64,000 bases of DNA from Tetraselmis striata (Eukaryota; Chlorophyta; Chlorodendrophyceae; Chlorodendrales; Chlorodendraceae). The notes below the pieces were generated by a model. It made no database searches and was not told the DNA's origin. It worked only from the letters and a program-made list of their open reading frames with translations. The stretch covers positions 1 through 64,000 of the forward strand of contig VCJN01003152.1 in the NCBI GenBank assembly GCA_006384855.1, given 5' to 3'. This document shows positions 1 through 64,000 of this stretch, in pieces (position 1 is the stretch's first letter; each line of letters begins with the position of its first letter). The position numbers were made by a program, and so were the translations under genes.

Positions 1-867
1 GGAATATTGTAGTAGTGGCAGCGTTACCGCGCGCCGCGCGCCCGCGCTTTCATCTGTTACAATAATCTTACGCTGCTTGGCCTTCAGATGACCGCCTGCT
101 ATACGGGCACAGCTGACACTACCACGTGGGCTCATGCATGTAGTCGGGCCTGGATCGCTTGCGTGGGAACAAAATTGTAAGATATTTTAAATTCCATTTG
201 TTGCTAATTTAATTTGATTAATAAGGCACAGCGATTCCTCGTATTCTCCGCGCCTCTTCGCGCGACTTTAATTTCATCAGAGGCTAGAGTACTAGTACTT
301 AACAATACATCGTGTGTACCAGTAAATACTCGGAGTAAATAATATATCTACCGGTACTGCCCCCTCATTCCCCGGGCGTTTTGTTACCATACCTATTTTC
401 TGCGCTGGTCCATCGCTGCGACGCTCCAGTATGCGTTACAGTGATGTACGCCAGCTCAGCGCCCGCCAGTAATATCGACTATGATTTTGACCGAGGACGC
501 GTTTCGTGTACGCGTACACATGACTGTACCTGGCCGTGGTTTTGATGCAGCCACAGCACTCGCGGATAACAAAGACTACGAGGTTTTTCCGGGGCTGCGT
601 GTCTCCCTCCGAGACTACTGGTCCATTGTTGACCGATATTTTCATACCAGTGCAGCTCGTGGTCCGGAGCGGGGAGTCACAGGTCGAAAAAAATACCGGA
701 TAAGACGACGACGACGGCAGTTTCGTAGCAGCGCAGCAGCTACTGGCCGCCACAACATCTGCGACGCCCTGTCGTAACCAGTGTCGGCAACTCACTGCAA
801 CACCACCTCCCGCGCGTGAACCCCCGAGCGACCACCTACTAGCCCCGTATCCTGAGCCGACCACGCG
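1..867. other. Window start, no supported gene
   Basis: AT-rich and mixed sequence. Short open frames occur on both strands around 436-993 and 481-777, but they are rich in Arg/Ser/Cys and show no domain, splice structure or repeated motif. Nothing functional can be supported here. Confidence 0.5.
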
Positions 868-1760
868 ATGGTCGGCATCCTCAAGCATCGTCGGCAGGTA
901 GCGACAGCTGATGCAGCGACAAAGCAAGCGTTTTATGTCGATGTCGCTACTTTTGTTGTCGGCGCCATCCTGCCGCAGTTCCGCCCCCGCCACGTCACTC
1001 TCGCGACAGCCCAGCCTAGCCGCCCTGCACCGGGGTCGTCTACCGTCGAGCCTGCTGACGAGGCCGCTGCCCGGAACGTTACAGGTCTAGAGCTCCCGGT
1101 CGCTGCCCCGCCGGCCAACGGCAACGCAGACGGGGCGGGACTCGGCCGGGATACCAAGCATCGAAAGCATCGTCGCCTAAGACGCCCCCCACTTGACAGC
1201 GCTAACATCAGGACCCAGGCGCAGTACGTACACGGGTTTGAATGAGCAGGCTACGTGCCTCTCACTCAGTCACCTCCGGAAACAGCATCTCCGACGCCAA
1301 TCGCGGACCTGTCGGCTGATCAGCTTCGTGCCCGCGCGGCCGCTCTGGACGGGCAGCTGGAGAAGCAGCGCGAGGCGACGAGCCAGCTGCTCGATTATTG
1401 CGATAGTTTCCAGTTCGTGCTCGATGCCCGCGAGAGACAGCTCGGAGGCCAGCGACGTGCGCTGTCAAGGCTTCACAGCAGTGGGGGCGCGGAGCTCGCT
1501 GCTGCTGAGCGTCGAGCTGACGAGGCGGAGGTGGCTGCGACTTTTTTTACAGCAGCAGGTGGACGACCTATCCGGCAAGCTGGCGGACAGCGAGGCAGCA
1601 GCCACCGCTCGCGTGGCCGACCTCGCCAATGAGCTCAAGCAGGCGCGCGAGCTAAAGGCAGCGTCCGAGCGCCTGGCTCATGAGGTCACCGATGCAGGCG
1701 ACGCTACCATGTCTGAGTCTCACCAGGTGGGTGCTCTCCCCCGTGCGCGCGTTGTTGAGC
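868..1760 (+). pseudogene. Broken coiled-coil ORF
   Basis: I do not recognise the protein. From about 1291 the plus strand reads an Ala/Glu/Arg/Leu heptad-like stretch (DLSADQLRARAAALDGQLEK and onward). At about 1545 the same kind of sequence continues in the next frame (VDDLSGKLADSEAAATARV, then ELKQARELKAASERLAHEV). The switch falls at a run of seven T (gactttttttacag), so a one-base indel is the simplest reading. A GT donor follows SESHQ at about 1726, so the exon may stop there before the 200-bp repeats begin. It could be an exon of a host gene or ORF1 of a retroelement. No ATG can be fixed with confidence. Confidence 0.35.
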
Positions 1761-1800
1761 TGCGGAAGAAATCCATCAAATATTCAAATATAATATTCAC

Positions 1801-2280
1801 TGGAATCATATAGCAGCCCCCCTTCCATACGTCTGCAATAGCTCAGACCTCACCCAGGGCCTATTTACAGCCCATACTAGTGGGCTATGAGGTTTGCTGC
1901 AATTTATAGTCCACCCGTCAAACAGGCGCGCGGCTGGCTGACACCCAGCTGCTGCAGCAAATATTATCAGTCACAGCAAATCCTAGTTATATACCCCTGC
2001 TGGAACCATATAGCAGCCCCCCTTCCACACATCTGCAATAGTTCAGACCTCACCCAGGGCCTATTTACAGCCCATACTAGTGGGTTATGAGGTTTGCTGC
2101 GATTTATGGGTCAGCCGTCAAACAGGCGCGCGGCTGGCTGACACCCAGCTGCTGCAGCAAATATTATCAGTCACTGCAAATCATAGTTATATACCCCTGC
2201 TGGAACCATATAGCAGCCCCCCTACCACACATGTGCAATAAGTCAGACCTCGCCCCGGGCCTATTTACAGCCCATACTAG
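1801..2280. repeat. 200-bp tandem repeat, 2.4 copies
   Basis: Units run 1801-2000, 2001-2200 and a partial 2201-2280. The unit starts tggaa(t/c)catatagcagc and contains ggctggctgacacccagctg. Copies differ by only a handful of substitutions and the period is exactly 200 bp. The third copy stops abruptly at 2280 and is followed at once by a different open segment. The repeat could be a local tandem duplication inside an intron or a satellite fragment. Confidence 0.9.
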
Positions 2281-2470
2281 AATTGTTGTTATGCATAATC
2301 CTGATGTGGTATTGAGTAACACTAAGGGCAAAGTTCATGGTGGTGTGCTGGAGAGCAAGCAGATGGCCAGCAACCAGCTGGAAAAGAAGCGCAAGTTTCA
2401 GCAGGACTGCTTGGGCTGGATGCATAAGATGATGCGCAAGCATGATGAGAACTGTCCCCCAGCTCTTTAG
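2281..2470 (+). CDS. Possible terminal exon, hypothetical protein
   Basis: After a potential acceptor (catactag) at the end of the 200-bp repeats, an open frame runs to a TAG at 2468-2470. It begins IVVMHNPDVVLSNTKGKV, continues through a Lys/Gln/Met-rich helix (NQLEKKRKFQQDCLGWMHKM) and ends with ENCPPAL. Its charged, helical composition fits the coiled-coil segment upstream, so the two could be exons of one gene with the repeats in the intron. No family is recognised. Confidence 0.3.
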
Positions 2471-3055
2471 GTTTCTGAAATATGTAATAATTCCCATTAT
2501 AATTATGTCTTGTCCCATGCACCGTTTAACACTCTCATATGTAGTTGTGCATCCTAGATTTTAATTGAGGGTTTCTGTGTGCAAGCGGGCGGGGCGCGCT
2601 CAGACGCAACAACGTTAAGACATGTCAGAATGTTCTTTTACATATTGCATTATAGCATATGCAACATCATTACTATATGATTATGCAAATAATTGGAGGA
2701 GACTGTCTGTTGGCTGACACATTGATCGCTGTGTTAACTTCTATATATTCAGCGCATGGCAACTTGTCAGAAGATAATGGCAGTTGCTATAGTGTCAACT
2801 CACCACAGTCACATCAGATCGTGCGGTTGTGCCATGCGTCTCCACAGCCGGAAGCAACACTCTTATTAAACAAATGATGCAGTGTCTGGTAACATATTCA
2901 TACATTAACACAATAATATGTAAATATCTCTCAAGCCGGTGCGCTGAATGCAAACATACAATATGGCATGCACATGAAATGCACCGACATGGATGAGCGC
3001 ATGAGAACAGAAAAGAATTCAGGTCCTATTTACACAAACAATTACACAAAAAGTC
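2471..3055. other. AT-rich intergenic stretch
   Basis: Low-GC sequence lies between the possible exon ending at 2470 and the minus-strand hypothetical gene. Nothing beyond short shadow ORFs is seen. Confidence 0.5.
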
Positions 3056-4255
3056 CTATGCTGCCTCCTCCCCTTGCTGCTGCTGCTGTAGGTAGAGCTC
3101 ATGCTCTGCCAGCAGCTTCCTGTGAAGCTCCCCTGTGGCATCTACAACCCGAGCTAGGGGCAGCACCTCGCGCCGCGGCCGCTTCCCACTTCCGCGCGCC
3201 AGAATCTCCCAGGGCTCCATGCAACCTGTAATCTGGCCGCTAAGGTGTGGATGCATAGACCCAACCCAACTAGCCCTCTCTGGCAGGAAACCGGGGTGGG
3301 GGTGGGGGTGGGGAGGGGCAGTGAGGAAGGAGTACACACGCTGACCTAGCACCTGCTGGTAGCGTGCAGGATTCGCCAGCGCCGCCCGCTGGGCCTCTGT
3401 CAGCTCCATGCCCTGTACACTGAGGAGGTGGGTCAGATAGGCAAGATGTTAAAGTCACATACAGTCATGAGGTCAGGGCCAGGCAGGCGGTGGGCTCACC
3501 TCGTGGTTAGCAAAGGCGGGCAGGACCGGGACGCGGTTGTAGTCCAGCTTGGACAGGTCGCCGTCGGGGGGGTTGTGGTCCAGCCAGACAGGCGTGAGGC
3601 CCATCGGCAGCTGGTCGCCCTCTGGCCGCTAGATACCGGTGCGGAACTTCCACCGCACCTTCCCCAGGTCTCCGACTTGCTGGATCCAGGTGCCTACTAG
3701 GGGGTCGAGGATCTGTATCACGTCGCCGGTCCGGGGCACACGCGACGGAACTGGTCCTGCCCGAATTCCGGATCGATTGACTGGAACGACGCCACCCCCG
3801 CTATCTGTCTGCACAGCCACACACATAGACCGTGACACGATAAGACAGAGGGTGGGCTATCCTGCGTCTATTCAGGCCCGGGGCGCTATTGGCGGGGGGT
3901 ATTCTTACCTAGGGAGGAAAAAGGTGGCGGAGAAGGTCTTGTGGTTGATGACATGGCCCTCGCTGTCCCTCTTGACGGGATGCTTCCACACGGGCCGCCC
4001 CTTGAAGCACGCCCCCCGCCACGGCTCAGCGACCAGCTCCGCCCTACTGGCCTCCGCCCACGCCGAGTACATCCGGCACAGCTCAAAGAACGCGTCGAAC
4101 TGCATACCCGGTACGGTTGCTTCGGCTGATAGGTTCGGAATTACGCGGGTCGCCCGAGAGTCGAGAGTCGCCCTCCACAGGGTAAGGGAGGTCAGTGGCG
4201 CGAAAAGCTCCGGTCCCACGGTGACCCACGGCTGACCCCCCGAAACGTGCGCCAC
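3056..4255 (-). pseudogene. Damaged multi-exon hypothetical gene
   Basis: Unrecognised protein on the minus strand. An exon near 4120-3920 reads FDAFFELCRMYSAWAEASRA and on through KHPVKRDSEGHVINHKTFSA. It ends at a cctag/gtaag junction that can be read as donor or acceptor. A second exon (about 3815-3515) reads TGDVIQILDPLVGTWIQQVG, then KVRWKFRTGI, then an in-frame TAG, then RPEGDQLPMGLTPVWLDHNP in the same frame. A third exon carries GMELTEAQRAALANPARYQQ. The last carries ITGCMEPWEILARGSG and a Gln-rich end (LYLQQQQQGEEAA) before the stop at 3056. Protein-like sequence on both sides of the TAG suggests a premature stop, hence the pseudogene call. A short intron skipping the stop is the alternative. 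Confidence 0.4.
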
Positions 4256-6468
4256 TGCTGCCCTGGCTCCACAGGACCGAACGATAGCGCATGTGGCTGG
4301 GACGGGGGCTGAGTCATCTTCACCTATAGCTGTCAGATGCGCCGGGTGTGGTGGTGGACTGGTGGGGTGTGACTATGTGTCAGTGACTGCGACCGCCTGC
4401 GCTGGCGGCCCGCGAGTACCATTAGCGACTAGTACCGGTAGTCGCTAGTTCCATCACGACGTCAAAATTATATTGGCATAACGCTTTCGATATTGCGCCT
4501 CTCTGCCGGTTGACCCGCGGCATATCGGTGGCATGAATTTACTTCACTTTAAATGGCTTTGGCGCGTTAACGATCGGAGGTGCGAAACCCGCGGTTGGCT
4601 CTCGACTCTTTATTAGTATTACTTCTGCATAAATAGCATATGCGCATACGGCTAGGTACAGGGTGTCAGTAACATCACTGGCACATAGTACACTGTGGCA
4701 CGTATACACGAGGCGTACGCGCTGACGTGTAGGGCATGTACCATCAGCGGGTACGCGTGGTATCCGAATACTTCCTTAGGTGCGAGGCCGCGCCGGCGGG
4801 TGACTAATGTGAGCATCGGGTACTCGTAAGGATTATTTAAAGGCGACGAGCCCCGTACACCTTAGCATTGTCTTCCATTTTTGCAGCAGTATATATTTTG
4901 TACGGGTTTGCATTACGAGGAATCGCTGTGGGTGACCTTATATATATATATTCATCAATTTATTCGTGGTCTATATGGTCCCCCCTCTGTTGCCCTATCC
5001 ACCCAGCGCCCCAATCGACACCCATATGAACCCGTATGTACTCGAACATTAATAACATTGTAGTGCATGACCTAATGATCCCCTTTATTTGCACACGTGT
5101 TCAGCAACACACATGCCCAATGCTGAACATTCGTGTTGTCCTGTAAGCAGCAATTTTAGGGATGGTGAGCAGGAGATGGGAAAGACATCCGCACGTAAAA
5201 ATATACGATTATGGATTATAAACAATGCCGTGTTGTCACCTGGTCTGTCACTGTCAGTGTCAATAATATCCATGCATGATGGACGACCATCCATCCATAG
5301 CGCGGTACTCTGCAGAAGCGACGTGGTCGTTATATCATCTGTGTTCGGAGCAATGCGTGGCCTACGCTGATCGCAATAGCATGGCATATTCACATATAAT
5401 TCAAGCGATGTAATATCAAAATATCAATATGTGAATATTTCGCAACGGACTGTCGGACTAACTTCAGTTCGACACGACCACATGGGACGCAAACCTGCCC
5501 AAATTATGCCAGCATGGTGTTATCTAGAAAATTTGTAGTGAGGTTCAGCTGATACTAATTCGCCGATTTGGTTTGAATAATGTCTTATTTGATGCACGCT
5601 CTGGCATTATTTGTAATGCCACCTTTGCTACTTTGCATTTGCCATTTAGAAGTACGTTGTGAGTAACGACATACTTCTTTGTCATCTTGCGATATGGGGT
5701 GCAAACGTGCCCAGATGATGCCATCATGCTACTGGTTTGTAAATATACAGATTATTATGTTACTTTCATGTCATCAGTTCATCACATTGCGTAGCGCAAC
5801 ATACTTCCAGTATGTCATTAGCTAATAACATCATTAATTTTTGAATGGGGCATGCCACGGTATGCTAAAGCACCCGCGCCTGCTTGTCACCCGATCCCGC
5901 GCGATTGTGTTGCCTTCTTGTATTGACCACGCGGGCTGGATCCCGCGCTTATGGAGTGACTGTCATTGATATGCACATCACGCGTGACGCAGCACATGCT
6001 GTGCTCTACTATTAATTTCAATAAATGTCAAGACTTTGGCTGATGACAAACGCAAATGCTCCGAAACCATGTACCGCGTCGCTCTTCGAGACATGTAGCC
6101 ACGCCACCTTGCTCGTCATGTTCATGCTCGGCGGGTTATCTTAAATCGTTGTCATGCTGCTCGTGCATGCCCCTGTGCCCGCTCTCATGGTTGTCCTCGT
6201 GTTTATCGCCTCGTGCCTCCTTGATTTCGGTGGCTCTATTAGCCAAGCGGGTGTAACACAGGCGACCGCACCCTGCATATATATAGCTTGGTGATGGCAA
6301 ACTCTGCGCCCCCAGTTGATCGTGCTGCCCTCTATCTATGACTGCTTGTGCAACATGCGCAGCTCCCGGCTGGCATGCCGTAAGTCTTGCACCCAACGTC
6401 CAGCGTCATGCCGACGCGCACCATGACGTAGCTGCGACGCTCGGCTATATTCATAGCACATTTATCCC
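4256..6468. other. AT-rich intergenic DNA
   Basis: About 2.2 kb of mostly low-GC sequence with short TA-rich runs (for example 4940-4951). Open frames are 60-100 codons and show no domain signature. Nothing is annotated. Confidence 0.5.
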
Positions 6469-6632
6469 TCCCCCCCCCCCCCCCCCCAGCACGGCGCGGC
6501 GGCCTATCACAGCCTTCCTGCCCACTCGTAGTGCATACTTCCCTAGTGACAGTGCCGATTACTGTGCGAAGCGTCCCTATCTACCAACCCGCCATGTGTG
6601 GGTCCGGCGCGAGCCGGGGACTGTGGGAGGGA

Positions 6633-6827
6633 GCGTGAAGCACGGAGAGTACTTGGTTACAAATAAGTGATCAGGCCCGCCGGGGCGCCGCACGCATGCA
6701 TGCATGGGCCTGGTCCGCTCGCGCTGTGCTAGCGCGGACCATCAATGATTACATGCGCTAAAGTACTAAGGCATACCCTAGCTACATTGTACATATGCAG
6801 TAGTATACCAACATTGATGTCAACATC
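6633..6827 (+). repeat. Dispersed repeat copy A
   Basis: About 195 bp starting gcgtgaagcacggagag and ending in the motif taccaacattgatgtcaaca. A diverged copy in the same orientation lies at 7845-8033. Both copies lie a short way downstream of a long C or G run. They could be long terminal repeats of a decayed element or two insertions of a non-autonomous repeat. No coding sequence between them (6828-7844) is recognisable. Confidence 0.7.
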
Positions 6828-7844
6828 CCCCGTCAATGTCGCAAGGGGATGCTTCAAGCACGGAGGGTCCGGCTGCCGATGCTATTCGCTAGCCTAGAGA
6901 TCGGCGTGGATTGGGGCTGGCCCTCTAGGAAGCATACTTCCGCGGGCTATATCCGGTGCCGAGCAGCATGCTTGCGTCGAGTGGCGCTTCTCCGGAAATG
7001 GTGATCTCCCGCCTGTCCGCGGGCTGATGTATCAAGCTCATTCACAACATTTGTTGGCACCAGTCGCTAGGCTTGAGAGGCAGCCCGCCATGCCATGACC
7101 TCGGGGTGGGTCAGGGCTGGCCCTCTGGGGAGTCCAAATCCGCTGGATGCCGAGGCGGGGCAGCCGAGCGGATTTCAGCCGTGGCTGACCACTTCTCCTC
7201 AGCGCCGGTGTGCCGAACTTCGCATGCATGCAATTCTCCGTTGGTCGAGCCGAGCGGGAACATCACTATTGACAACAGTGTGCATGCGAGCGCGCAGCGG
7301 CGCGGTAGCTGGCGTGGCATGATAGCCGACGCCAATGTTGCTGTCCATGTTGTCGTCCATCCGTGGTGTTGGGGCTCCCATGGTCCGAGAGTAGATATAC
7401 GACTTTCAGACAGGTCGACGAGCGCTGCCCGAAGTTTCCGATCGGCCGAGCTGGGAAATTGTTCGGGCGGGAACTGCAATACGCGGCGGTATCTGGCGCG
7501 TCGTGGTAACTGGCGAGGCCGCACATGGCGGTCGTTGGCGTCATGGTAGCCAGGTTCCGGCGGGTGTGCGCTTTCGCTGAAGGTACGCGAACTTTGAGGC
7601 AACATTGCGCCGCGAGTGCGACGTGAGTCGTTGCTTGAGTGTCGAGAGCCGATAATACCTACCACGAGTGGTCTCATTTACGTCCAGATTGGCGTCTATA
7701 CGGACTTGATTCATGCGTCGTCGTCCTACTACTCTCTAGTGGAGGGCCTGTTGTGCGCAGCGTCCTTGCCAATCCGGGGACGTGAATCCCCGGATCCCCC
7801 CACCCCCCAATCCTGGGCGGGGTGGGGCGGGGGGGGGGGGGGGG

Positions 7845-8033
7845 GCGTGAAGCACGGAGAGTGGCCGCTTGAACAGAAGTGACCAGGCCCGCCAGTGCGC
7901 CGCACGCATGTCGGTAGGCAATGCGATGCATGGTGCGCGTGTTGTACCAGTGCGGACATAGTTACGCTAAAGTGCTTAGGCATACCCTGGCTACGTTGTA
8001 CACATGCACTAGTGTACCAACATTGATGTCAAC
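7845..8033 (+). repeat. Dispersed repeat copy B
   Basis: Second copy of the repeat at 6633-6827. It shares the start gcgtgaagcacggagag, an internal gcgccgcacgcatg block and the end accaacattgatgtcaaca, with substitutions and small indels between. Confidence 0.7.
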
Positions 8034-11000
8034 ACCGACGCTGTGGTTGTAACTCATGCTAACTACCCGACGTGCAACGCATCAGCGCGCCATCACGCAA
8101 CAGTTAAGGTAAGCTATGCTTGCACACGCTGCTTGCCGCATGGGGCAGCACCAACATACCGCCCTCTTTGCCCCGTGATGGTCCGAGGACGCCGGGTGAA
8201 GCAGCACCCGTGGCCCCCTGAGGGTGTGATTTTTGCTACCTACCAAATGATTGATGCGCATCACGCAATCGCGGCGGTCAATTCCCGGCTCGCTCGGCGC
8301 ATCTCAAGCCGAAGAAAAGTTACAGTCGCGCCCGCTGCACAACGCAGCACCATACCGCCCTGCCAGTCTGCCGACCTATCGAAAGGCGCCCTTTTGCCGT
8401 GATGCTAGAGCCGAGATGGTTGGCGGCTCCGGTAGTTGCCGTTGTCCCTTCGTCGGACGTCAGGAACCGACCGCCGCGTGGTTAGAGTATGTAATAATAG
8501 GAGTATTATTGTAGAAGTATATGCTTTAAATATATATACCGGTGCATGGTCGTAAAACATATTTGCAACCTAGGTACCGTAGTTTTATGTCTTGCCAACC
8601 TACTTTGGTCGCCATCGTATAGTATCATCAGCACTTGGTACATCCAAATAATAATTAGTAGCAGTGTTGTTAGTAGTAGCACGGTGACCGCATACTATAC
8701 ACGTAACTCGCGACCAGGTTAATATAGGATACATGTCGGACAGTCTGTAAGAAAAGAAAAGAAAGAAAGTGTTGATATTTTTTGCCTTTTCTTGAAAGCA
8801 ATCGTAGATTGACATATATACATTTTAGGCCTTTGCGATTAAATATCATGTTTTAGAGCCCAAAATCCCGGAAACGGAGGGAAGTTGGTGCGAAAACTTA
8901 TTCGTTCGGCTGTAACCTGTTCGGAATATAAACAACTAGGTACTTTAGCGCAGAAGATCCCGCCGGCAGATGATGATTGTCCGGCGCGCAACCGCGCGCA
9001 CCCTCTTGAGCTGTTGTCCCTCCATATTCTACTCTATCCTATCCGCCTAGCAATAGCAAAATCGCTGTCTCGCGCTCACATATTCACCATGCCCACCCCA
9101 CACTACATGCAATGTGCGCCGGCCGCGATCGCGAAGCGCCGACCGAGACGGAGTGCGCGGAGCACAGCGATGCCGGAACTCAACGCCGAGGATGTGGCTC
9201 TCTTGCATGTCTCTTGCAGTGAGGGCGGCAAGCCCCCAGAGAGGCGCACGGAGCAGCAACAGTATGATCCGCTACTGGAGATCGAGTAGAAACAACAACA
9301 TGAGATGCTGGAGGATGAGCAAGAGTAGTGACAGCATGGACAGTAGCTGCAGAAACCAGATGGGAGGCCGTTAGGTCGTGAGGCCGGGAGGGTCAGGCGA
9401 GTAGATACAACAACCTGTAACTGGGGTTACATTTGTTTCTGCAATATGCAATATTGCCCTATGGTGCACGACTGCTGTCATGCACCCCTACGGCAGTGCC
9501 ATGCATGCATCACTGGCACGTCCTCACGAGCAACACAGATAGTAGTGGCTTCAATCCCTCTGAATTTGGGATGACCAGTAGTTTAGAACAGTACATGGTT
9601 AGTTGCTGTGACAAACAAGTGCGGGATCTGAAAATCAAATCGGAGAGGGGCGGGGCTCTAAAACAGGTTATGGATTCGGAAGTTGTTTTGCGAATCGATT
9701 TCGAATGTAGCACTAATGACATTTTAATATTGTTTATTACTGATAACACACATTTTTATTCAGATTAGATAAAGTTACAGGAATAATATTCGGACCGATG
9801 CAGACCGGTAAGACTGCGTTAACGATAACGATGCGTTACTATCATCACTTAGCACCCGGCGCAAATAGTACTGCGATCGAGGCACGGGAGTAACTAGTAC
9901 TGGTTTGAATTACAAAAGCGTAAGCAACAAGAGCCTACCGCGTAGAACAACGTCACGGGCAACTTCAATAACTAGTAAATAGTACTGGTACGAGTCGAAA
10001 CGGGTAGCAACAACGGGTATCGAAACGGGTATATTCGAAACGTGTCGAAACGGGTATAGTCGAAAGGCGTACGGGTACGTATCGGGAAAAAAATCTGGAT
10101 ACCAATTACAGGAATTGTTCGCAATTTACCTCCAAGGTGCAACAGCGGGTACACTGGATAGTACGGCCCGTCCGCGGCCAACCGCTACCCGTATCAGCAT
10201 TATCACACTTTGCTGATGTACAAAGCTGATAGATAACCTAGCACAATCCATAGTTCCTTGGTACCTACTAATCAAGAGTATCTGGCATAAACAGTGAATA
10301 GTATGATAATATCTGAATCATTATGTCGTAGTGTAGCAAGCTGGCAGATTAATCACAGAATGTCAGTTCGTTGCTGTGATGGAACTTCAGCAATCGATAT
10401 ATTGTCACGGACATATTACCTGGATTATAATTGCCGCTTTAGATAGACGAGAGGTAATAGCAGGTGAACAATAATGGAACGTGATTCATTGGAGAACACT
10501 AGAAGGGTGGCAGAACACGATCAACCCCCGCCATTCTAGTCAATGCCACCTACGCGCTAGTATATGCTTGTTATATAGAATTGTAGATGATCGTCATCCT
10601 CGTTGGATAATATACCGAGCCAAAAAAAAAATTGCCGGTGTTGTACCATTTGTATGACGATTCGTCGCGTTTCGGAGACACGTATACCGATCCACAAACG
10701 AAGGCGGCCCCTAACATATAGCTGTGGTTATTACACTCGATTCAGTGCCCTTACACCGAATCGCAAACGATTGCCATGATATATGTGTAGTAGTTCGACA
10801 ACACTTTCTGTATAGGGGAAGATGCAATATATATATCAGTATATATATCAGTATATATATCGGTATATATATAATATATGTATATGTGAGCTCACTGATT
10901 CGGTGTGTGATACACCGAACTGCGAACCATTGGCTATGGGAATATCTGTATAGTCGGTTTCGGTGCTCGTCACTCTCATTGAACCATAATCAGGCTAAAT

Positions 11001-11120
11001 TAAAAATAACAGCGCTACCAATTGAATGAAATATGGACGTCCAGCCATAATAATAGGGACGATGCAGTGTAAACGAAGACTCTCATTATCCCGGGCGCAG
11101 AGCCATTCCTATCTGTAAGT
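8034..11120. other. Gene-poor stretch
   Basis: Mixed DNA with an AT-rich centre around 8500-8850 and 9700-10900. At 10830-10880 there is a short decamer-like TA repeat (tatatatcag). A small plus-strand frame at 9089-9289 has no recognisable domain. No gene is supported. Confidence 0.5.
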
Positions 11121-11420
11121 ATTGCCATGTACGGTAGATTTGAATTCGCGCCGCCGCCAGCACAAATGCTGTCGCCATTGCTCCCAAGTTGGTAGTTGTG
11201 CCGCTGTTACGACTGATGGTGCACGGCTAGGAGTTATTCGCACACCTGCAACCATACCCACCCACACATACTTTCCAATTGTGACCTGTTGTGGCATGTT
11301 GTCCCCAGCGCTGAGTTGCACCGGCATTGCATCAACAACAGTGCAACCGATGGTGATCAGGTTGAGGGCACCAGAGGAATACAAATTTCCCACCCAGCCT
11401 CCAGTGATGGCCATCACCAA
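11109..11420 (-). CDS. Possible exon, hypothetical
   Basis: Minus-strand open frame of about 100 codons with balanced composition, for example GGWVGNLYSSGALNLITIGC and QQVTIGKYVWVGMVAGVRIT. It looks more protein-like than surrounding frames, but no family is recognised. No start, splice partner or second exon can be fixed, so it may be chance. Confidence 0.2.
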   Translation of the reverse strand: MVMAITGGWVGNLYSSGALNLITIGCTVVDAMPVQLSAGDNMPQQVTIGKYVWVGMVAGVRITPSRAPSVVTAAQLPTWEQWRQHLCWRRREFKSTVHGNTYR

Positions 11421-13860
11421 GCCCTAGAGCGCAAGGTGATCGTGCTGAGGGCCCCATTTGATCCAATAGTGGCCTATGAGACATTCATACCACCTCCCGT
11501 CCTGCCGTAGTTGCACTCAGAGCATTGCCCCCCCCCCCCCCCCCCTCCCCCACCCCCCTCCCGGCCCGGCGGCGTTGTTATTGTCTTTTCCATTGTTGGC
11601 ACAAACAGGCGCGGTGGGGCGTTACATGCCACGCTGTGGTGCGTCACCACCCTACCGCTTGCCCTTGCCAAACAGCATCTCGTCGGTGATCTGCCCCTTC
11701 CTGCACGCCCAAGACCAGGCAGCAAAAGGGGTCAGTAGCCGCAGCACGAGGAGCAGTGCTGGTAGTTGGATATGTGGCCTTGCAGCATGCCCATAAATAC
11801 TTCTACACGAAGGGCTCATCCGCGCGATCGTTGGAAAGCGAGGGGGGCTCCGTGTCGAGCTTGATATGTATGTGCACACGTGGCCAAAGCACGCGCGGAT
11901 TATTGTAGTGAATTATTTTGTAGGTGTCCTAGTATGGTTGTACAGTTGTCAGCCGCCTGCAGGAAGTCCCCCCCCCCCCCCCCCTCTGAATGGGGAAACC
12001 CGTGGGCGAAAATAAATAGCAGCAATCCACCATGCAATCTTCACTTACATCCGAATAATAGTATTTAGATTGTACGTCCTGGGCACTAGACTAAATTTTC
12101 TAAGAACACCCTATGTACTGCAAGCTTGACAAACCGCCATGTTTCAAAATAGTCACTTAAAAATGCCCCCGCCCCACGATGATGTACTGATACAATGCTG
12201 ACATGTGGGAAGCAAATAACCAATCTGAACCCCCCCCCCCCCCCCCCCTCCCCCCCCCCCCCCCCCCCCCTCTGCAGGCGGGGACAATGCGCCTAAGGGA
12301 CACCTTGCTGCATTGGAGATACAACACCCACGTTACATGAGCCCATTGGTGGAAGTGCACATAACTGTGTAAGGCCGTGTTGCGGAGTGACACTGGAAGG
12401 CAGCGTGTGGGATGGTCGGCACGGCGGAGCGTGCGGCCTGCTGGCGCACCTCTTGTACTTGCCGCCAGAGGCGGTCAGCGCGGGGCAGGGGCGGTACGCC
12501 TTAATGGGCCACCAGGGGATGAAGGCGCCCACGCCTCCCGCCTGCCGGCCCAGCCCGTCGCACCTGGAGGCACACCACCACCGCGATGCAGCCTGCGCTC
12601 AGCCGTAGCAGCCCCCTCACACGCCAGAATGCATGCGGACGCGACCTTCCCCTGCGGACGCAAACTTCCCCTGCTACACCCCCCCCCCCCCCCCCCCCCC
12701 CTCCCGCTCCCAGGCAGCTGCACTAAGGTTCAGGCTGATGAGCTAGCCAAGAAACGACTTGAACAGGAATTGGTACCATCATTCTGGCTGAATTCAGTGG
12801 AATGAAGACAAGAATTCATCCCCAATTTCGGCTGAATCGCTGAATATCATCTTGTTTCGGGTCCTGAATCCAGCATGAAGCATCCCGAGCCGAATTGGCC
12901 CACCCTGGAACTGACTACCTCCCGCCAGGCAGCTCACTGTCTCGACATGACAGCCGCGCACCTCTCTGCGACCCGACAGCCACGGGGGTTCCACGGAGCA
13001 GCGCCGACAGAGGGGCGAGACGCTAGCCGCTAGCTGCTAGGCGGCGAGTGAGATGAGAAGGGGGAGGGCCGGGGTTCGGGGCCGCCCTTACCCGCCAGGC
13101 ATCTCGCCGAGCACGACGCCGCAGGTGGCGCACACGTCGGCGGCCGCCTCCGGCTCCGCCTTCGCCGTCGCGGCCTCCGCCTTCTCAGCCTGCACCCCCA
13201 CCCGCCAGGCCACGGGGAACTATCGTCAGCCAAAGGCCCATCCCAAATATGACGACCTACACGGCCGAGATCCTATCTTCTGGGCGTACGGAGTGCATAA
13301 AGGGATTCGGGAAGTACCTGTAGGGGGAAGGTGGGTGACTCATGAGGGGGAAGGGGGGGGGGGGGGGGAGGGGGAGGGAGGAATCACCGGCTCGGCACGC
13401 GGCGGCTGCGGCAGGCGGCGGGCCAACGGGCTTCGCGCCGCACGCCTCGCTGCCACGGGAAGAGCAGGGCGCGCCACAGCCCGTGGTGCACAGACGGTTC
13501 GGAGGGAGGCCATCGTGGGTGTAGCGGGCAGAGGTAATCCAGGTGGGCGGGGGTTAGCAACGTCTAATCTCTATATCAGGCAGGTCGGTGTCGTACACAG
13601 GCTCGCGTCCGCGTAGAATGACTTGCACAGGTCACTGGGCGCGCCTAACCTGCGCCACCGATATGTCGCTTTCCGATTGGACAGATAATTATGAACCGTC
13701 GATTCGTGTCTTACGAAAGACCGGGTATATGCCAGCCTGGCACTCCACTACTTTGTTTTAGCGCCACGACATCGCGGTTTTAAAGGATTTTGATCTAAAC
13801 TAGTTTCTCCCTTCCCTAATACCTTGAGCTTATTTCTGGCCACAGCGACAACACCCCTGT
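11421..13860. other. Poly(C)-rich stretch without a clear gene
   Basis: Holds long C runs at about 11527-11545, 11969-11984, 12230-12270 (interrupted once by T) and 12679-12701, and a G run near 13348. On the minus strand around 13115-13214, a fragment bounded by a cag acceptor and a gg/gtaagg donor encodes an Ala/Glu-rich stretch ending VCATCGVVLGEMPGG, which has one CxxC pair. This could be a real exon of an unidentified gene, but no partner exon was found. Confidence 0.4.
12230..12270. repeat. Poly(C) run with one interruption
   Basis: Nineteen C, one T, then twenty-one C on the plus strand. It is the longest C-rich run in the window and typical of the homopolymer tracts scattered through it. 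Confidence 0.95.
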
Positions 13861-13887
13861 GGCTTTCGTGCCCCCCCCCCCCCCCCC

Positions 13888-14000
13888 CTTCCCTTTGTGT
13901 CACTGTAAGGGTGGTGTCACAATGGGGGGTGTCACTGTATAGGTGGGGGGCACGACCTATATAGTGACACATGTCACTATAAATAAAGGGTGTTGTCCTC
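13888..14000. repeat. GTGTCACT-rich flank, left
   Basis: Several copies of gtgtcactgta, and its complement agtgacac, lie within about 110 bp. A similar cluster lies at about 15360-15600 on the other side of the pogo-like fragment, as expected for subterminal repeats of a DNA transposon. Exact termini and a target-site duplication were not found. Confidence 0.5.
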
Positions 14001-14128
14001 ATAAATACTGTTACATGACCAGCAATGTCTGTATATCCATTACATGTCACTCTCCTCATCGGAATCCGGCGTGGGAGGACGAGGTAACATTGGGAAAAAA
14101 AGCAGTAACTGTGGTTTGTTGAGCCCTG

Positions 14129-14665
14129 TTATATACAACTCTGGCTTGCATGCTTGACGTGAACTCGATTCTCAGACACAAATGCGAAAAGCTTCTCCGC
14201 GTATTCCTTAGCAGTAGCTAGAGAAATCACCGGCTCATGATCAGCGTCATCGACATCCACATCCGCCAGCTCATTCATGCCCTCTCCAGCGGCATCGTCC
14301 TTTTCCTCGTCAAGTAGGTGTGCGGGCTCCTCCTCCTCCACAACAATGACCCTCAGGCGGGACCACCACTTGACGCTCACACTGCTCCATGCTCAACACT
14401 CCTACATATCAACGGTGTAAATCATCTCCAAGGGTTTGCTCTGATCTGAGGACAACTGCTTGCCCAAATCAGACAACATTGCCGCAAGCTCGTCGTCGAT
14501 GATAGTTGCAGGCACAGAGCGTCTGGTTATTCCTTTCTGCTCATCCGCCGCAACACGATTGTTCCGCCGAATTCTGGTGCGCAAATCCTCCGGCTGGCTC
14601 GGGGTCAAGATCTTGACAGCGACCCAGCAATTGCGGACAGAAGCATCCGAGACATCCTTGAGCAT
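14129..14665 (-). pseudogene. pogo/Tigger-like transposase C-terminus, broken
   Basis: A minus-strand frame starts MLKDVSDASVRNCWVAVKIL. This matches the 'sxxTIRNCWxxxGI' region that follows the DDE catalytic domain in pogo/Tigger/Jerky (CENP-B-like) transposases. It runs to TAG at 14402-14404, passes a TGA two codons later, and continues in the same frame as SVKWWSRLRVIVVEEEE, an acidic linker, and EPVISLATAKEYAEKLFAFV, which fits the acidic tail and final helix of that family. The two in-frame stops and the absence of a recognisable DDE core or HTH domain mark it as a dead fragment. A 32-base G run lies just upstream at 14731. The family call rests on motif pattern only. Confidence 0.55.
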
Positions 14666-14730
14666 TCTCCTTCACAGTGAATAAATTAACGCGGCACAGA
14701 GCGGCGGCGAGTTTTGTGGTGTGTGTGTGT

Positions 14731-14762
<32 letters not shown>
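14731..14762. repeat. Longest uninterrupted poly(G) run (32 nt)
   Basis: Thirty-two consecutive G on the plus strand, directly after a short GT repeat. It is capable in principle of forming a G-quadruplex, or an i-motif on the C strand. Confidence 0.95.
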
Positions 14763-14764
<2 letters not shown>

Positions 14765-15357
14765 GCGCGAGAAACTGACCGGCGGCGGTGGCGGCCGCAG
14801 CGGCCTCTTGCTGGCAAAGGAACGGCGCCAGCCCGTGGATGTCGCGGGGTAGCCGTGCGCCGGCAGCTTGCTTGGCGCAAGAGCAGCAACGCCCGTAATC
14901 TTCGCGATGTACCAGACAGTAGTACGTGTCGCAGAAGGCTCGCTCAGTCGCACGCGGGGTGGAGGATATTCGCCCCCGCTATAGCTCGGAATAGCTCCCG
15001 CTCCCGCTATAGCTTCATAGGTAGCCGAAGTCCTCGGGGTCCGACTTACACTTTGGTTGGCCGCATATGTCTGCAAGGGATGCCGGTCGAGGTCACGGCC
15101 GGGGCACCAGCCGCTTCTTCCTAGTCATCGTGCCGTTTCGGGCGCCAGATCCTGCCGGGCGCGACCTTGGCTCGCATGGTGCGAATCCGGGGCAATTAGA
15201 GCGGAAGTGCCGGCAGGCCGCCCAAGAACGGCGGCGGCGCACCTCGGGGCTGCCGAGCGGGGCGCCGCAGCCGCGCGCGCAATGCCGCCGGGCGCAACCA
15301 ACCGGGCCGCAACCGGGCGTAAGCCTGTAAAAACCCCGATTTTCCCAATGTTAAGCC

Positions 15358-15600
15358 CCTAGTGTCACTGTAACTATGGTGTTGCCCCTAGTGTTAAGCT
15401 GCAAGATTGCCCCCCCCCCCCCCTCGGGTCACTATAGGGGTGTGTCACTACAAATAGGGTGCCACTTTGGGGGTGGTCAAATCTGCTTAACACAGGGGAA
15501 AAATCGTAGCCTCCCCTCCCCCCCCTCCCCCCCCCCCCCCCCCGTGACTATAATGGTAGTGTCACTATATAGGGTGGCATTATAGGGGTGTTGTCGTTGT
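15358..15600. repeat. GTGTCACT-rich flank, right
   Basis: Contains agtgtcactgtaactatggt, gggtcactataggggtgtgtc and tagtgtcactatatagggtg, interleaved with two C runs. It is the counterpart of the cluster at 13888-14000, and the pogo-like transposase fragment sits between them. Confidence 0.5.
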
Positions 15601-15609
15601 ACCTGCATG

Positions 15610-15715
15610 TTCTGCTAGAGTGGTGCGGGTTAGTAGTTCACCCGTCACTGCGCGCCCATGCTTCATGTGCAACACGTGTCAGCTGACTTGCCATCTTCCA
15701 GTTTCGCCGTGTTAT
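15610..15715 (+). repeat. Direct repeat, left end of YR element
   Basis: The segment starting gctagagtggtgcgggttag and passing through cacccgtc and cttcatgtgca resembles 18523-18713 (gctggagcggtatgggttac, cacccgtc, cttcatgtgca) in the same orientation. The two copies bracket the tyrosine-recombinase remnant. Similarity is clear but imperfect, with indels. Confidence 0.55.
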
Positions 15716-15846
15716 TACACACAGCAATTAACTATCCCGTAACTTGTCGCGGGCGAGGTCACGAGTGGTTGTTTAAAGACCGCACTCGGCTCACCGTCCG
15801 AGTGTGATATTCTCGTCCGTACACTCATGCGTTAATATGCCAAATG

Positions 15847-17234
15847 GAGAAAACCCGGCGCCGAGCCGACGCTCGTCGAGTCGCTTCAAACGGACATGCA
15901 TACCCACTCCGTGTCGCTGTTGGGGATAAGCTCGTCATTACTGACTCAATTGGCGGCTCAAGGGGCGGCGCGATGTCGATGGACGTGCGGCACATGGCTC
16001 TAGCTCTGGGCAGCGCGATGCGGCGCAGCCGACAGGCAGCGAGGCACCCGCAGCGCGCCCCGACTTGCTAGCGCCAGCCAAGAGTGGCCATGTTGGTTCG
16101 AAATCCGTGAGTGACAAGGACCAATACCTCGCGGAGCCGAAGCTACGGCTGAGAGCATAGCGTGGTTTTCGAGGACAATCGGCTGGTCAGCCGTGTGCCC
16201 GGTATATTCTCGCTACTTACCGACATATGACGAACGATTACCTCAAGAAGGACGACCGGCGACTGCCGACTCAGGAGGAGTACATTTGGATGACTTGTTT
16301 TGGGGCTCACACTGCTCCTCTTTTCGTGGCTCTCGACGAGTTGCTTCCCTACGTTCCGGCCGGCAATCATGACTTCACCCCTTCCTTCGCGCGTGCTCGC
16401 AGCCACGCCGAGGCCATCGACAAGGCGTTTCACTTTCGTCTAGCCTTCCTCCATCGGCTGAACGAGATCAACCGTGTGCACGGTGACCATGGGGTGTTGG
16501 ACGTGTTGCGGGCTCAGCATTTCCAGCCCACAGCGGAGCACCTAGGGTCGGCGGTTTTTGGGGACCCTATGAGCGACTACGAGCTTAGCTTCGAAGAGAC
16601 GGTGGCCAACAGTGTGCAGGTCTCGGCTACCGCTCGCATGCACGCGACACTCGCAAGACGCGGGCATGGACGTGGGCGTAAGCGCGAAGGCGCTCGTGGC
16701 CGTGGACGCAAAGGTGAGCACGGTTGGTGGCGTGGGGCGCCTTTCGTCGGTACTGCCAGCGCTTTGCGAGGCCACCTATCGGTTGCCGTCGCACAACCGA
16801 CCCTGGCAACTCAACGGCGGGACGAGCGCCATGTGTCTAGACCGGACCCCTTTACCCTATACATACTTCATTTAGACCTCCCTCGGTGCGGCGCTCTATG
16901 CAGCTATACCCAAGCGGCTCAACCACTCATACATGCACATGACGGTTCAACAACCCGTCTACCGTACCAATTCACCGTGTTCCTCGGTGATTATACACTA
17001 CGAGTTGCATCCGGTTTGCAACGACCTTCCTACGTGCTTGTACGTTTCGAGCGCGACGGGCGCGCAGGGCGGCCCTCCTACCTAAACCTTCCCCGCAAAC
17101 CCGTACCGTGTCTAGCCCATCCAACATTTTATTACAATGCGACTGCCGGCAACTTGGCGGACGCTGTTGAATGTTTTTTTTGTAGCTGCCATGGCCGCAT
17201 GTTAACCCTTCTGTCCAACGTCGCACTTGCGTGA
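15847..17234 (+). pseudogene. Gag-like ORF of tyrosine-recombinase element
   Basis: The region encodes, in pieces, a hydrophilic protein. At 15847 MEKTRRRADARRVA starts a short frame. Around 16162-16224 a frame reads NRLVSRVPGIFSLLTDI and then switches by one base to NDYLKKDDRRLPTQEEYIWM, continuing with FGAHTAPLFVALDELLPYVP to about 16600. An Arg/Gly-rich block (RRGHGRGRKREGARGRGRK) at about 16660-16720 looks like a nucleic-acid-binding tail. Past about 16740 the frame remains open but its composition no longer looks coding. The position upstream of the recombinase fits ORF1/gag of DIRS-like elements; that assignment is inference. Frameshifts indicate an inactive copy. Confidence 0.4.
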
Positions 17235-17475
17235 TTGCCGAGCCTGAAGCCCTCGCCCCCTGGGCGGCCTCGCTTCGGACCCGTCTACATGAGGCTCATA
17301 CGAGCTGGGGCAGCGGGCTCTCGTCTTCCTTTCAAGCTCCTTCACCGCTCGTACTCTTCGGAGCTACTATGGAAATCTAAATAAGGTCGCCAAGCTCTGC
17401 CACGACTCCTAGAGGCAACCACCGCTATTGTTGTTCGGTACGTCGCATGGAAGTCGACGGGGCGGGGTCACATCT

Positions 17476-18316
17476 TCGGGGCTTAGTCGTTGAAGTCCTA
17501 CTCCGCAGCCATCAACACGTTCTTCAAGATGCACAACATCGATCCCATCGCCAAAGACAGCCTTCACCTCACCACGAACGAGTCTTGGCCTCATGCTAAG
17601 GCAGCGGCGTATGGAGGCTGTGGCCTTGCGTGTCACGCTGCCTGATGATGTCGCTTACTCGTTTGTTGAACGTGCCGAGCTCGTTGTCTCTGCTTCTCCC
17701 CCCGACTGCCGGTACGACTTCCGGACCCTCACGGCCGCCGTCGTCAACTTCATGTGTTTCGCCTAGGGACATACTTACTTGCGTATCGTGTCGAGTGCGG
17801 GACGCACACGTCGATTCGTACAACATCATCTTCAAAGTGTACCGCGAGAAAGGCCGCGCCCGCAAGTAAGGCCCCGATGATATGCGATTACTCCTTCTCC
17901 CCGTGGACGAGCACCCCTGCGTTGCGCGTCTAATCAGGGACTTTCGTCATCGACAATGGCAAACCCCCCCCCCCCCCCCCCCCCCCCCCGGGCAATGTTT
18001 CCTTGGCCGAGACTAGCTTATGGGCTGTCACTTCTGCCGAACACTCCAAGTCGTGGACTGCCGCTACCATGTCGGAGTGGTTTCTACGAATGTTTGCGTC
18101 GTCGGTGCGGTTCCCCCGCTGGCATCTCCTGGACGACCTTGCACAATCTTCGCAATAGCGGTGCAGCCTCTGCCGCGAACGCCATTGGTGTCTCGCTGCC
18201 CCACATCCGCCATCATGGCGGGTGGGCGCGCAACTTCGACGTCGTCCTGGACTACATCGACCACAATGTCCTCCCTTCACATGGCGTGTGGTTATTCTTT
18301 TTTGGCCACATCGCGC
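17476..18316 (+). pseudogene. Tyrosine recombinase remnant (DIRS/Crypton-like)
   Basis: Pieces of a tyrosine recombinase occur in order but in different frames. At 17491 SYSAAINTFFKMHNIDPIAK resembles the N-terminal SAM-like core-binding domain. At 17640-17765 PDDVAYSFVERAELVV leads to TLTAAVVNFMCFA, then a TAG. At 17800-17869 YNIIFKVYREKGRARK resembles the strand-and-Lys region of the catalytic domain. At 18130-18316 LHNLRNSGAASAANAIGVSL, HIRHHGGWARNFDVVLDYID and SHGVWLFFFGHI give the C-terminal H-x-x-R box, the H/W box and a DYID that fits the nucleophile Tyr. A poly(C) run at 17967 and several frame changes break it. A DIRS-like retroelement is favoured over a Crypton because of the gag-like ORF and flanking direct repeats, but no reverse transcriptase was seen. 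Confidence 0.6.
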
Positions 18317-18522
18317 CCGTTCGCCACTTCCGGGTCAGTTCATAAAGACTCCGCAGCGGTGGCCCCCCCGGTGCCTCTTAGATTACTTGGCGCTATCCTG
18401 CTTAGTCAATATACCGCTCTCTCCGTTCGCTCTTTCCGGGCAAAACCATAATCAACTTTGAAATGATCTAAACTAGTTTATGAGATTTCCTCCTTTCCTA
18501 ACCGCTTTGTGGCTGTATGTGC

Positions 18523-18713
18523 TGCTGGAGCGGTATGGGTTACTAGTTACTCACCCGTCGATGCGCCCCTTCATGTGCATCACGAGTAGACATAATAAAA
18601 GCAGCGGCCGTAACAGCTGAGCGTGCCACACTTTCATGTGCAGCACGAGTAGACATAAAAGCAGCCGGAACCGCTGAGCCTACCATCTCCCAATTTCGGT
18701 GTGTACCGCAGTC
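18523..18713 (+). repeat. Direct repeat, right end of YR element
   Basis: Right-hand partner of 15610-15715. It contains an internal near-duplication: cttcatgtgcatcacgagtagacataataaaagcag, in two parts, recurs about 60 bp later as ctttcatgtgcagcacgag. This is consistent with the split or nested direct repeats reported for DIRS-like elements. Confidence 0.5.
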
Positions 18714-18928
18714 GAGTACATGTATATCGCGCTGTAGTACGAGTATCGATCACGGGCAGCCGAGTACCGATACGAGTACAACTAACATTCCATCCCGTCC
18801 TATGGGCGACTAATCCTATTTCCAGGTGATAAGGGAATCGAACCAGTGTTCTCCTGGATTGCAGCCAAGGCTCCGAAACCAGTAAAAGCAGTACAAACGA
18901 TCCGAGCACGTCATATACTTGCGGGCAG

Positions 18929-18930
<2 letters not shown>

Positions 18931-18969
<39 letters not shown>

Positions 18970-19017
18970 CATACACATATATATATGTATATACATATAT
19001 ATATATACATACATATC
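18931..19017. repeat. (TA)n / TATATACA microsatellite
   Basis: Alternating TA grading into ATACATAC-type repeats. It is bracketed by copies of a segment containing atcgatcacgggcagccgag (about 18740-18775 and 19060-19083), so this stretch is itself locally duplicated. Confidence 0.9.
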
Positions 19018-19112
19018 CCGTACCCGGGCAGCCGAGTACCGCGGTATATCGCGCTGTACGAGGATCGATCACGGGCAGCCGAGTATTGGTACGAGACTCC
19101 CACAGTAGCGCC

Positions 19113-19313
19113 AAAACTGTAGGGTTTCCTTGGGAGGAACGACCTAGGAAACCTTGGTTTTCGCAGCGCCGTCAGGGTTAAGTGACGACCCTGCCGGCCC
19201 GGTACGCCGGTACCGGCCAGCGTCGGTCCGGCGGCGCCCTTTAGCCGAGTATAAAGGGCGGCCGCGGACCGGGGGCGCCTTCAGTTGTTGGAAGGCACCC
19301 GACTATATTGTCT
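19113..19313 (+). repeat. 201-bp direct repeat, 5' copy (LTR-like)
   Basis: Matches 21368-21568 at 199 of 201 positions by eye. It begins aaaactgtagggtttcc and ends gactatattgtct. It carries a TATA box (TATAAA at 19250-19255) and several inverted repeats, the first pairing agggtttcc with ggaaaccttgg. A hydrophilic gag-like ORF starts 90 bp downstream of its end. The layout is that of a short LTR or promoter module, although the termini are not the usual TG...CA. Confidence 0.8.
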
Positions 19314-19402
19314 TCTACGACTGGTACATTTTCGTTTATCTTCGACTACAAAAATTCAAATTTCTTCTGCGTTCTGTAGTGTGTTTGATCCCGGCACTCA
19401 CC

Positions 19403-20452
19403 ATGGCTCGCTCCGCGAGTCCGTCTTGGGCGTGGCTCCTTGTCTCGCTTGTGGTGCTGTCGCCTTGCTTTCTCGTCTCTGTTTTAGCAGTAGACAAGTT
19501 TGAACTCGTTTGGAACGAGTTACTTGAGTCTCGCAGAGCTCTTCGCGAGCAACTCGTTTCGCGCGAAAATCATCTCACTGTCCTAGGTGGCGACACTCTA
19601 CCTGCAGACGGGGTAGCTGAATCTCCCCCTCTCGTCGCCGCTAGACATGCAGTTGCTAATACTTCTGCTGCTCTACTCCGTATCGAACGAGAGGTCTCTG
19701 AGCTTAGGCAGGCAGTCGCGTCGTCGAGCGGTCCGTCCACTTCGGCTTCAGCTTCGAAACGCGTTGCGGAGGGGGACGCCGACTACGACCGCAAGGGCAA
19801 GAGACCAGCTCAACCTGCAGCTGTGGAAGCTCCGTCTCGCACCATCCACGCACCCGAGGATGGCTGGCTGGACAAAGATGGTAAGGTTCACCGCCGCCAT
19901 ACCGCTGATGCTCGTATTCTTCAACGCGACCTAGACGACGTCTTCCAGATCTATGACCTTTTGGCACCGGCGGAGGAGCCTCTGCGTGACTTGGTTGAGG
20001 ACGGCACCGATCTTCCTGCTTCCTCACCAGCGTCGTCTGCGGAGCTGTTCAAGACGATCACCGCGGCACTGGCTTTGTGTACCACTGTAGCTCTTCGGAT
20101 TAACAAGCGTGGCAAGAAGCTGCATGTGGAGCACGAGTACGGCGCGGAAGTCGCCAAGGAGTTCGATGCAGTGGACCCTCTCGGCGGGAAGGGCTCAGCG
20201 GACTATAAGGAGCTGAAGAAGGCGATTGAGAAGGTCAAGGCCAAGAAACCTTCCTCTTCTTCTTCGCGCGAGAAGCCTTCTTCCTCTTCTCGCGAGCCCG
20301 AGTCTTTTCACCGTGGGAGCGACGACCGGAGGGAGGGCGGCCGGCGCGAGGAGAAGTCTCCTTCTGGTCGGTCTTCTGCTGCGGACATCACCTGTTATCG
20401 CTGCCAAAGGAAGGGACACTTCAGTAGGGACTGCCCGAGTGCACGTCGATGA
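19403..20452 (+). CDS. Gag-like protein with CCHC zinc knuckle
   Basis: 349 residues from ATG at 19403 (context caccATGGct) to TGA at 20450-20452. The frame is open further upstream into the 201-bp repeat, but this start has the best context and lies after the TATA box. Residues 9-30 are strongly hydrophobic (WAWLLVSLVVLSPCFLVSVL), then a helical charged region (LLESRRALREQLVSRENHL) follows. The centre is acidic and helical. A Ser/Lys/Arg/Glu-rich linker precedes a C-terminal CX2CX4HX4C knuckle (CYRCQRKGHFSRDC). The knuckle and overall order fit a retrotransposon Gag or nucleocapsid. There is no protease, integrase or reverse transcriptase downstream before the 3' repeat. The hydrophobic N-terminus is unusual for Gag and reads like a signal peptide or anchor. 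A host CCHC protein is the alternative. Confidence 0.65.
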   Translation: MARSASPSWAWLLVSLVVLSPCFLVSVLAVDKFELVWNELLESRRALREQLVSRENHLTVLGGDTLPADGVAESPPLVAARHAVANTSAALLRIEREVSELRQAVASSSGPSTSASASKRVAEGDADYDRKGKRPAQPAAVEAPSRTIHAPEDGWLDKDGKVHRRHTADARILQRDLDDVFQIYDLLAPAEEPLRDLVEDGTDLPASSPASSAELFKTITAALALCTTVALRINKRGKKLHVEHEYGAEVAKEFDAVDPLGGKGSADYKELKKAIEKVKAKKPSSSSSREKPSSSSREPESFHRGSDDRREGGRREEKSPSGRSSAADITCYRCQRKGHFSRDCPSARR

Positions 20453-21367
20453 AGCTGTGGAGTCTGCAATCCTCCTGGCCTGGCCAGTGATGGTGTTCAT
20501 GTAGCTGCAGTTAGGCCTCCGGGCGACTGTTAGCAGTCCTCCGGGAGCTGAGCTCAGGCTCGTGTCATAGCAGCTCTGATCTCCTCCGGGAGAGTCACCT
20601 GTTAGGTGGTGTATCTCCGAGAGATACCTCGTGTGTAATACATATGATGTCCCTGCGACTCTGTGCTGCCCCTGGCAGTTGTCTCGGCAACTTCCCATCA
20701 GTTGGCCGGCGATGCTTTCGTGTAAAGGGCGGCACACCCTGTGAGACGATTCATATGTCCCGTTGTGTCGGAGCGATATTTTATTTGAAAATACTGCTAT
20801 TTTCAGTTCCAGACATTTTCGAGTTCAAACTCTTTGTTTGATTCATGCAGCAGTCATCCATGCTGCCTGCTAACCACTATGATGCTATCTGTGGCGTTGG
20901 CATTTTGTGACGGTTTTAACGTCAGCTAAATTTGAGCTTCCTCATGAGCCGGCTCTGGACGTCAATTCTCCTGTGGAATCGGCCGGTGTTATCCGTAAAG
21001 GCTGGCTATTTTGGGACAGTTTCTCTGAATCATTCAGAGTCAGTCGAGTCAGAGATTGGGTCAGGCATGGCTACCGTATGAACTGGGCTGATGGTCCCGC
21101 TCCACCCAGTCATCTGCCAAATCGCCCTTCCGCGCTGCAGCACCCCGATTTTATTGATAGGCAGATCGCTTTGTTATTGCCGCTGGGCCATAGCAGAGAA
21201 GAACCTATGCGTCATGTGGATTATATATGGATATTCCCTGTATAATTGACTCACATATGTCCGTGTACGGGCCCCGCCAGACCGGCCACTGTTCTTTCAT
21301 CTGTTGGATCTTTCGGTCCCAGCCGACCCCGTACATTTTGATGCAAAATCTACGCTGTCTAGCTGCG
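20453..21367 (+). other. Non-coding interior of gag-only element
   Basis: About 0.9 kb between the gag-like stop and the 3' direct repeat, with no reading frame resembling pol. It contains short inverted repeats such as ctcctccgggagag. The last 63 bp belong to a 68-bp repeat that recurs at 21928-21995. Confidence 0.5.
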
Positions 21368-21372
21368 AAAAC
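21305..21372 (+). repeat. 68-bp direct repeat, copy 1
   Basis: An exact-looking 68-bp match to 21928-21995, starting tggatctttcggtccc and ending ctagctgcgaaaac. Just before each copy there is a sequence related in inverted orientation (gtacgggccccgccagaccgg against ccggtctggcggccccgtac). The element's 3' repeat begins within the last five bases of this copy. Confidence 0.85.
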
Positions 21373-21568
21373 TGTAGGGTTTCCTTGGGAGGAACGACCT
21401 AGGAAACCCTGGTTTTCGCAGCGCCGTCAGGGTTAAGTGACGACCCTGCCGGCCCGGTACGCCGGTACCGGCCAGCGCCGGTCCGGCGGCGCCCTTTAGC
21501 CGAGTATAAAGGGCGGCCGCGGACCGGGGGCGCCTTCAGTTGTTGGAAGGCACCCGACTATATTGTCT
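21368..21568 (+). repeat. 201-bp direct repeat, 3' copy (LTR-like)
   Basis: Near-identical to 19113-19313 (two mismatches seen), with TATAAA at 21505-21510. With the upstream copy it brackets a unit of about 2.46 kb. Here the first hairpin arm extends to gcgaaaac / gttttcgc. High identity implies a recent insertion or recent conversion. Confidence 0.8.
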
Positions 21569-21927
21569 CCCACCCACCCGCCCGGAGACAATTAGTCGCT
21601 TGTGTGTACGTTTCCGGATGCTGCTCGATTTAGATTAGGGTTAGTCTGGTTAGTTGTGAAAGCACCTGAGGTGGGGAGTGAATATCATTTTGATATACGT
21701 CATCCCACAGGGGTGTTGCGTGTCCGATAAGCCCAGGTGCGGCAGCAATTAGTCAGGCTTTCCCAGCATCTTAGCCGTGATGAGAGGCCGAGAGCAGCAT
21801 AGCGGAATGTACTGTCATGATGAGCCACGTGATCGATGGTGGCATGTAATTTACAAACACCGGCGGGGGCTCGGGACGCGCGGCGCCTTTCCGGACACCA
21901 TCCGGTCTGGCGGCCCCGTACCAGTCG

Positions 21928-21995
21928 TGGATCTTTCGGTCCCAGCCGACCCCGTACATTTTGATGCAAAATCTACGCTGTCTAGCTGCGAAAAC
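21928..21995 (+). repeat. 68-bp direct repeat, copy 2
   Basis: Second copy of 21305-21372, here followed by acatacagctc rather than the 201-bp repeat. The pair marks a local rearrangement around the gag-only element. Confidence 0.85.
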
Positions 21996-24412
21996 ACATA
22001 CAGCTCTAGTTATTTTGGCTCGTGTCCGTAGTGTAAAACAACCTGCGCCACCTTTGTGGCAAAAACAGACTCGACTTTGAAGCAACCATGCATGTCAATT
22101 ACCGTATATTGAAAACCATCATTATTGGTCGCTACCACTGGGGCTACAGATAGCGACGATTTTACGATTTTGGGCGACTATCTATCTGATCTACCTACGA
22201 CTATTACTATTTTGGTTATTTTTTGTTACTTACTACGGCGGTATTCTGGATCGATCACGGTCGTAGCCCTGCCTGCCTGAGCGCCTTAATTTAATTACTT
22301 TACGTAGTATTTGCTGATCTCCTCGAGACCAAATTTAGTATATAGAATGATACATCACATTGTCAGCTATGTATCATGAACGATTCGGCGTCTTATCGTT
22401 GTGACTGTAACTATAATTTAGCTAGCACCTTGTTATTAGCAGCTTCTTCATTGCACAGCAACGTTAATCAATCACTTGTGTTTTGATATGATCCGTACTC
22501 GTAGGCGAGGACTCGTACTCCATGAGATGGAGGTTTATTTTCATACGCTGAGGGGAAAGTCCCTGCTGGGATATTCCACAGCACCAGCAGCACATGTATT
22601 ACTGCATAGATACAACTCCATGCGGCTGTATACACGTTACTTTCTATCTACTATCTCTCTCTGCTCTCTGCGGCAGCAAACTGTCGAAAACTGGAAATGG
22701 AGGTCATCAGTGTCCGCGCGTGATTTATGCCTAACTACAGGGCGGTGTGTGATTATTGGCACTGACAACCACCTGACTGTGAGCGGCAGTGTTTGATTAT
22801 TGGGGATGATAGCATGCTGTGATCCCATACGCGCAGTGTGCAGTCGTGTAATAATCTCTGCACATATCTAGAAGCAGATCCTGCCTGTACAAAACCAGTC
22901 GTCCCTCTTGCTGGGGTAGTATTTCATAGTCCGACGATCGGATCACATAAAATAATCAATGCTGCTGCGCTAAGACTTGGAGCACTGCTCGCTGGGCCAT
23001 TGCGACCTGTCGTCCTGCGAGGCGGCGTCGGGGCGCGTGAATTGCGGGCGGCAGCCTACATAACCCCCCCCCCCCCCCCCCCCCCCCCTCTTCGCGCTTC
23101 ACAAGGAGTTGATACACAGGTCATCCAAGTCTAGCCACATCCCCAGGTGAGATTCCCAGCAACTGCCACCATGTGTTATTTTGGCATGCAGATACATCTC
23201 TAGTTAGACACGCTGTGGTATGCCACGGCGATCTCACGGCCAGCCCTTACCGTTCTGGCAGCAGGTTGTGGTCACACACTGCGGCAGAGTGGATTTACTC
23301 GGTCCCTCCTTGACCGCAAACGGGACAATCGGAATATCATGCCGATGCTTGGCGGGGGCATGCACTTGGTCGTCCAACCGCAGCCCCATTGTGGCCCCAT
23401 CCGCGAACTCTCCAACATCAGCAAAGGACCTGCCATATCCACGTTGGAGCGGCAAATTGATTGAACTTATTGGTTCTCGACAGCACAGGGAGGTCCTTGG
23501 GCAGAAGAATACAAAGCGTTCCTGCTTATATCAGGGCCTCGTGGACGACGAAAGCCTGTGCTGCAGGCGGAATCATGATTACTCATGCGAAACATTCATG
23601 GGCAAGACTCGTGTATTTGCATCGTTTTGCGTGCGGCCAAGATTGTCTGATCGCATCGCAGAGTTCGCAGGTACACCACGAGCATTGGCAAGTCGCCAAG
23701 TCCATATGCGCACGCGCTCGAGCTTGGATCCAACGATGCAATTTCAACGCTAGTGGAAATGGTCACCTACGGCTCCCGGCTGTCATAACTCAGCAAAATA
23801 GCACAACGGCGGCAGACTGCTTGGGCAGCTCCCTCGGCACCAAAGCTGCCATTGTTCGACCCATGAAACCCATGTTGCCGCACCTATAGACGCCACCTGA
23901 CGGCGGTGGACCTGCTGCCACCGGCTGCAATTGCCGTCACTCATCCGAGGATGTCCGCAGCGCCAACATTATGCACCAATACAATGGCATAGTGATTACA
24001 CGGGACACATGCCTTTACCACATACTCGAGGTGGCAGTGGCCACGCCGCATTGCTGTAACGGACCGCCTAGAGCGCCGAACACACATGTTGATTATTCGA
24101 ATGGATTGCACGGTTGCAGGAACATCTTGTGAGCAGCAGTACGCAGTTCCTGAGCCTCTTCTCGCGTGCCCAGGCACCTGGGCGTCATCACCTAGGGGGT
24201 CGTCTGTCGGTGCTGGCGTTGCGTACGCCATCACCACACCGACCAGAACGATTCAGCTCTGCGGGAACAAAACGGACCGCTGCGAGTAGCGCCGCATCAA
24301 CCCAACGGGCGTCCAGGTCACTCCAGACTGGGAGCACACGGAGTCGATCAGGGCACCATGGAGTAGGGCTGGATCCTTACCGGGCGCTGTGATGGCCTGA
24401 TGGACGTCAATA
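21996..24412. other. Gene-poor stretch upstream of the thioesterase 3' end
   Basis: Low-complexity and AT-rich at first, with a C run at 23066-23087. A minus-strand frame at 23455-23234 (SFADVGEFADGATMGLRLDD) and one at 24237-23941 have fairly protein-like composition, but no recognised family and no consistent splice partners. No gene is called. Confidence 0.4.
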
Positions 24413-27144
24413 TCACCGTCGCGTGCCGCCGGCCAGCAAGAATGCAGAGTGGCGCGTGAGCTGCCGTGCGAGGCTGTCCCCGACGATCTCCGTCACCGCC
24501 ACGTGCGCCACGCTGTCCTCCAGGCTGTGGTGCGGCCCCGGTATCTCGTGCGTCTTCATCGCGCCAGAAGTCACCTGCCGCAGGGCCAACCTCTCAGCAT
24601 TGCGCATGGACAAGTACCCACGTGCATGCCTATACAGCAAGGGATATGCTATCGGTGATACGTAAACATATATCTCGTTCATATTCATGCGTACATTAAA
24701 AACGAAAAACAAGTGTATTTTCATGTGAGCGAGTGCGCTTAAATAATACATCAATGCAATTCCAATGCATGTAAGTACATATTTATACGGTTTTAGGACT
24801 ACACACACACACACACCCACACACGCACACACCCACACCCACACACGCATATACACACAACTCAGTGATTTCATGTGAATGATATGAATGACAAATCGTT
24901 ATTTAGTGACATATCTATAACATGGACGGCGCCTGCCGTACCTCCGCCCAGCGCTCTGCGAAGCTGGCCGGAACGTAGGGGTCCTCCTTGGCCCGGATGA
25001 CAGTGACGGGGCAGGACAGCTTGGTGGACAGGCGATCATCCAGGCTGTCGATGGGGCCGGCGGCCTGCAGAGGGTTGTGCCGCGGGTAGTGGAAGCCCTG
25101 GTAGTGCGGGGTGTAGGTCTCCTCCGCCGTGATGTCCGCCAGCAGCGTCAGCACCATGTTGTCCCCCGCCTGCGCCGCGCCCGCAACACAGGTTCGACAC
25201 CGCCTGTCCAAACCCACCCACCCAGAGCCCAGAACAACATGGCCCTCCCTCGCGCCCTCCCTCCCTCCCTCTCATGGCGCGCGCGCCCGCTCATCCGCTG
25301 TCTCATCCCGAGAAGCATGATGCGCGCGGGCAGGCACCTGATCGACATGCTTCAGGTGGCGCGGGAGCCGAGAGCAGCCCTCCAGCTGCTTGAGGAAGGC
25401 GCGCTGCGGGAGGCTGCCCCCTGGCGGGCCCTCCCCCCCATGGCCTCCATGGGGGCGCTCCGTCACCCTGCGGCCGGGGCGCCAAGGGGCGGATGTTACT
25501 CCGACAGGCCCATTGAGCGCGCGCGCAGTGGGAGTGTGGCTCTGAGGGAGAAGGGCTGGCGGCGCGCCACGCACCGAAAGGGGTCATGCTTCAGGGTGAC
25601 AAGCACGTGCGCCCACGGCGTAAAGAGGTTGTTCTTGGTGCCGAGCAAGGGGTCAGTCGTGTTCCACATCGAGGGCGCCGCGCAGCCAGCGACCAGCAGG
25701 TGGATTGGGGCCCGGTTGTACTTGCCCTGAGGACAGGGTGGCGGCCCCGGGGGGGGGGGGGGGGGAGCAAGTGCGAGATGTCATCGGCCTACATGTGGAT
25801 TGATCGCGAGGTGCGGGCCGGGAAAGACGCGCTGTGAGGCACCCCCGCAGCCGTAATGCAGTCAACAGCCCGTGATAGGGCTGAATGGCATGAGCAATGT
25901 GTAGCATCAAGCACCTCCTGCTGGATTCAGGCAGAGCTGAAAGATCATAGAAGCCGCACTGTGAAGGAATCGTGTGCATTCAGCGGGATGCTTACCCATT
26001 CAGCCCTACGTACACTTGCAACTCCCTCCCCTATGGAGCGGCAAAGGCGCCCTCCCTGGGATCAAGTGCCTCTTAACTAGGCGAGGGTGTTGCGTGCGGA
26101 TCGGGCCAGGGGAGCAAGGGAGTGCGCCGCCGCCGGAAAGGAGGCAGGTGGAAGGGAGAGCGGGGGAAGGGGGGTGGGGGCTACCTTGAGACAGCAGGCC
26201 ACCTCGTATGCAAGGATGCCACCCATCCCGTGGCCAAACAGGGCCACCGGGACGTTGTCCGTCAGCTTCAGCCGGATCGCCTGCGCCGCGTTGTCCGCCA
26301 AGTCCTGCAGGTTCCTGCCATAACCCGACAGTCATGCGCTCAGCTACTGCGACTGCAGCACTGATAGCCCTACAGGTGGCAGCTTTGGATTGCTCAGGGT
26401 GTTGGGGGGGGGGGGGGGGGGGGAGGGGGGGGCGATGCGCCGCACTTGACTGGTGGCTCAGAGGCGCGGGAGCCGCGACCGGGCAGCTGCACCGCCTGTC
26501 GACGAGACACAGGGAGGCTCCGCGCGCATCAGCAACAATGAGCAAGACAACGGGATCGCATCACCGATGAAGCTCACTGAACAGTGGCAATGTCAGACGC
26601 ACTGAGCATATCAGAGGGCAATAAGAGCATGTCGGTCATTGGGATTCCGGATCCCCAAAACAACAATGACATGTTTTGCAGGATCGGGTTGGAAGATCCG
26701 TGGGGTATTCGTGGCATATGTATTCTTATGTGTCTTTCCAGATAGATATACTTTTTCTCTCACCGCGCCCGGGAAGGGGGGGGGGGGGGAGAGGTCGAAA
26801 ACAATAACATGCCACGAATCCAAGGCGTAGTCAAGGGGGTTAAATGGTGCAGACTCAGACAAGGGCTTAGAATAGTCGCAGTTGCCAAGACATGGTGGGC
26901 TGGATGGCAGGAGTAGCCGGTGCAGCTTGGCAGGTCCAGCGTGGCTTGCCTTCACGCTGATGAAGTTGGGGAGCCTATCGTTCCAGCCCTCAAACTGCAC
27001 GCTGGCGTTGCAGCCGGCGGAGGGGAAGCAGAAGAGGTCCAGCACGGTATCGCTTCGCCCGGGCGTGAGGCCCGAAACCCAGGCGCCCAGCTTCTCCAGC
27101 GGGGGCTCCACCGGGCAGAGCTCCTCCATCAGCAGCTCCAGCAT
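24413..27144 (-). CDS. Type II thioesterase-like protein, nucleophile Ser replaced
   Basis: Seven exons: 27144-26950, 26495-26446, 26314-26185, 25726-25575, 25413-25338, 25169-24942, 24574-24413. All splice phases agree and give about 330 residues from ATG 27144 to TGA. Features in order: LFCFPSAG (residues 38-44) as the oxyanion strand; AVQLPGRGSRASEPP (66-80), the diagnostic 'LPGRxxR'; FGHGMGGILAYEVA (108-121), the elbow; IHLLVAGCAAPS; LPQRAFLKQLEG as the lid; LADITAEETY; CPVTVIRAKEDPYVP with Asp264; and THEIPGPHHSLED with the catalytic His near 292. Family members have GHSMG at the elbow; here Ser is Gly111 (codon ggg). Intron 1 has a GC donor (aag/gcaagc). TEII proteins normally hydrolyse acyl groups from carrier proteins of PKS/NRPS/FAS. 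With Gly at 111, hydrolysis by the usual mechanism is not expected. The ATG directly follows a tag that could also be an acceptor, so the protein may be fused to the beta-lactamase-like gene upstream. Confidence 0.8.
24799..24859. repeat. (CA)n / CACACCCA microsatellite
   Basis: Imperfect CA repeat in the last intron of the thioesterase-like gene. Confidence 0.9.
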
Positions 27145-27779
27145 CTACTTGGAGGATGGGGGAGCGGTGGGGGAGCGGGGGGGGGGCTCAAAATGAGGTG
27201 CCGTATGCGCTTATGCATGCGGAACCTGGTTCACTAACCAGCGCCCAGGAAAGCCTCCTACGGCCCCCTATGTCTTACTAGCTAGACCCAACAGCAGACT
27301 TGAAGACATGTGGGGAGCTCGGAACATTCAAAGAGGCGGCCCAGAAGATTGTAAGTGCAGCCCAGGAATCAGCACCTGCCAGCGGCACCTAGGCAGACTT
27401 GGCCTGGGAATGGTTTACTATGACTGTCCGCAGTATACACCTATGCTGTTGCGCAGTTGTCCCACGGACCTTTTTGCACTCAGATGCGGAGAGTCTGCAC
27501 GGTATTCAGTCCGTATTCGCGATACCAATCGCGATGTCGCTTTGTCAGTGACAGTTTTAAAGCACGATGCTACAAGTTGTACGACCGTATTCCCTCCTTG
27601 CCCCCTCGCACAGCACTCGAGCAATGCCCGTCTAGCGTATTATGGGTTACCCATACCTGTACCCCTATACTACATTGGAGCGATGCCTACAGCCCAGCGC
27701 CCCTATGAGCAGTGTAAGCGCCAGCCGGGGCCGGTGTTTCGGCAAGCCCCCCCCCCCCCCCCCCCCCTCCCCCCCTCCT

Positions 27780-30700
27780 TCAAGCCCTGCAGCACCGGCG
27801 GAGGCGCACGTGCAGTCGCGCAGGGGGGCTCCGCACCGGCAGGCAGAAGCCCAGACCCTGGGAGGCGGTGTTGGAGCTCAGCCAGATAGCGCACTGCAGC
27901 TCCGGCATCACGGCGACCAGCGACTGCGCAAGAGGAAGCGGGGGACCGGGGAAGCCACAGGGGCAGGGGGGCAGAGAGGGACGGAAGGGTCAGTAATGTC
28001 CTCAGTTGCCCATCAGCACCGCCGCCCGCCTTGCTGCTTTCTTGTCTGCCCAGGTTGCTTTAAATGGCCAAGGGTGTTGTTTGCGGTGTGCTAGCAAATA
28101 GGCCAGCAGGGTGGCTGTGGCGGCCTACACAGCCAGTCTTGGACAGAGTTGGGCATGACTCCATTTGAGCTGGCTAAGCTTCTCCAGATGCCGCCAGCTT
28201 TTTCACAATTCCGCTTAACAACTTGCGGCTACCAATGTGTCGTCTAGGCTGACGTAGGATGGTTAGGCTCCCGATTAAGTCAACGTAATACGCCAATTTA
28301 CCTCGTGGTTGGCGGGTTTCCCGATCATACAATCTGCATGTGGTAGGCTGATTGATTTGTTTTAAAGCCGACTTTCACTGAAATCGGTATACTTTTTAAT
28401 TGCACTCTTTTTTCAGCCAAAGTTGGAATAGTCAAGCCACCCCTAGAAGATATACGAGGGTCAATTCAGTTACATGCAACTTTGTGAGGGACTTTATCAA
28501 GGTGGCGCTATCGCTATTAACAGTGCATACACCCAGCGCTGGTCCAAGAGTCATGGAGCACCGGAGGGAGGGCAGCAAAAAGGGGGCAGGACTGCAGTGG
28601 GGGCACCACGCACCTGGCAGCAGCTACCTGGCTGCGCGCCACAGTGCGCGATGAGCGGCACCAAGCTGCCGGTGGAGCCGACGCGGACATTAGTGAAGCC
28701 GTAGCATGCCGCCTGGCCCTACACCGCAGCCCCCCGGATGGCAGCCGCGGGCACGGGCTCAGTGCCCTCGCCAGGAGCAAGACAGGTGCCAAAGCTGCCA
28801 AGCCCCTGTAGTATACCTTACGCATATCCCAGCGCAAATTGGAGACATTGTCGCGGGGCAACCCCCAAGATGCAACTATGAGATTTGCCCATGGTGATCA
28901 TACCCGTAACCACCCATTGAGTTTGCTGTGTATTAGTGTGTTTGACCCCCCTCGCAGATAAAACGAGATTTCTTTGGAGATGTGTCAACGTACACTGCGA
29001 ATATTGAACAGAATGCTGACTTGACGGTGCAAAACAGTTAATTGCGTTTGCAACCTGCAAACCCGATGCAAGCTGACACGGTAGCGAGCTCATGATGGAT
29101 GCCCAATGCTCAGGTCTGAACCAAAGGACGTACAACGGCAGTACAGCGCATGCTATGGTGGCGGGGCGCATGTGATCGAGTCATTGGGGCGGCGGCGGGG
29201 GCGGCGCACCGTCTTGCCGATGGGGAAGTGGTTGGCGAGCATCGTCTGGATGGTGGCCTCGCTGAGCATACCCGGCGTGCTGCCCACTCCCGCCGGCTGC
29301 ACCAGCCACAGCAGGATCTGCGCCATCTCGGCCGGAGTAGCCAGCAGGCCGCTGGTTGGCTGCAGCGGCTGCAGTGGCGTGCGAGAGGGCACGCAGTCGC
29401 CGGTCTTGTCCAGCTGCAGCGGAGCCCGCCATGCTTGTCAGCCTCTACCGTAGCTGTGCGTCCGGCGCCAAGCACGAATAGACGCATATATCACCGGATG
29501 GAAGGCGGTACGGCGCGGGAATGCGGCAGGGGGGGGGGGGGGGGGGGGGGTTGATGGCATGAGATTTGACTGCTCTCACTGGGACGACTATGTAATGAGT
29601 ATCAAAGGACTTATTGCCCTTTAAAGGATGACATGCAACGGGCCCAGCCAGCCCTGCCTGCGTTCATGATCTTAGCCCAGGATCAAGTAGCAAGCCTTTG
29701 CGGTGCTGCACAGGAATAAGGAAAATTTCCTGCACCTGCCCGTCTGGCCGGTCTGACCTGATCCAGTGAGGGCTTCTGCGGGTTTAAACCCTGAAACACG
29801 GCAGAGCGCCATGCCAGAACGCCGGGCTAAAATCTCGCAGCACGTCCAGATACATAATATGAAAGACAACATGTTGACATCGTCCTGGAAAGGGGAGTAC
29901 TACGAGGTAACCAGTGCCCACGTACAGATGGACGTGACGCGCCCTGTCCGGAGATTAAAAAAGGGGCGGCGGAGGGGCATGGCCCGCCCCCCAGCGCGGG
30001 ATGCTGCCATGGCCGTAGCCCCGTGAGAAGAGTGCTGGTCCTGATACATGCATGAAGCATGGGGCTCAGAGGTCCATCACAATGTCGGAGGGTATGCTAT
30101 GAGATCTTAGGGTAACGGCGACCATGGGAGTTTAGGGTTATGGCGCATGCTGGGTCTTGCGCAGGATGATGGCATGACACGGCTGTCCCGCCAGGCAGCG
30201 CCGTGAATAAGCAGCAAAAGTGCCATTCCGGCACATCAAGCGAGGGCTGCCGCAGGGATGTCAGGCCAGGGAAGCGTGCGCACAGACAGTACTACCTCCG
30301 GGCATCATGTTGGAATCACACCAACATCCCCCTGAGAGGAGAGCCCTACCCATTATTTCCCGATGACTAAAGTACAACATCACCCACAGCGTTAACGTGC
30401 TGTCACTGACGTGCACGGATGGCATGGAGGAATGGAGGAAGGGAGAAAGAGAGAAAGGATTGTGCATGGGAGAGAATGTGTGTGCGTGCTGTGATAGTGG
30501 TGGCGTGCGAAAAGGGAGGGGGGAGGCCTTGCCTCGTACTGCATGGTCGTTCGGTTGGCGCGCATGGTGAGCTCTAGCGGCTGCATCATGCGCCCCTGCA
30601 CGTACTCCGAGTACTCTAGCCCGCTGTACGACTCCAGCAGCGCGCCTGCACGGCAAACAAGCGTCCGACCACTCTGCGGTCAGTGCCCAGCGCCTGCCTA

Positions 30701-33700
30701 GTGCAACTGCCGCGTCAGCACTGCATCCTTCCCTCCCCCCCCCCCCCCCCCCCCCCCGGGGGCCATACTCTGCCGCACAGCCACTACATGTGTGCATGCC
30801 CCGACACACTTCCAGTCATTGAAAAAGCCTGCCTTTCCCCGCTTCCAAAGCAATAGAGTATAGCTGCTGCGTTGACAGATGTAAATGTGACAGATGTACA
30901 GGTGACTACACGCTAAAGGTGACGAGGATGTAGGGCTGGAGGGGCAGTGCAGACTGCCAAGGATGTGCAGGAAAATAACGGGCCAGGGCGGGGAGGCAAT
31001 CAATGCACAGGAGAGGGGGAATATGTGTGTGTGGTGGGGTTGGGGGGGGATGTTGGCGCTGCCGCCCACCCGTGAGGTCGTCGTCGGTGGCGTTGAGTTG
31101 GTGCGCGGTCCCCGGCACCGCCAACTGCTGCAGGCACAGCCCCTTCAGGCGCTCCATGATGAGGCTCTTCTGCACGATCTGTCGGGTACGGTGACCAGTA
31201 GAGGCGAAAAGGTGGGGTGGGGTGGGGTGGGGTGATCAGCGGTGATGGGAAACGCACTTCCAGGCAGGCAGTATTCATTGTGCAGCAACCTCTCCCTGTC
31301 TCTCAGCCTCTGGCTGGCTGACATTGCACGCGGCGGAGAGCACGCCTCCATGCTGGCCAAATGGGAAGGCGGAGGAGGTAAGGCGGTACGGGGCAGGACA
31401 AGGGGAGGAGGACAGAGGGGAGCTCGTGTTTAATGCTAAGCAAAATGAATTTGCCGTGATATAAGCATTTTATCACGATTTTAGCATTTTCAGCCATCTC
31501 GCAGAACTCTCTACAATGTAATTTCGCGGATAGAATTTAACGTCCCGGTTACAATCTGCAGGTCTTTTCAACCGTTAATAATTTTAATACTTTCTAATTG
31601 CCTCAAAGTTTCATTTGCACTCCTGTTTATCTTGATCATATATAGTTGCTTAAAACTGGCAATAAAAGATATGCCTTTTGCGTAAAGAATTTTTATTTGT
31701 TCGGATCCACGGCGATAGGTATGGGGGCGGTGGTATGAATGTGTGATCATCTGCCAATGAAGGCAGCATCACCCATGATAGTCTGCCAGCGTTGCAGCTT
31801 TCATGCATTGCAGAATCAGCACCTGGCGCACGCGGAAAGGGATGCAGGTGGAGGAGGAGGTAGGATGGTAGGATGGTAGGGGTAAGAGGGGGTGGGAGGT
31901 GTCGCTGCTCACCGCCTCCACGGCCGTGAGAGCGCTCGTGTCCAACGACCTACGCTGTGCCTGGGCATCATCGCCCTCTGGGACCGCCAGGCCAGAGGTG
32001 TGCGTGAGCAGGTGGTGCAGCGTGATGGGCGTCTTTGTGTCCAGCTGCGCGCCGACGCAGCGAGCAACGAGATGTGTCAGCCGGTGGCATGCTATAAATA
32101 ATCAAGGCAGACAGCACAGTGCCTGCCTTACACATATACTCGTAGGAACCTCAGGCACAGGGCGTACACATACTCGCGGCATAACGTAGTTGTCACTCTG
32201 CTATCTCCCCTACCCCCCCCTTTGGGGGTGATGATATCCCGGTTTCAGTGAGGTTCAAAACAGCGAACCCGCGCCTTCAAATTGGGTGGGCGTCAAGCTC
32301 CAAAACCAATGTGATACTCAAGGCAGACGTCCGCCTCAAAAGCACAATGCCTGCCATACTGCAGCGAGGTGTCAAATATATAGTTGCAGCAGGTACAGGA
32401 AACACAGCGTACACGTACTCGTAGTACATTGTAAGTGTCACAGCCCAGTAAGGGAGGGCCGCGCCGGCTCTGCACGGCGCAGCGCGGGCCCCCCACCTCC
32501 ATGCCCTCCGGCAGGATGTCGTTCACGTCCGCGTGCAGGTTCAGCCCTTGCTCCTGCAGGCCCCAACACCGCTGAGTCAGCGCGCCATCCCACCCCCTCT
32601 TGCGCACGCACCGCACCGCACCATGTGGCAGCCAGCCCCCTGTGCTGCTGTGCCATGGCCTGCCACGAGTCTTCGGTCCTTACCTGCCACAGCTGCATGA
32701 TGCCCAGCGTGCAGAGCACCTGTGGCGCAGGGGTCCCCGAGCTAGTCAGACCCCGCATCATGGGGTTCAGCCGAGCAAGGAGGTACTGACGCATAAACCG
32801 TTTCTGCGAGCATAATCTCAGAGTTGTAATGCATAAGCAGGAGATGGCGGAGCGTGACCGGATGTATTATGTTGTAACACAATGTCTTGGCGAGAAAACG
32901 GGTGTCACTATGGGCTTTGTAAGTGGGATGGGCGGCCGTGCCGTGGATGTGACACTGCGAGCATATCGCTGTGAGCGTTGATGTTGATGTGGGGTACTCC
33001 TGATGTGGCATAGTATGCACCGAACGCCTGGGCGCTATGCACATCTGTGGTTTGCACCCCTTCCTACGTAAGCACTACATGCTTACATTTGCACGGATTG
33101 AACACACTGAATGATGATTTATAAGCGTGGAGTATAACTATGAAACTCCAATCCAGACACACAAAACGTACAGCCCATGCACTTATAACAATGACATAGC
33201 AGTAGCATTGCGACCTAGGCACGCCAACATCCATATTATGCACAACCCTGGTATACACGCGAAAAATGGGCTAGGACGGGTGAGCCGGGCTGGAGGGCGG
33301 GAATGGGGAAGGCGGGAGCGGGGAGGGAAGGGCGCCTTGGAGCAGTTGCCGCAGCTGAAGAGACTGCTGTTGACGTCCAGCACCTTGCCGTCCTCCACAC
33401 ACTCGTACCTGCCGCCACCGCCCGCTCAGCGCGACTGTCCCCCCCCCCCCCCCCCCCCCCCTCGACGCCAGGGTAGCCAGCCAGGTCGCATAGATCGCCC
33501 AGGGCCAAGGTGAAGACCGATGCATGCGGAGGGTGTGTGTGTATTGGGGGGGGGGGGGGGGGGGGGGACGGGCACCCCAGGCCGCGCGTGAAGACCATCG
33601 GCGGCCGCTGCCCTCTCGCGCTCCCGGCTCGCACTACCACGCACGCCGCGCCGACCGCGCCGCTGGACTGCAGGACCACCGGCGGCCGCGCGCGGGAGTG

Positions 33701-33886
33701 CGGAACCACAGGATCAGAGGATCAGAGGTTCGATATGCAGGTCGGCGAGGGCGAGGCGAAGGGCGGAGCGTGGACGTCGAGGGGCGTGAGGCGTGGAGGC
33801 GGGGGGACCTTGAGCAGCGGGTAGCCGTGGCGGTGCAGCAGGATGTCCAGCTGCTCCACCCGGGGGGCGCCCGCCGGCGTCGCCAT
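27780..33886 (-). CDS. Serine beta-lactamase-like protein, catalytic residues replaced
   Basis: Eleven exons: 33886-33809, 33667-33576, 33408-33336, 32719-32684, 32553-32497, 32044-31913, 31169-31070, 30645-30533, 29413-29210, 28718-28614, 27923-27780. They are in phase throughout, giving about 377 residues. Family hallmarks (PF00144-like: class C beta-lactamase, esterase, LACTB): VMVxG-type N-terminal strand (GAVGAACVVVRAG), VNSSLFSCGNCSK (69-81), LHADVNDILPEGME, ITLHHLLTHTSGL, PGTAHQLNATDDDL (175-188), YSGLEYSEYVQGRMMQPLEL, SGLLATPAEMAQILLWLV, LIAHCGAQPG (317-326), LVAVMPELQCAIWLSSNTAS. Where the family has SxxK, this has Asn78-Cys-Ser-Lys81. Where it has YxN, it has Gln180-Leu-Asn182. The third motif HxG is kept (His320-Cys-Gly322). 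Loss of Ser and Tyr predicts no hydrolase activity, while the intact frame argues for a retained non-catalytic role. Two introns use GC donors (aag/gcgccc after Lys81; gag/gcaagg at 30533). The last exon could instead splice at 27837 into the thioesterase gene. Confidence 0.75.
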
Positions 33887-34656
33887 CGAGAGCAGCCGGC
33901 TCGTCTCGGCAGCCTGCGCGCGAGGCCTGCGGCGGCGAGCCTGGTCGTGACGGATTCCGACCGCGAGGCGATGCCGTCTCGAAGGGAGTAGCAAGAAGCG
34001 GCCAGGTAGCGCTACTAGTTGGGTGTTTCTGACGAGCATATCCTTCCCGTCAAAGGGGTAGGGCGGACCTTTCGTGGTCAGTGCCGGGTATTTTGATGGC
34101 AGTGCTTTAGACGGTGATCCAACAGTGTTGGAAATTCCGTCACTGGCGTTCAATTAATCTTGCAGAATGCTTCGGCAATTTGCTTATATTGACTATCACG
34201 GAACGTCGACTAACCATCAGGGCTTTCCGTTGATCCGCTGCCCAAACTCCGCCGTCGTAGAAACACTGGAAGGGTTTCACTGGTGCCAGTCCTGTCCCGG
34301 GGGCGGGAAAAAAAGTGCGCGGCTATGCCGGATCAATCGAATGAAGGCTCGCGCGCGCCAGCAGCCACCAGCAGACGGAGGCGCGCGGAGGTCGGTTGGC
34401 AAAGGTCGACAGGAGGCAGCACGAAGCGGCGCCGCCGCGACGATACCCGTAGACAACAATACCCTCTGCTTCGCTTTTGGTTGCCCGCAGCGCAGGCCAG
34501 GTGCAGGTGACGAATAAGTCCCATCACGGAGCTGCAGGTCTCGCTGGCTGCCGGGCTGTCGCCGGCAAGGTGACAGTCGGTCGCTGGGGTTCCTGCGACT
34601 GCTTACGCGCGGACACGGCGGCCGGTCAACCGCTCAGCAGCGGCCGCTGGATCAGG
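33887..34656. promoter_or_regulatory. Divergent intergenic region
   Basis: About 770 bp separate the inferred start codons of the minus-strand beta-lactamase-like gene (33886) and the plus-strand acid phosphatase (34657). It must hold both promoters if the starts are right. No clear TATA box was picked out. A plus-strand frame at 34167-34517 has no domain and is probably chance. Confidence 0.35.
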
Positions 34657-36957
34657 ATGTCCTCCCGCAGCAGCGCAACCGCCCACGACGCGCCGCTGCC
34701 TGACGAGGAGGCGTCCCTCACCGGGGGCCGTCCGCTGTCGGATGCCGCCTGCCATACCGGCGCAGGCGCTTTCGCCGTGCCGGCCTCGCCGTCGCTGCTG
34801 TCGCCGCCGCGTGGGCCGGCGGGCTGGGGGCGCGGCCGCTCGGGGCTCTACGCCTTCCCCTGGACGCGCCTGCGGGAGGCCTTCTACGCCACGGTGATCG
34901 CCGTGCTGTGCGTGCTCGTGCTCGTGCTCGCCATCGCCCGGACGGGCAGCCGGCAGCTTGCGCCCTACTGCCTCTTCGCCGTCGGCGGCGGCTACATGGA
35001 AGGAAGTATGTTGCCTCCCTGATCTGCACGGGTTGGTACTAGCTCCTACATACGTTCTAGTCAGTGGGGAGACTGCGGTTGCCGATTCATCCCTGATGTA
35101 GTAGCGACTAACAAGTGCCAGAAGCGAGAGAGGAATTGGAAGAACAAGTAGAAAGTCGAGAGGTCCTGTAGCCCTACACGAGAAGCATGATTCTGGAAAC
35201 TTGCCGCTCAATTCCCACCCCCCCCCCCCCCCGGGAAAGAAAAAAACCTCTGTGCCAAACTGTGCGATTGATAGCCCAGTTGCCGCGCCCTCCCTCACCC
35301 GTTTCGGCCCTGTGCACCTCGTATCGTTGCAAGCCTCTCTTGTAAACGTGCTTGTGCTGAGCGCCCCCCCCCCCCCCCCCCCCCCCAACCGACAAATAGC
35401 CGCTTTCCCACAGGAGGATCGACTGGCATCGTCGGACTGCAACGCGGCGATCAAAGCGTACCTCACCGAGGGGCAGTACGAAACGGTGCGTGCCCCGTGC
35501 CGCAGGGGGAAGGGGCGGTGGCCCAGTGGGGGCAACGTGGGCGTGGGTGGTGTGTGCGCAGCGCCCCGGGCTGACGGGCCTCCGGGCTGACGGGGCGCAG
35601 GACGTGGAGACCGTGGCGCAGGACGCACTGGACGTGCTGCGCGGCCTGTCGGCGCCCAATGCCACCTACGTGCTCGTGTTTGACATCGACGAGACGGTGC
35701 TGTCCAACATGGCGGAGTTCGAGCACATGCGGTATGGGAAGAAGCCGTACGATGGCGCCTGGGAGCACGCGTGGCAGGTGGGTGCCCACGCACCTTGGTC
35801 AAGGAAGTGCGTCCAGATGGGGGATGTGGGGCACCACAGTAACATTACCCCCGCCACTGAGAGCAGCGCTGCTACGGGCGACGTCCATTGAACGTGGTGT
35901 GTGCTCCCAGCTCAACGCGACCGCGCCGGCACTGGAGCCCATGCTGCGCCTGTATGAGAGGGCCTTTGACATGGGGCTCAGCGTCACCTTCATCACCGGT
36001 GCGTGCGGCACGGCACGCCGGCCGACCTCGCCAGCAGACGAAAGTTCCCGCCCTGCCGTAGGGAGCAGCTTTCGGCCAAGGGGCCCCTGGTGGAGAATGA
36101 CCGCATGACCTCATTCGCCCCATCCGCCTCTTGCTCCCTCCTGCACCCCCATTGGCAATCCTCACTGCCCGCTCACACATCGTCCGGATGTTTCGCTCCC
36201 AGGCCGAGCCGAGTGGTCCCGCAACGCCACACAGTTCAACCTCAAGCACAGTGGCTTTGGCGAGCAGTGCGCCCCGGAGCAGTGCGCGCCTCCCGCTGTC
36301 CTTCGGCACATGCGCTGCAGCCGTTGGCCTCCCCCACCAGCCATCCTACTCCGCCTGTCTGCAGCCTGATGGCCGCTTTCCATACCATTTACCACTCAGT
36401 CACCCATGCATGTGGACCGCATGTTGGCGCTCCCATCCATCGTTGGTTTCCTCATCGACCTTCTTTCCACGGAGCGCATTGCCGTCAGGGCGAGGGTTCC
36501 GTCCCTCATGTGATGGCCTCGCCGCATCCCCCTGCAGGCCTCGCAATGGCAGCAGCGTCTGCTACGAGCGCCTGGACTTGCGCGAGGACGGCGACAAGCG
36601 CCCGGCGTCAGTGTACAAGCCAGAGCGGAGAGGTCGGCTGGAGGTGCGCGACCCCATTTGCCTCCAGAATCGCTCTGTCAGCGGGGTGCGGTTACTTTTG
36701 GCTTGTCAACATCTGTATGGCTATCAACCGTGGCTGTGGTGCCCCCCCCCCCCCCCCCCCCTCCCCAAGCCCCCTCTTAGCCCCTCTGATCTCCACGATG
36801 CGCAATGCTGTAACACCGCCGTGCTGTGGCGTTGATGGCACAGGCGGAGGGCTATATCCTTCTGGCCAGTTTCGGCGACCAGTGGTCCGATCTCGTGGGT
36901 GAGCACAGCGCGCAGGCGAACTTCAAACTACCCAACCCGATGTATTATCTACTCTAG
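34657..36957 (+). CDS. Class B (HAD) acid phosphatase, membrane-anchored
   Basis: Plant-type acid phosphatase (PF03767 family). Exons: 34657-about 35005, 35414-35485, 35601-35777, 35911-35998, 36203-36266 (or 36281), 36538-36643, 36844-36957. Exon 1 encodes a Ser/Pro/Ala-rich tail and one membrane helix (residues about 76-94, TVIAVLCVLVLVLAIA). Catalytic motifs: VLVFDIDETVLSNMAEFEHM (nucleophile and acid Asp of DxDxT); VTFITGRAEWSRNATQFNLK (motif II Thr); CYERLDLRED then VYKPERRGRLE (motif III Lys); ASFGDQWSDLVG (motif IV Asp). The end is FKLPNPMYYLL, a family signature. A type II orientation would place the enzyme in the secretory lumen or outside the cell, hydrolysing phosphate monoesters. 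The first splice is uncertain: the strong donor at 35005 leaves one base that does not phase with exon 2, so a small exon may be missing. Three introns carry poly(C) runs (35218, 35365, 36740). It converges with FAS2. Confidence 0.85.
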
Positions 36958-37795
36958 GCCAGGCCTTTAGCTCTTGCCGGCCGGCGAGCCCGGCAAAGGC
37001 CAATGGTCTACCAAATCAACCAACTCACCAACCGCTGTGGAAGAGCAATGGCGAATGATGCGCAGATGCAATGCGCTTAGCTGTCTGCGCCGTGCGAAAG
37101 TACGCTCGCGCGGTAAGTGCTTTACGTAAATGGCCAAACGGCTGACACTCCGAGAGCCATGTTGCTCCTCTGCGTGCATCCTGTCTGTAACAAAAGTGGA
37201 GACTGATGGCGCCATATTTGATGAGGCCTCACCACCAAGACGAGTTGCCGCATGCCACTGCAAGCTGACGAAGAGGGCTATAATTCCAATTAATAGAGCG
37301 AAAAGGATGTTTGGTGGGTAGGTAGATAAGTACATCAGAATCAGCATATGATGTGTGTGTCCACTTAGCGCGGGAAATCTATGGCCTTGAGGGACACTGC
37401 AGATAGTCCAAGCTGGGTATTTTTGGGAATCCCACCAGGGGGCTTGCTGCATTAGAGTGAGGCCAAACCTGGTGAATGAGGCCTCGCAACCAGAGTGGGT
37501 TTTCTCACTACTACGGGACCGTCAGCTGAGGGAGGCTGCAACCTCCCACCGTGTCCATGCACAGCACAAACTGGGTGGCATTGTAGCCCGATTGGGTGGG
37601 GTAGCTACGTAGTTACAGAAGCAGCCTCGCGCACGCATCCACGTCCCGGCCCAAGACCCCGAGCTTAGGATCTACGGGACATTGTGGGAGGTCCAGGGTG
37701 GTCCGGGACAATAAAGTGAATCACAGCAGGGAGCCTGCATTGCCTGCTGCATTTTAAAGGGCGAAAGAAGTCCGTCCCGGTATGTGCCATCCATT
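36958..37795. other. Convergent 3' intergenic region
   Basis: About 840 bp lie between the stop codons of the acid phosphatase and FAS2. A 161-codon minus-strand frame (37452-36967) with one hydrophobic stretch (ILFALLIGIIALFVSL) exists, but it has no other support and probably lies in untranslated sequence. Confidence 0.45.
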
Positions 37796-40700
37796 CTACA
37801 CGGGAAGAGGAGCGATGCGCCGCCTCTTGTCCGGTGCTGCGGCGGTGGGCACATCGAGCTTGCTCTGCGACACAGCGGACTTGCCCATGCTGCACGCCAG
37901 GGCGGCGATGCCCTTGGCAGGGGCCACGGGCTCTGGAGTGATCCTCTTCACTGCGGCTATGGACTTTAGCTTGGCGGCATCGCTTCCGGGCTCAGCGGCC
38001 GGCGAGCCGGTCAGCTGCGCTTGGGCGGCGTCGTTGGCAGCGGCCGCGGCGGAGTTGCCGGTGCTGCGTGCCAGGGCGGCGATGCCCTTGGCAGGGGCCA
38101 CGGGCTCTGGAGTGATCCTCTTCACTGCGGCTATGGACTTTAGCTTGGCGGCATCGCTTCCGGGCTCAGCGGCCGGCGAGCTGGTCAGCTGCGCTTGGGC
38201 GGCGTCGTTGGCAGCGGCCGCGGCGGCGTTGCCGGTGCTGGACGCCAGGGCGGCGATGCCCTTGGCAGGGGCCACGCGCTCTGGAGTGATCCTCTTCACT
38301 GCGGCTGCGGACTTGGGCTTGGCGGCATCGCTTCCGGGCTCAGTGGCCGGCGAGCCGGTCAGCTGCGCTTGGGCAGCGTCGTTGGCGGCGGCCGCGGCGG
38401 CGTTGCCGGTGCTGCGTGCCAGGGCGGCGATGCCCTTCTTGGGAGGTGCGGACTCTGTTACGACGCCACTGGCGCTGGCGGCGTGACTCGCGCCATCGCC
38501 GGCTGTCTTGCATGGCATCATCGCCTGCACGAGAAAGGGAGAGTTAAAAAATAGCGCAGCCGCTAGTGAAAGCCAAATGTGCGAAAGGACAACATGCTCC
38601 TCTTTATGGATGTATGCGCACGAGAATCCACGCACTGATCCTACCTCGGGCGCGATCCTCTTCTTGGAGGGCACAGCCGCCGCAACATCGCCGCCTGCGC
38701 CGGCAGGACTGACGCCATCGCCGGGCGCCTTGCACGCATTCATTGCCTGCGGGGGGAAATGACATCATCATACTCACTTTGAGCCACGTCTGGGTGAATG
38801 TAGTCGTTGGTTAGCGCGTAATCGTGGGTGTTGGACGCCCCCCCCCCCCCCCCCCCCCCCACCCCCCAACCCCCCCCCGCCCGCTCTCCCCATGTGGGGA
38901 GGATTAACAATATAATATTCGAAATACATTGATGTACCAAGAACACTAGCGACAGTGTTGAGTCAAAAACACTAGCGACAGTGCAATATTATGTGTGCAT
39001 GTGTGTATGGCCGCAGAGGACTCAGCAATACATCAGCGTCTCCGCGTCCTGACTGTCTTAGTGCCGATCGATGCAGCTGTTTGTGCCATGCATGCCACGC
39101 CACCGCCGCGCACCTCTGGCGTGATCCTCATGGTCGCCTTTGCCGGCTCGCTGCCAGGCTGCATCGCCTGCAAGGGGATGAGCGTACGAGTGATTACGAA
39201 CACGTTATCAACAGCTGGTTCCAGAGTGCCGGCAAGAGCGCATGCCTCTCCCTACGCATGCTCGTAGGTCTCACCCCAGCAGCACAGCAGCAGAGGCGTC
39301 CAATCGGGCAATGCCGCCACTCATTGCCCCAACAGCTGTCGAAACTCTCAACCTCTTTATAAGTCATTACGTGAGTAATGTACCCTAGCAGTGATATTTC
39401 AAACTGTCAGTCCTAACAAAACCACACACACCCTACAAACCTACCTGACGCCCAGAGGTTCATGGCCTCCCAATCCTTCCACTTAAAATTGGCACCCCAG
39501 AGCAATAGCCGCCATTCATGCCATGCCGGCACTGCGTACCTCTGGCGTGATCCTCTTTGGCGTCTTGGCCGGCTGGCTGCTGGGCTGCACCGCCTCGGGC
39601 ACAATCCTGCGCGCCGCAGTGGGCTCCGAGGAAGGCTTGATGGCAGCAGCAGTTTCCGCTTGCCCGGCCGCCGCGCCCTCCCGCTGGCCGACAGCAGCCT
39701 CAGCGCTAGTCTCCCCTGCCTCCACCTCCGCCGCGGCCGTGGCGCCAGCGTTCGCCTCCTCCGCCTCTCTCGCCCGCGCCGGGCGGAGATGCGCCGGCAG
39801 CAGCCCCGCCTCCAGCGGCTCCCCCAGCTCGCCCGGCTCAAACTGGGCGATGCTGCAAACACAGGCACAGGTGTCTCTGCGTCCGGCCACCAACAATCCT
39901 GCCACCATTTCGTATTTCGAATCTTATAAAGTACTGAATTCGAGTTTATGTCACCCGAGGGGGGTGAGAAGGGGGGGCAGACAAGCAGCGTCTCGAGGCT
40001 GCGTCCGGGGCTCACCTGCAGTAGCCGTCCTGGGAAGAGCAGACCAGCGCGAGGCCGTCCGGGGACCAGGCGAGGTCGGTGATGGCGGCGTAGTGCAGCA
40101 TGCCCAGGAACGCCAGCGGGGCGTTGTCCTGCAGCACCAGGGGCAGGTGGTCAGCAGAGCGGCGGATCCTCCAAATTAACGGCAATGGAAAGAAATCGAA
40201 ATAAAGCATGATTTTTTGAAAATCTGTTGACATGAATGGGAACAGTGTAAGACTGCGCCACGCTCCTCTTGCATGCCTTTCGTCTACCACTGGCGTTTTT
40301 TGTAAGCCATGCTCAGGCTCTCGTTTTAATCTCCTTGGCTCACTTAAGTTTCAAAATGAATACATATCACATATGCAATAAGATTAGAATGCGTGTTTTC
40401 TGGACAAAGTCGTAGACCGGATTTGGTTGGTTTGCTCAGCCGCTAAATGATATGCAATAAGCAGAATCATATATTAGGGGGTGGGAGCGTGGCCGCGGCG
40501 ATTCCACATGCGCACGCACGAATAAAGCACACAAGGCAATGGAACAGGGGCGCGCGCTGGGGGTTGATCGCGATGCACCTGCGTGCTGTACAGGGCGACG
40601 CTGGAGGCAGAGGCCACCGCGAAGACCATGCGGTACGGCAATTCGATGGCGGGGCTGGTGACGGCCTCGTCGGCGCTCGCCAGCTTGAAAAGCACGGGGC

Positions 40701-43313
40701 AGAAACGCACCGCCATCGTTGCCTGCGAGGGGGCGCAAATGGGCCACATGAACCAGCGAATCCTTGGTTGATGAAACGGGACATATGACAGCGTTGGGCA
40801 TGTTGCATCTAGATTCGTGCGGGCTGATGTACCTCGCCCGGGAAGGGCAGAAGGGCGGCGGGCGCGCTCCTGTGCCGTTGAGCGGGGGGGGGGGGGGGGG
40901 GGGGTGGAGGGGGCAACCGGGAGCCGGGCAGGATAAAGGGAGGGAGGTTAGCACTGTGCGGCATTTGGGCAGCGGCTGTGGCATGAGCAAGTCTTTTGCC
41001 ACGATCCAGCCGTATCAATGCATCGATCTCAGCGCCATCCTCTCGATGTGCTGTCAATCGAATTCCCCCTGCCCCCCTTCCCCATAACCCCCCCTTCCCA
41101 CCCCCTCCCCCCTGCCCCCCGGCGGCCTTTTCCCATCATCAGCACCAGCAACAGCACCCCCCCCCCCCCCCCCCCCCCCTTCCCCATCATCAGCACCAGC
41201 ACCAGCACCAGCACCAGCACCAGCACCAGCAGCACCACCATCACCACTACCCCTCCCTCTGGTGGACAGGGCGCCTGATACCCTCTCCACCATGAATCCC
41301 CCTCAGCATGCACCCAATGGCCTTAAAACGCACCACTCGCCGCGCTTGAACAGGAAGGCGCCATCCGTGAACTGCTCCCCCATGGTGGCGCGCAGCCGGC
41401 CTGCTGGCACCGCTAGGAACGAGCCTACCACAAGGAGGGGTCAAGGGGAAAACATAGTCAGCGTTGGCTGGCAAAGCAGAGGCAGCAGCAGGGGGGGGGG
41501 GGGGGGGGGGGAGGTTAACTGCTTCACCGCCGACATGAAAGGCATAAACATAACTGCGTTAGAAGCAGAGAGTTGAGCATATCATATGTAGGTAATGTGA
41601 ATATATGCCATGACAGCATTGTGACTGGTAATTACGTGGCAACAAATCGCAGATAGAGGACATGTGCACATCATGCGCTGCGGCCATTGCGGGCTGGTAG
41701 GAGGACTGCGCCCGCCCGCCCCTACCATCAGGTGACCATGACAGGCGCTTGTAGAACCCGGAATTCTCGTCGCGGAAGAGGTGGTCGAAGCTCTGCTTAT
41801 CTCCGCCCTCCGCGCCGCCGGCGCTGGCCACCTTGATCTTGCTCATCACCGCCTGGCAGGACAGGTCGCTCACGCGCGCGACTGCGGGCTGCGCTGCGGC
41901 GGCTGCGGCTTTCTTGCCGATCGCGGTGGGGCGGGGTCCGTACACCCGGCACGTGCGGTCTGCGCCCTGGGTCACCACCATCTCCCCCAGCGGGTCCCAG
42001 GCGACGCCCTGTCGCAACGCCACACAACCCAACCGGTCAGTGTCAAGGAGTTTCACAATGATTAGTACAGGTCTATTCAGAGCTGTATTCTTTCTTTCTC
42101 TGAGCGATTCTTCTGTCTGCACTCGGCGGGTAGGGGACTTGCAGCACCACCTGCGCGTGTGTTTGCAGGAGGCCATGCAGGAGCGGTTTGGGCTCGGCGT
42201 TGCACGCAAGTTCGGAGTTTAGCACCTATTAAAGGGGGTGAGCACATGGGCACGGCAGCGCGGCGGCATGGCGGCACCCCACCTGGATGAAATGCTTGTG
42301 GTCCTGCAGGCTGGCCTTCCCCTTGGCCGCCCGCACATCCCACAGCAGCGCGGTGTTCTCCACCGATCCGGACAGCAGCGCTGTGGCGTCGGGTGCCCAG
42401 GCAAGGTCGTACACGTCACAGCTGTGCCCGCGCAGCGTGGCGCTGTACTTCCACAGCGCCTCCTCCTCCCCCTCCTCCGCGCCGAACGCAGTGTCCAATG
42501 CGCCACTCCCCCCATCCCCGCGAGGCTGCCATAGCAGCAGCTCCCCCGCATCGCCAGCGGACGCCAGCAGGTCGCCCGAGGGCGAGAATCGGATGGCGTT
42601 GACGGAGCGGGTGTGGTTTGTGAGCGTGCTGAGGTGCTTCACACCCGGGCTGCCCTCGCTGCTGGTCAGCACCTTGCGGGGGGGGGGGGGGGGGGGGGGG
42701 GCATATGCTTAAAGAGAGAGAGAGAGGGGGAGAGAGAGAGGGCTTACATAAAGCTGCAGGTGGTTGTAAGGGCATCACCCCCTCGCTATTGGATAAACAG
42801 CTGAGCCCTCCACGTTTTAAGAGAATAACTCTTTGGTCCCAAAGAATGCTCGGTAGCTTCGCTGAAAGGCGCAGGGAATCGCCAGCGAAGGCGGGACGGT
42901 GTGCGTTGGTAGTATCTGCTAGTGCCCTTGCACACACCTATGCACCTTGACCGGAGTATTCTCACATAGCAGGCACGGCATTCGACGTATAGTACCACCA
43001 AGCACACGCTAGGCGAATTCACACACTCCTGGCCGGTCGATCAGTGCTCACTCCCCCCCTATCCCAGTCTCAGGTGTGCACGGCGCCAGGCGGCCGAAAG
43101 GTCTGCTTGCAAGTGACAAAACGAGGGAGACAGGGCCTGTGGAGTATCTTGGGGGAGAAGGGGGGGCGGGCACACAGACGGCGCAGATATCACCTTCCAG
43201 AGTCGAATCTCTCGGTCCCCTCCCGCTGTGGCGAGCGTGCCGTCCGGGTGAAAGTCCACCGAGTACACCGGCTCCTTCCCGTGCCACACCACTTGGACAG
43301 TGTCGGCACGCAT
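37796..43313 (-). CDS. CAF-1 subunit p60/FAS2 with eight B-domain-like motifs
   Basis: Histone chaperone CAF-1 middle subunit, which delivers H3-H4 to replicating DNA and binds ASF1. Eleven exons, all in phase: 43313-43194, 42672-42283, 42008-41726, 41424-41334, 40869-40833, 40722-40579, 40128-40016, 39852-39540, 39167-39114, 38746-38645, 38524-37796; about 791 residues. WD40 part (1-about 400): [16 protein letters not shown] at the N-terminus, [109 protein letters not shown]; all fit p60/FAS2. After [11 protein letters not shown] comes a C-terminal extension of nearly 400 residues that is Ala/Pro-rich and probably disordered. It carries RRIVPE (474), KRITPE (492), MRITPE (510), KRIAPE (544), KRITPE (626, 684, 742) and a terminal [10 protein letters not shown]. 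Such RRIxP motifs bind ASF1 in HIRA and p60. FAS2 homologues are, as I recall, much shorter. A 37-nt exon encodes [12 protein letters not shown]. Confidence 0.92.
37897..38430. repeat. 174-bp coding tandem repeat in FAS2
   Basis: Three full units plus a partial one with an exact 174-bp period. The segment ccagggcggcgatgccctt starts at 37897, 38071, 38245 and 38419. On the coding strand each unit encodes 58 residues, from [12 protein letters not shown] through an Ala-rich helix to [12 protein letters not shown]. Divergence between copies is low, pointing to recent expansion or homogenisation. Confidence 0.95.
38839..38880. repeat. Interrupted poly(C) tract in FAS2 intron
   Basis: A run of about 22 C followed by shorter C runs (accccccaacccccccccg) inside the intron between exons 8 and 9. 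On the coding strand it is G-rich. Confidence 0.9.
41181..41240. repeat. (CAGCAC)n repeat in FAS2 intron
   Basis: Perfect and near-perfect CAGCAC hexamers directly after a poly(C) run. A shorter version, catcatcagcaccagcaac, sits just before that run, so the block looks duplicated around it. Confidence 0.9.
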
Positions 43314-44813
43314 GTCGGGCCTGGAAAACTTTTCGAGGTTCTAGTTGTGATTATGTTTGTGGTGAGGTGACGTGCGGTGGGGATTAGTGGGGGTGACGCC
43401 CTTTCAGGAATTTCTTTTCTGGTGCGAGCCAACTCTGCGAGCTTTATTCTATCCCCCGCTGAATACACGCTAGCTGCACAGGAGTGCCAGCGCCTGCTCT
43501 CTATCACAACCTTCTCCGAGCGATTACCGCCTCTCCCTCTCTGACGGTGCCGGTGTTTGTGCCGTGGGGCTCGGTGCGCTGCTGGCTGGCGGACGCGTGG
43601 TCCGTGTATTGTCCTCGGCTGCTGGTTGCCGAGCAGCCTGAAGCAGCTGTCAGGCAGCGCCAACGATATCAGGAAGCATTTTTTCAAAAATGCTGGGCTA
43701 CTGCACAAGCATGATGCTTGCACCATGCGCTATGTACAGTAGCAGCAGGAGCTACCGAACAGCAAGTCAACATTACAACCCATCCTAAAGTACTAGAATT
43801 TGAATAAAGTCGTATTTCCGGACGAGGGGCCGCCGGTCCAGTCGCGCAGCATTTGAAATGCAATCACAGTACATGTATGATTACATGAGCCAGCAGCAGA
43901 AGGCGCGATATCGTCAGGAAATCACTACCCTATACCAAAAAAGGACAATCAGAAAGGTCCTCTACAGCGACTGCGAGGTCGAAGCAGTAATGTACAGTAC
44001 ACGTACTGTATTATTACAGTGTTTGCTCGAAGTGGCCGTCGCCAGCCTGATGCATGCGCCGCACTGTAACCCCCCCCCCCCCCCCCCCCCCCCCGCGCCC
44101 CGGTACTTTCCTGCCGCCCAGCATCGCTGTTAAACCGGTACCGGACCGGCGGCTTTTCTTTCTCGCGGGATTTTTAGTCGCTACAGGGTATCGAATTTGA
44201 TCCATCGTTCTCGCGCCCCGCCCTATCTTTCTCGTGCCCCGCCCTATCTTTCTCGCCGGTACTCGCGAAGCATTGTGGCCACACGCGAGGCGCGAGGAGA
44301 CAATAACCGAGACCAGAAACCCGCCCAAGCGCACCTAGGCGGGACCTCTCAGAGAACTCGGATAGTACCTCTGCGTGTTGGGACCTCTAACATAGACCCC
44401 TAATGGCGGACTGCATGCAGACGAAGACGAAGTATTGTACTTGTATTTTTTACATTAGAGCTTTAACATGTTGGCACTACAAACAAAACTATCAACAACA
44501 AATATGAAAGGTTGCCAGCAAAAGAGACACATAAGCCTGAAACCAAGGTCGAGCAAAAGGCCAGGGAGCCAAGAACCAATGAATAATTAGCCAAGGGAAC
44601 CACATAGTCGCCAAGGTGCCAGGAAGCAAAGGGTCAAGGGAAGCACTGAAGCTAAATAAGAAACGACCAGAAAGACCGAAAGGGGAACATGAAACCAATG
44701 GGGACCACCGTCCCGGGGCAGGCCATCAGCCGCGGCGAGTACGTTTGCAACTAATGACCCGGGTCATAGCAACGCAGGCCGACGAGCGACGTGACGCAGG
44801 CGCAGGAGCATCA
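43314..44813. other. FAS2 upstream region
   Basis: About 1.5 kb upstream of FAS2, including its promoter. It contains a C run at 44070-44093 and a short tandem duplication (21-bp unit gccccgccctatctttctcg at 44215-44252). No TATA box or gene was identified. Confidence 0.4.
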
Positions 44814-45254
44814 TCACGTGCCGCGCGCGCGGCCGCGACCCCGCCAAGAACGTTGTCTGCAAGTGCCATGTTGATGAGCAAGGAGAAACGGTGGCGCCAG
44901 CAGACAAGAGCTGGCCGATTTTTGGGCTAGTGTGTGTGTGTGGCTAGCTTTCGCGAGCTCCACCAAGAAGGCCTCAGCATGCGGGGCCAGGGAGCCGAAC
45001 TCGGAAACGGCGAAAGGAACAAAGCGTAGCATGCCGGCGGCGTTTCGGACACCTTCGTCATACTTTTGGATTTTGTGGCGCTCTGCAACCCGCAATGCAG
45101 TCGTTGGATCCGAGCTTGACACGCCGAGGATAGGGGCAATGGTGGTATCGACAGCAACCGTGTTCCTGCGGATACCACCTAGTAGTTCCAGGCAAAGTAT
45201 TGTACTCATGCTTGTACAACGCGCAAGAACATTGTAGGCGCATACGAGTAGCAA
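44814..45254 (-). pseudogene. LINE-like retrotransposon C-terminal fragment
   Basis: Minus-strand frame ending at 44814. Its middle reads SSSDPTTALRVAERHKIQKY, then DEGVRNAAGMLRFVPFAVSE, then FGSLAPHAEAFLVELAK. A charged 'AERxKxxKY' followed by 'FxPFxxSxFGxxxxxAxxFL' is the pattern I associate with the C-terminal tail after the reverse transcriptase of plant and algal non-LTR elements. No reverse transcriptase domain is visible upstream, so this would be a truncated copy. The assignment is by pattern only. Confidence 0.4.
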
Positions 45255-45971
45255 TATAGGACTTTACTAGTACAATTAGACGAAGACAGTGCGTAATGCG
45301 CCTGGCGCTCGACGCGCGCACACGCGCATGCGAGTAGCACTTTCGCGTGACGTGCGGCCGCCTTGCCATGGCTGCGATCGCGTGCTTTTTAGAGGGCACC
45401 CGCCTTGTGGCGGTTCTCTCCCCCCTTGTCCTGCTTGAGAGGCAAGTAGTCAGGAGCCTGTGTACGGGACGGAGACGGTGCAAGAGACGGAGATCGGCTT
45501 GAGGAACGAGGACCGCCGAAGGTAACCACGGTAACATGCATGCTTGTGGGACGGTCGCACGCGTGCTGCTCGCTGCATCGTGCGCGTGCGCTAATGGCGT
45601 TGCTCGATTTCACGCATTCGACGCGATACCGGCATAAAGTATTGTAGGAGCAGTTGAGGGTCGCGACTGGTGTTACGTAAAGTACGGCACGGCGCGGCGG
45701 TGATCTGCTGCGAGAGTTTTATTGCCACTGATATTCACCCCCTGAGTACGGGCAAGACCGGCAACGCTGGTCTGAACTAAAGGCATGGCGAACTAACGCA
45801 CTCAGACATCAACGCGTCAACGAGGCGAGGCACCGGTGAGCGAGTGCCAACACCGGCAAGGCGACGCGGCGACGGCCCATAAGATTTCTGAACTTGAAGG
45901 CCCCGGCGATCGCAAGGGCGACAGCCAAGAGACGTGCGTGACGGTGCGGAGGGCGGGTTTGCCTAGGCGGC

Positions 45972-48232
45972 ATGTTGGCAGCCCTAGACGAGCTAGAGGA
46001 AAACTACATGATCGAGGTGATCATGGAGGAGCCGCTTGAGGGCTTAGACGCTGACGACCATGAGGGCGAGGAGCACGATCACGTGTACCCGCGCTTTGAC
46101 AGCAGAAGCGACTCAAAGGACAACAGAGACGACGAGGGCGAGTACTCTTTCTCCCCGTTGCCGACGCGGAACCCCACGCGAGACACTGTGTACGGACCTG
46201 CGTGCTGGTCAGGCGACGCCATGAGCGACGATGAGATGGAGCCACGGAAGGGTAATAAGGGCCCCGGTGGGAGGCTGTGGGCGGGCCACGGGAAGGCCAT
46301 CGCAGAGCACACATTCGAGACGTGGTAGAACTGCACGATGGAGAAGGAGCGGCAACATGCCATCCATCGATCATGGACGACCTTTCATTAAGACGATCCA
46401 CGAAGTCCATGCGTGTCGCGCATGGTCCACTAGCGTCCACTAGTGGTTGCTGCTCGGCCGCATTGCATCCCGCTGGTGCACTTGGAGTCATTGCAGACGA
46501 CGCTTGTCGGCAGAGGCATCAAGGCGGAGGACACGAGGATGGTGCGGAGGTTGGAGGGCGCAAAGCGACTGGCGTACTACCGGCAACTTTTGTTGGACGG
46601 CATGTGGGATGAGCTCGTCAACTTCTCACTTTCCAGCCGGCCCTTAACACCGGGCGAAGTACTGCCTATGTACTAAATCCGGGCGAGCCGGCGCGGCTCT
46701 ACTGGTGATGATAGTGTACTACTGTGAAACGGTGGACCGCCCGACGACCGGCCGACCCACCACCAAACAGGCCCCACAGGAGGCCATCACTACAGCCACC
46801 ATGGAGATCAACAGACCCGAGGAGCAACAGAAGGCCGCGGTCGGCGCCCCTCTCGATGCGCTGCGCGGCGGCAAGACCCAACTTCCCAAGATCCGATCCG
46901 CCATCACTGCGGAACAAATCGAAGGCACCCGACTTCCACCGGCCGACCGCCCCAAGCTACCTAACGGCCAACGCCCTCCGCGGCGTGAAGAGCAGGCTCC
47001 GCAGGAGACTACCACAACAGCCAACATAAACATCAACAGACCCGAGGAACACCATGCGGCCGAGGTCGGCGTCACCATCGACGCGCCGCGCAGCGGCAGA
47101 GCCGTACCCCCAAGAACCCAGCAACCATTGCCGCGAAGAACTTCACATACATCCACCTCCCACCAGCTGTCCGCAGCTCCCTCCGCGTTTCGAGCCGCCA
47201 GTCCCGCCAGCCCCCAATCGATCTTCCCCTTGATACCGACTGTGCCACGTAAGTCGCCCTGCTATTCGGCAATCCGGCGACCCGCAACCGTGCGACCCAA
47301 CCTCCCAAGATCCGATCCGCCATCCGTGCGGAACAAATCGCAGGCACCCGACTTCCACCGGCTGCCCGCCCCAGGCTAACTGACGGCCAGCGCCCTCCGC
47401 GGCGTGAAGAGCAGGCTCCGCAGGAGACTACCACAACAGCCAACAAGAACATCAACAGACCCGAGGAACACCAGGCGGCCGAGCATAGGTCGGCGCCACC
47501 ATCGACGCGCCGCGCAGCGGCAGAGCCGAACCCCCCAAGAACCCCAAGATCGCGACTGCTCACCATCCGGCGCCGCATACAGCCGACCAGTCGGCGATGC
47601 ACCACGGCCAGCTCCCCCAAGAGCTCCAGCCACCACCAATTATCCAGCTACAAGTCGCCCACGACCCGGCCTCGGCAGCCCCTCAAGCCACGGAGATGGA
47701 CAGCGACGAGCGACTCGCCACCGGCAGTCGAGCAGCCGGCGACAAGCGTCGATCCAGCCCCGCACCCCGAGCCGGCTCCACCGGCCACAGCCCAAGCCCC
47801 CACCGTGACAAGAGAGGCCTCGGAGGCCACCAACCCCTCAAGCATACCCCCACATCCAGCACACCAGCCCAGGCGTCCCGCATGGCCCAGCTCGCGGCAG
47901 AGGCTCATCGCCCCCGCCGCCCCCGCGCCGGACGGCCCCCTTGCAGCCCCAGGTGGATCGTATGCGGATGCTCCGCAAGCACGGCACCCGACCCAAGCTG
48001 GAAGCACGCCCGAGACTATCAGCGCCGCCACCCAAGAACTACGGACGTTTCTAGCCGGTATGCCCGAAATGCATTTTTCGAATTTACCGCACTATTCCCC
48101 ACAAATATTACACAGTGTATCGCCCGACCCGCGGGCTTGGTACCGGTACAGGCACGAGACGAAGTCATCATGCCATAAAACGCAGTATACTGTGCCAAAA
48201 AGAAAATATATGTATTTGAGAATGGAGGGCAT
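45972..48232 (+). pseudogene. Decayed retroelement polyprotein, N-terminal part
   Basis: A plus-strand series of open pieces. An acidic region (45972-46328, LEENYMIEVIMEEPLEGLDA) is followed by KAEDTRMVRRLEGAKRLAYY and GMWDELVNFSLSSRPLTPGE (46520-46676). Then comes a Pro/Thr-rich stretch (46705-47379) with internal repeats, and another Pro/Ala-rich piece ending in GMPEMHFSNLPHYSPQIL (near 48060). Frames change several times. Composition and position upstream of zinc-knuckle and protease-like remnants suggest a gag region, but no domain proves it. Confidence 0.35.
46877..47560 (+). repeat. Direct duplication inside the decayed gag region
   Basis: A segment of roughly 250 bp starting at 46877 (acccaacttcccaagatccg) recurs about 420 bp later from 47296 (acccaacctcccaagatccg). 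It includes the shared block gcaggctccgcaggagacta. The second copy has small indels that shift its frame. Confidence 0.8.
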
Positions 48233-48624
48233 TGTAGCCCCCCCCCCCCCCCTCCCACCCCCCCCCCCCCCGCCCCAAGCTAGCCGGCTCAGCGGTACAT
48301 AAATACTGAGCACCATATAGCTATTCCGGTTGGCTCCCCTGCCCCATCACACCTCAGTAGCAGCAGGCGGGACGCCTCTGGCTGCCTTAGCGTGCCTGCT
48401 GAGCTCTGGATGGGATGGGTCTGACTTAGGTAGGGACAGCGGGGGGGCGCTGTTGTCTTAGCTATAGCCCACTGGAAGGAGGAGGGGCTAGGACACATTG
48501 GAGGATGGCCGGTAGCTTGAGCTGTGATAACACTTCGTGTTCCCCACTGTGGCGGTTAGAGATAGCATGCCCTAAGAACAACTCAGTCTGAGCGAGTGGA
48601 TGCAGCAGACTATACCTTGTAACA

Positions 48625-48792
48625 AATATCAATATCAATATCAATATCAATATCAATATCAATATCAATATCAATATCAATATCAATATCAATATCAATA
48701 TCAATATCAATATCAATATCAATATCAATATCAATATCAATTTCAATTTCAATTTCAATTTCAATTTCAATTTCAATTTCAATTTCAATTTG
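48625..48792. repeat. Compound hexamer repeat (AATATC)n(AATTTC)n
   Basis: About nineteen AATATC units followed by about eight AATTTC units. Because six is a multiple of three, one plus frame reads an alternating Gln-Tyr then Gln-Phe polymer and is open through the array. Confidence 0.95.
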
Positions 48793-48841
48793 AGCTCGTC
48801 AACATCATCACCAAGCAATCGAGTTACACTCATATCGGTAC

Positions 48842-49795
48842 ATGAAGTGCTATCGCTCGCCGGGCGAAACCGTGCGTGACTTCCGCAACCGGCTGCGAAC
48901 GCACACCGCGGTTAAGGACCTTGTCACGGAGGAGACGACGCGCGTCGTGGAGACATCGCGTGTCAACGTTGAGTTCATCCAGAGAGCATGGGGCAAGACA
49001 CGGTTCAGCAGCCGCATCGAGGATGCGGAGCATGAGCAGGTGGACTACACACTTGACATGTGAACTTTACTTGGGAGATGTCTGAGTGGCTCGACAAGCA
49101 AGCGCGTGGAAGGACGCACATACGTGCTCACTCGTGCGTTTTCAGCGGGGGCCGTGGACGCTGCGGTGGCTTCGATCGCGAGGAGCGCGGTGGCCGCGGA
49201 GATGGTCGCGGCAGGGGCGGCAACTACAGTCGGCGCGGAGATGGAGGAGGTGATCGTGGGGGCGGGCGCACGGAGAGGAGCTCTTACGCCCGTGACTGAG
49301 ATTACGGTGTGCGAGGCGGCCACGTCAACGAGGGAGGCTGCTATGGTTGTGGGTCGAAAGACCACTACAAGAGCTACTGTCCTCACTTTAACAAGACGTG
49401 TTGTGAGTGATGTGGCAAGAGGGGCGACATTGCCAAGCGCTGTTGGAAGGCCGACGATGATCTCCGTCCGGAGACGGCCATGGCAGCGACCAATCTCCGG
49501 GAGCATATTAGAGTGCGCGAGGAGCCCAAGAAGCCGGATTGCAAGTTGAGCATGGTGTGCGGCAAGGATGCAGACCACACAACTGAGGAGTGCGGGAAGC
49601 TGCGCAAGTTCGTGGCGAACATGCAGGCGACAGACGGCAACGAAGCCAAGACCCCGCAGTGGAACGGCTATGCTCAAGTCGGCGGCGGCGAGGAGGGCAA
49701 GGGTGGGGCTGGCAGCCCCGCTACAAGGAGCACGGAGGCTCAGCGCCATGCCGTCAACACGGTGCGCATGGAGGGCGGAGAGCGTGAGGCCAGAT
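48842..49795 (+). pseudogene. Gag/zinc-knuckle remnant
   Basis: 48842-49063 reads MKCYRSPGETVRDFRNRLRT, a spacing similar to the retroviral-type Gag core, and ends at TGA. Downstream in another frame lies a CX2CX4HX4C knuckle (CYGCGSKDHYKSYC, about 49339-49380). Immediately after is a second, damaged knuckle in which a TGA interrupts the first CxxC and Asp replaces His (TCCE-stop-CGKRGDIAKRC). The frame then continues KPDCKLSMVCGKDADHTTEE and KLRKFVANMQATDGNEAKTP to TAA at about 49797. This is an inactive copy. Confidence 0.55.
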
Positions 49796-50559
49796 AACGG
49801 AGGCTGCCTCGCGGCTTCACCACCCCATCGATGGAGATGGCGCAACAAATGCACAGCCGCACGGATGAGCTGGCGGTGAAGCTCACCAGCTCATCACAGT
49901 GAGAGTAGCATTGCGGTACATGTGTCATTGGCCAACGGCGGTGGACAGCCACGCATGCTGCTGATGGATATCGCCAAGCGGATGGTCAAGCACGAGCCCG
50001 TGGAGGATGGCTTGATGCAGCATGTTGTCATGCTTGCTTTGGAAAGCAAGCGAGTTACCATCAGCTTGATGGAGGCTTACTGGCTCGAGCGCAGCGGCGG
50101 CGGGATGATGGAGATCGTCATGGCGACGACATGAGGCGGCGGTGCATTGAGCACCGAGCCGATCAGCAGCCGCGTCCGGTCAGCCAGGACCCCGCACGAG
50201 GAGTGCGGCTTCGAGGCAGCGCTGGTGACAGTGGAGGAAGTTGGTGACCAACACGGAGGCGGCAAGTCTACCGTGGAGGAGAAGACCGTAGGCGGAGAGG
50301 CTGTGATTGGGCGGTATTTTGCCATTTACCCGCCATGTCAGCTCACAAGAAAACGCGAGGAGGAGGAGGAAATTCGCAACTGCGGAGAGGCGCAGCGCAA
50401 AGCCAACGCGGTGGCTGAGGAGGCATCAATGTGTCGTCGCCGCAACGGCAAGTGGGAGCCATTCCGACAATCGACGCAGTGCTACTGAGGTAGACATCAG
50501 GGAGCAAGCACTGCGGCTGCCTAGATGGTCTGAGACCCGGCGCTGCCTAGAGAAGCATG

Positions 50560-50960
50560 CGGAAATCGCCAACGAGGGCATTTTTTGCCCTTCAGCCCAC
50601 TGGATCTAAGGCGAAGAAACAGCCGGAGACTGCTCGGCTCGACTCTATTACGTGCGAGTTGCACGCCAACAACACCAGAATGCAGTGCGAGACCATTTTG
50701 GACGGTGGCAGCAGTGAATGAGTCAGCGATGGAGCCAAGCGCGGCGGAGGCAGTTGTGAAGGGCGCTGGCACATACTTCCCGCGGTAACCGGCGCGATAT
50801 TGCGAAAACTTCCCGAATTTAAGATCCGGTATGCGGTTCGTGCGTTGCCATACATGGTACAGTGTGCACCTACGGCAACGCGATGCGCACATCGCGCGGC
50901 CCATTGCCCATGCTCTAGCCTCTAGCAACCTCCGATTGTCAACCACCGCGACACCGCGAC
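50560..50960 (+). pseudogene. Retropepsin-like protease remnant
   Basis: In one plus frame, KAKKQPETARLDSITCELHA leads to MQCETILDGGSSE followed by TGA. ILDGGS resembles the D-T/S-G active-site loop of retroviral-type aspartic proteases, here with Gly at the second position. After the stop, KLPEFKIRYAVRALPYMVQC could be later strands. The position 1.2 kb after the zinc knuckles is as expected in a gag-pro order. No integrase or reverse transcriptase was recognised further on. Confidence 0.35.
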
Positions 50961-53900
50961 CGCCCATAGCGCCAGAATTACCTCTTTATGCGGCGAGGAT
51001 GGGCGGGTCGCGACCGCTACGACTACCGCGTAGGCGGCGTGCTGCGCGATCTCCGTGGCGACCCCGCAGCAACCGATCTTAGCGCCGCCCCAACAACCGT
51101 AAACTTCGCACCGATTGCATAGTCTCGGTCGGGCGAGTTTGGGAAAATGTACATTGTTTAGACTGTTTATCCCGGTTTGGAATGTCCTCACATAATGTGG
51201 GGCAGTATGTGTGCTGCACATATGACACAATGACCATACACTACTATAGCTTAATTCCGTAAAGCTGGTAATTAAATGTAATCGCTCAAAGTTTTGTTTC
51301 CCAGCAATGCCGCGTAGCGCCCCAGCGGCGTTGCTCTGCGCACCCACCGCCCACAGCCCAAAACGTAGCCCCTTTGCGGTTTTGATCAGCACCGGCTGTG
51401 AGGTTTCCACCATCTGAATCGACGACAGTTCCAAACCACCCATGCTAGCAATCTGCTTGGTACGTGAGACTGCCGGCAAGGGAGGTGACACAATTGGGAC
51501 AGTCATAGGGGTAAGGCTTATCATACTGTTGCACCATGCTAAAACTCCATAACTTCTGCGTGCTGGCACTCGCTACTTTACTGGCTATGGACAACTAGTC
51601 GGTGTAGAACGTGGGGGCGGGGGGGGGGGGGGGGGTATATCGGGCAAGGCAACAGGAGGCGTCACAAGATCGCCTCGTTTGTACTTCATCACATATGATC
51701 GCCGGTGCTAGACTATGTATTGAACCCACCAAACTCTTTTGAAGCTTGTGTGCTCTTGGAGGGGCAGCCAAGCCTTGGAACACGCGCAGCTCGCTGTCCT
51801 TCGAGGGAGCCATTTTGTGCGCCAAACACTTCCGGGCAGCCGTTAGCGGCCTTTTCATGAATGTTCGCCAACACGTTCCCAGGTAGATCATCCCACGGGC
51901 AATGTAGCACCTCGCCGGGTATGGGCGCGAGGGCTGCCGTTTCCCCCACCGGCTCGTCGGATTCGGGTCCGGGGACTGTCCGCTTCGCCACGGGCTGTGG
52001 CTTCACGTCCGGGGTTGAATCCATCGCGCGAAATTGGGCAGTACTTGTGTTGTGACCTGCCCCACGGTCGGCAGCCCCAACGTAGTCAGTCGCTTGTCTC
52101 ACTGTTTGGGCGTGTGCAGACGCGTACCGTCGAATTACAAGCTCCTTACGCGGCCCATTCCCCGTTAAGGGGTAGCTACGGACCAATTACGACCATGAAG
52201 CACGTTTGTCAAATGAGGACACATGTATCCTCATTTACACGCAAAACTATACGTGGTCGCCACACGGGGTATGGCTCAAGACTTAGCAGAATTACGCGGA
52301 TATTATTACGCTATGGATAGGCAGCAAGCCGGAGTCCGCTATGTAATAGCGGAGCGCGAGTCGTCCATGCGCGGCGCCGGACTTAGTTTGTTTTTTAAAG
52401 GTGTTGCGCCTACCAAACGCACACTCGCTCGCACACCCGCGAGACTGTACCGTAGTTGCTCGTCCCCCATCACCCTCCATCATGGCCAAGGACGCCAAGC
52501 TACTTCAATCCACCCCCTAGGCAAAACTGTGCGGCTTGAAGGCATGTCCATACCACTCGGTGGTTTGTGCAGGAAGGACCGCATCCATGGGGACGTGCTG
52601 CATGCATGCACTATTCCTTGGGCATGCGACTAGCTGCGATATCCGCGTTCACCCAGCGCAATCCTAGCGCAGGCCCGCGACGCTTTCGGCTATGCTGTCG
52701 GGGACATACTAGACAAATGCGTTGAGCGGAAGCAGTACGACGAAGCCGGGAAGGACAATATGCGTGCTGCAGGTTTCGAGTGTGCGATGATGATGTCATC
52801 TCGCTGTATTTTACCTCGTCCGTACCCGACGCATTGTCTGCCCAGATCTTGAACCCAACACCCGAGGCGCCCCCCCCCCCCCCTTCCCGCGAGATCTGAC
52901 ATGGGCACTGGCATTAGGAACGCCTCCATCGACGGTCCATGCCATATTCCCACGAGCGGGAGGCTCAAGTATCAGCTGACTAAAGTTACAGTGAGTCGGC
53001 GGGTGGCAGACATGAATGCGTAGAGGATTTGAAGTCTCAAGATTTGACCGGCCCGTGCTGCGTCATTGCTATTGTTATTGCAGCTGAGGACAAGGCGCCG
53101 CTGTCGGCTGCTCTTACGATTGTTGGCCGCGTGACACTCAGACGGGGATTCCTTACCCTTTGAAGAAGACGCCGAGGTTTCCCATCGCCGCGCCCTTGTA
53201 CACCGAGCGGATATTCTACGCTACCTTCAACTTCCGTGCCGGCTACACAGGTGACAACCACTGCTGCGCCAAGGAGACCGCCATCGCCGCGTTCCGAGAG
53301 TACACCCCCTCCCCCTTTCAACCCCACTGCGACCATCCTTGTGGGTTGTGCTGACGCTGCACCTTGTAGTGCTCTCCAGGAAGCAGGGAAACGCGAGGAA
53401 CTACCTCGCTCAACACTACTTCCGAGATGTGGGCAAGGACGCCCAACAAGGTAGAAAGAAGAGACCATTGCCGAGCGAGGACCGACCCGCGAAGGCCCGA
53501 AAATTTGCAGAGGCATGGCAGCGTAGCGAGCTCGGGAGTTACTACCAAGCCGGCTTTGTGCCCCCCCCCCCCCCTTTCAAACGAGGTGTTCAAGGGCATG
53601 GAGGAGGTCTGCGAGGTGACGCCGCACTCGGAAGCGTAGGTGAGTCGCGTTTGTTTCGCACTTTTTCAAATACACATCCACCGCCGCCACCCGCAATAAA
53701 CACGCATACCGACTTTCGGAGTTGCTCTCAATGTCAGATCCCCGCCCAGCCCCTACATTTGGCTGTAAGCCGATCGTATCGAGTGTTGAGCGCTCGTCGG
53801 CTACGGCATGTCCGGCCGCAGTGACCAGGGTCGTGGCGCTGCCGCTGCCGGGCACCGCAGCGTCGCCATAACTCCACGGCTTGGTGGACGTGCGTGTTGA

Positions 53901-54330
53901 AGCAGCATGACAAGAAGGCGGGCGGCATCATCAATATGCACAACACCAACGCGGTCAAAACCCGGCCGCCACGCAAGCCTTCCCCGGCGACAACGTCGAT
54001 GAGGGCAGTAGCCCGGCGCCCACGGCCAAGAAGGCCAAGCATCCCGCCAAGCCGGCGGCTGGAGTGCCGGCCCGGGGCCGGGGCTGTGCTGGGGCCACGG
54101 CAGGCGGTGGGCCGTTCGGGTCGCGGGCCGGCCGCCAGGCCGCCGTGGCAGCAATAGCCGCTGCCGCCACTCGCGAGCAGCAGGCCCGCCGCCGTGGCAC
54201 GACCGCCGGTGGGGGTCATCCCGGCCGAAACTGGATGGAAGTATTTACTTATTCCGCCCGCCCACTGCCTCTTCTCGCTGCCCATTGCCGCGCGCTATCG
54301 CGCTATTATCGCGCAGCGATAATAGCATCA
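50961..54330. other. Mixed repeat-derived stretch, unassigned ORFs
   Basis: Contains a minus-strand 157-codon frame (52186-51713, MDSTPDVKPQPVAKRTVPGP and ALAPIPGEVLHCPWDDLPGN), another at 51569-51290 (IASMGGLELSSIQMVETSQP), and plus-strand pieces at 52240-52640 and 53160-53570 (YLAQHYFRDVGKDAQQGRKK). Composition is coding-like but broken, with poly(C)/(G) runs at 51617, 52869 and 53561. These may be remnants of one or more transposons. No family is recognised. Confidence 0.35.
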
Positions 54331-56280
54331 TGACGCGCTGAGATTGTGGGGCTTCTAGAGCCGGAAGCAAGATAGTCCACCACGGATATAGAGTCTCGAC
54401 GACGTGTGATGTGCGCCTGATGGAGTTTATTACGAGTATGTCATGGAACGACTACATACGAGTCTCATTACACAAGTGAGATTGCGGGGTAAATACAGGG
54501 TATTGAAGGCTAATTACGAGGTGGTCCGGTAGACTCTTGAGCCCGAGTCAAGACAGCGCCCCACACGGGAATGCGAACATGCGACGGCAGATGCCCGAGG
54601 GAGAGGGGAGTTGTTGCCGGCATCATTTGCCGCGCAACAACCATATTCCTACTATGGCACCGAAGGAGGCGGTGCAGTTTGAGACACCCTACACGCAGGG
54701 GGATAGTTACCATACTGTCAAGCACAATGAATGAGGAACGAGGACTGCATCCCCCCCCCCCCCCCCCCCCCCCCCAAATCACACAACACGCGGGAGTGCA
54801 TTGTTACGCGGGTATATGGCAAGATCATTAGATGCCATTCAACCAACGGCATGTGCACCCAATAGCCACTGCGTGCATCGTCTTAAATCGGTAAATGTCA
54901 GCTATTATTTTGGTGCGGAGAAGGATGTGATAAAGTGGTAGAACAGCCGCAAGAGTGCCCCATTTTTAGCAGTGTTAGCGAGTTCGGAGCAGATAAGTAA
55001 CGGTTATTGGCAAGTATAGGTGCGATTTTCTTCCAAATTCGCCAAACATAGTGGTATCATGCGACCACTCCGCGTTTCTTTTTCAGTAAGAATGAGTCTC
55101 CACGCGAGAGGGGACATGAATCTGAGCGCCATCAGTGTAGGAGAAAAAAAACTGGTGCAACTGCAGTTTTGGGAGGTGTGTCACGAGGCACAGCTTTGTG
55201 AAACGGCGTCGGATTGAGGCGTACGAGGTCGCGTTGGAAAGCGCATGGCAAAAGCGCTCTTATGTAAGTATGGGTGGCTTATGTTGCCCGGATTTCTTTC
55301 GCTCAGAATTGCCATTTGGTGATGTTTAAGGGGTCTGCGAGCCAAAAACATGTTTTCAAACTTTGGAGCCCCCGTAACGGACACCTAGAAGCAACCCGTA
55401 ATGCCTCAGACTCAAGCCCGCTGTAGGTCTCAAGTAAACAAACAACTCTTCAGTAAAGCGTTATCCATAATCAACAATATATTTTTGCTGCTCGCAATGC
55501 GCGTAGAAATTTCTGCGATTTCATAGTAATCAGTGCTTTGGCACAATGCCTATCTCTCCTCCCACACCTCCTGGGCTGCGTCGCGGCAGGAGTGCATCGG
55601 AAGAACTTTAATGCGAGTTGTCTAAATGGTGAGGCTTGGGCCATATAGCGCGTCGCGTGTTATGCTACCAATGGACTTGCTGCAATTTTAGGCCCTTTTG
55701 AGCATTGACAAAACTGTAGGGGTTTGGGCGTGCGCACAGCTGCGATGCCACTTCATCACCCAAGTGGCACGACACGCCACCGAATGGCACAGTACTCCCA
55801 CAATTTATTCATTTACTATCATATTATCCGTGCGCAACAGCTTGGGGGCATGCGCAACCCCATTAAGCTGAAAATTTTGTTGGTAATCACATTGTGCAAC
55901 TTTCTGTTAAAAAGCGACATTTTTTCACTGTGAGCGGAAAAAGAGCACTACAGAAAATGATGCATCAGCGCAACGTTTTGGAAGGCGCGCTGCAACCAAG
56001 GTCATGGAGGCTAAGGTCTAAGGGCATCGGTCTAAGTAAATGACTATACGTGGTTTTGGCCATATGCTAGTGCGAAGCGAAGCGCTCACATGCAGATTCG
56101 CGTAAGGCTAAGCTTTTGTGGGAGCGTGTTTAACGGCTTAAGCACACCCCCTCAGCCCCCCCCCCCCCCCCCCCCCCCCTTCCCCCCCTCCTACCAGCTC
56201 TCCTAACGATCTGCTCCTGTGCGCTCTGTCCTTATTGTGGTGACATTACTACGCATAAAACTTGTTGCTTGATACATGGC
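54331..56280. other. AT-rich intergenic DNA
   Basis: About 2 kb with C runs at 54750-54774 and 56158-56179. No frame longer than about 90 codons and no domain. Confidence 0.5.
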
Positions 56281-56383
56281 CACCATGAGCGGCCCCTACT
56301 CATCTTCACCCCTTGCTTCCCCTCCATTGGTAGAGTGAGGTGCATGACATTGGTGTGGTCAACACTTCGTCCTCAGAAATACG

Positions 56384-57282
56384 CTGCCAGGGCAAGGTGC
56401 ACACATGGCACTGCCCTACTGCTACCGCCCCCCCCCCCCCCCCCCCCACCCCCCCAACCGACGCATTTCTCACGACGCATCGTGGCATCGAAACGCTCAG
56501 TGCCTTGGCGTGGTTCAAGCGTGAAGAGCCGCGCTACCTGGTGGCTGTGGGCGACGGCATGCGTCCAATGGTGATGATCTGGCGTGCCACTGCTAATAGG
56601 CAGGCCCTAGAGGCGCTGAAATTTCATTCGAGCTACCCCGCCACAGACGACACCCCAGAACAAATGGCAGATCTCTCTGAAGATCCTGGCCTCTGCGTCA
56701 GCCATCTTATGCGAGAGCATGGCACACGGGGAGGCGACGAGGCGGCCCGCGACCTGTCGCACCTGCACCTGGACTGCGCGGACTTCTCTCCAGTGGTTCG
56801 TTGCCAGTCAATGTGACTAAAAGACAGTGGTCTACCGACCCCATCTCCACGAGTGAACACATATGAGTGGCCAACAGGACAGCATGCGTGGTTATTACTG
56901 ACATTGTTCTCGCGGGTGTATTGGCACCTGTATGTGCACAACTATTTTTGGTCCGTTACATTGGTTTATCACGAGTACAAAATTGCAACAGAAAAATGCA
57001 TTGTTTTGGTATCGATAATGAGCTCTGTATGGCTACCTGGGATGCAACAGTGACTGCCAGCCCTCAGCAAGCTGAATAATGCCTGTGAATATTTGGGTCT
57101 TGTCATGACCCACAGTGCCTGAGAACGTCAATGCTATGTCGACTTCAGAGTTACAACGGGCCGGAGCTGCTGGCGGTTGGTGGCGAGACGGGCGTCTGGC
57201 TGTGGGAGGTGTCAGAATGGGCTTACTGCAGAGAGGGAAAGAGGGCCGCGTGCTGCTACACGTCTCTCACCTGCAACAGGGT

Positions 57283-57313
<31 letters not shown>

Positions 57314-57763
57314 CTCTCCTTTGAGCACCACATTAGAGGTACCTCCCGAGCATACGCATAGACATGGTCGATCTGATAGATGCCAATCGTAATTTCAACA
57401 GAAATCCTGTATGAATGCTGATGCTTTGCACCTCGCGGCATATGCAGGTGCCATGCGTGCTATTGCCTTGCCGACCAGTGACCTTAGCGGCAAGCTGACA
57501 TGGCTGCCACACTGTGTTCGCTACAGATCCAGCAGTGCAAGTGGTCACAGGATGGCACCATGCTCGTGGCAGCAATGTACAACCACCGGGTAGAGATCCT
57601 GTGCACCAGGGACTGGTCCTCGCTACGCACCCTGAACTGCGATCACGTGGCGGTCCAGACGTCGATAGAGGCAAACACTTTTCAATTTCAGATTCACCGA
57701 GATCATCGACAGGCGCAGCGGCCGAGCAAACAGGCGGAGCAATACGCGCATGGCTGCGGCTGA
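56384..57763 (+). CDS. WD40-like multi-exon gene, partial model
   Basis: Plus-strand exons with WD-repeat character. One (about 56460-56790) reads LSALAWFKREEPRYLVAVGD, GMRPMVMIWRATANRQALEA and an acidic C-terminal part (LSHLHLDCADFSP). A second, after a cag acceptor at about 57147, reads SYNGPELLAVGGETGVWLWE. A third, after cag at about 57529, reads IQQCKWSQDGTMLVAAMYNH and VEILCTRDWSSLRTLNCD. GH...WD-type spacing supports beta-propeller blades, but the parent family is not identified; ALADIN and MAPKBP1/WDR62 were considered without a decisive match. Start, some splice sites and stop are uncertain. The last frame ends at 57763, only about 80 bp from the 3' end of the convergent LanC-like gene. 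Confidence 0.4.
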
Positions 57764-57839
57764 CGAGGAAGTGGATCGGCTTCATGTTGTGTGGGGGCCA
57801 GCCTGCAAGAGTCCTGCCTAAGTTTGGGAAGTGGATCGG

Positions 57840-58290
57840 TCACATTTCAAACATGGGAAACTTGGCCGCTCCGCTTGCGCCCTCACTCGCCTCGTACAAT
57901 AAGTCGGACAAGAAGCACGCAGCGCCAGCCCAGCCCTCATATAGGGACTGCGGCCTGTCGGGCACACGGCTCCCACTCCGAAACTCCTCGCAGCCAAGAA
58001 AGGATGGCAAACTGATGGGGCAAAGCACACACACACTGAGTCGGTCACTCCAACTGTGTGTCGGACCAGAGGGGAGCAGCATTGGCAGATGCATGGAGCC
58101 CCGTCGCAGCACTGCACGTCTCCATCTGCAGCAAATGGACCACTAGCCCGCTAACAAGGCGTGTGCAGCGACAAGATGAGTGCCAGTCATACTATCACTG
58201 TATCGCTGTAAGTGTATCAACATAACATCGCCAAGGACAAGCAGAATGAGTATTTAGTCATGCATTGGCACATACAATGGTCGGGTGTAT

Positions 58291-58331
<41 letters not shown>

Positions 58332-61147
58332 CACACGCACACACACACACACACAAAACACTTTTCCTACCACAAACAACAACATGCACTGAACTGTCAA
58401 TGGCATGGATGCGCACTTGACCTGCTGCGCCTGATACCAATACTGCTTGTTGCCTGTGGCGCGACTGAGCGCCAGCAACGCGTAGCCATTGCCTGCCACG
58501 CCATGGCACAGCCCCGGCCCCTTCTTCAGCAGGCCGTCTCGCCACACAATGGCACCGGCGCGCTCCGCCGCCTCCCGAAACTCCACATGCCCAAGCACCT
58601 GCGTCAGCCGCGACGTCAATTCTCACCCAGAACCTCCCCCCTTCACACAGCTGCTTCTCAGCCCTCGACTTCCGGTGCTGTGAGCGCGCAGGCACCTCGT
58701 ACGCTTTACAGAAGAGGAAGACCGCGCCCGGGGCGCCGTGGCACCAGTGCACCAGCGGCTGCCGCCCCGGTGAGTCGCCCACCGCGTTTGGGAAGCAGCC
58801 TCCTGGGCCCGGGTGACCTGTGGCATCCAGCTCCAAGGACATGATGAACCTGGGCGGGCAAGGCATTCGGGGAGGCGGGCAGCCAAGAGCATGATAAACG
58901 GTCACTGCCCCACTGGCGACATTGCTACTAGCGCCACAATAAGGACATGAGCAGAAGGCGCATAGATTATGACTGCGGGAGGGGAGTTGGCCCGGGTCGA
59001 GCAGTGACGAATCTATAACTGCTATGTCAACAGCCACACTCCATCGACACGAACAAATCGCGACATTGATTGGAGGCACGTCGATGTTAGATGCAACGCA
59101 AAGACCACACCATCGCAAAGGGCCCCCTTGGCATGTCAAGTGTACTCGCAATGCTACCAGCCTTGTCAGCGAGTCCCTACTGCTGCTTCCGATGAGGACA
59201 GGAAGCTGGCCGATGCGCCTTGATTTCAGTTGGTTCTACGAGCGCCCTTGATAGCTCATATGCGGCTGCAACGGTGGCGTGTCTCGCCTAGGCAATGCAT
59301 CGTTAGCGCCGCGTGTGGTTTCCGAGAGGATGCGCCATCTACAATGTTTGCACCACCGCATGGCGCGGCAGACCCGGAATCCACTTGCAGCGCACCGGAT
59401 GGTGGCCTCCACGTCAGAGTGGAGGTGCGGGACAGCCATGCCTGCGTCCCAGTAGTGCAGCAGCACGTAGCAGATGCCCATGAGGCCGTGCGCAGCGCCG
59501 AGGTAGGGGCGGTCGTGCCACGTGAAGAAGAGCGGCGGGCTGCCGGACGGCATGCGGGCCGCTAGGCTGCGACCTGTCAACAGAAGACAATGGGGTGGGG
59601 TTGGGTGTGTGTGTGTTGGGGGGGGGGGGGGGGGGGGGGGGGGGATGCAGAGGATGAGCTCCCTGCAAGCGCCCGCCTAAGTGGGGAGATTATGAAGGGG
59701 GGGAGGGAGGCAGGCTACTTGCCAGAGGCCAACAGTGCGCGCAGCACCGGCAGGGTGATGTCTTCCGGGACAGTGCCGCGGCCGAGGTGATGGTTGAGCA
59801 TGCACGCACCGAGCAGCCATCCGGCCCGGCCGTAAAGCATCTCATCCTCCTGCATCAATGCACGGAGAGGCAATCAAGACGGCGGCCGGCAGGGCAGCCA
59901 CTGCCTCGCTGGGAGCTGGCATGTGCAATACATTCCTGAAGTGACTGCTCGCTAGTGACGAATTCCTAATTGAACATACTTCAGAGCACACGGTCTGCAA
60001 CATTGGTGATTGCATTGCATGAAGGGTGCAGCTAAAGTGATGCTCTCACTTGGCACGAGACGGCATCCGCCTGCAGCGACACATAGGCCTCCACATGCCG
60101 CCGCAGCTCCTCAGCCGCCGCCTCAGCCTCAGCCTTAGCTGCTGCGGCTGCGGTTTCAGTGCTGCCCTGCGCTTGAGCCACCGCCATCACCTCGCCCGCC
60201 AGCAGCGCAGCGGTGCAGTGGATCCCGGCGCTACCTGCCACCACCGACAGCTCACCGGGCACTTAAGTCAGCAGCTATCAGAGCCACACGTCTGCTACTT
60301 GCCCCCCACCACCCCCGTCCCCAACGTTAAGCGGCGCCTGATCACGACCCGCCTCGATACACTCACCACAAAGGAGGGACGCTTGATGGCGGCGCTGCCT
60401 TAGGTCCGGTGCCGCCTCCTCCAGGTACTCCTTGGCACGCGCAAGCAGCTGCGCAGAGTCCAAAGCGCCTTGGCTGCTGCCTGCACACCGGGCGTTCCGA
60501 GCAAGCCGGCACAGCGCCAAGGAGATGCCGGCAGCGCCTGCGCATGCACATCCTCTGTCAGCACTCCTTATGCCGGCGGAGCTGAACAAATCTTGATATG
60601 TTTGACTGCTGAAATCGTAGTACAGGGTGCTAATTCAATATAGCGCGGTGATAGCGGCGCCCAATCATTGCTTTGACTGGTGCATCCCTTATAAGAATAA
60701 GTATTATGAGCTTATTATTCCACTTTTCATCAGGAGGGCATTTCGGAGGGCTGCGAGCAATACACAGCGCTGCTCGCTGAATCAACGGCGTCGGCAGGTG
60801 GGCGGCACACCAAAGTAACGAACCCCGCAAAACGGCACCCACCTGTGTATACGCTACCGCCATCGTAGCCATCGCGACCACTAAGCACGTACTCCTGGCA
60901 GGCGACCAGCTGCGCTCGGAGGTAGTCGTCCCGTAGGCGGTCGGCGCCGACGTCGCCGATACTGCCCGGCGGGCGAGTGGGAGGAAACCTGCGTCAGCCG
61001 GGAAGCCGCGGCATCCTTTTCGTCACCACCACGAGCGCCAAGCAGGTGCCAGCATTAACAGGCAGACAGGCAGGTAGAGTCGCTCTCGGAGTGGACGAAG
61101 GAGGGAGAGCCCGTCGACCTGTTTGGGAAGCAGCGCTGCCGGCTCAT
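57840..61147 (-). CDS. LanC-like protein (LANCL/GCR2 family)
   Basis: Nine exons: 61147-61119, 60961-60843, 60537-60367, 60234-60050, 59849-59723, 59573-59396, 58849-58696, 58598-58422, 58011 (or 57986)-57840. Phases agree for exons 1-8. Eukaryotic LanC-like proteins are zinc-binding alpha-toroids related to lanthionine cyclases; the mammalian ones add glutathione to dehydroamino-acid-containing proteins. Landmarks in order: MSRQRCFPN start; GGSVYTGAAGISLALCRL; ASLLCGSAGIHCTAALL; EDEMLYGRAGWLLGACMLNH; YLGAAHGLMGICYVLLHYW; QPLVHWCHGAPGAVFLFCKA with the first zinc Cys; GLLKKGPGLCHGVAGNGYAL with the Cys-His zinc pair; and SLYEGWAGAACFLSDLL with the FPMFEM end. All three zinc ligands are present. 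The intron after exon 5 has a GC donor (ctctg/gcaagt). In exon 9 the natural acceptor gives FAILSWL and then needs a one-base shift to reach EFRSGSRVPDRPQSLYEG. A downstream acceptor at 57986 restores frame but drops about eight residues. Confidence 0.9.
58291..58354. repeat. (CA)n microsatellite in LANCL intron
   Basis: About 30 CA units with two short interruptions (atgcacacg), inside the last intron of the LanC-like gene. Confidence 0.95.
59618..59644. repeat. Poly(G) run in LANCL intron
   Basis: Twenty-seven G on the plus strand directly after a short GT repeat, in the intron between exons 5 and 6 of the LanC-like gene. It reads as C on the coding strand, close to the acceptor. Confidence 0.9.
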
Positions 61148-62050
61148 CTCGGCAGCCCTCCGCAGCAAATTTACCCGCGACCCTAAACCTTCGGGCGGCA
61201 GGCACCGCTCTGAAAGGCAGCTTGTGCGCGAGGGTCGCAGTGGCGTCTCTATTCCCCCCTCCAACTAACAGGCTGGACCAGCTTCTGAGTTTGTTGTGGT
61301 CGCTACCGCCAACGTGACACTGCTCGACGCGTCCGATGCGCGTGTGCTGTGCGCCCCAAGCCCCCGCCTGCTAGTTTGCTACCTGCTCGTTAGAAGAGGA
61401 AGAAGATGTCATCATCGGGGTATTGGGCATTAGCCGCTGCTCGCTGGGCTCGCTGCTAATGCCCAATAATGCCGCTCGCTAATGGTTTCGGAGCATGTAT
61501 CCCAAACGCAGTTTTGTTTTCGCCCTGGGGACGTAGAGGACTGTCAAAAGTGAAATCCGTGCAGCGTCTCTACTAAAGGTCGAAAGATAGTCGCTATTGT
61601 TCTTCCGTAGCAGCATGATCATTATAGTCGGTTGCTACAGTAATTGCTGTCACGATCATTCTAATATTCGTCATATACCGGTACTGTACGAGTTTTTAGA
61701 CTTATGTGTGGCTGATGCCGATGGGTCGATGGTCGGCACCTACTGGTACCAATAATTTCTTGTAATTCACACTGGTACCAGTAGGACTACCGGCTATGAA
61801 ATTGGCAAAAGGGCGCGGCTGCCCGTATAGTCGTTGGTGCAAGGGCCTGCCACACTGTAGCAGCAACATCTGCCGAAGGGATGTTCTGAAGGCAAAGGCA
61901 TGCCGCATTGGGCACGTCGAATGGCTGCGGAGTGCGGAAATAACATATGGACAGGGCGCGGTGGAGTTGTCAAAGCAACAACGAATCTGTGCTCCGGCCA
62001 GCATACCAGCAATCATGATTAGTAATATACTGACAACATTCCTTCGCATA
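61148..62050. other. LANCL upstream region
   Basis: Promoter side of the LanC-like gene. It holds a short inverted repeat around ggtattgggcattagcc / gctaatgcccaataatgcc (about 61417-61472). No gene is recognised. Confidence 0.4.
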
Positions 62051-63070
62051 TGATGGTGGTGATGGTGGTGCTAGTGGTGTGTGTGTGTGTGTGTGTGTGT
62101 GTGACTGTGTGTGTGTGTGTGTCGCGGCTTTGATGGTGATGTTGGGCTTAGATGTGTTGCCCCCGCCTATGGTGGCGGTGATGGATGTGGGCTGCCGGGG
62201 CGGTGTAAGTTGGAGGGTTGGCGGGCGCATGCAATGTTCGTGGTGGGCTCCGGGGCTTTGCCGCCGCCAGTGGCGGTGATGATGGAGGGCTGCCGCCGGG
62301 TAGCCGGGGCGGTGTTGGAGGGCTCGCGGGCGCGGCCATTGGTGATGGTGGCCTCGGGGGCGCTGCCGTCGCCGGTGACGATGGTGATGGAGAGCTACAC
62401 GGCGGTGTTGGAGGGCTATCGCACGGTGTTGGAGGGCTACCGCACGGTGTTGGAGGGCTGCCATGCGCGTGCGTTGATGCTGCTGGACTCGGGGGCGTTG
62501 CCGCCGCCGCGGATGGTGGTGTTGGAAGGCTAACATGGGCGGGTAACTATTAATGATCATAGCCGTGGGATGCTGTCGCCGCCGATGCCGGCGATTTTGA
62601 AGGGCTGGCGGGCGAGTTCATGATGACGTTGGCCTCAAGAGCGCTTCTGGCGCTAATGGTGGTGGTGATGGTCGCAGGGCTGCAAGTGGTGTTGGAGGGC
62701 TTCCAGCGTGGGCAGTGATCATGCTAGCCTTGGGGGCGTTGCCGCCGTGGATGGCGGTAGTGTTGGAGAGGTGCCACGGACCGTGGATAGTGATGATGTT
62801 GGGTGCGACCTCGCCGGCATCGGCGGTGGCAGCGCCCCGGAGGCCATTATCATCTATGTATTCATTGTGCCTCCCGGCAACCCTCTATCATCCACCACCG
62901 CCATCGGCGTCGTGAACGGCCTTGATGCCAATAACATCATCACTTCCGCCGCCCGGCATCATGATCTACAACACCACCGCAAACAGCGCCCATGAGGCCA
63001 ACACCATCACTGCTTATGCCACGTAGCTCTCCAACACCACCGCCGTCGGTGGCATCGCCCCTGAGGGCAG
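62051..63070. repeat. Minisatellite and simple-repeat region
   Basis: A (GT)n run at about 62078-62122 is followed by GGTGATGGTGGTG-type sequence. At 62403-62463 there is a 21-bp tandem array (cggtgttggagggctaycgca, about three units). Open frames through here are Gly/Val/Leu repeats produced by the array and are not taken as genes. Confidence 0.7.
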
Positions 63071-64000
63071 CATATCACTGCCGCCACCCAGCAGTTCTCC
63101 AGCGAACACCACCGCCAATCGGTCGTGGCAGGTCGTGACTAAATGGTCGTGGGTAAAGGTCGTGGCAGTGAGTCGTGCCAACCGCGCTAGGTGCCAGCTC
63201 ACCCATTGTAGAGAGAGAGAGAGAGAGAGGTGGGGAGGGGGGGGGAGAGAGAGGGAGAGGGAGGGGGAAAGAGCGAGGTAGATAATTATTAGAGGGCATC
63301 ACCGCATCCCAATTGGGCAAGCAACTAAAGCCGTATGTGAAGTGTGTGCACAACATAGGTACCACAGAAAATGCCATTCGGCAGGTAATTAGGGAAACAG
63401 AAAGGATGTTTGTGTGATGTTCTTGGCAAGCACATCGCGCTATGAAACTATGGGGCTCTATGGATATTATTCCTGAACTTGGACGTGCTTTCTTGTCCAT
63501 TTCCGGCATCATCACTCTTCGTGATCTGCCATCGCCACCACGGTAAGTCCTAGACACGGGCGGGAAAGTTTATCAGCGCTCGCGCGGGTCACGCACTGAT
63601 GCTCCTCGCTGCCATGGCCATAGTCATAGTTTGGGATCCGACGCCGAGGCATTGAGATCCGATACGGTCAGACGCGCCATCGATCGAGGCCAAGTTCGGT
63701 GATAAGCAATGCAGGTGGCCCAATCTTAAGGGCGAGCAAGCTCAAACCCTATATCAATGTTAGGGTTACTATAACCTTACCTGCATACTCATACCGATAC
63801 CCGCGTAATACTTGCATATCCCTTTACATGCATGTACTCATGCTCGTATCACTCGTCCTCCGGTCATACTCGTACGCCGCCAGTGCATGTTACACGTCAC
63901 ACATGCGTACGACCACATCATGCTCACATCCCATGGCCCATTATGCCCGAGGCTGTCCGCAGCAATCCCCGATGGCTTCAAGACTATACTGCATATCCAA
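63071..64000. other. Window end, no supported gene
   Basis: A GA/G-rich simple repeat lies at 63209-63266. The rest shows no coding or RNA feature. Confidence 0.5.

Follow-up and report, generated by a model that had tools for sequence, protein, structure and literature searches.

Introduction

How many ASF1 docking sites can a single CAF-1 p60 subunit carry? This question is raised by a gene in the window, the 64-kb stretch of Tetraselmis DNA analyzed here, which lies within a 224-Mb assembly of 2903 contigs. The first-pass annotation described the product as a FAS2/CAF-1 p60 homologue with eight B-domain-like RRI-x-P motifs, took one or two copies to be the usual state, and proposed that such a tail would make CAF-1 a multivalent ASF1 binder.

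Results

The gene was modeled manually with 11 exons (Table 1). All 10 introns are GT-AG, and the reading frame is maintained throughout. Residues 1–402 matched Pfam PF24105 (Beta-prop_CAF1B_HIR1) with an E value of 2e-113 and 379.6 bits against a cut-off of 80.5, which identifies a seven-bladed WD40 propeller of the CAF1B/HIR1 type at the N-terminus. Human CHAF1B (8iqf_B) was the top PDB match (E 5.2e-93), with local agreement that includes the CHAF1B stretch CPGKATLAVRCCPVYF, and yeast HIR1 matched at E 2.5e-30. The product is nearer to CHAF1B/FAS2 than to HIRA and carries no C-terminal Hira domain; the Hira-domain match of this genome lies on a different contig (C1784). The Tetraselmis protein grouped with chlorophytes (42 rows, support 98/95) in a tree whose 62 FAS2 proteins were picked by hand, with a bias toward multi-motif ones and no HIRA rows. 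Nearest to it by path, at a place within the chlorophytes that the tree does not settle, were the metagenome protein P0013, Elliptochloris, Trebouxia, and Coccomyxa. Judged by sequence, the gene is the CAF-1 p60/FAS2 orthologue, and this part of the first-pass annotation was borne out. The last exon and exon 2 each gave one match in the assembly. A second FAS2 haplotype or paralogue was considered and rejected on the basis of these single matches.

Table 1. Features of the FAS2 locus and its surroundings, in window coordinates
Feature	Position	Strand	Core Arg (aa)	Description
FAS2 / CAF-1 p60 (CHAF1B) gene	37796..43313	-		11 exons, 791 aa; manual model
Exon 1	43313-43194	-
Exon 2	42672-42283	-
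Exon 3	42008-41726	-
Exon 4	41424-41334	-
Exon 5	40869-40833	-
Exon 6	40722-40579	-
Exon 7	40128-40016	-
Exon 8	39852-39540	-
Exon 9	39167-39114	-		18 aa; copy of the final 54 nt of exon 8 (local alignment)
Exon 10	38746-38645	-
Exon 11	38524-37796	-		stop included
Motif 1	39588..39611	-	475	RRIVPEAV; exon 8
Motif 2	39540..39557	-	493	KRITPE at end of exon 8; AM from exon 9 (39167-39162)
Motif 3	39114..39131	-	511	MRITPE at end of exon 9; AM from exon 10 (38746-38741)
Motif 4	38645..38662	-	545	KRIAPE at end of exon 10; AM from exon 11 (38524-38519)
Motif 5	38273..38296	-	627	KRITPERV; exon 11, tandem unit 1
Motif 6	38099..38122	-	685	KRITPEPV; exon 11, tandem unit 2
Motif 7	37925..37948	-	743	KRITPEPV; exon 11, tandem unit 3
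Motif 8	37799..37822	-	785	RRIAPLPV; extreme C-terminus; sole motif without Glu after Pro
Tandem repeat	37875..38437	-		174 bp (58 aa), in frame, 3.2 copies, 94% matches (Tandem Repeats Finder)
IAALA elements	37871..38434	-		four GIAALA[RSC]S[TM]G[NK]xA, at aa 580, 638, 696, 754 (PSSM)
Poly-C tract	38838-38882	+		intron 9
Neighbor gene	about 35400-36900	+		tail-to-tail with FAS2

Long poly-C/poly-G tracts occur in several introns of FAS2 and of the neighboring gene; the tract in intron 9 has matches on many contigs and swamped a DNA search with the whole tail. The exons of the neighbor read FDIDETVLSNMAEFEHMRYGKKPYDGAWEHAWQ, which would fit a HAD-type acid phosphatase of plants (VSP-like); no Pfam match was obtained with two short pieces of the gene.

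The FAS2 tail past residue 410 consists of 381 residues (29% Ala, 10% Pro, 8% Ser) and, being rich in these three amino acids, is probably disordered, composition being the basis for this assignment. It carries eight R-I-x-P motifs with successive spacings of 18, 18, 34, 82, 58, 58, and 42 residues. Together they cover 310 residues and four exons, namely exons 8–11 (39852-37796, minus strand) rather than the exons 8–10 given at first. Val or Met stands six residues past the core Arg in all eight. Lys or Arg precedes the core Arg in seven motifs, Met taking its place in motif 3, so that the basic-basic-Ile core of the B-domain (R-R/K-R-I) is present in seven of eight. All eight also have Pro or Leu two residues past the Ile and a hydrophobic residue five past it, a feature that we derived from CHAF1B/FAS2 homologues and not from a publication. 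Thr-Pro occurs inside five of the motifs, with V and A also found at the Thr place. The pattern [KR]I.P..[VILM] was observed eight times in the tail, whereas 20,000 composition-preserving shuffles gave no motif in 19,580 cases, one in 416, and two in 4. The eight-motif array is not a product of chance. The motif number and placement in the first-pass annotation were thus confirmed, and its term B-domain-like holds for the basic-Arg-Ile-x-Pro core and the +6 hydrophobic residue. When two of the three tandem copies were omitted, the six remaining copies were identical at R, I, and P in 15/15 pairs and always had V or M at +6, while most linker columns were 0.0–0.4 identical. A few downstream columns were higher (+8 at 0.6, +4 at 0.67), which the origin of exon 9 as a copy of the exon 8 end explains in part.

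The exon structure and the repeats record how the array grew. RI[TA]PE, followed by a phase-0 donor, closes exons 8, 9, and 10, and Ala-Met opens exons 9, 10, and 11, so that the three intron-straddling motifs are rebuilt at each junction; skipping of exon 9 or 10 would still rebuild a complete motif. Exon 9 and the end of exon 8 are identical at 45/54 nt, and their alignment scores 63, none of 1000 shuffles scoring above 29. The 5′ ends of the introns past exons 8 and 9 are also alike (2/1000 shuffles reached this likeness), and the acceptor-side flanks of exons 9–11 are not, with 105 to 793 of 1000 shuffles reaching their scores, so that the exon 9 duplication has only approximate limits. 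In exon 11, each 58-aa tandem unit comprises a KGIAALAxSxGN element, a linker, and KRITPE[RP]V, which gives the exon an order of element and motif, four times over, starting with an element. The units vary at 10 of 58 codons, none of which falls in the seven core codons (0/10, chance 0.24), and dN between units (9/126) is close to dS (3/48). The tandem units are too recent for these values to prove constraint on the motif. With three motifs lying in the tandem repeat and exon 9 copying exon 8, the eight motifs are not eight independent events; the array was enlarged by duplication.

To place the number eight, motifs matching [KR][IV].[PL]..[VILM] were counted in the tails of 181 proteins, comprising Tetraselmis FAS2 and 180 homologues, some partial or fused, drawn as the best 120 of each of two protein searches (1300 and 853 passed). 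Zero, one, two, three, and four motifs were found in 9, 100, 36, 12, and 18 proteins, respectively, and five, six, seven, and eight in 2, 2, 1, and 1, respectively, the last being Tetraselmis, the maximum of the set. Shuffles of each tail predict far less than one motif. The strict pattern also caught unlikely sites, amounting to two of the seven in P0040, one of the six in P0034, and one in P0130. The 51 chlorophyte homologues (41 tree rows and 10 assigned by best BLAST match) had a mean of 2.7 motifs and a mode of 4, with zero in 3 (two of them partial), one in 9, two in 13, three in 6, four in 17, five in 2, and six in 1, all below the eight of Tetraselmis. The other 129 homologues had one motif in 91 cases and two in 23. 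One or two copies, as first stated, are therefore usual among most sampled land plants and vertebrates, whereas chlorophytes depart from this. Parachlorella kessleri has six motifs, Micractinium five, and Nannochloris and Chlorella vulgaris four; the two Volvox proteins sampled have four each, Ceratopteris three, and Cryptomeria two. Motif 1 (RRIVPEAV) matches the motif that comes first in Nannochloris, Auxenochlorella, and other tails, and the FAS2 proteins of Trebouxia and P0013 also end in a motif without Glu after Pro. When relatives were sought with the tail alone, not one of 8000 scored candidates reached E <= 0.001. Since arrays of four are common in chlorophytes, the Tetraselmis tail is the extreme of a wider trend; it is the longest B-motif array of the 181 proteins and no isolated oddity.

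Further tails of the set are worth recording. P0034 and P0040, near-identical metagenome proteins that group with vertebrate rows, have six and seven strict matches, respectively, of the RRVxLTPV kind, and their array seems to have expanded independently, in a lineage that is not green. P0014, from Klebsormidium nitens, has three strict motifs and four RI[TS]P sites without the +6 hydrophobic residue (RRITPVASAP twice, RRITPSPSPP, and RRISPSPCKP).

Glu follows Pro in seven of the eight Tetraselmis motifs. This RIxPE form accounts for 34/137 motifs in the 51 chlorophytes versus 6/172 in the other 129 proteins, the six being limited to four metagenome proteins, and it is thus chlorophyte-enriched. 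Pfam HIRA_B (PF09453, cut-off 21 bits) matched neither the Tetraselmis tail nor five motif peptides, and gave no match at the FAS2 locus in a six-frame genome search. No Tetraselmis motif, RIxPE or terminal, was recognized by it, and neither was the Arabidopsis motif RITPMAIDP; as it also misses Arabidopsis, the Tetraselmis negative is weak evidence. The tail of the chlorophyte FAS2 P0122 was matched by HIRA_B in three stretches at 30.9 bits, above the cut-off. Tested as single peptides, two of its four motifs matched, each of the RRITP[TI] type and each scoring below the cut-off. Among the PDB matches to motif peptides there was no B-domain peptide bound to ASF1. By their residue pattern, we regard the RIxPE copies as putative ASF1-binding motifs.

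The IAALA elements of exon 11 alternate with motifs 5–8 and recall a C-terminal element of chlorophyte FAS2 proteins, roughly [GSN][IVL]Ax[LM]AxxAGxxA. This element occurs in many proteins (e.g., P0012, P0121, P0124, and P0139), with SIAALAMLAGQNAA and GGIAAMAAAAGKQAA as examples; inspected C-termini without it include those of Trebouxia, Botryococcus, Coccomyxa, and Auxenochlorella. A PSSM was built from 25 chlorophyte elements hand-picked among the inspected C-termini. The best Tetraselmis copy scored 16.4 bits, reached by 4/3000 shuffles, at the lower end of the leave-one-out range of the seeds (16.3–33.5). The remaining three scored 12.2, 12.2, and 9.0 bits; 45, 45, and 207 of 3000 shuffles, respectively, did as well. 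The resemblance is suggestive; if it reflects homology, what was duplicated as the 58-aa unit would be a composite of a B-motif and the chlorophyte element. Two other readings of the element were considered and set aside. A helix mimicking H3, as in CDAN1 and TLK2, requires Leu and Arg residues contacting ASF1 V94/L96 and D54/D88 (PMC11911400), and the 25 chlorophyte elements have no conserved Arg. KGIAALA could also be read as what is left of a B-motif after changes of R to G and P to A, but the chlorophyte C-terminal element is the better fit.

The putative partner is present in the genome. ASF1 is encoded at two loci, C818 (about 4500-6200) and C2626 (about 89500-91200), which are 96% identical across 2.7 kb and may be either alleles on allelic contigs or recent copies; the FAS2 exons tested are single-copy. 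The spliced product aligned without gaps to human ASF1A (E 2.2e-52) and retains E36, D37, D58, V60, and V62, the D37 codon being split by an intron. ASF1 E36 and D37 are critical for B-domain binding (PMC8854732), D37 and D58 contact the basic pair of the B-domain (PMC11911400), and changing D37 or L60/V62 to alanine abolishes binding of the Cac2 B-domain to Asf1 (PMC3526290). By alignment, the groove residues that contact the B-domain are conserved in Tetraselmis ASF1. The CAF-1 large subunit is represented by a CAF1A_dimeriz match on C2451 (E 1.3e-7). The Hira match on C1784 covers the C-terminal domain only, and the strict motif was not found in the 9.9 kb inspected there.

Discussion

We favor, at a probability of roughly 0.55, the reading that the Tetraselmis p60 tail is an array of B-domain-type motifs docking several ASF1-H3-H4 complexes. 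Each motif would occupy the groove that ASF1 has on the side away from its histone-binding face, placing the basic pair near D37 and D58, and the V60/V62 surface would receive the Ile and the +6 Val/Met. One CAF-1 could then hold, or quickly recapture, several ASF1-H3-H4 complexes, whose histones would be passed to the CAF-1 large subunit at replication forks. If all eight sites exist, up to eight loaded ASF1 molecules could be held per CAF-1, with fast rebinding. We infer the ASF1 binding, the number of occupied sites, and the benefit to replication-coupled assembly from the motifs and the conserved groove. One ASF1 presumably offers one groove and takes one B-domain, so that the gain would lie in capacity and local concentration and not in cooperative avidity, unless ASF1 is itself clustered. 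The proposed multivalence would accordingly hold for the p60 side, where several candidate sites share one tail, and presumably not for ASF1. Against a docking array stand the HIRA_B misses, the RIxPE form, and the ASF1 proteins of Arabidopsis and Tetrahymena, for which no link to CAF-1 was found in vivo or by mass spectrometry, respectively, as discussed below.

A more modest reading is that one motif, most likely the terminal RRIAPLPV, is the ASF1-binding B-domain and that the RIxPE copies are a repeat expansion, kept by drift or binding too weakly to have an effect. The recent tandem duplication of three copies with dN close to dS, the copying of the exon 8 end into exon 9, and the GC-rich, disordered character of the tail would all suit such an expansion, and the terminal motif alone has no Glu after Pro, as at the ends of the Trebouxia and P0013 proteins, while the RIxPE form goes unmatched by HIRA_B. 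However, the terminal motif peptide is not matched either, RIxPE recurs across chlorophytes, and the older copies retain R, I, P, and the +6 hydrophobic residue while most linker columns have diverged; on balance we find this reading doubtful. The same chlorophyte bias can be turned to another end, namely that RIxPE is a distinct chlorophyte-enriched motif, serving another partner or forming a regulated site such as a basic nuclear-targeting patch or a Thr-Pro for proline-directed kinases. The excess of Glu after Pro in chlorophytes, the Thr-Pro in five motifs, and an Arabidopsis ASF1 with no detectable CAF-1 use point that way, but the core and +6 residue follow the B-domain pattern, HIRA_B recognizes a similar array in the relative P0122, and the Thr is not kept, which makes the proposal an improbable one.

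There is very little chance, in our estimate, that the array is an artefact of a wrong gene model, an assembly duplication of the 174-bp repeat, or exon skipping that leaves fewer motifs. Tandem repeats are prone to mis-assembly, intron 9 holds its long poly-C tract, and exons 9 and 10, both phase 0, could drop out of the mRNA without a frameshift. Yet the introns are all GT-AG and in frame, every tail junction rebuilds a motif, the last exon is single in the assembly, and six motifs would be left even without exons 9 and 10. Differences at 10 codons among the tandem copies show that a single unit was not read three times.

The docking array could be one form of a broader arrangement, in which chlorophyte p60 is a histone-supply depot whose RIxPE array loads many ASF1-H3-H4 complexes per fork-bound CAF-1. 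In Tetraselmis this depot would be extended by a module of B-motif plus helix-like IAxLAxxxGxxA, the latter touching a second surface of ASF1, the histones, or CAF-1. Splicing could adjust how many docking sites the protein has, since leaving out exons 9 and 10 preserves the frame. We regard this larger scheme as speculative and unlikely as a whole. Tetrasome formation requires two H3-H4 dimers, and the docking array touches the question of whether CAF-1 is fed by ASF1 dimer by dimer or from a loaded reserve. Tails with 1, 2, 4, 6, and 8 motifs across green algae and plants provide a natural titration series for it. Open-access literature searches, covering titles and some passages with subscription papers outside their scope, returned no multi-motif algal p60.

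Within the p60 family, CHAF1B, FAS2, and Cac2 likewise combine the orthologous propeller with one or more B-domain-like motifs in the C-terminal tail, and Tetraselmis also has one at the extreme C-terminus. Yeast Cac2 requires its B domain for Asf1 binding, with a KD of 2–2.6 µM that tightens to 0.7 µM on H3/H4-carrying Asf1, and Asf1 departs after CAF-1 takes the histones (PMC3526290). Human CHAF1B has two motifs (RRVTLNTL and RRINLTPL) and Arabidopsis suecica FAS2 has one (RKRITPMAID), in contrast to the eight, mostly RIxPE, of Tetraselmis. Other chlorophyte FAS2 proteins share the RIxPE and RITPxP classes and the arrays in the tail; those of Parachlorella, Micractinium, Nannochloris, and Chlorella vulgaris differ in having 4–6 strict motifs. 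Many chlorophyte proteins end in IAxLAxxAGxxA past the last motif, whereas the Tetraselmis protein ends in a motif.

In Arabidopsis, IP-MS and genetics gave no evidence for association of ASF1 with CAF-1, and asf1a1b fas2 triple mutants were not recoverable, which the authors take as a sign of independent pathways (PMC9666630). The proposed docking array bears on this puzzle, as green algae may have kept or strengthened a link that land plants dropped. Tetrahymena thermophila Caf1b is likewise a p60 with more than two B-like motifs, each of which pulls down Asf1 in vitro (PMC10741905), and was already on record as a departure from one or two copies. It differs from Tetraselmis in having three motifs and not eight, two of them called non-conservative (PMC10741905), and in belonging to another lineage; in two mass spectrometry studies, Asf1 was not found with Caf1b/Cac2. 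A precedent for one polypeptide with several B-domains engaging more than one ASF1 is Codanin-1 (CDAN1), whose two B-domains hold two ASF1 molecules (PMC11911400). CDAN1 is unrelated to p60, being a MIF4G protein; it also bears H3-mimic helices, and the ASF1 that it keeps sequestered in the cytosol is free of histones (PMC11911400).
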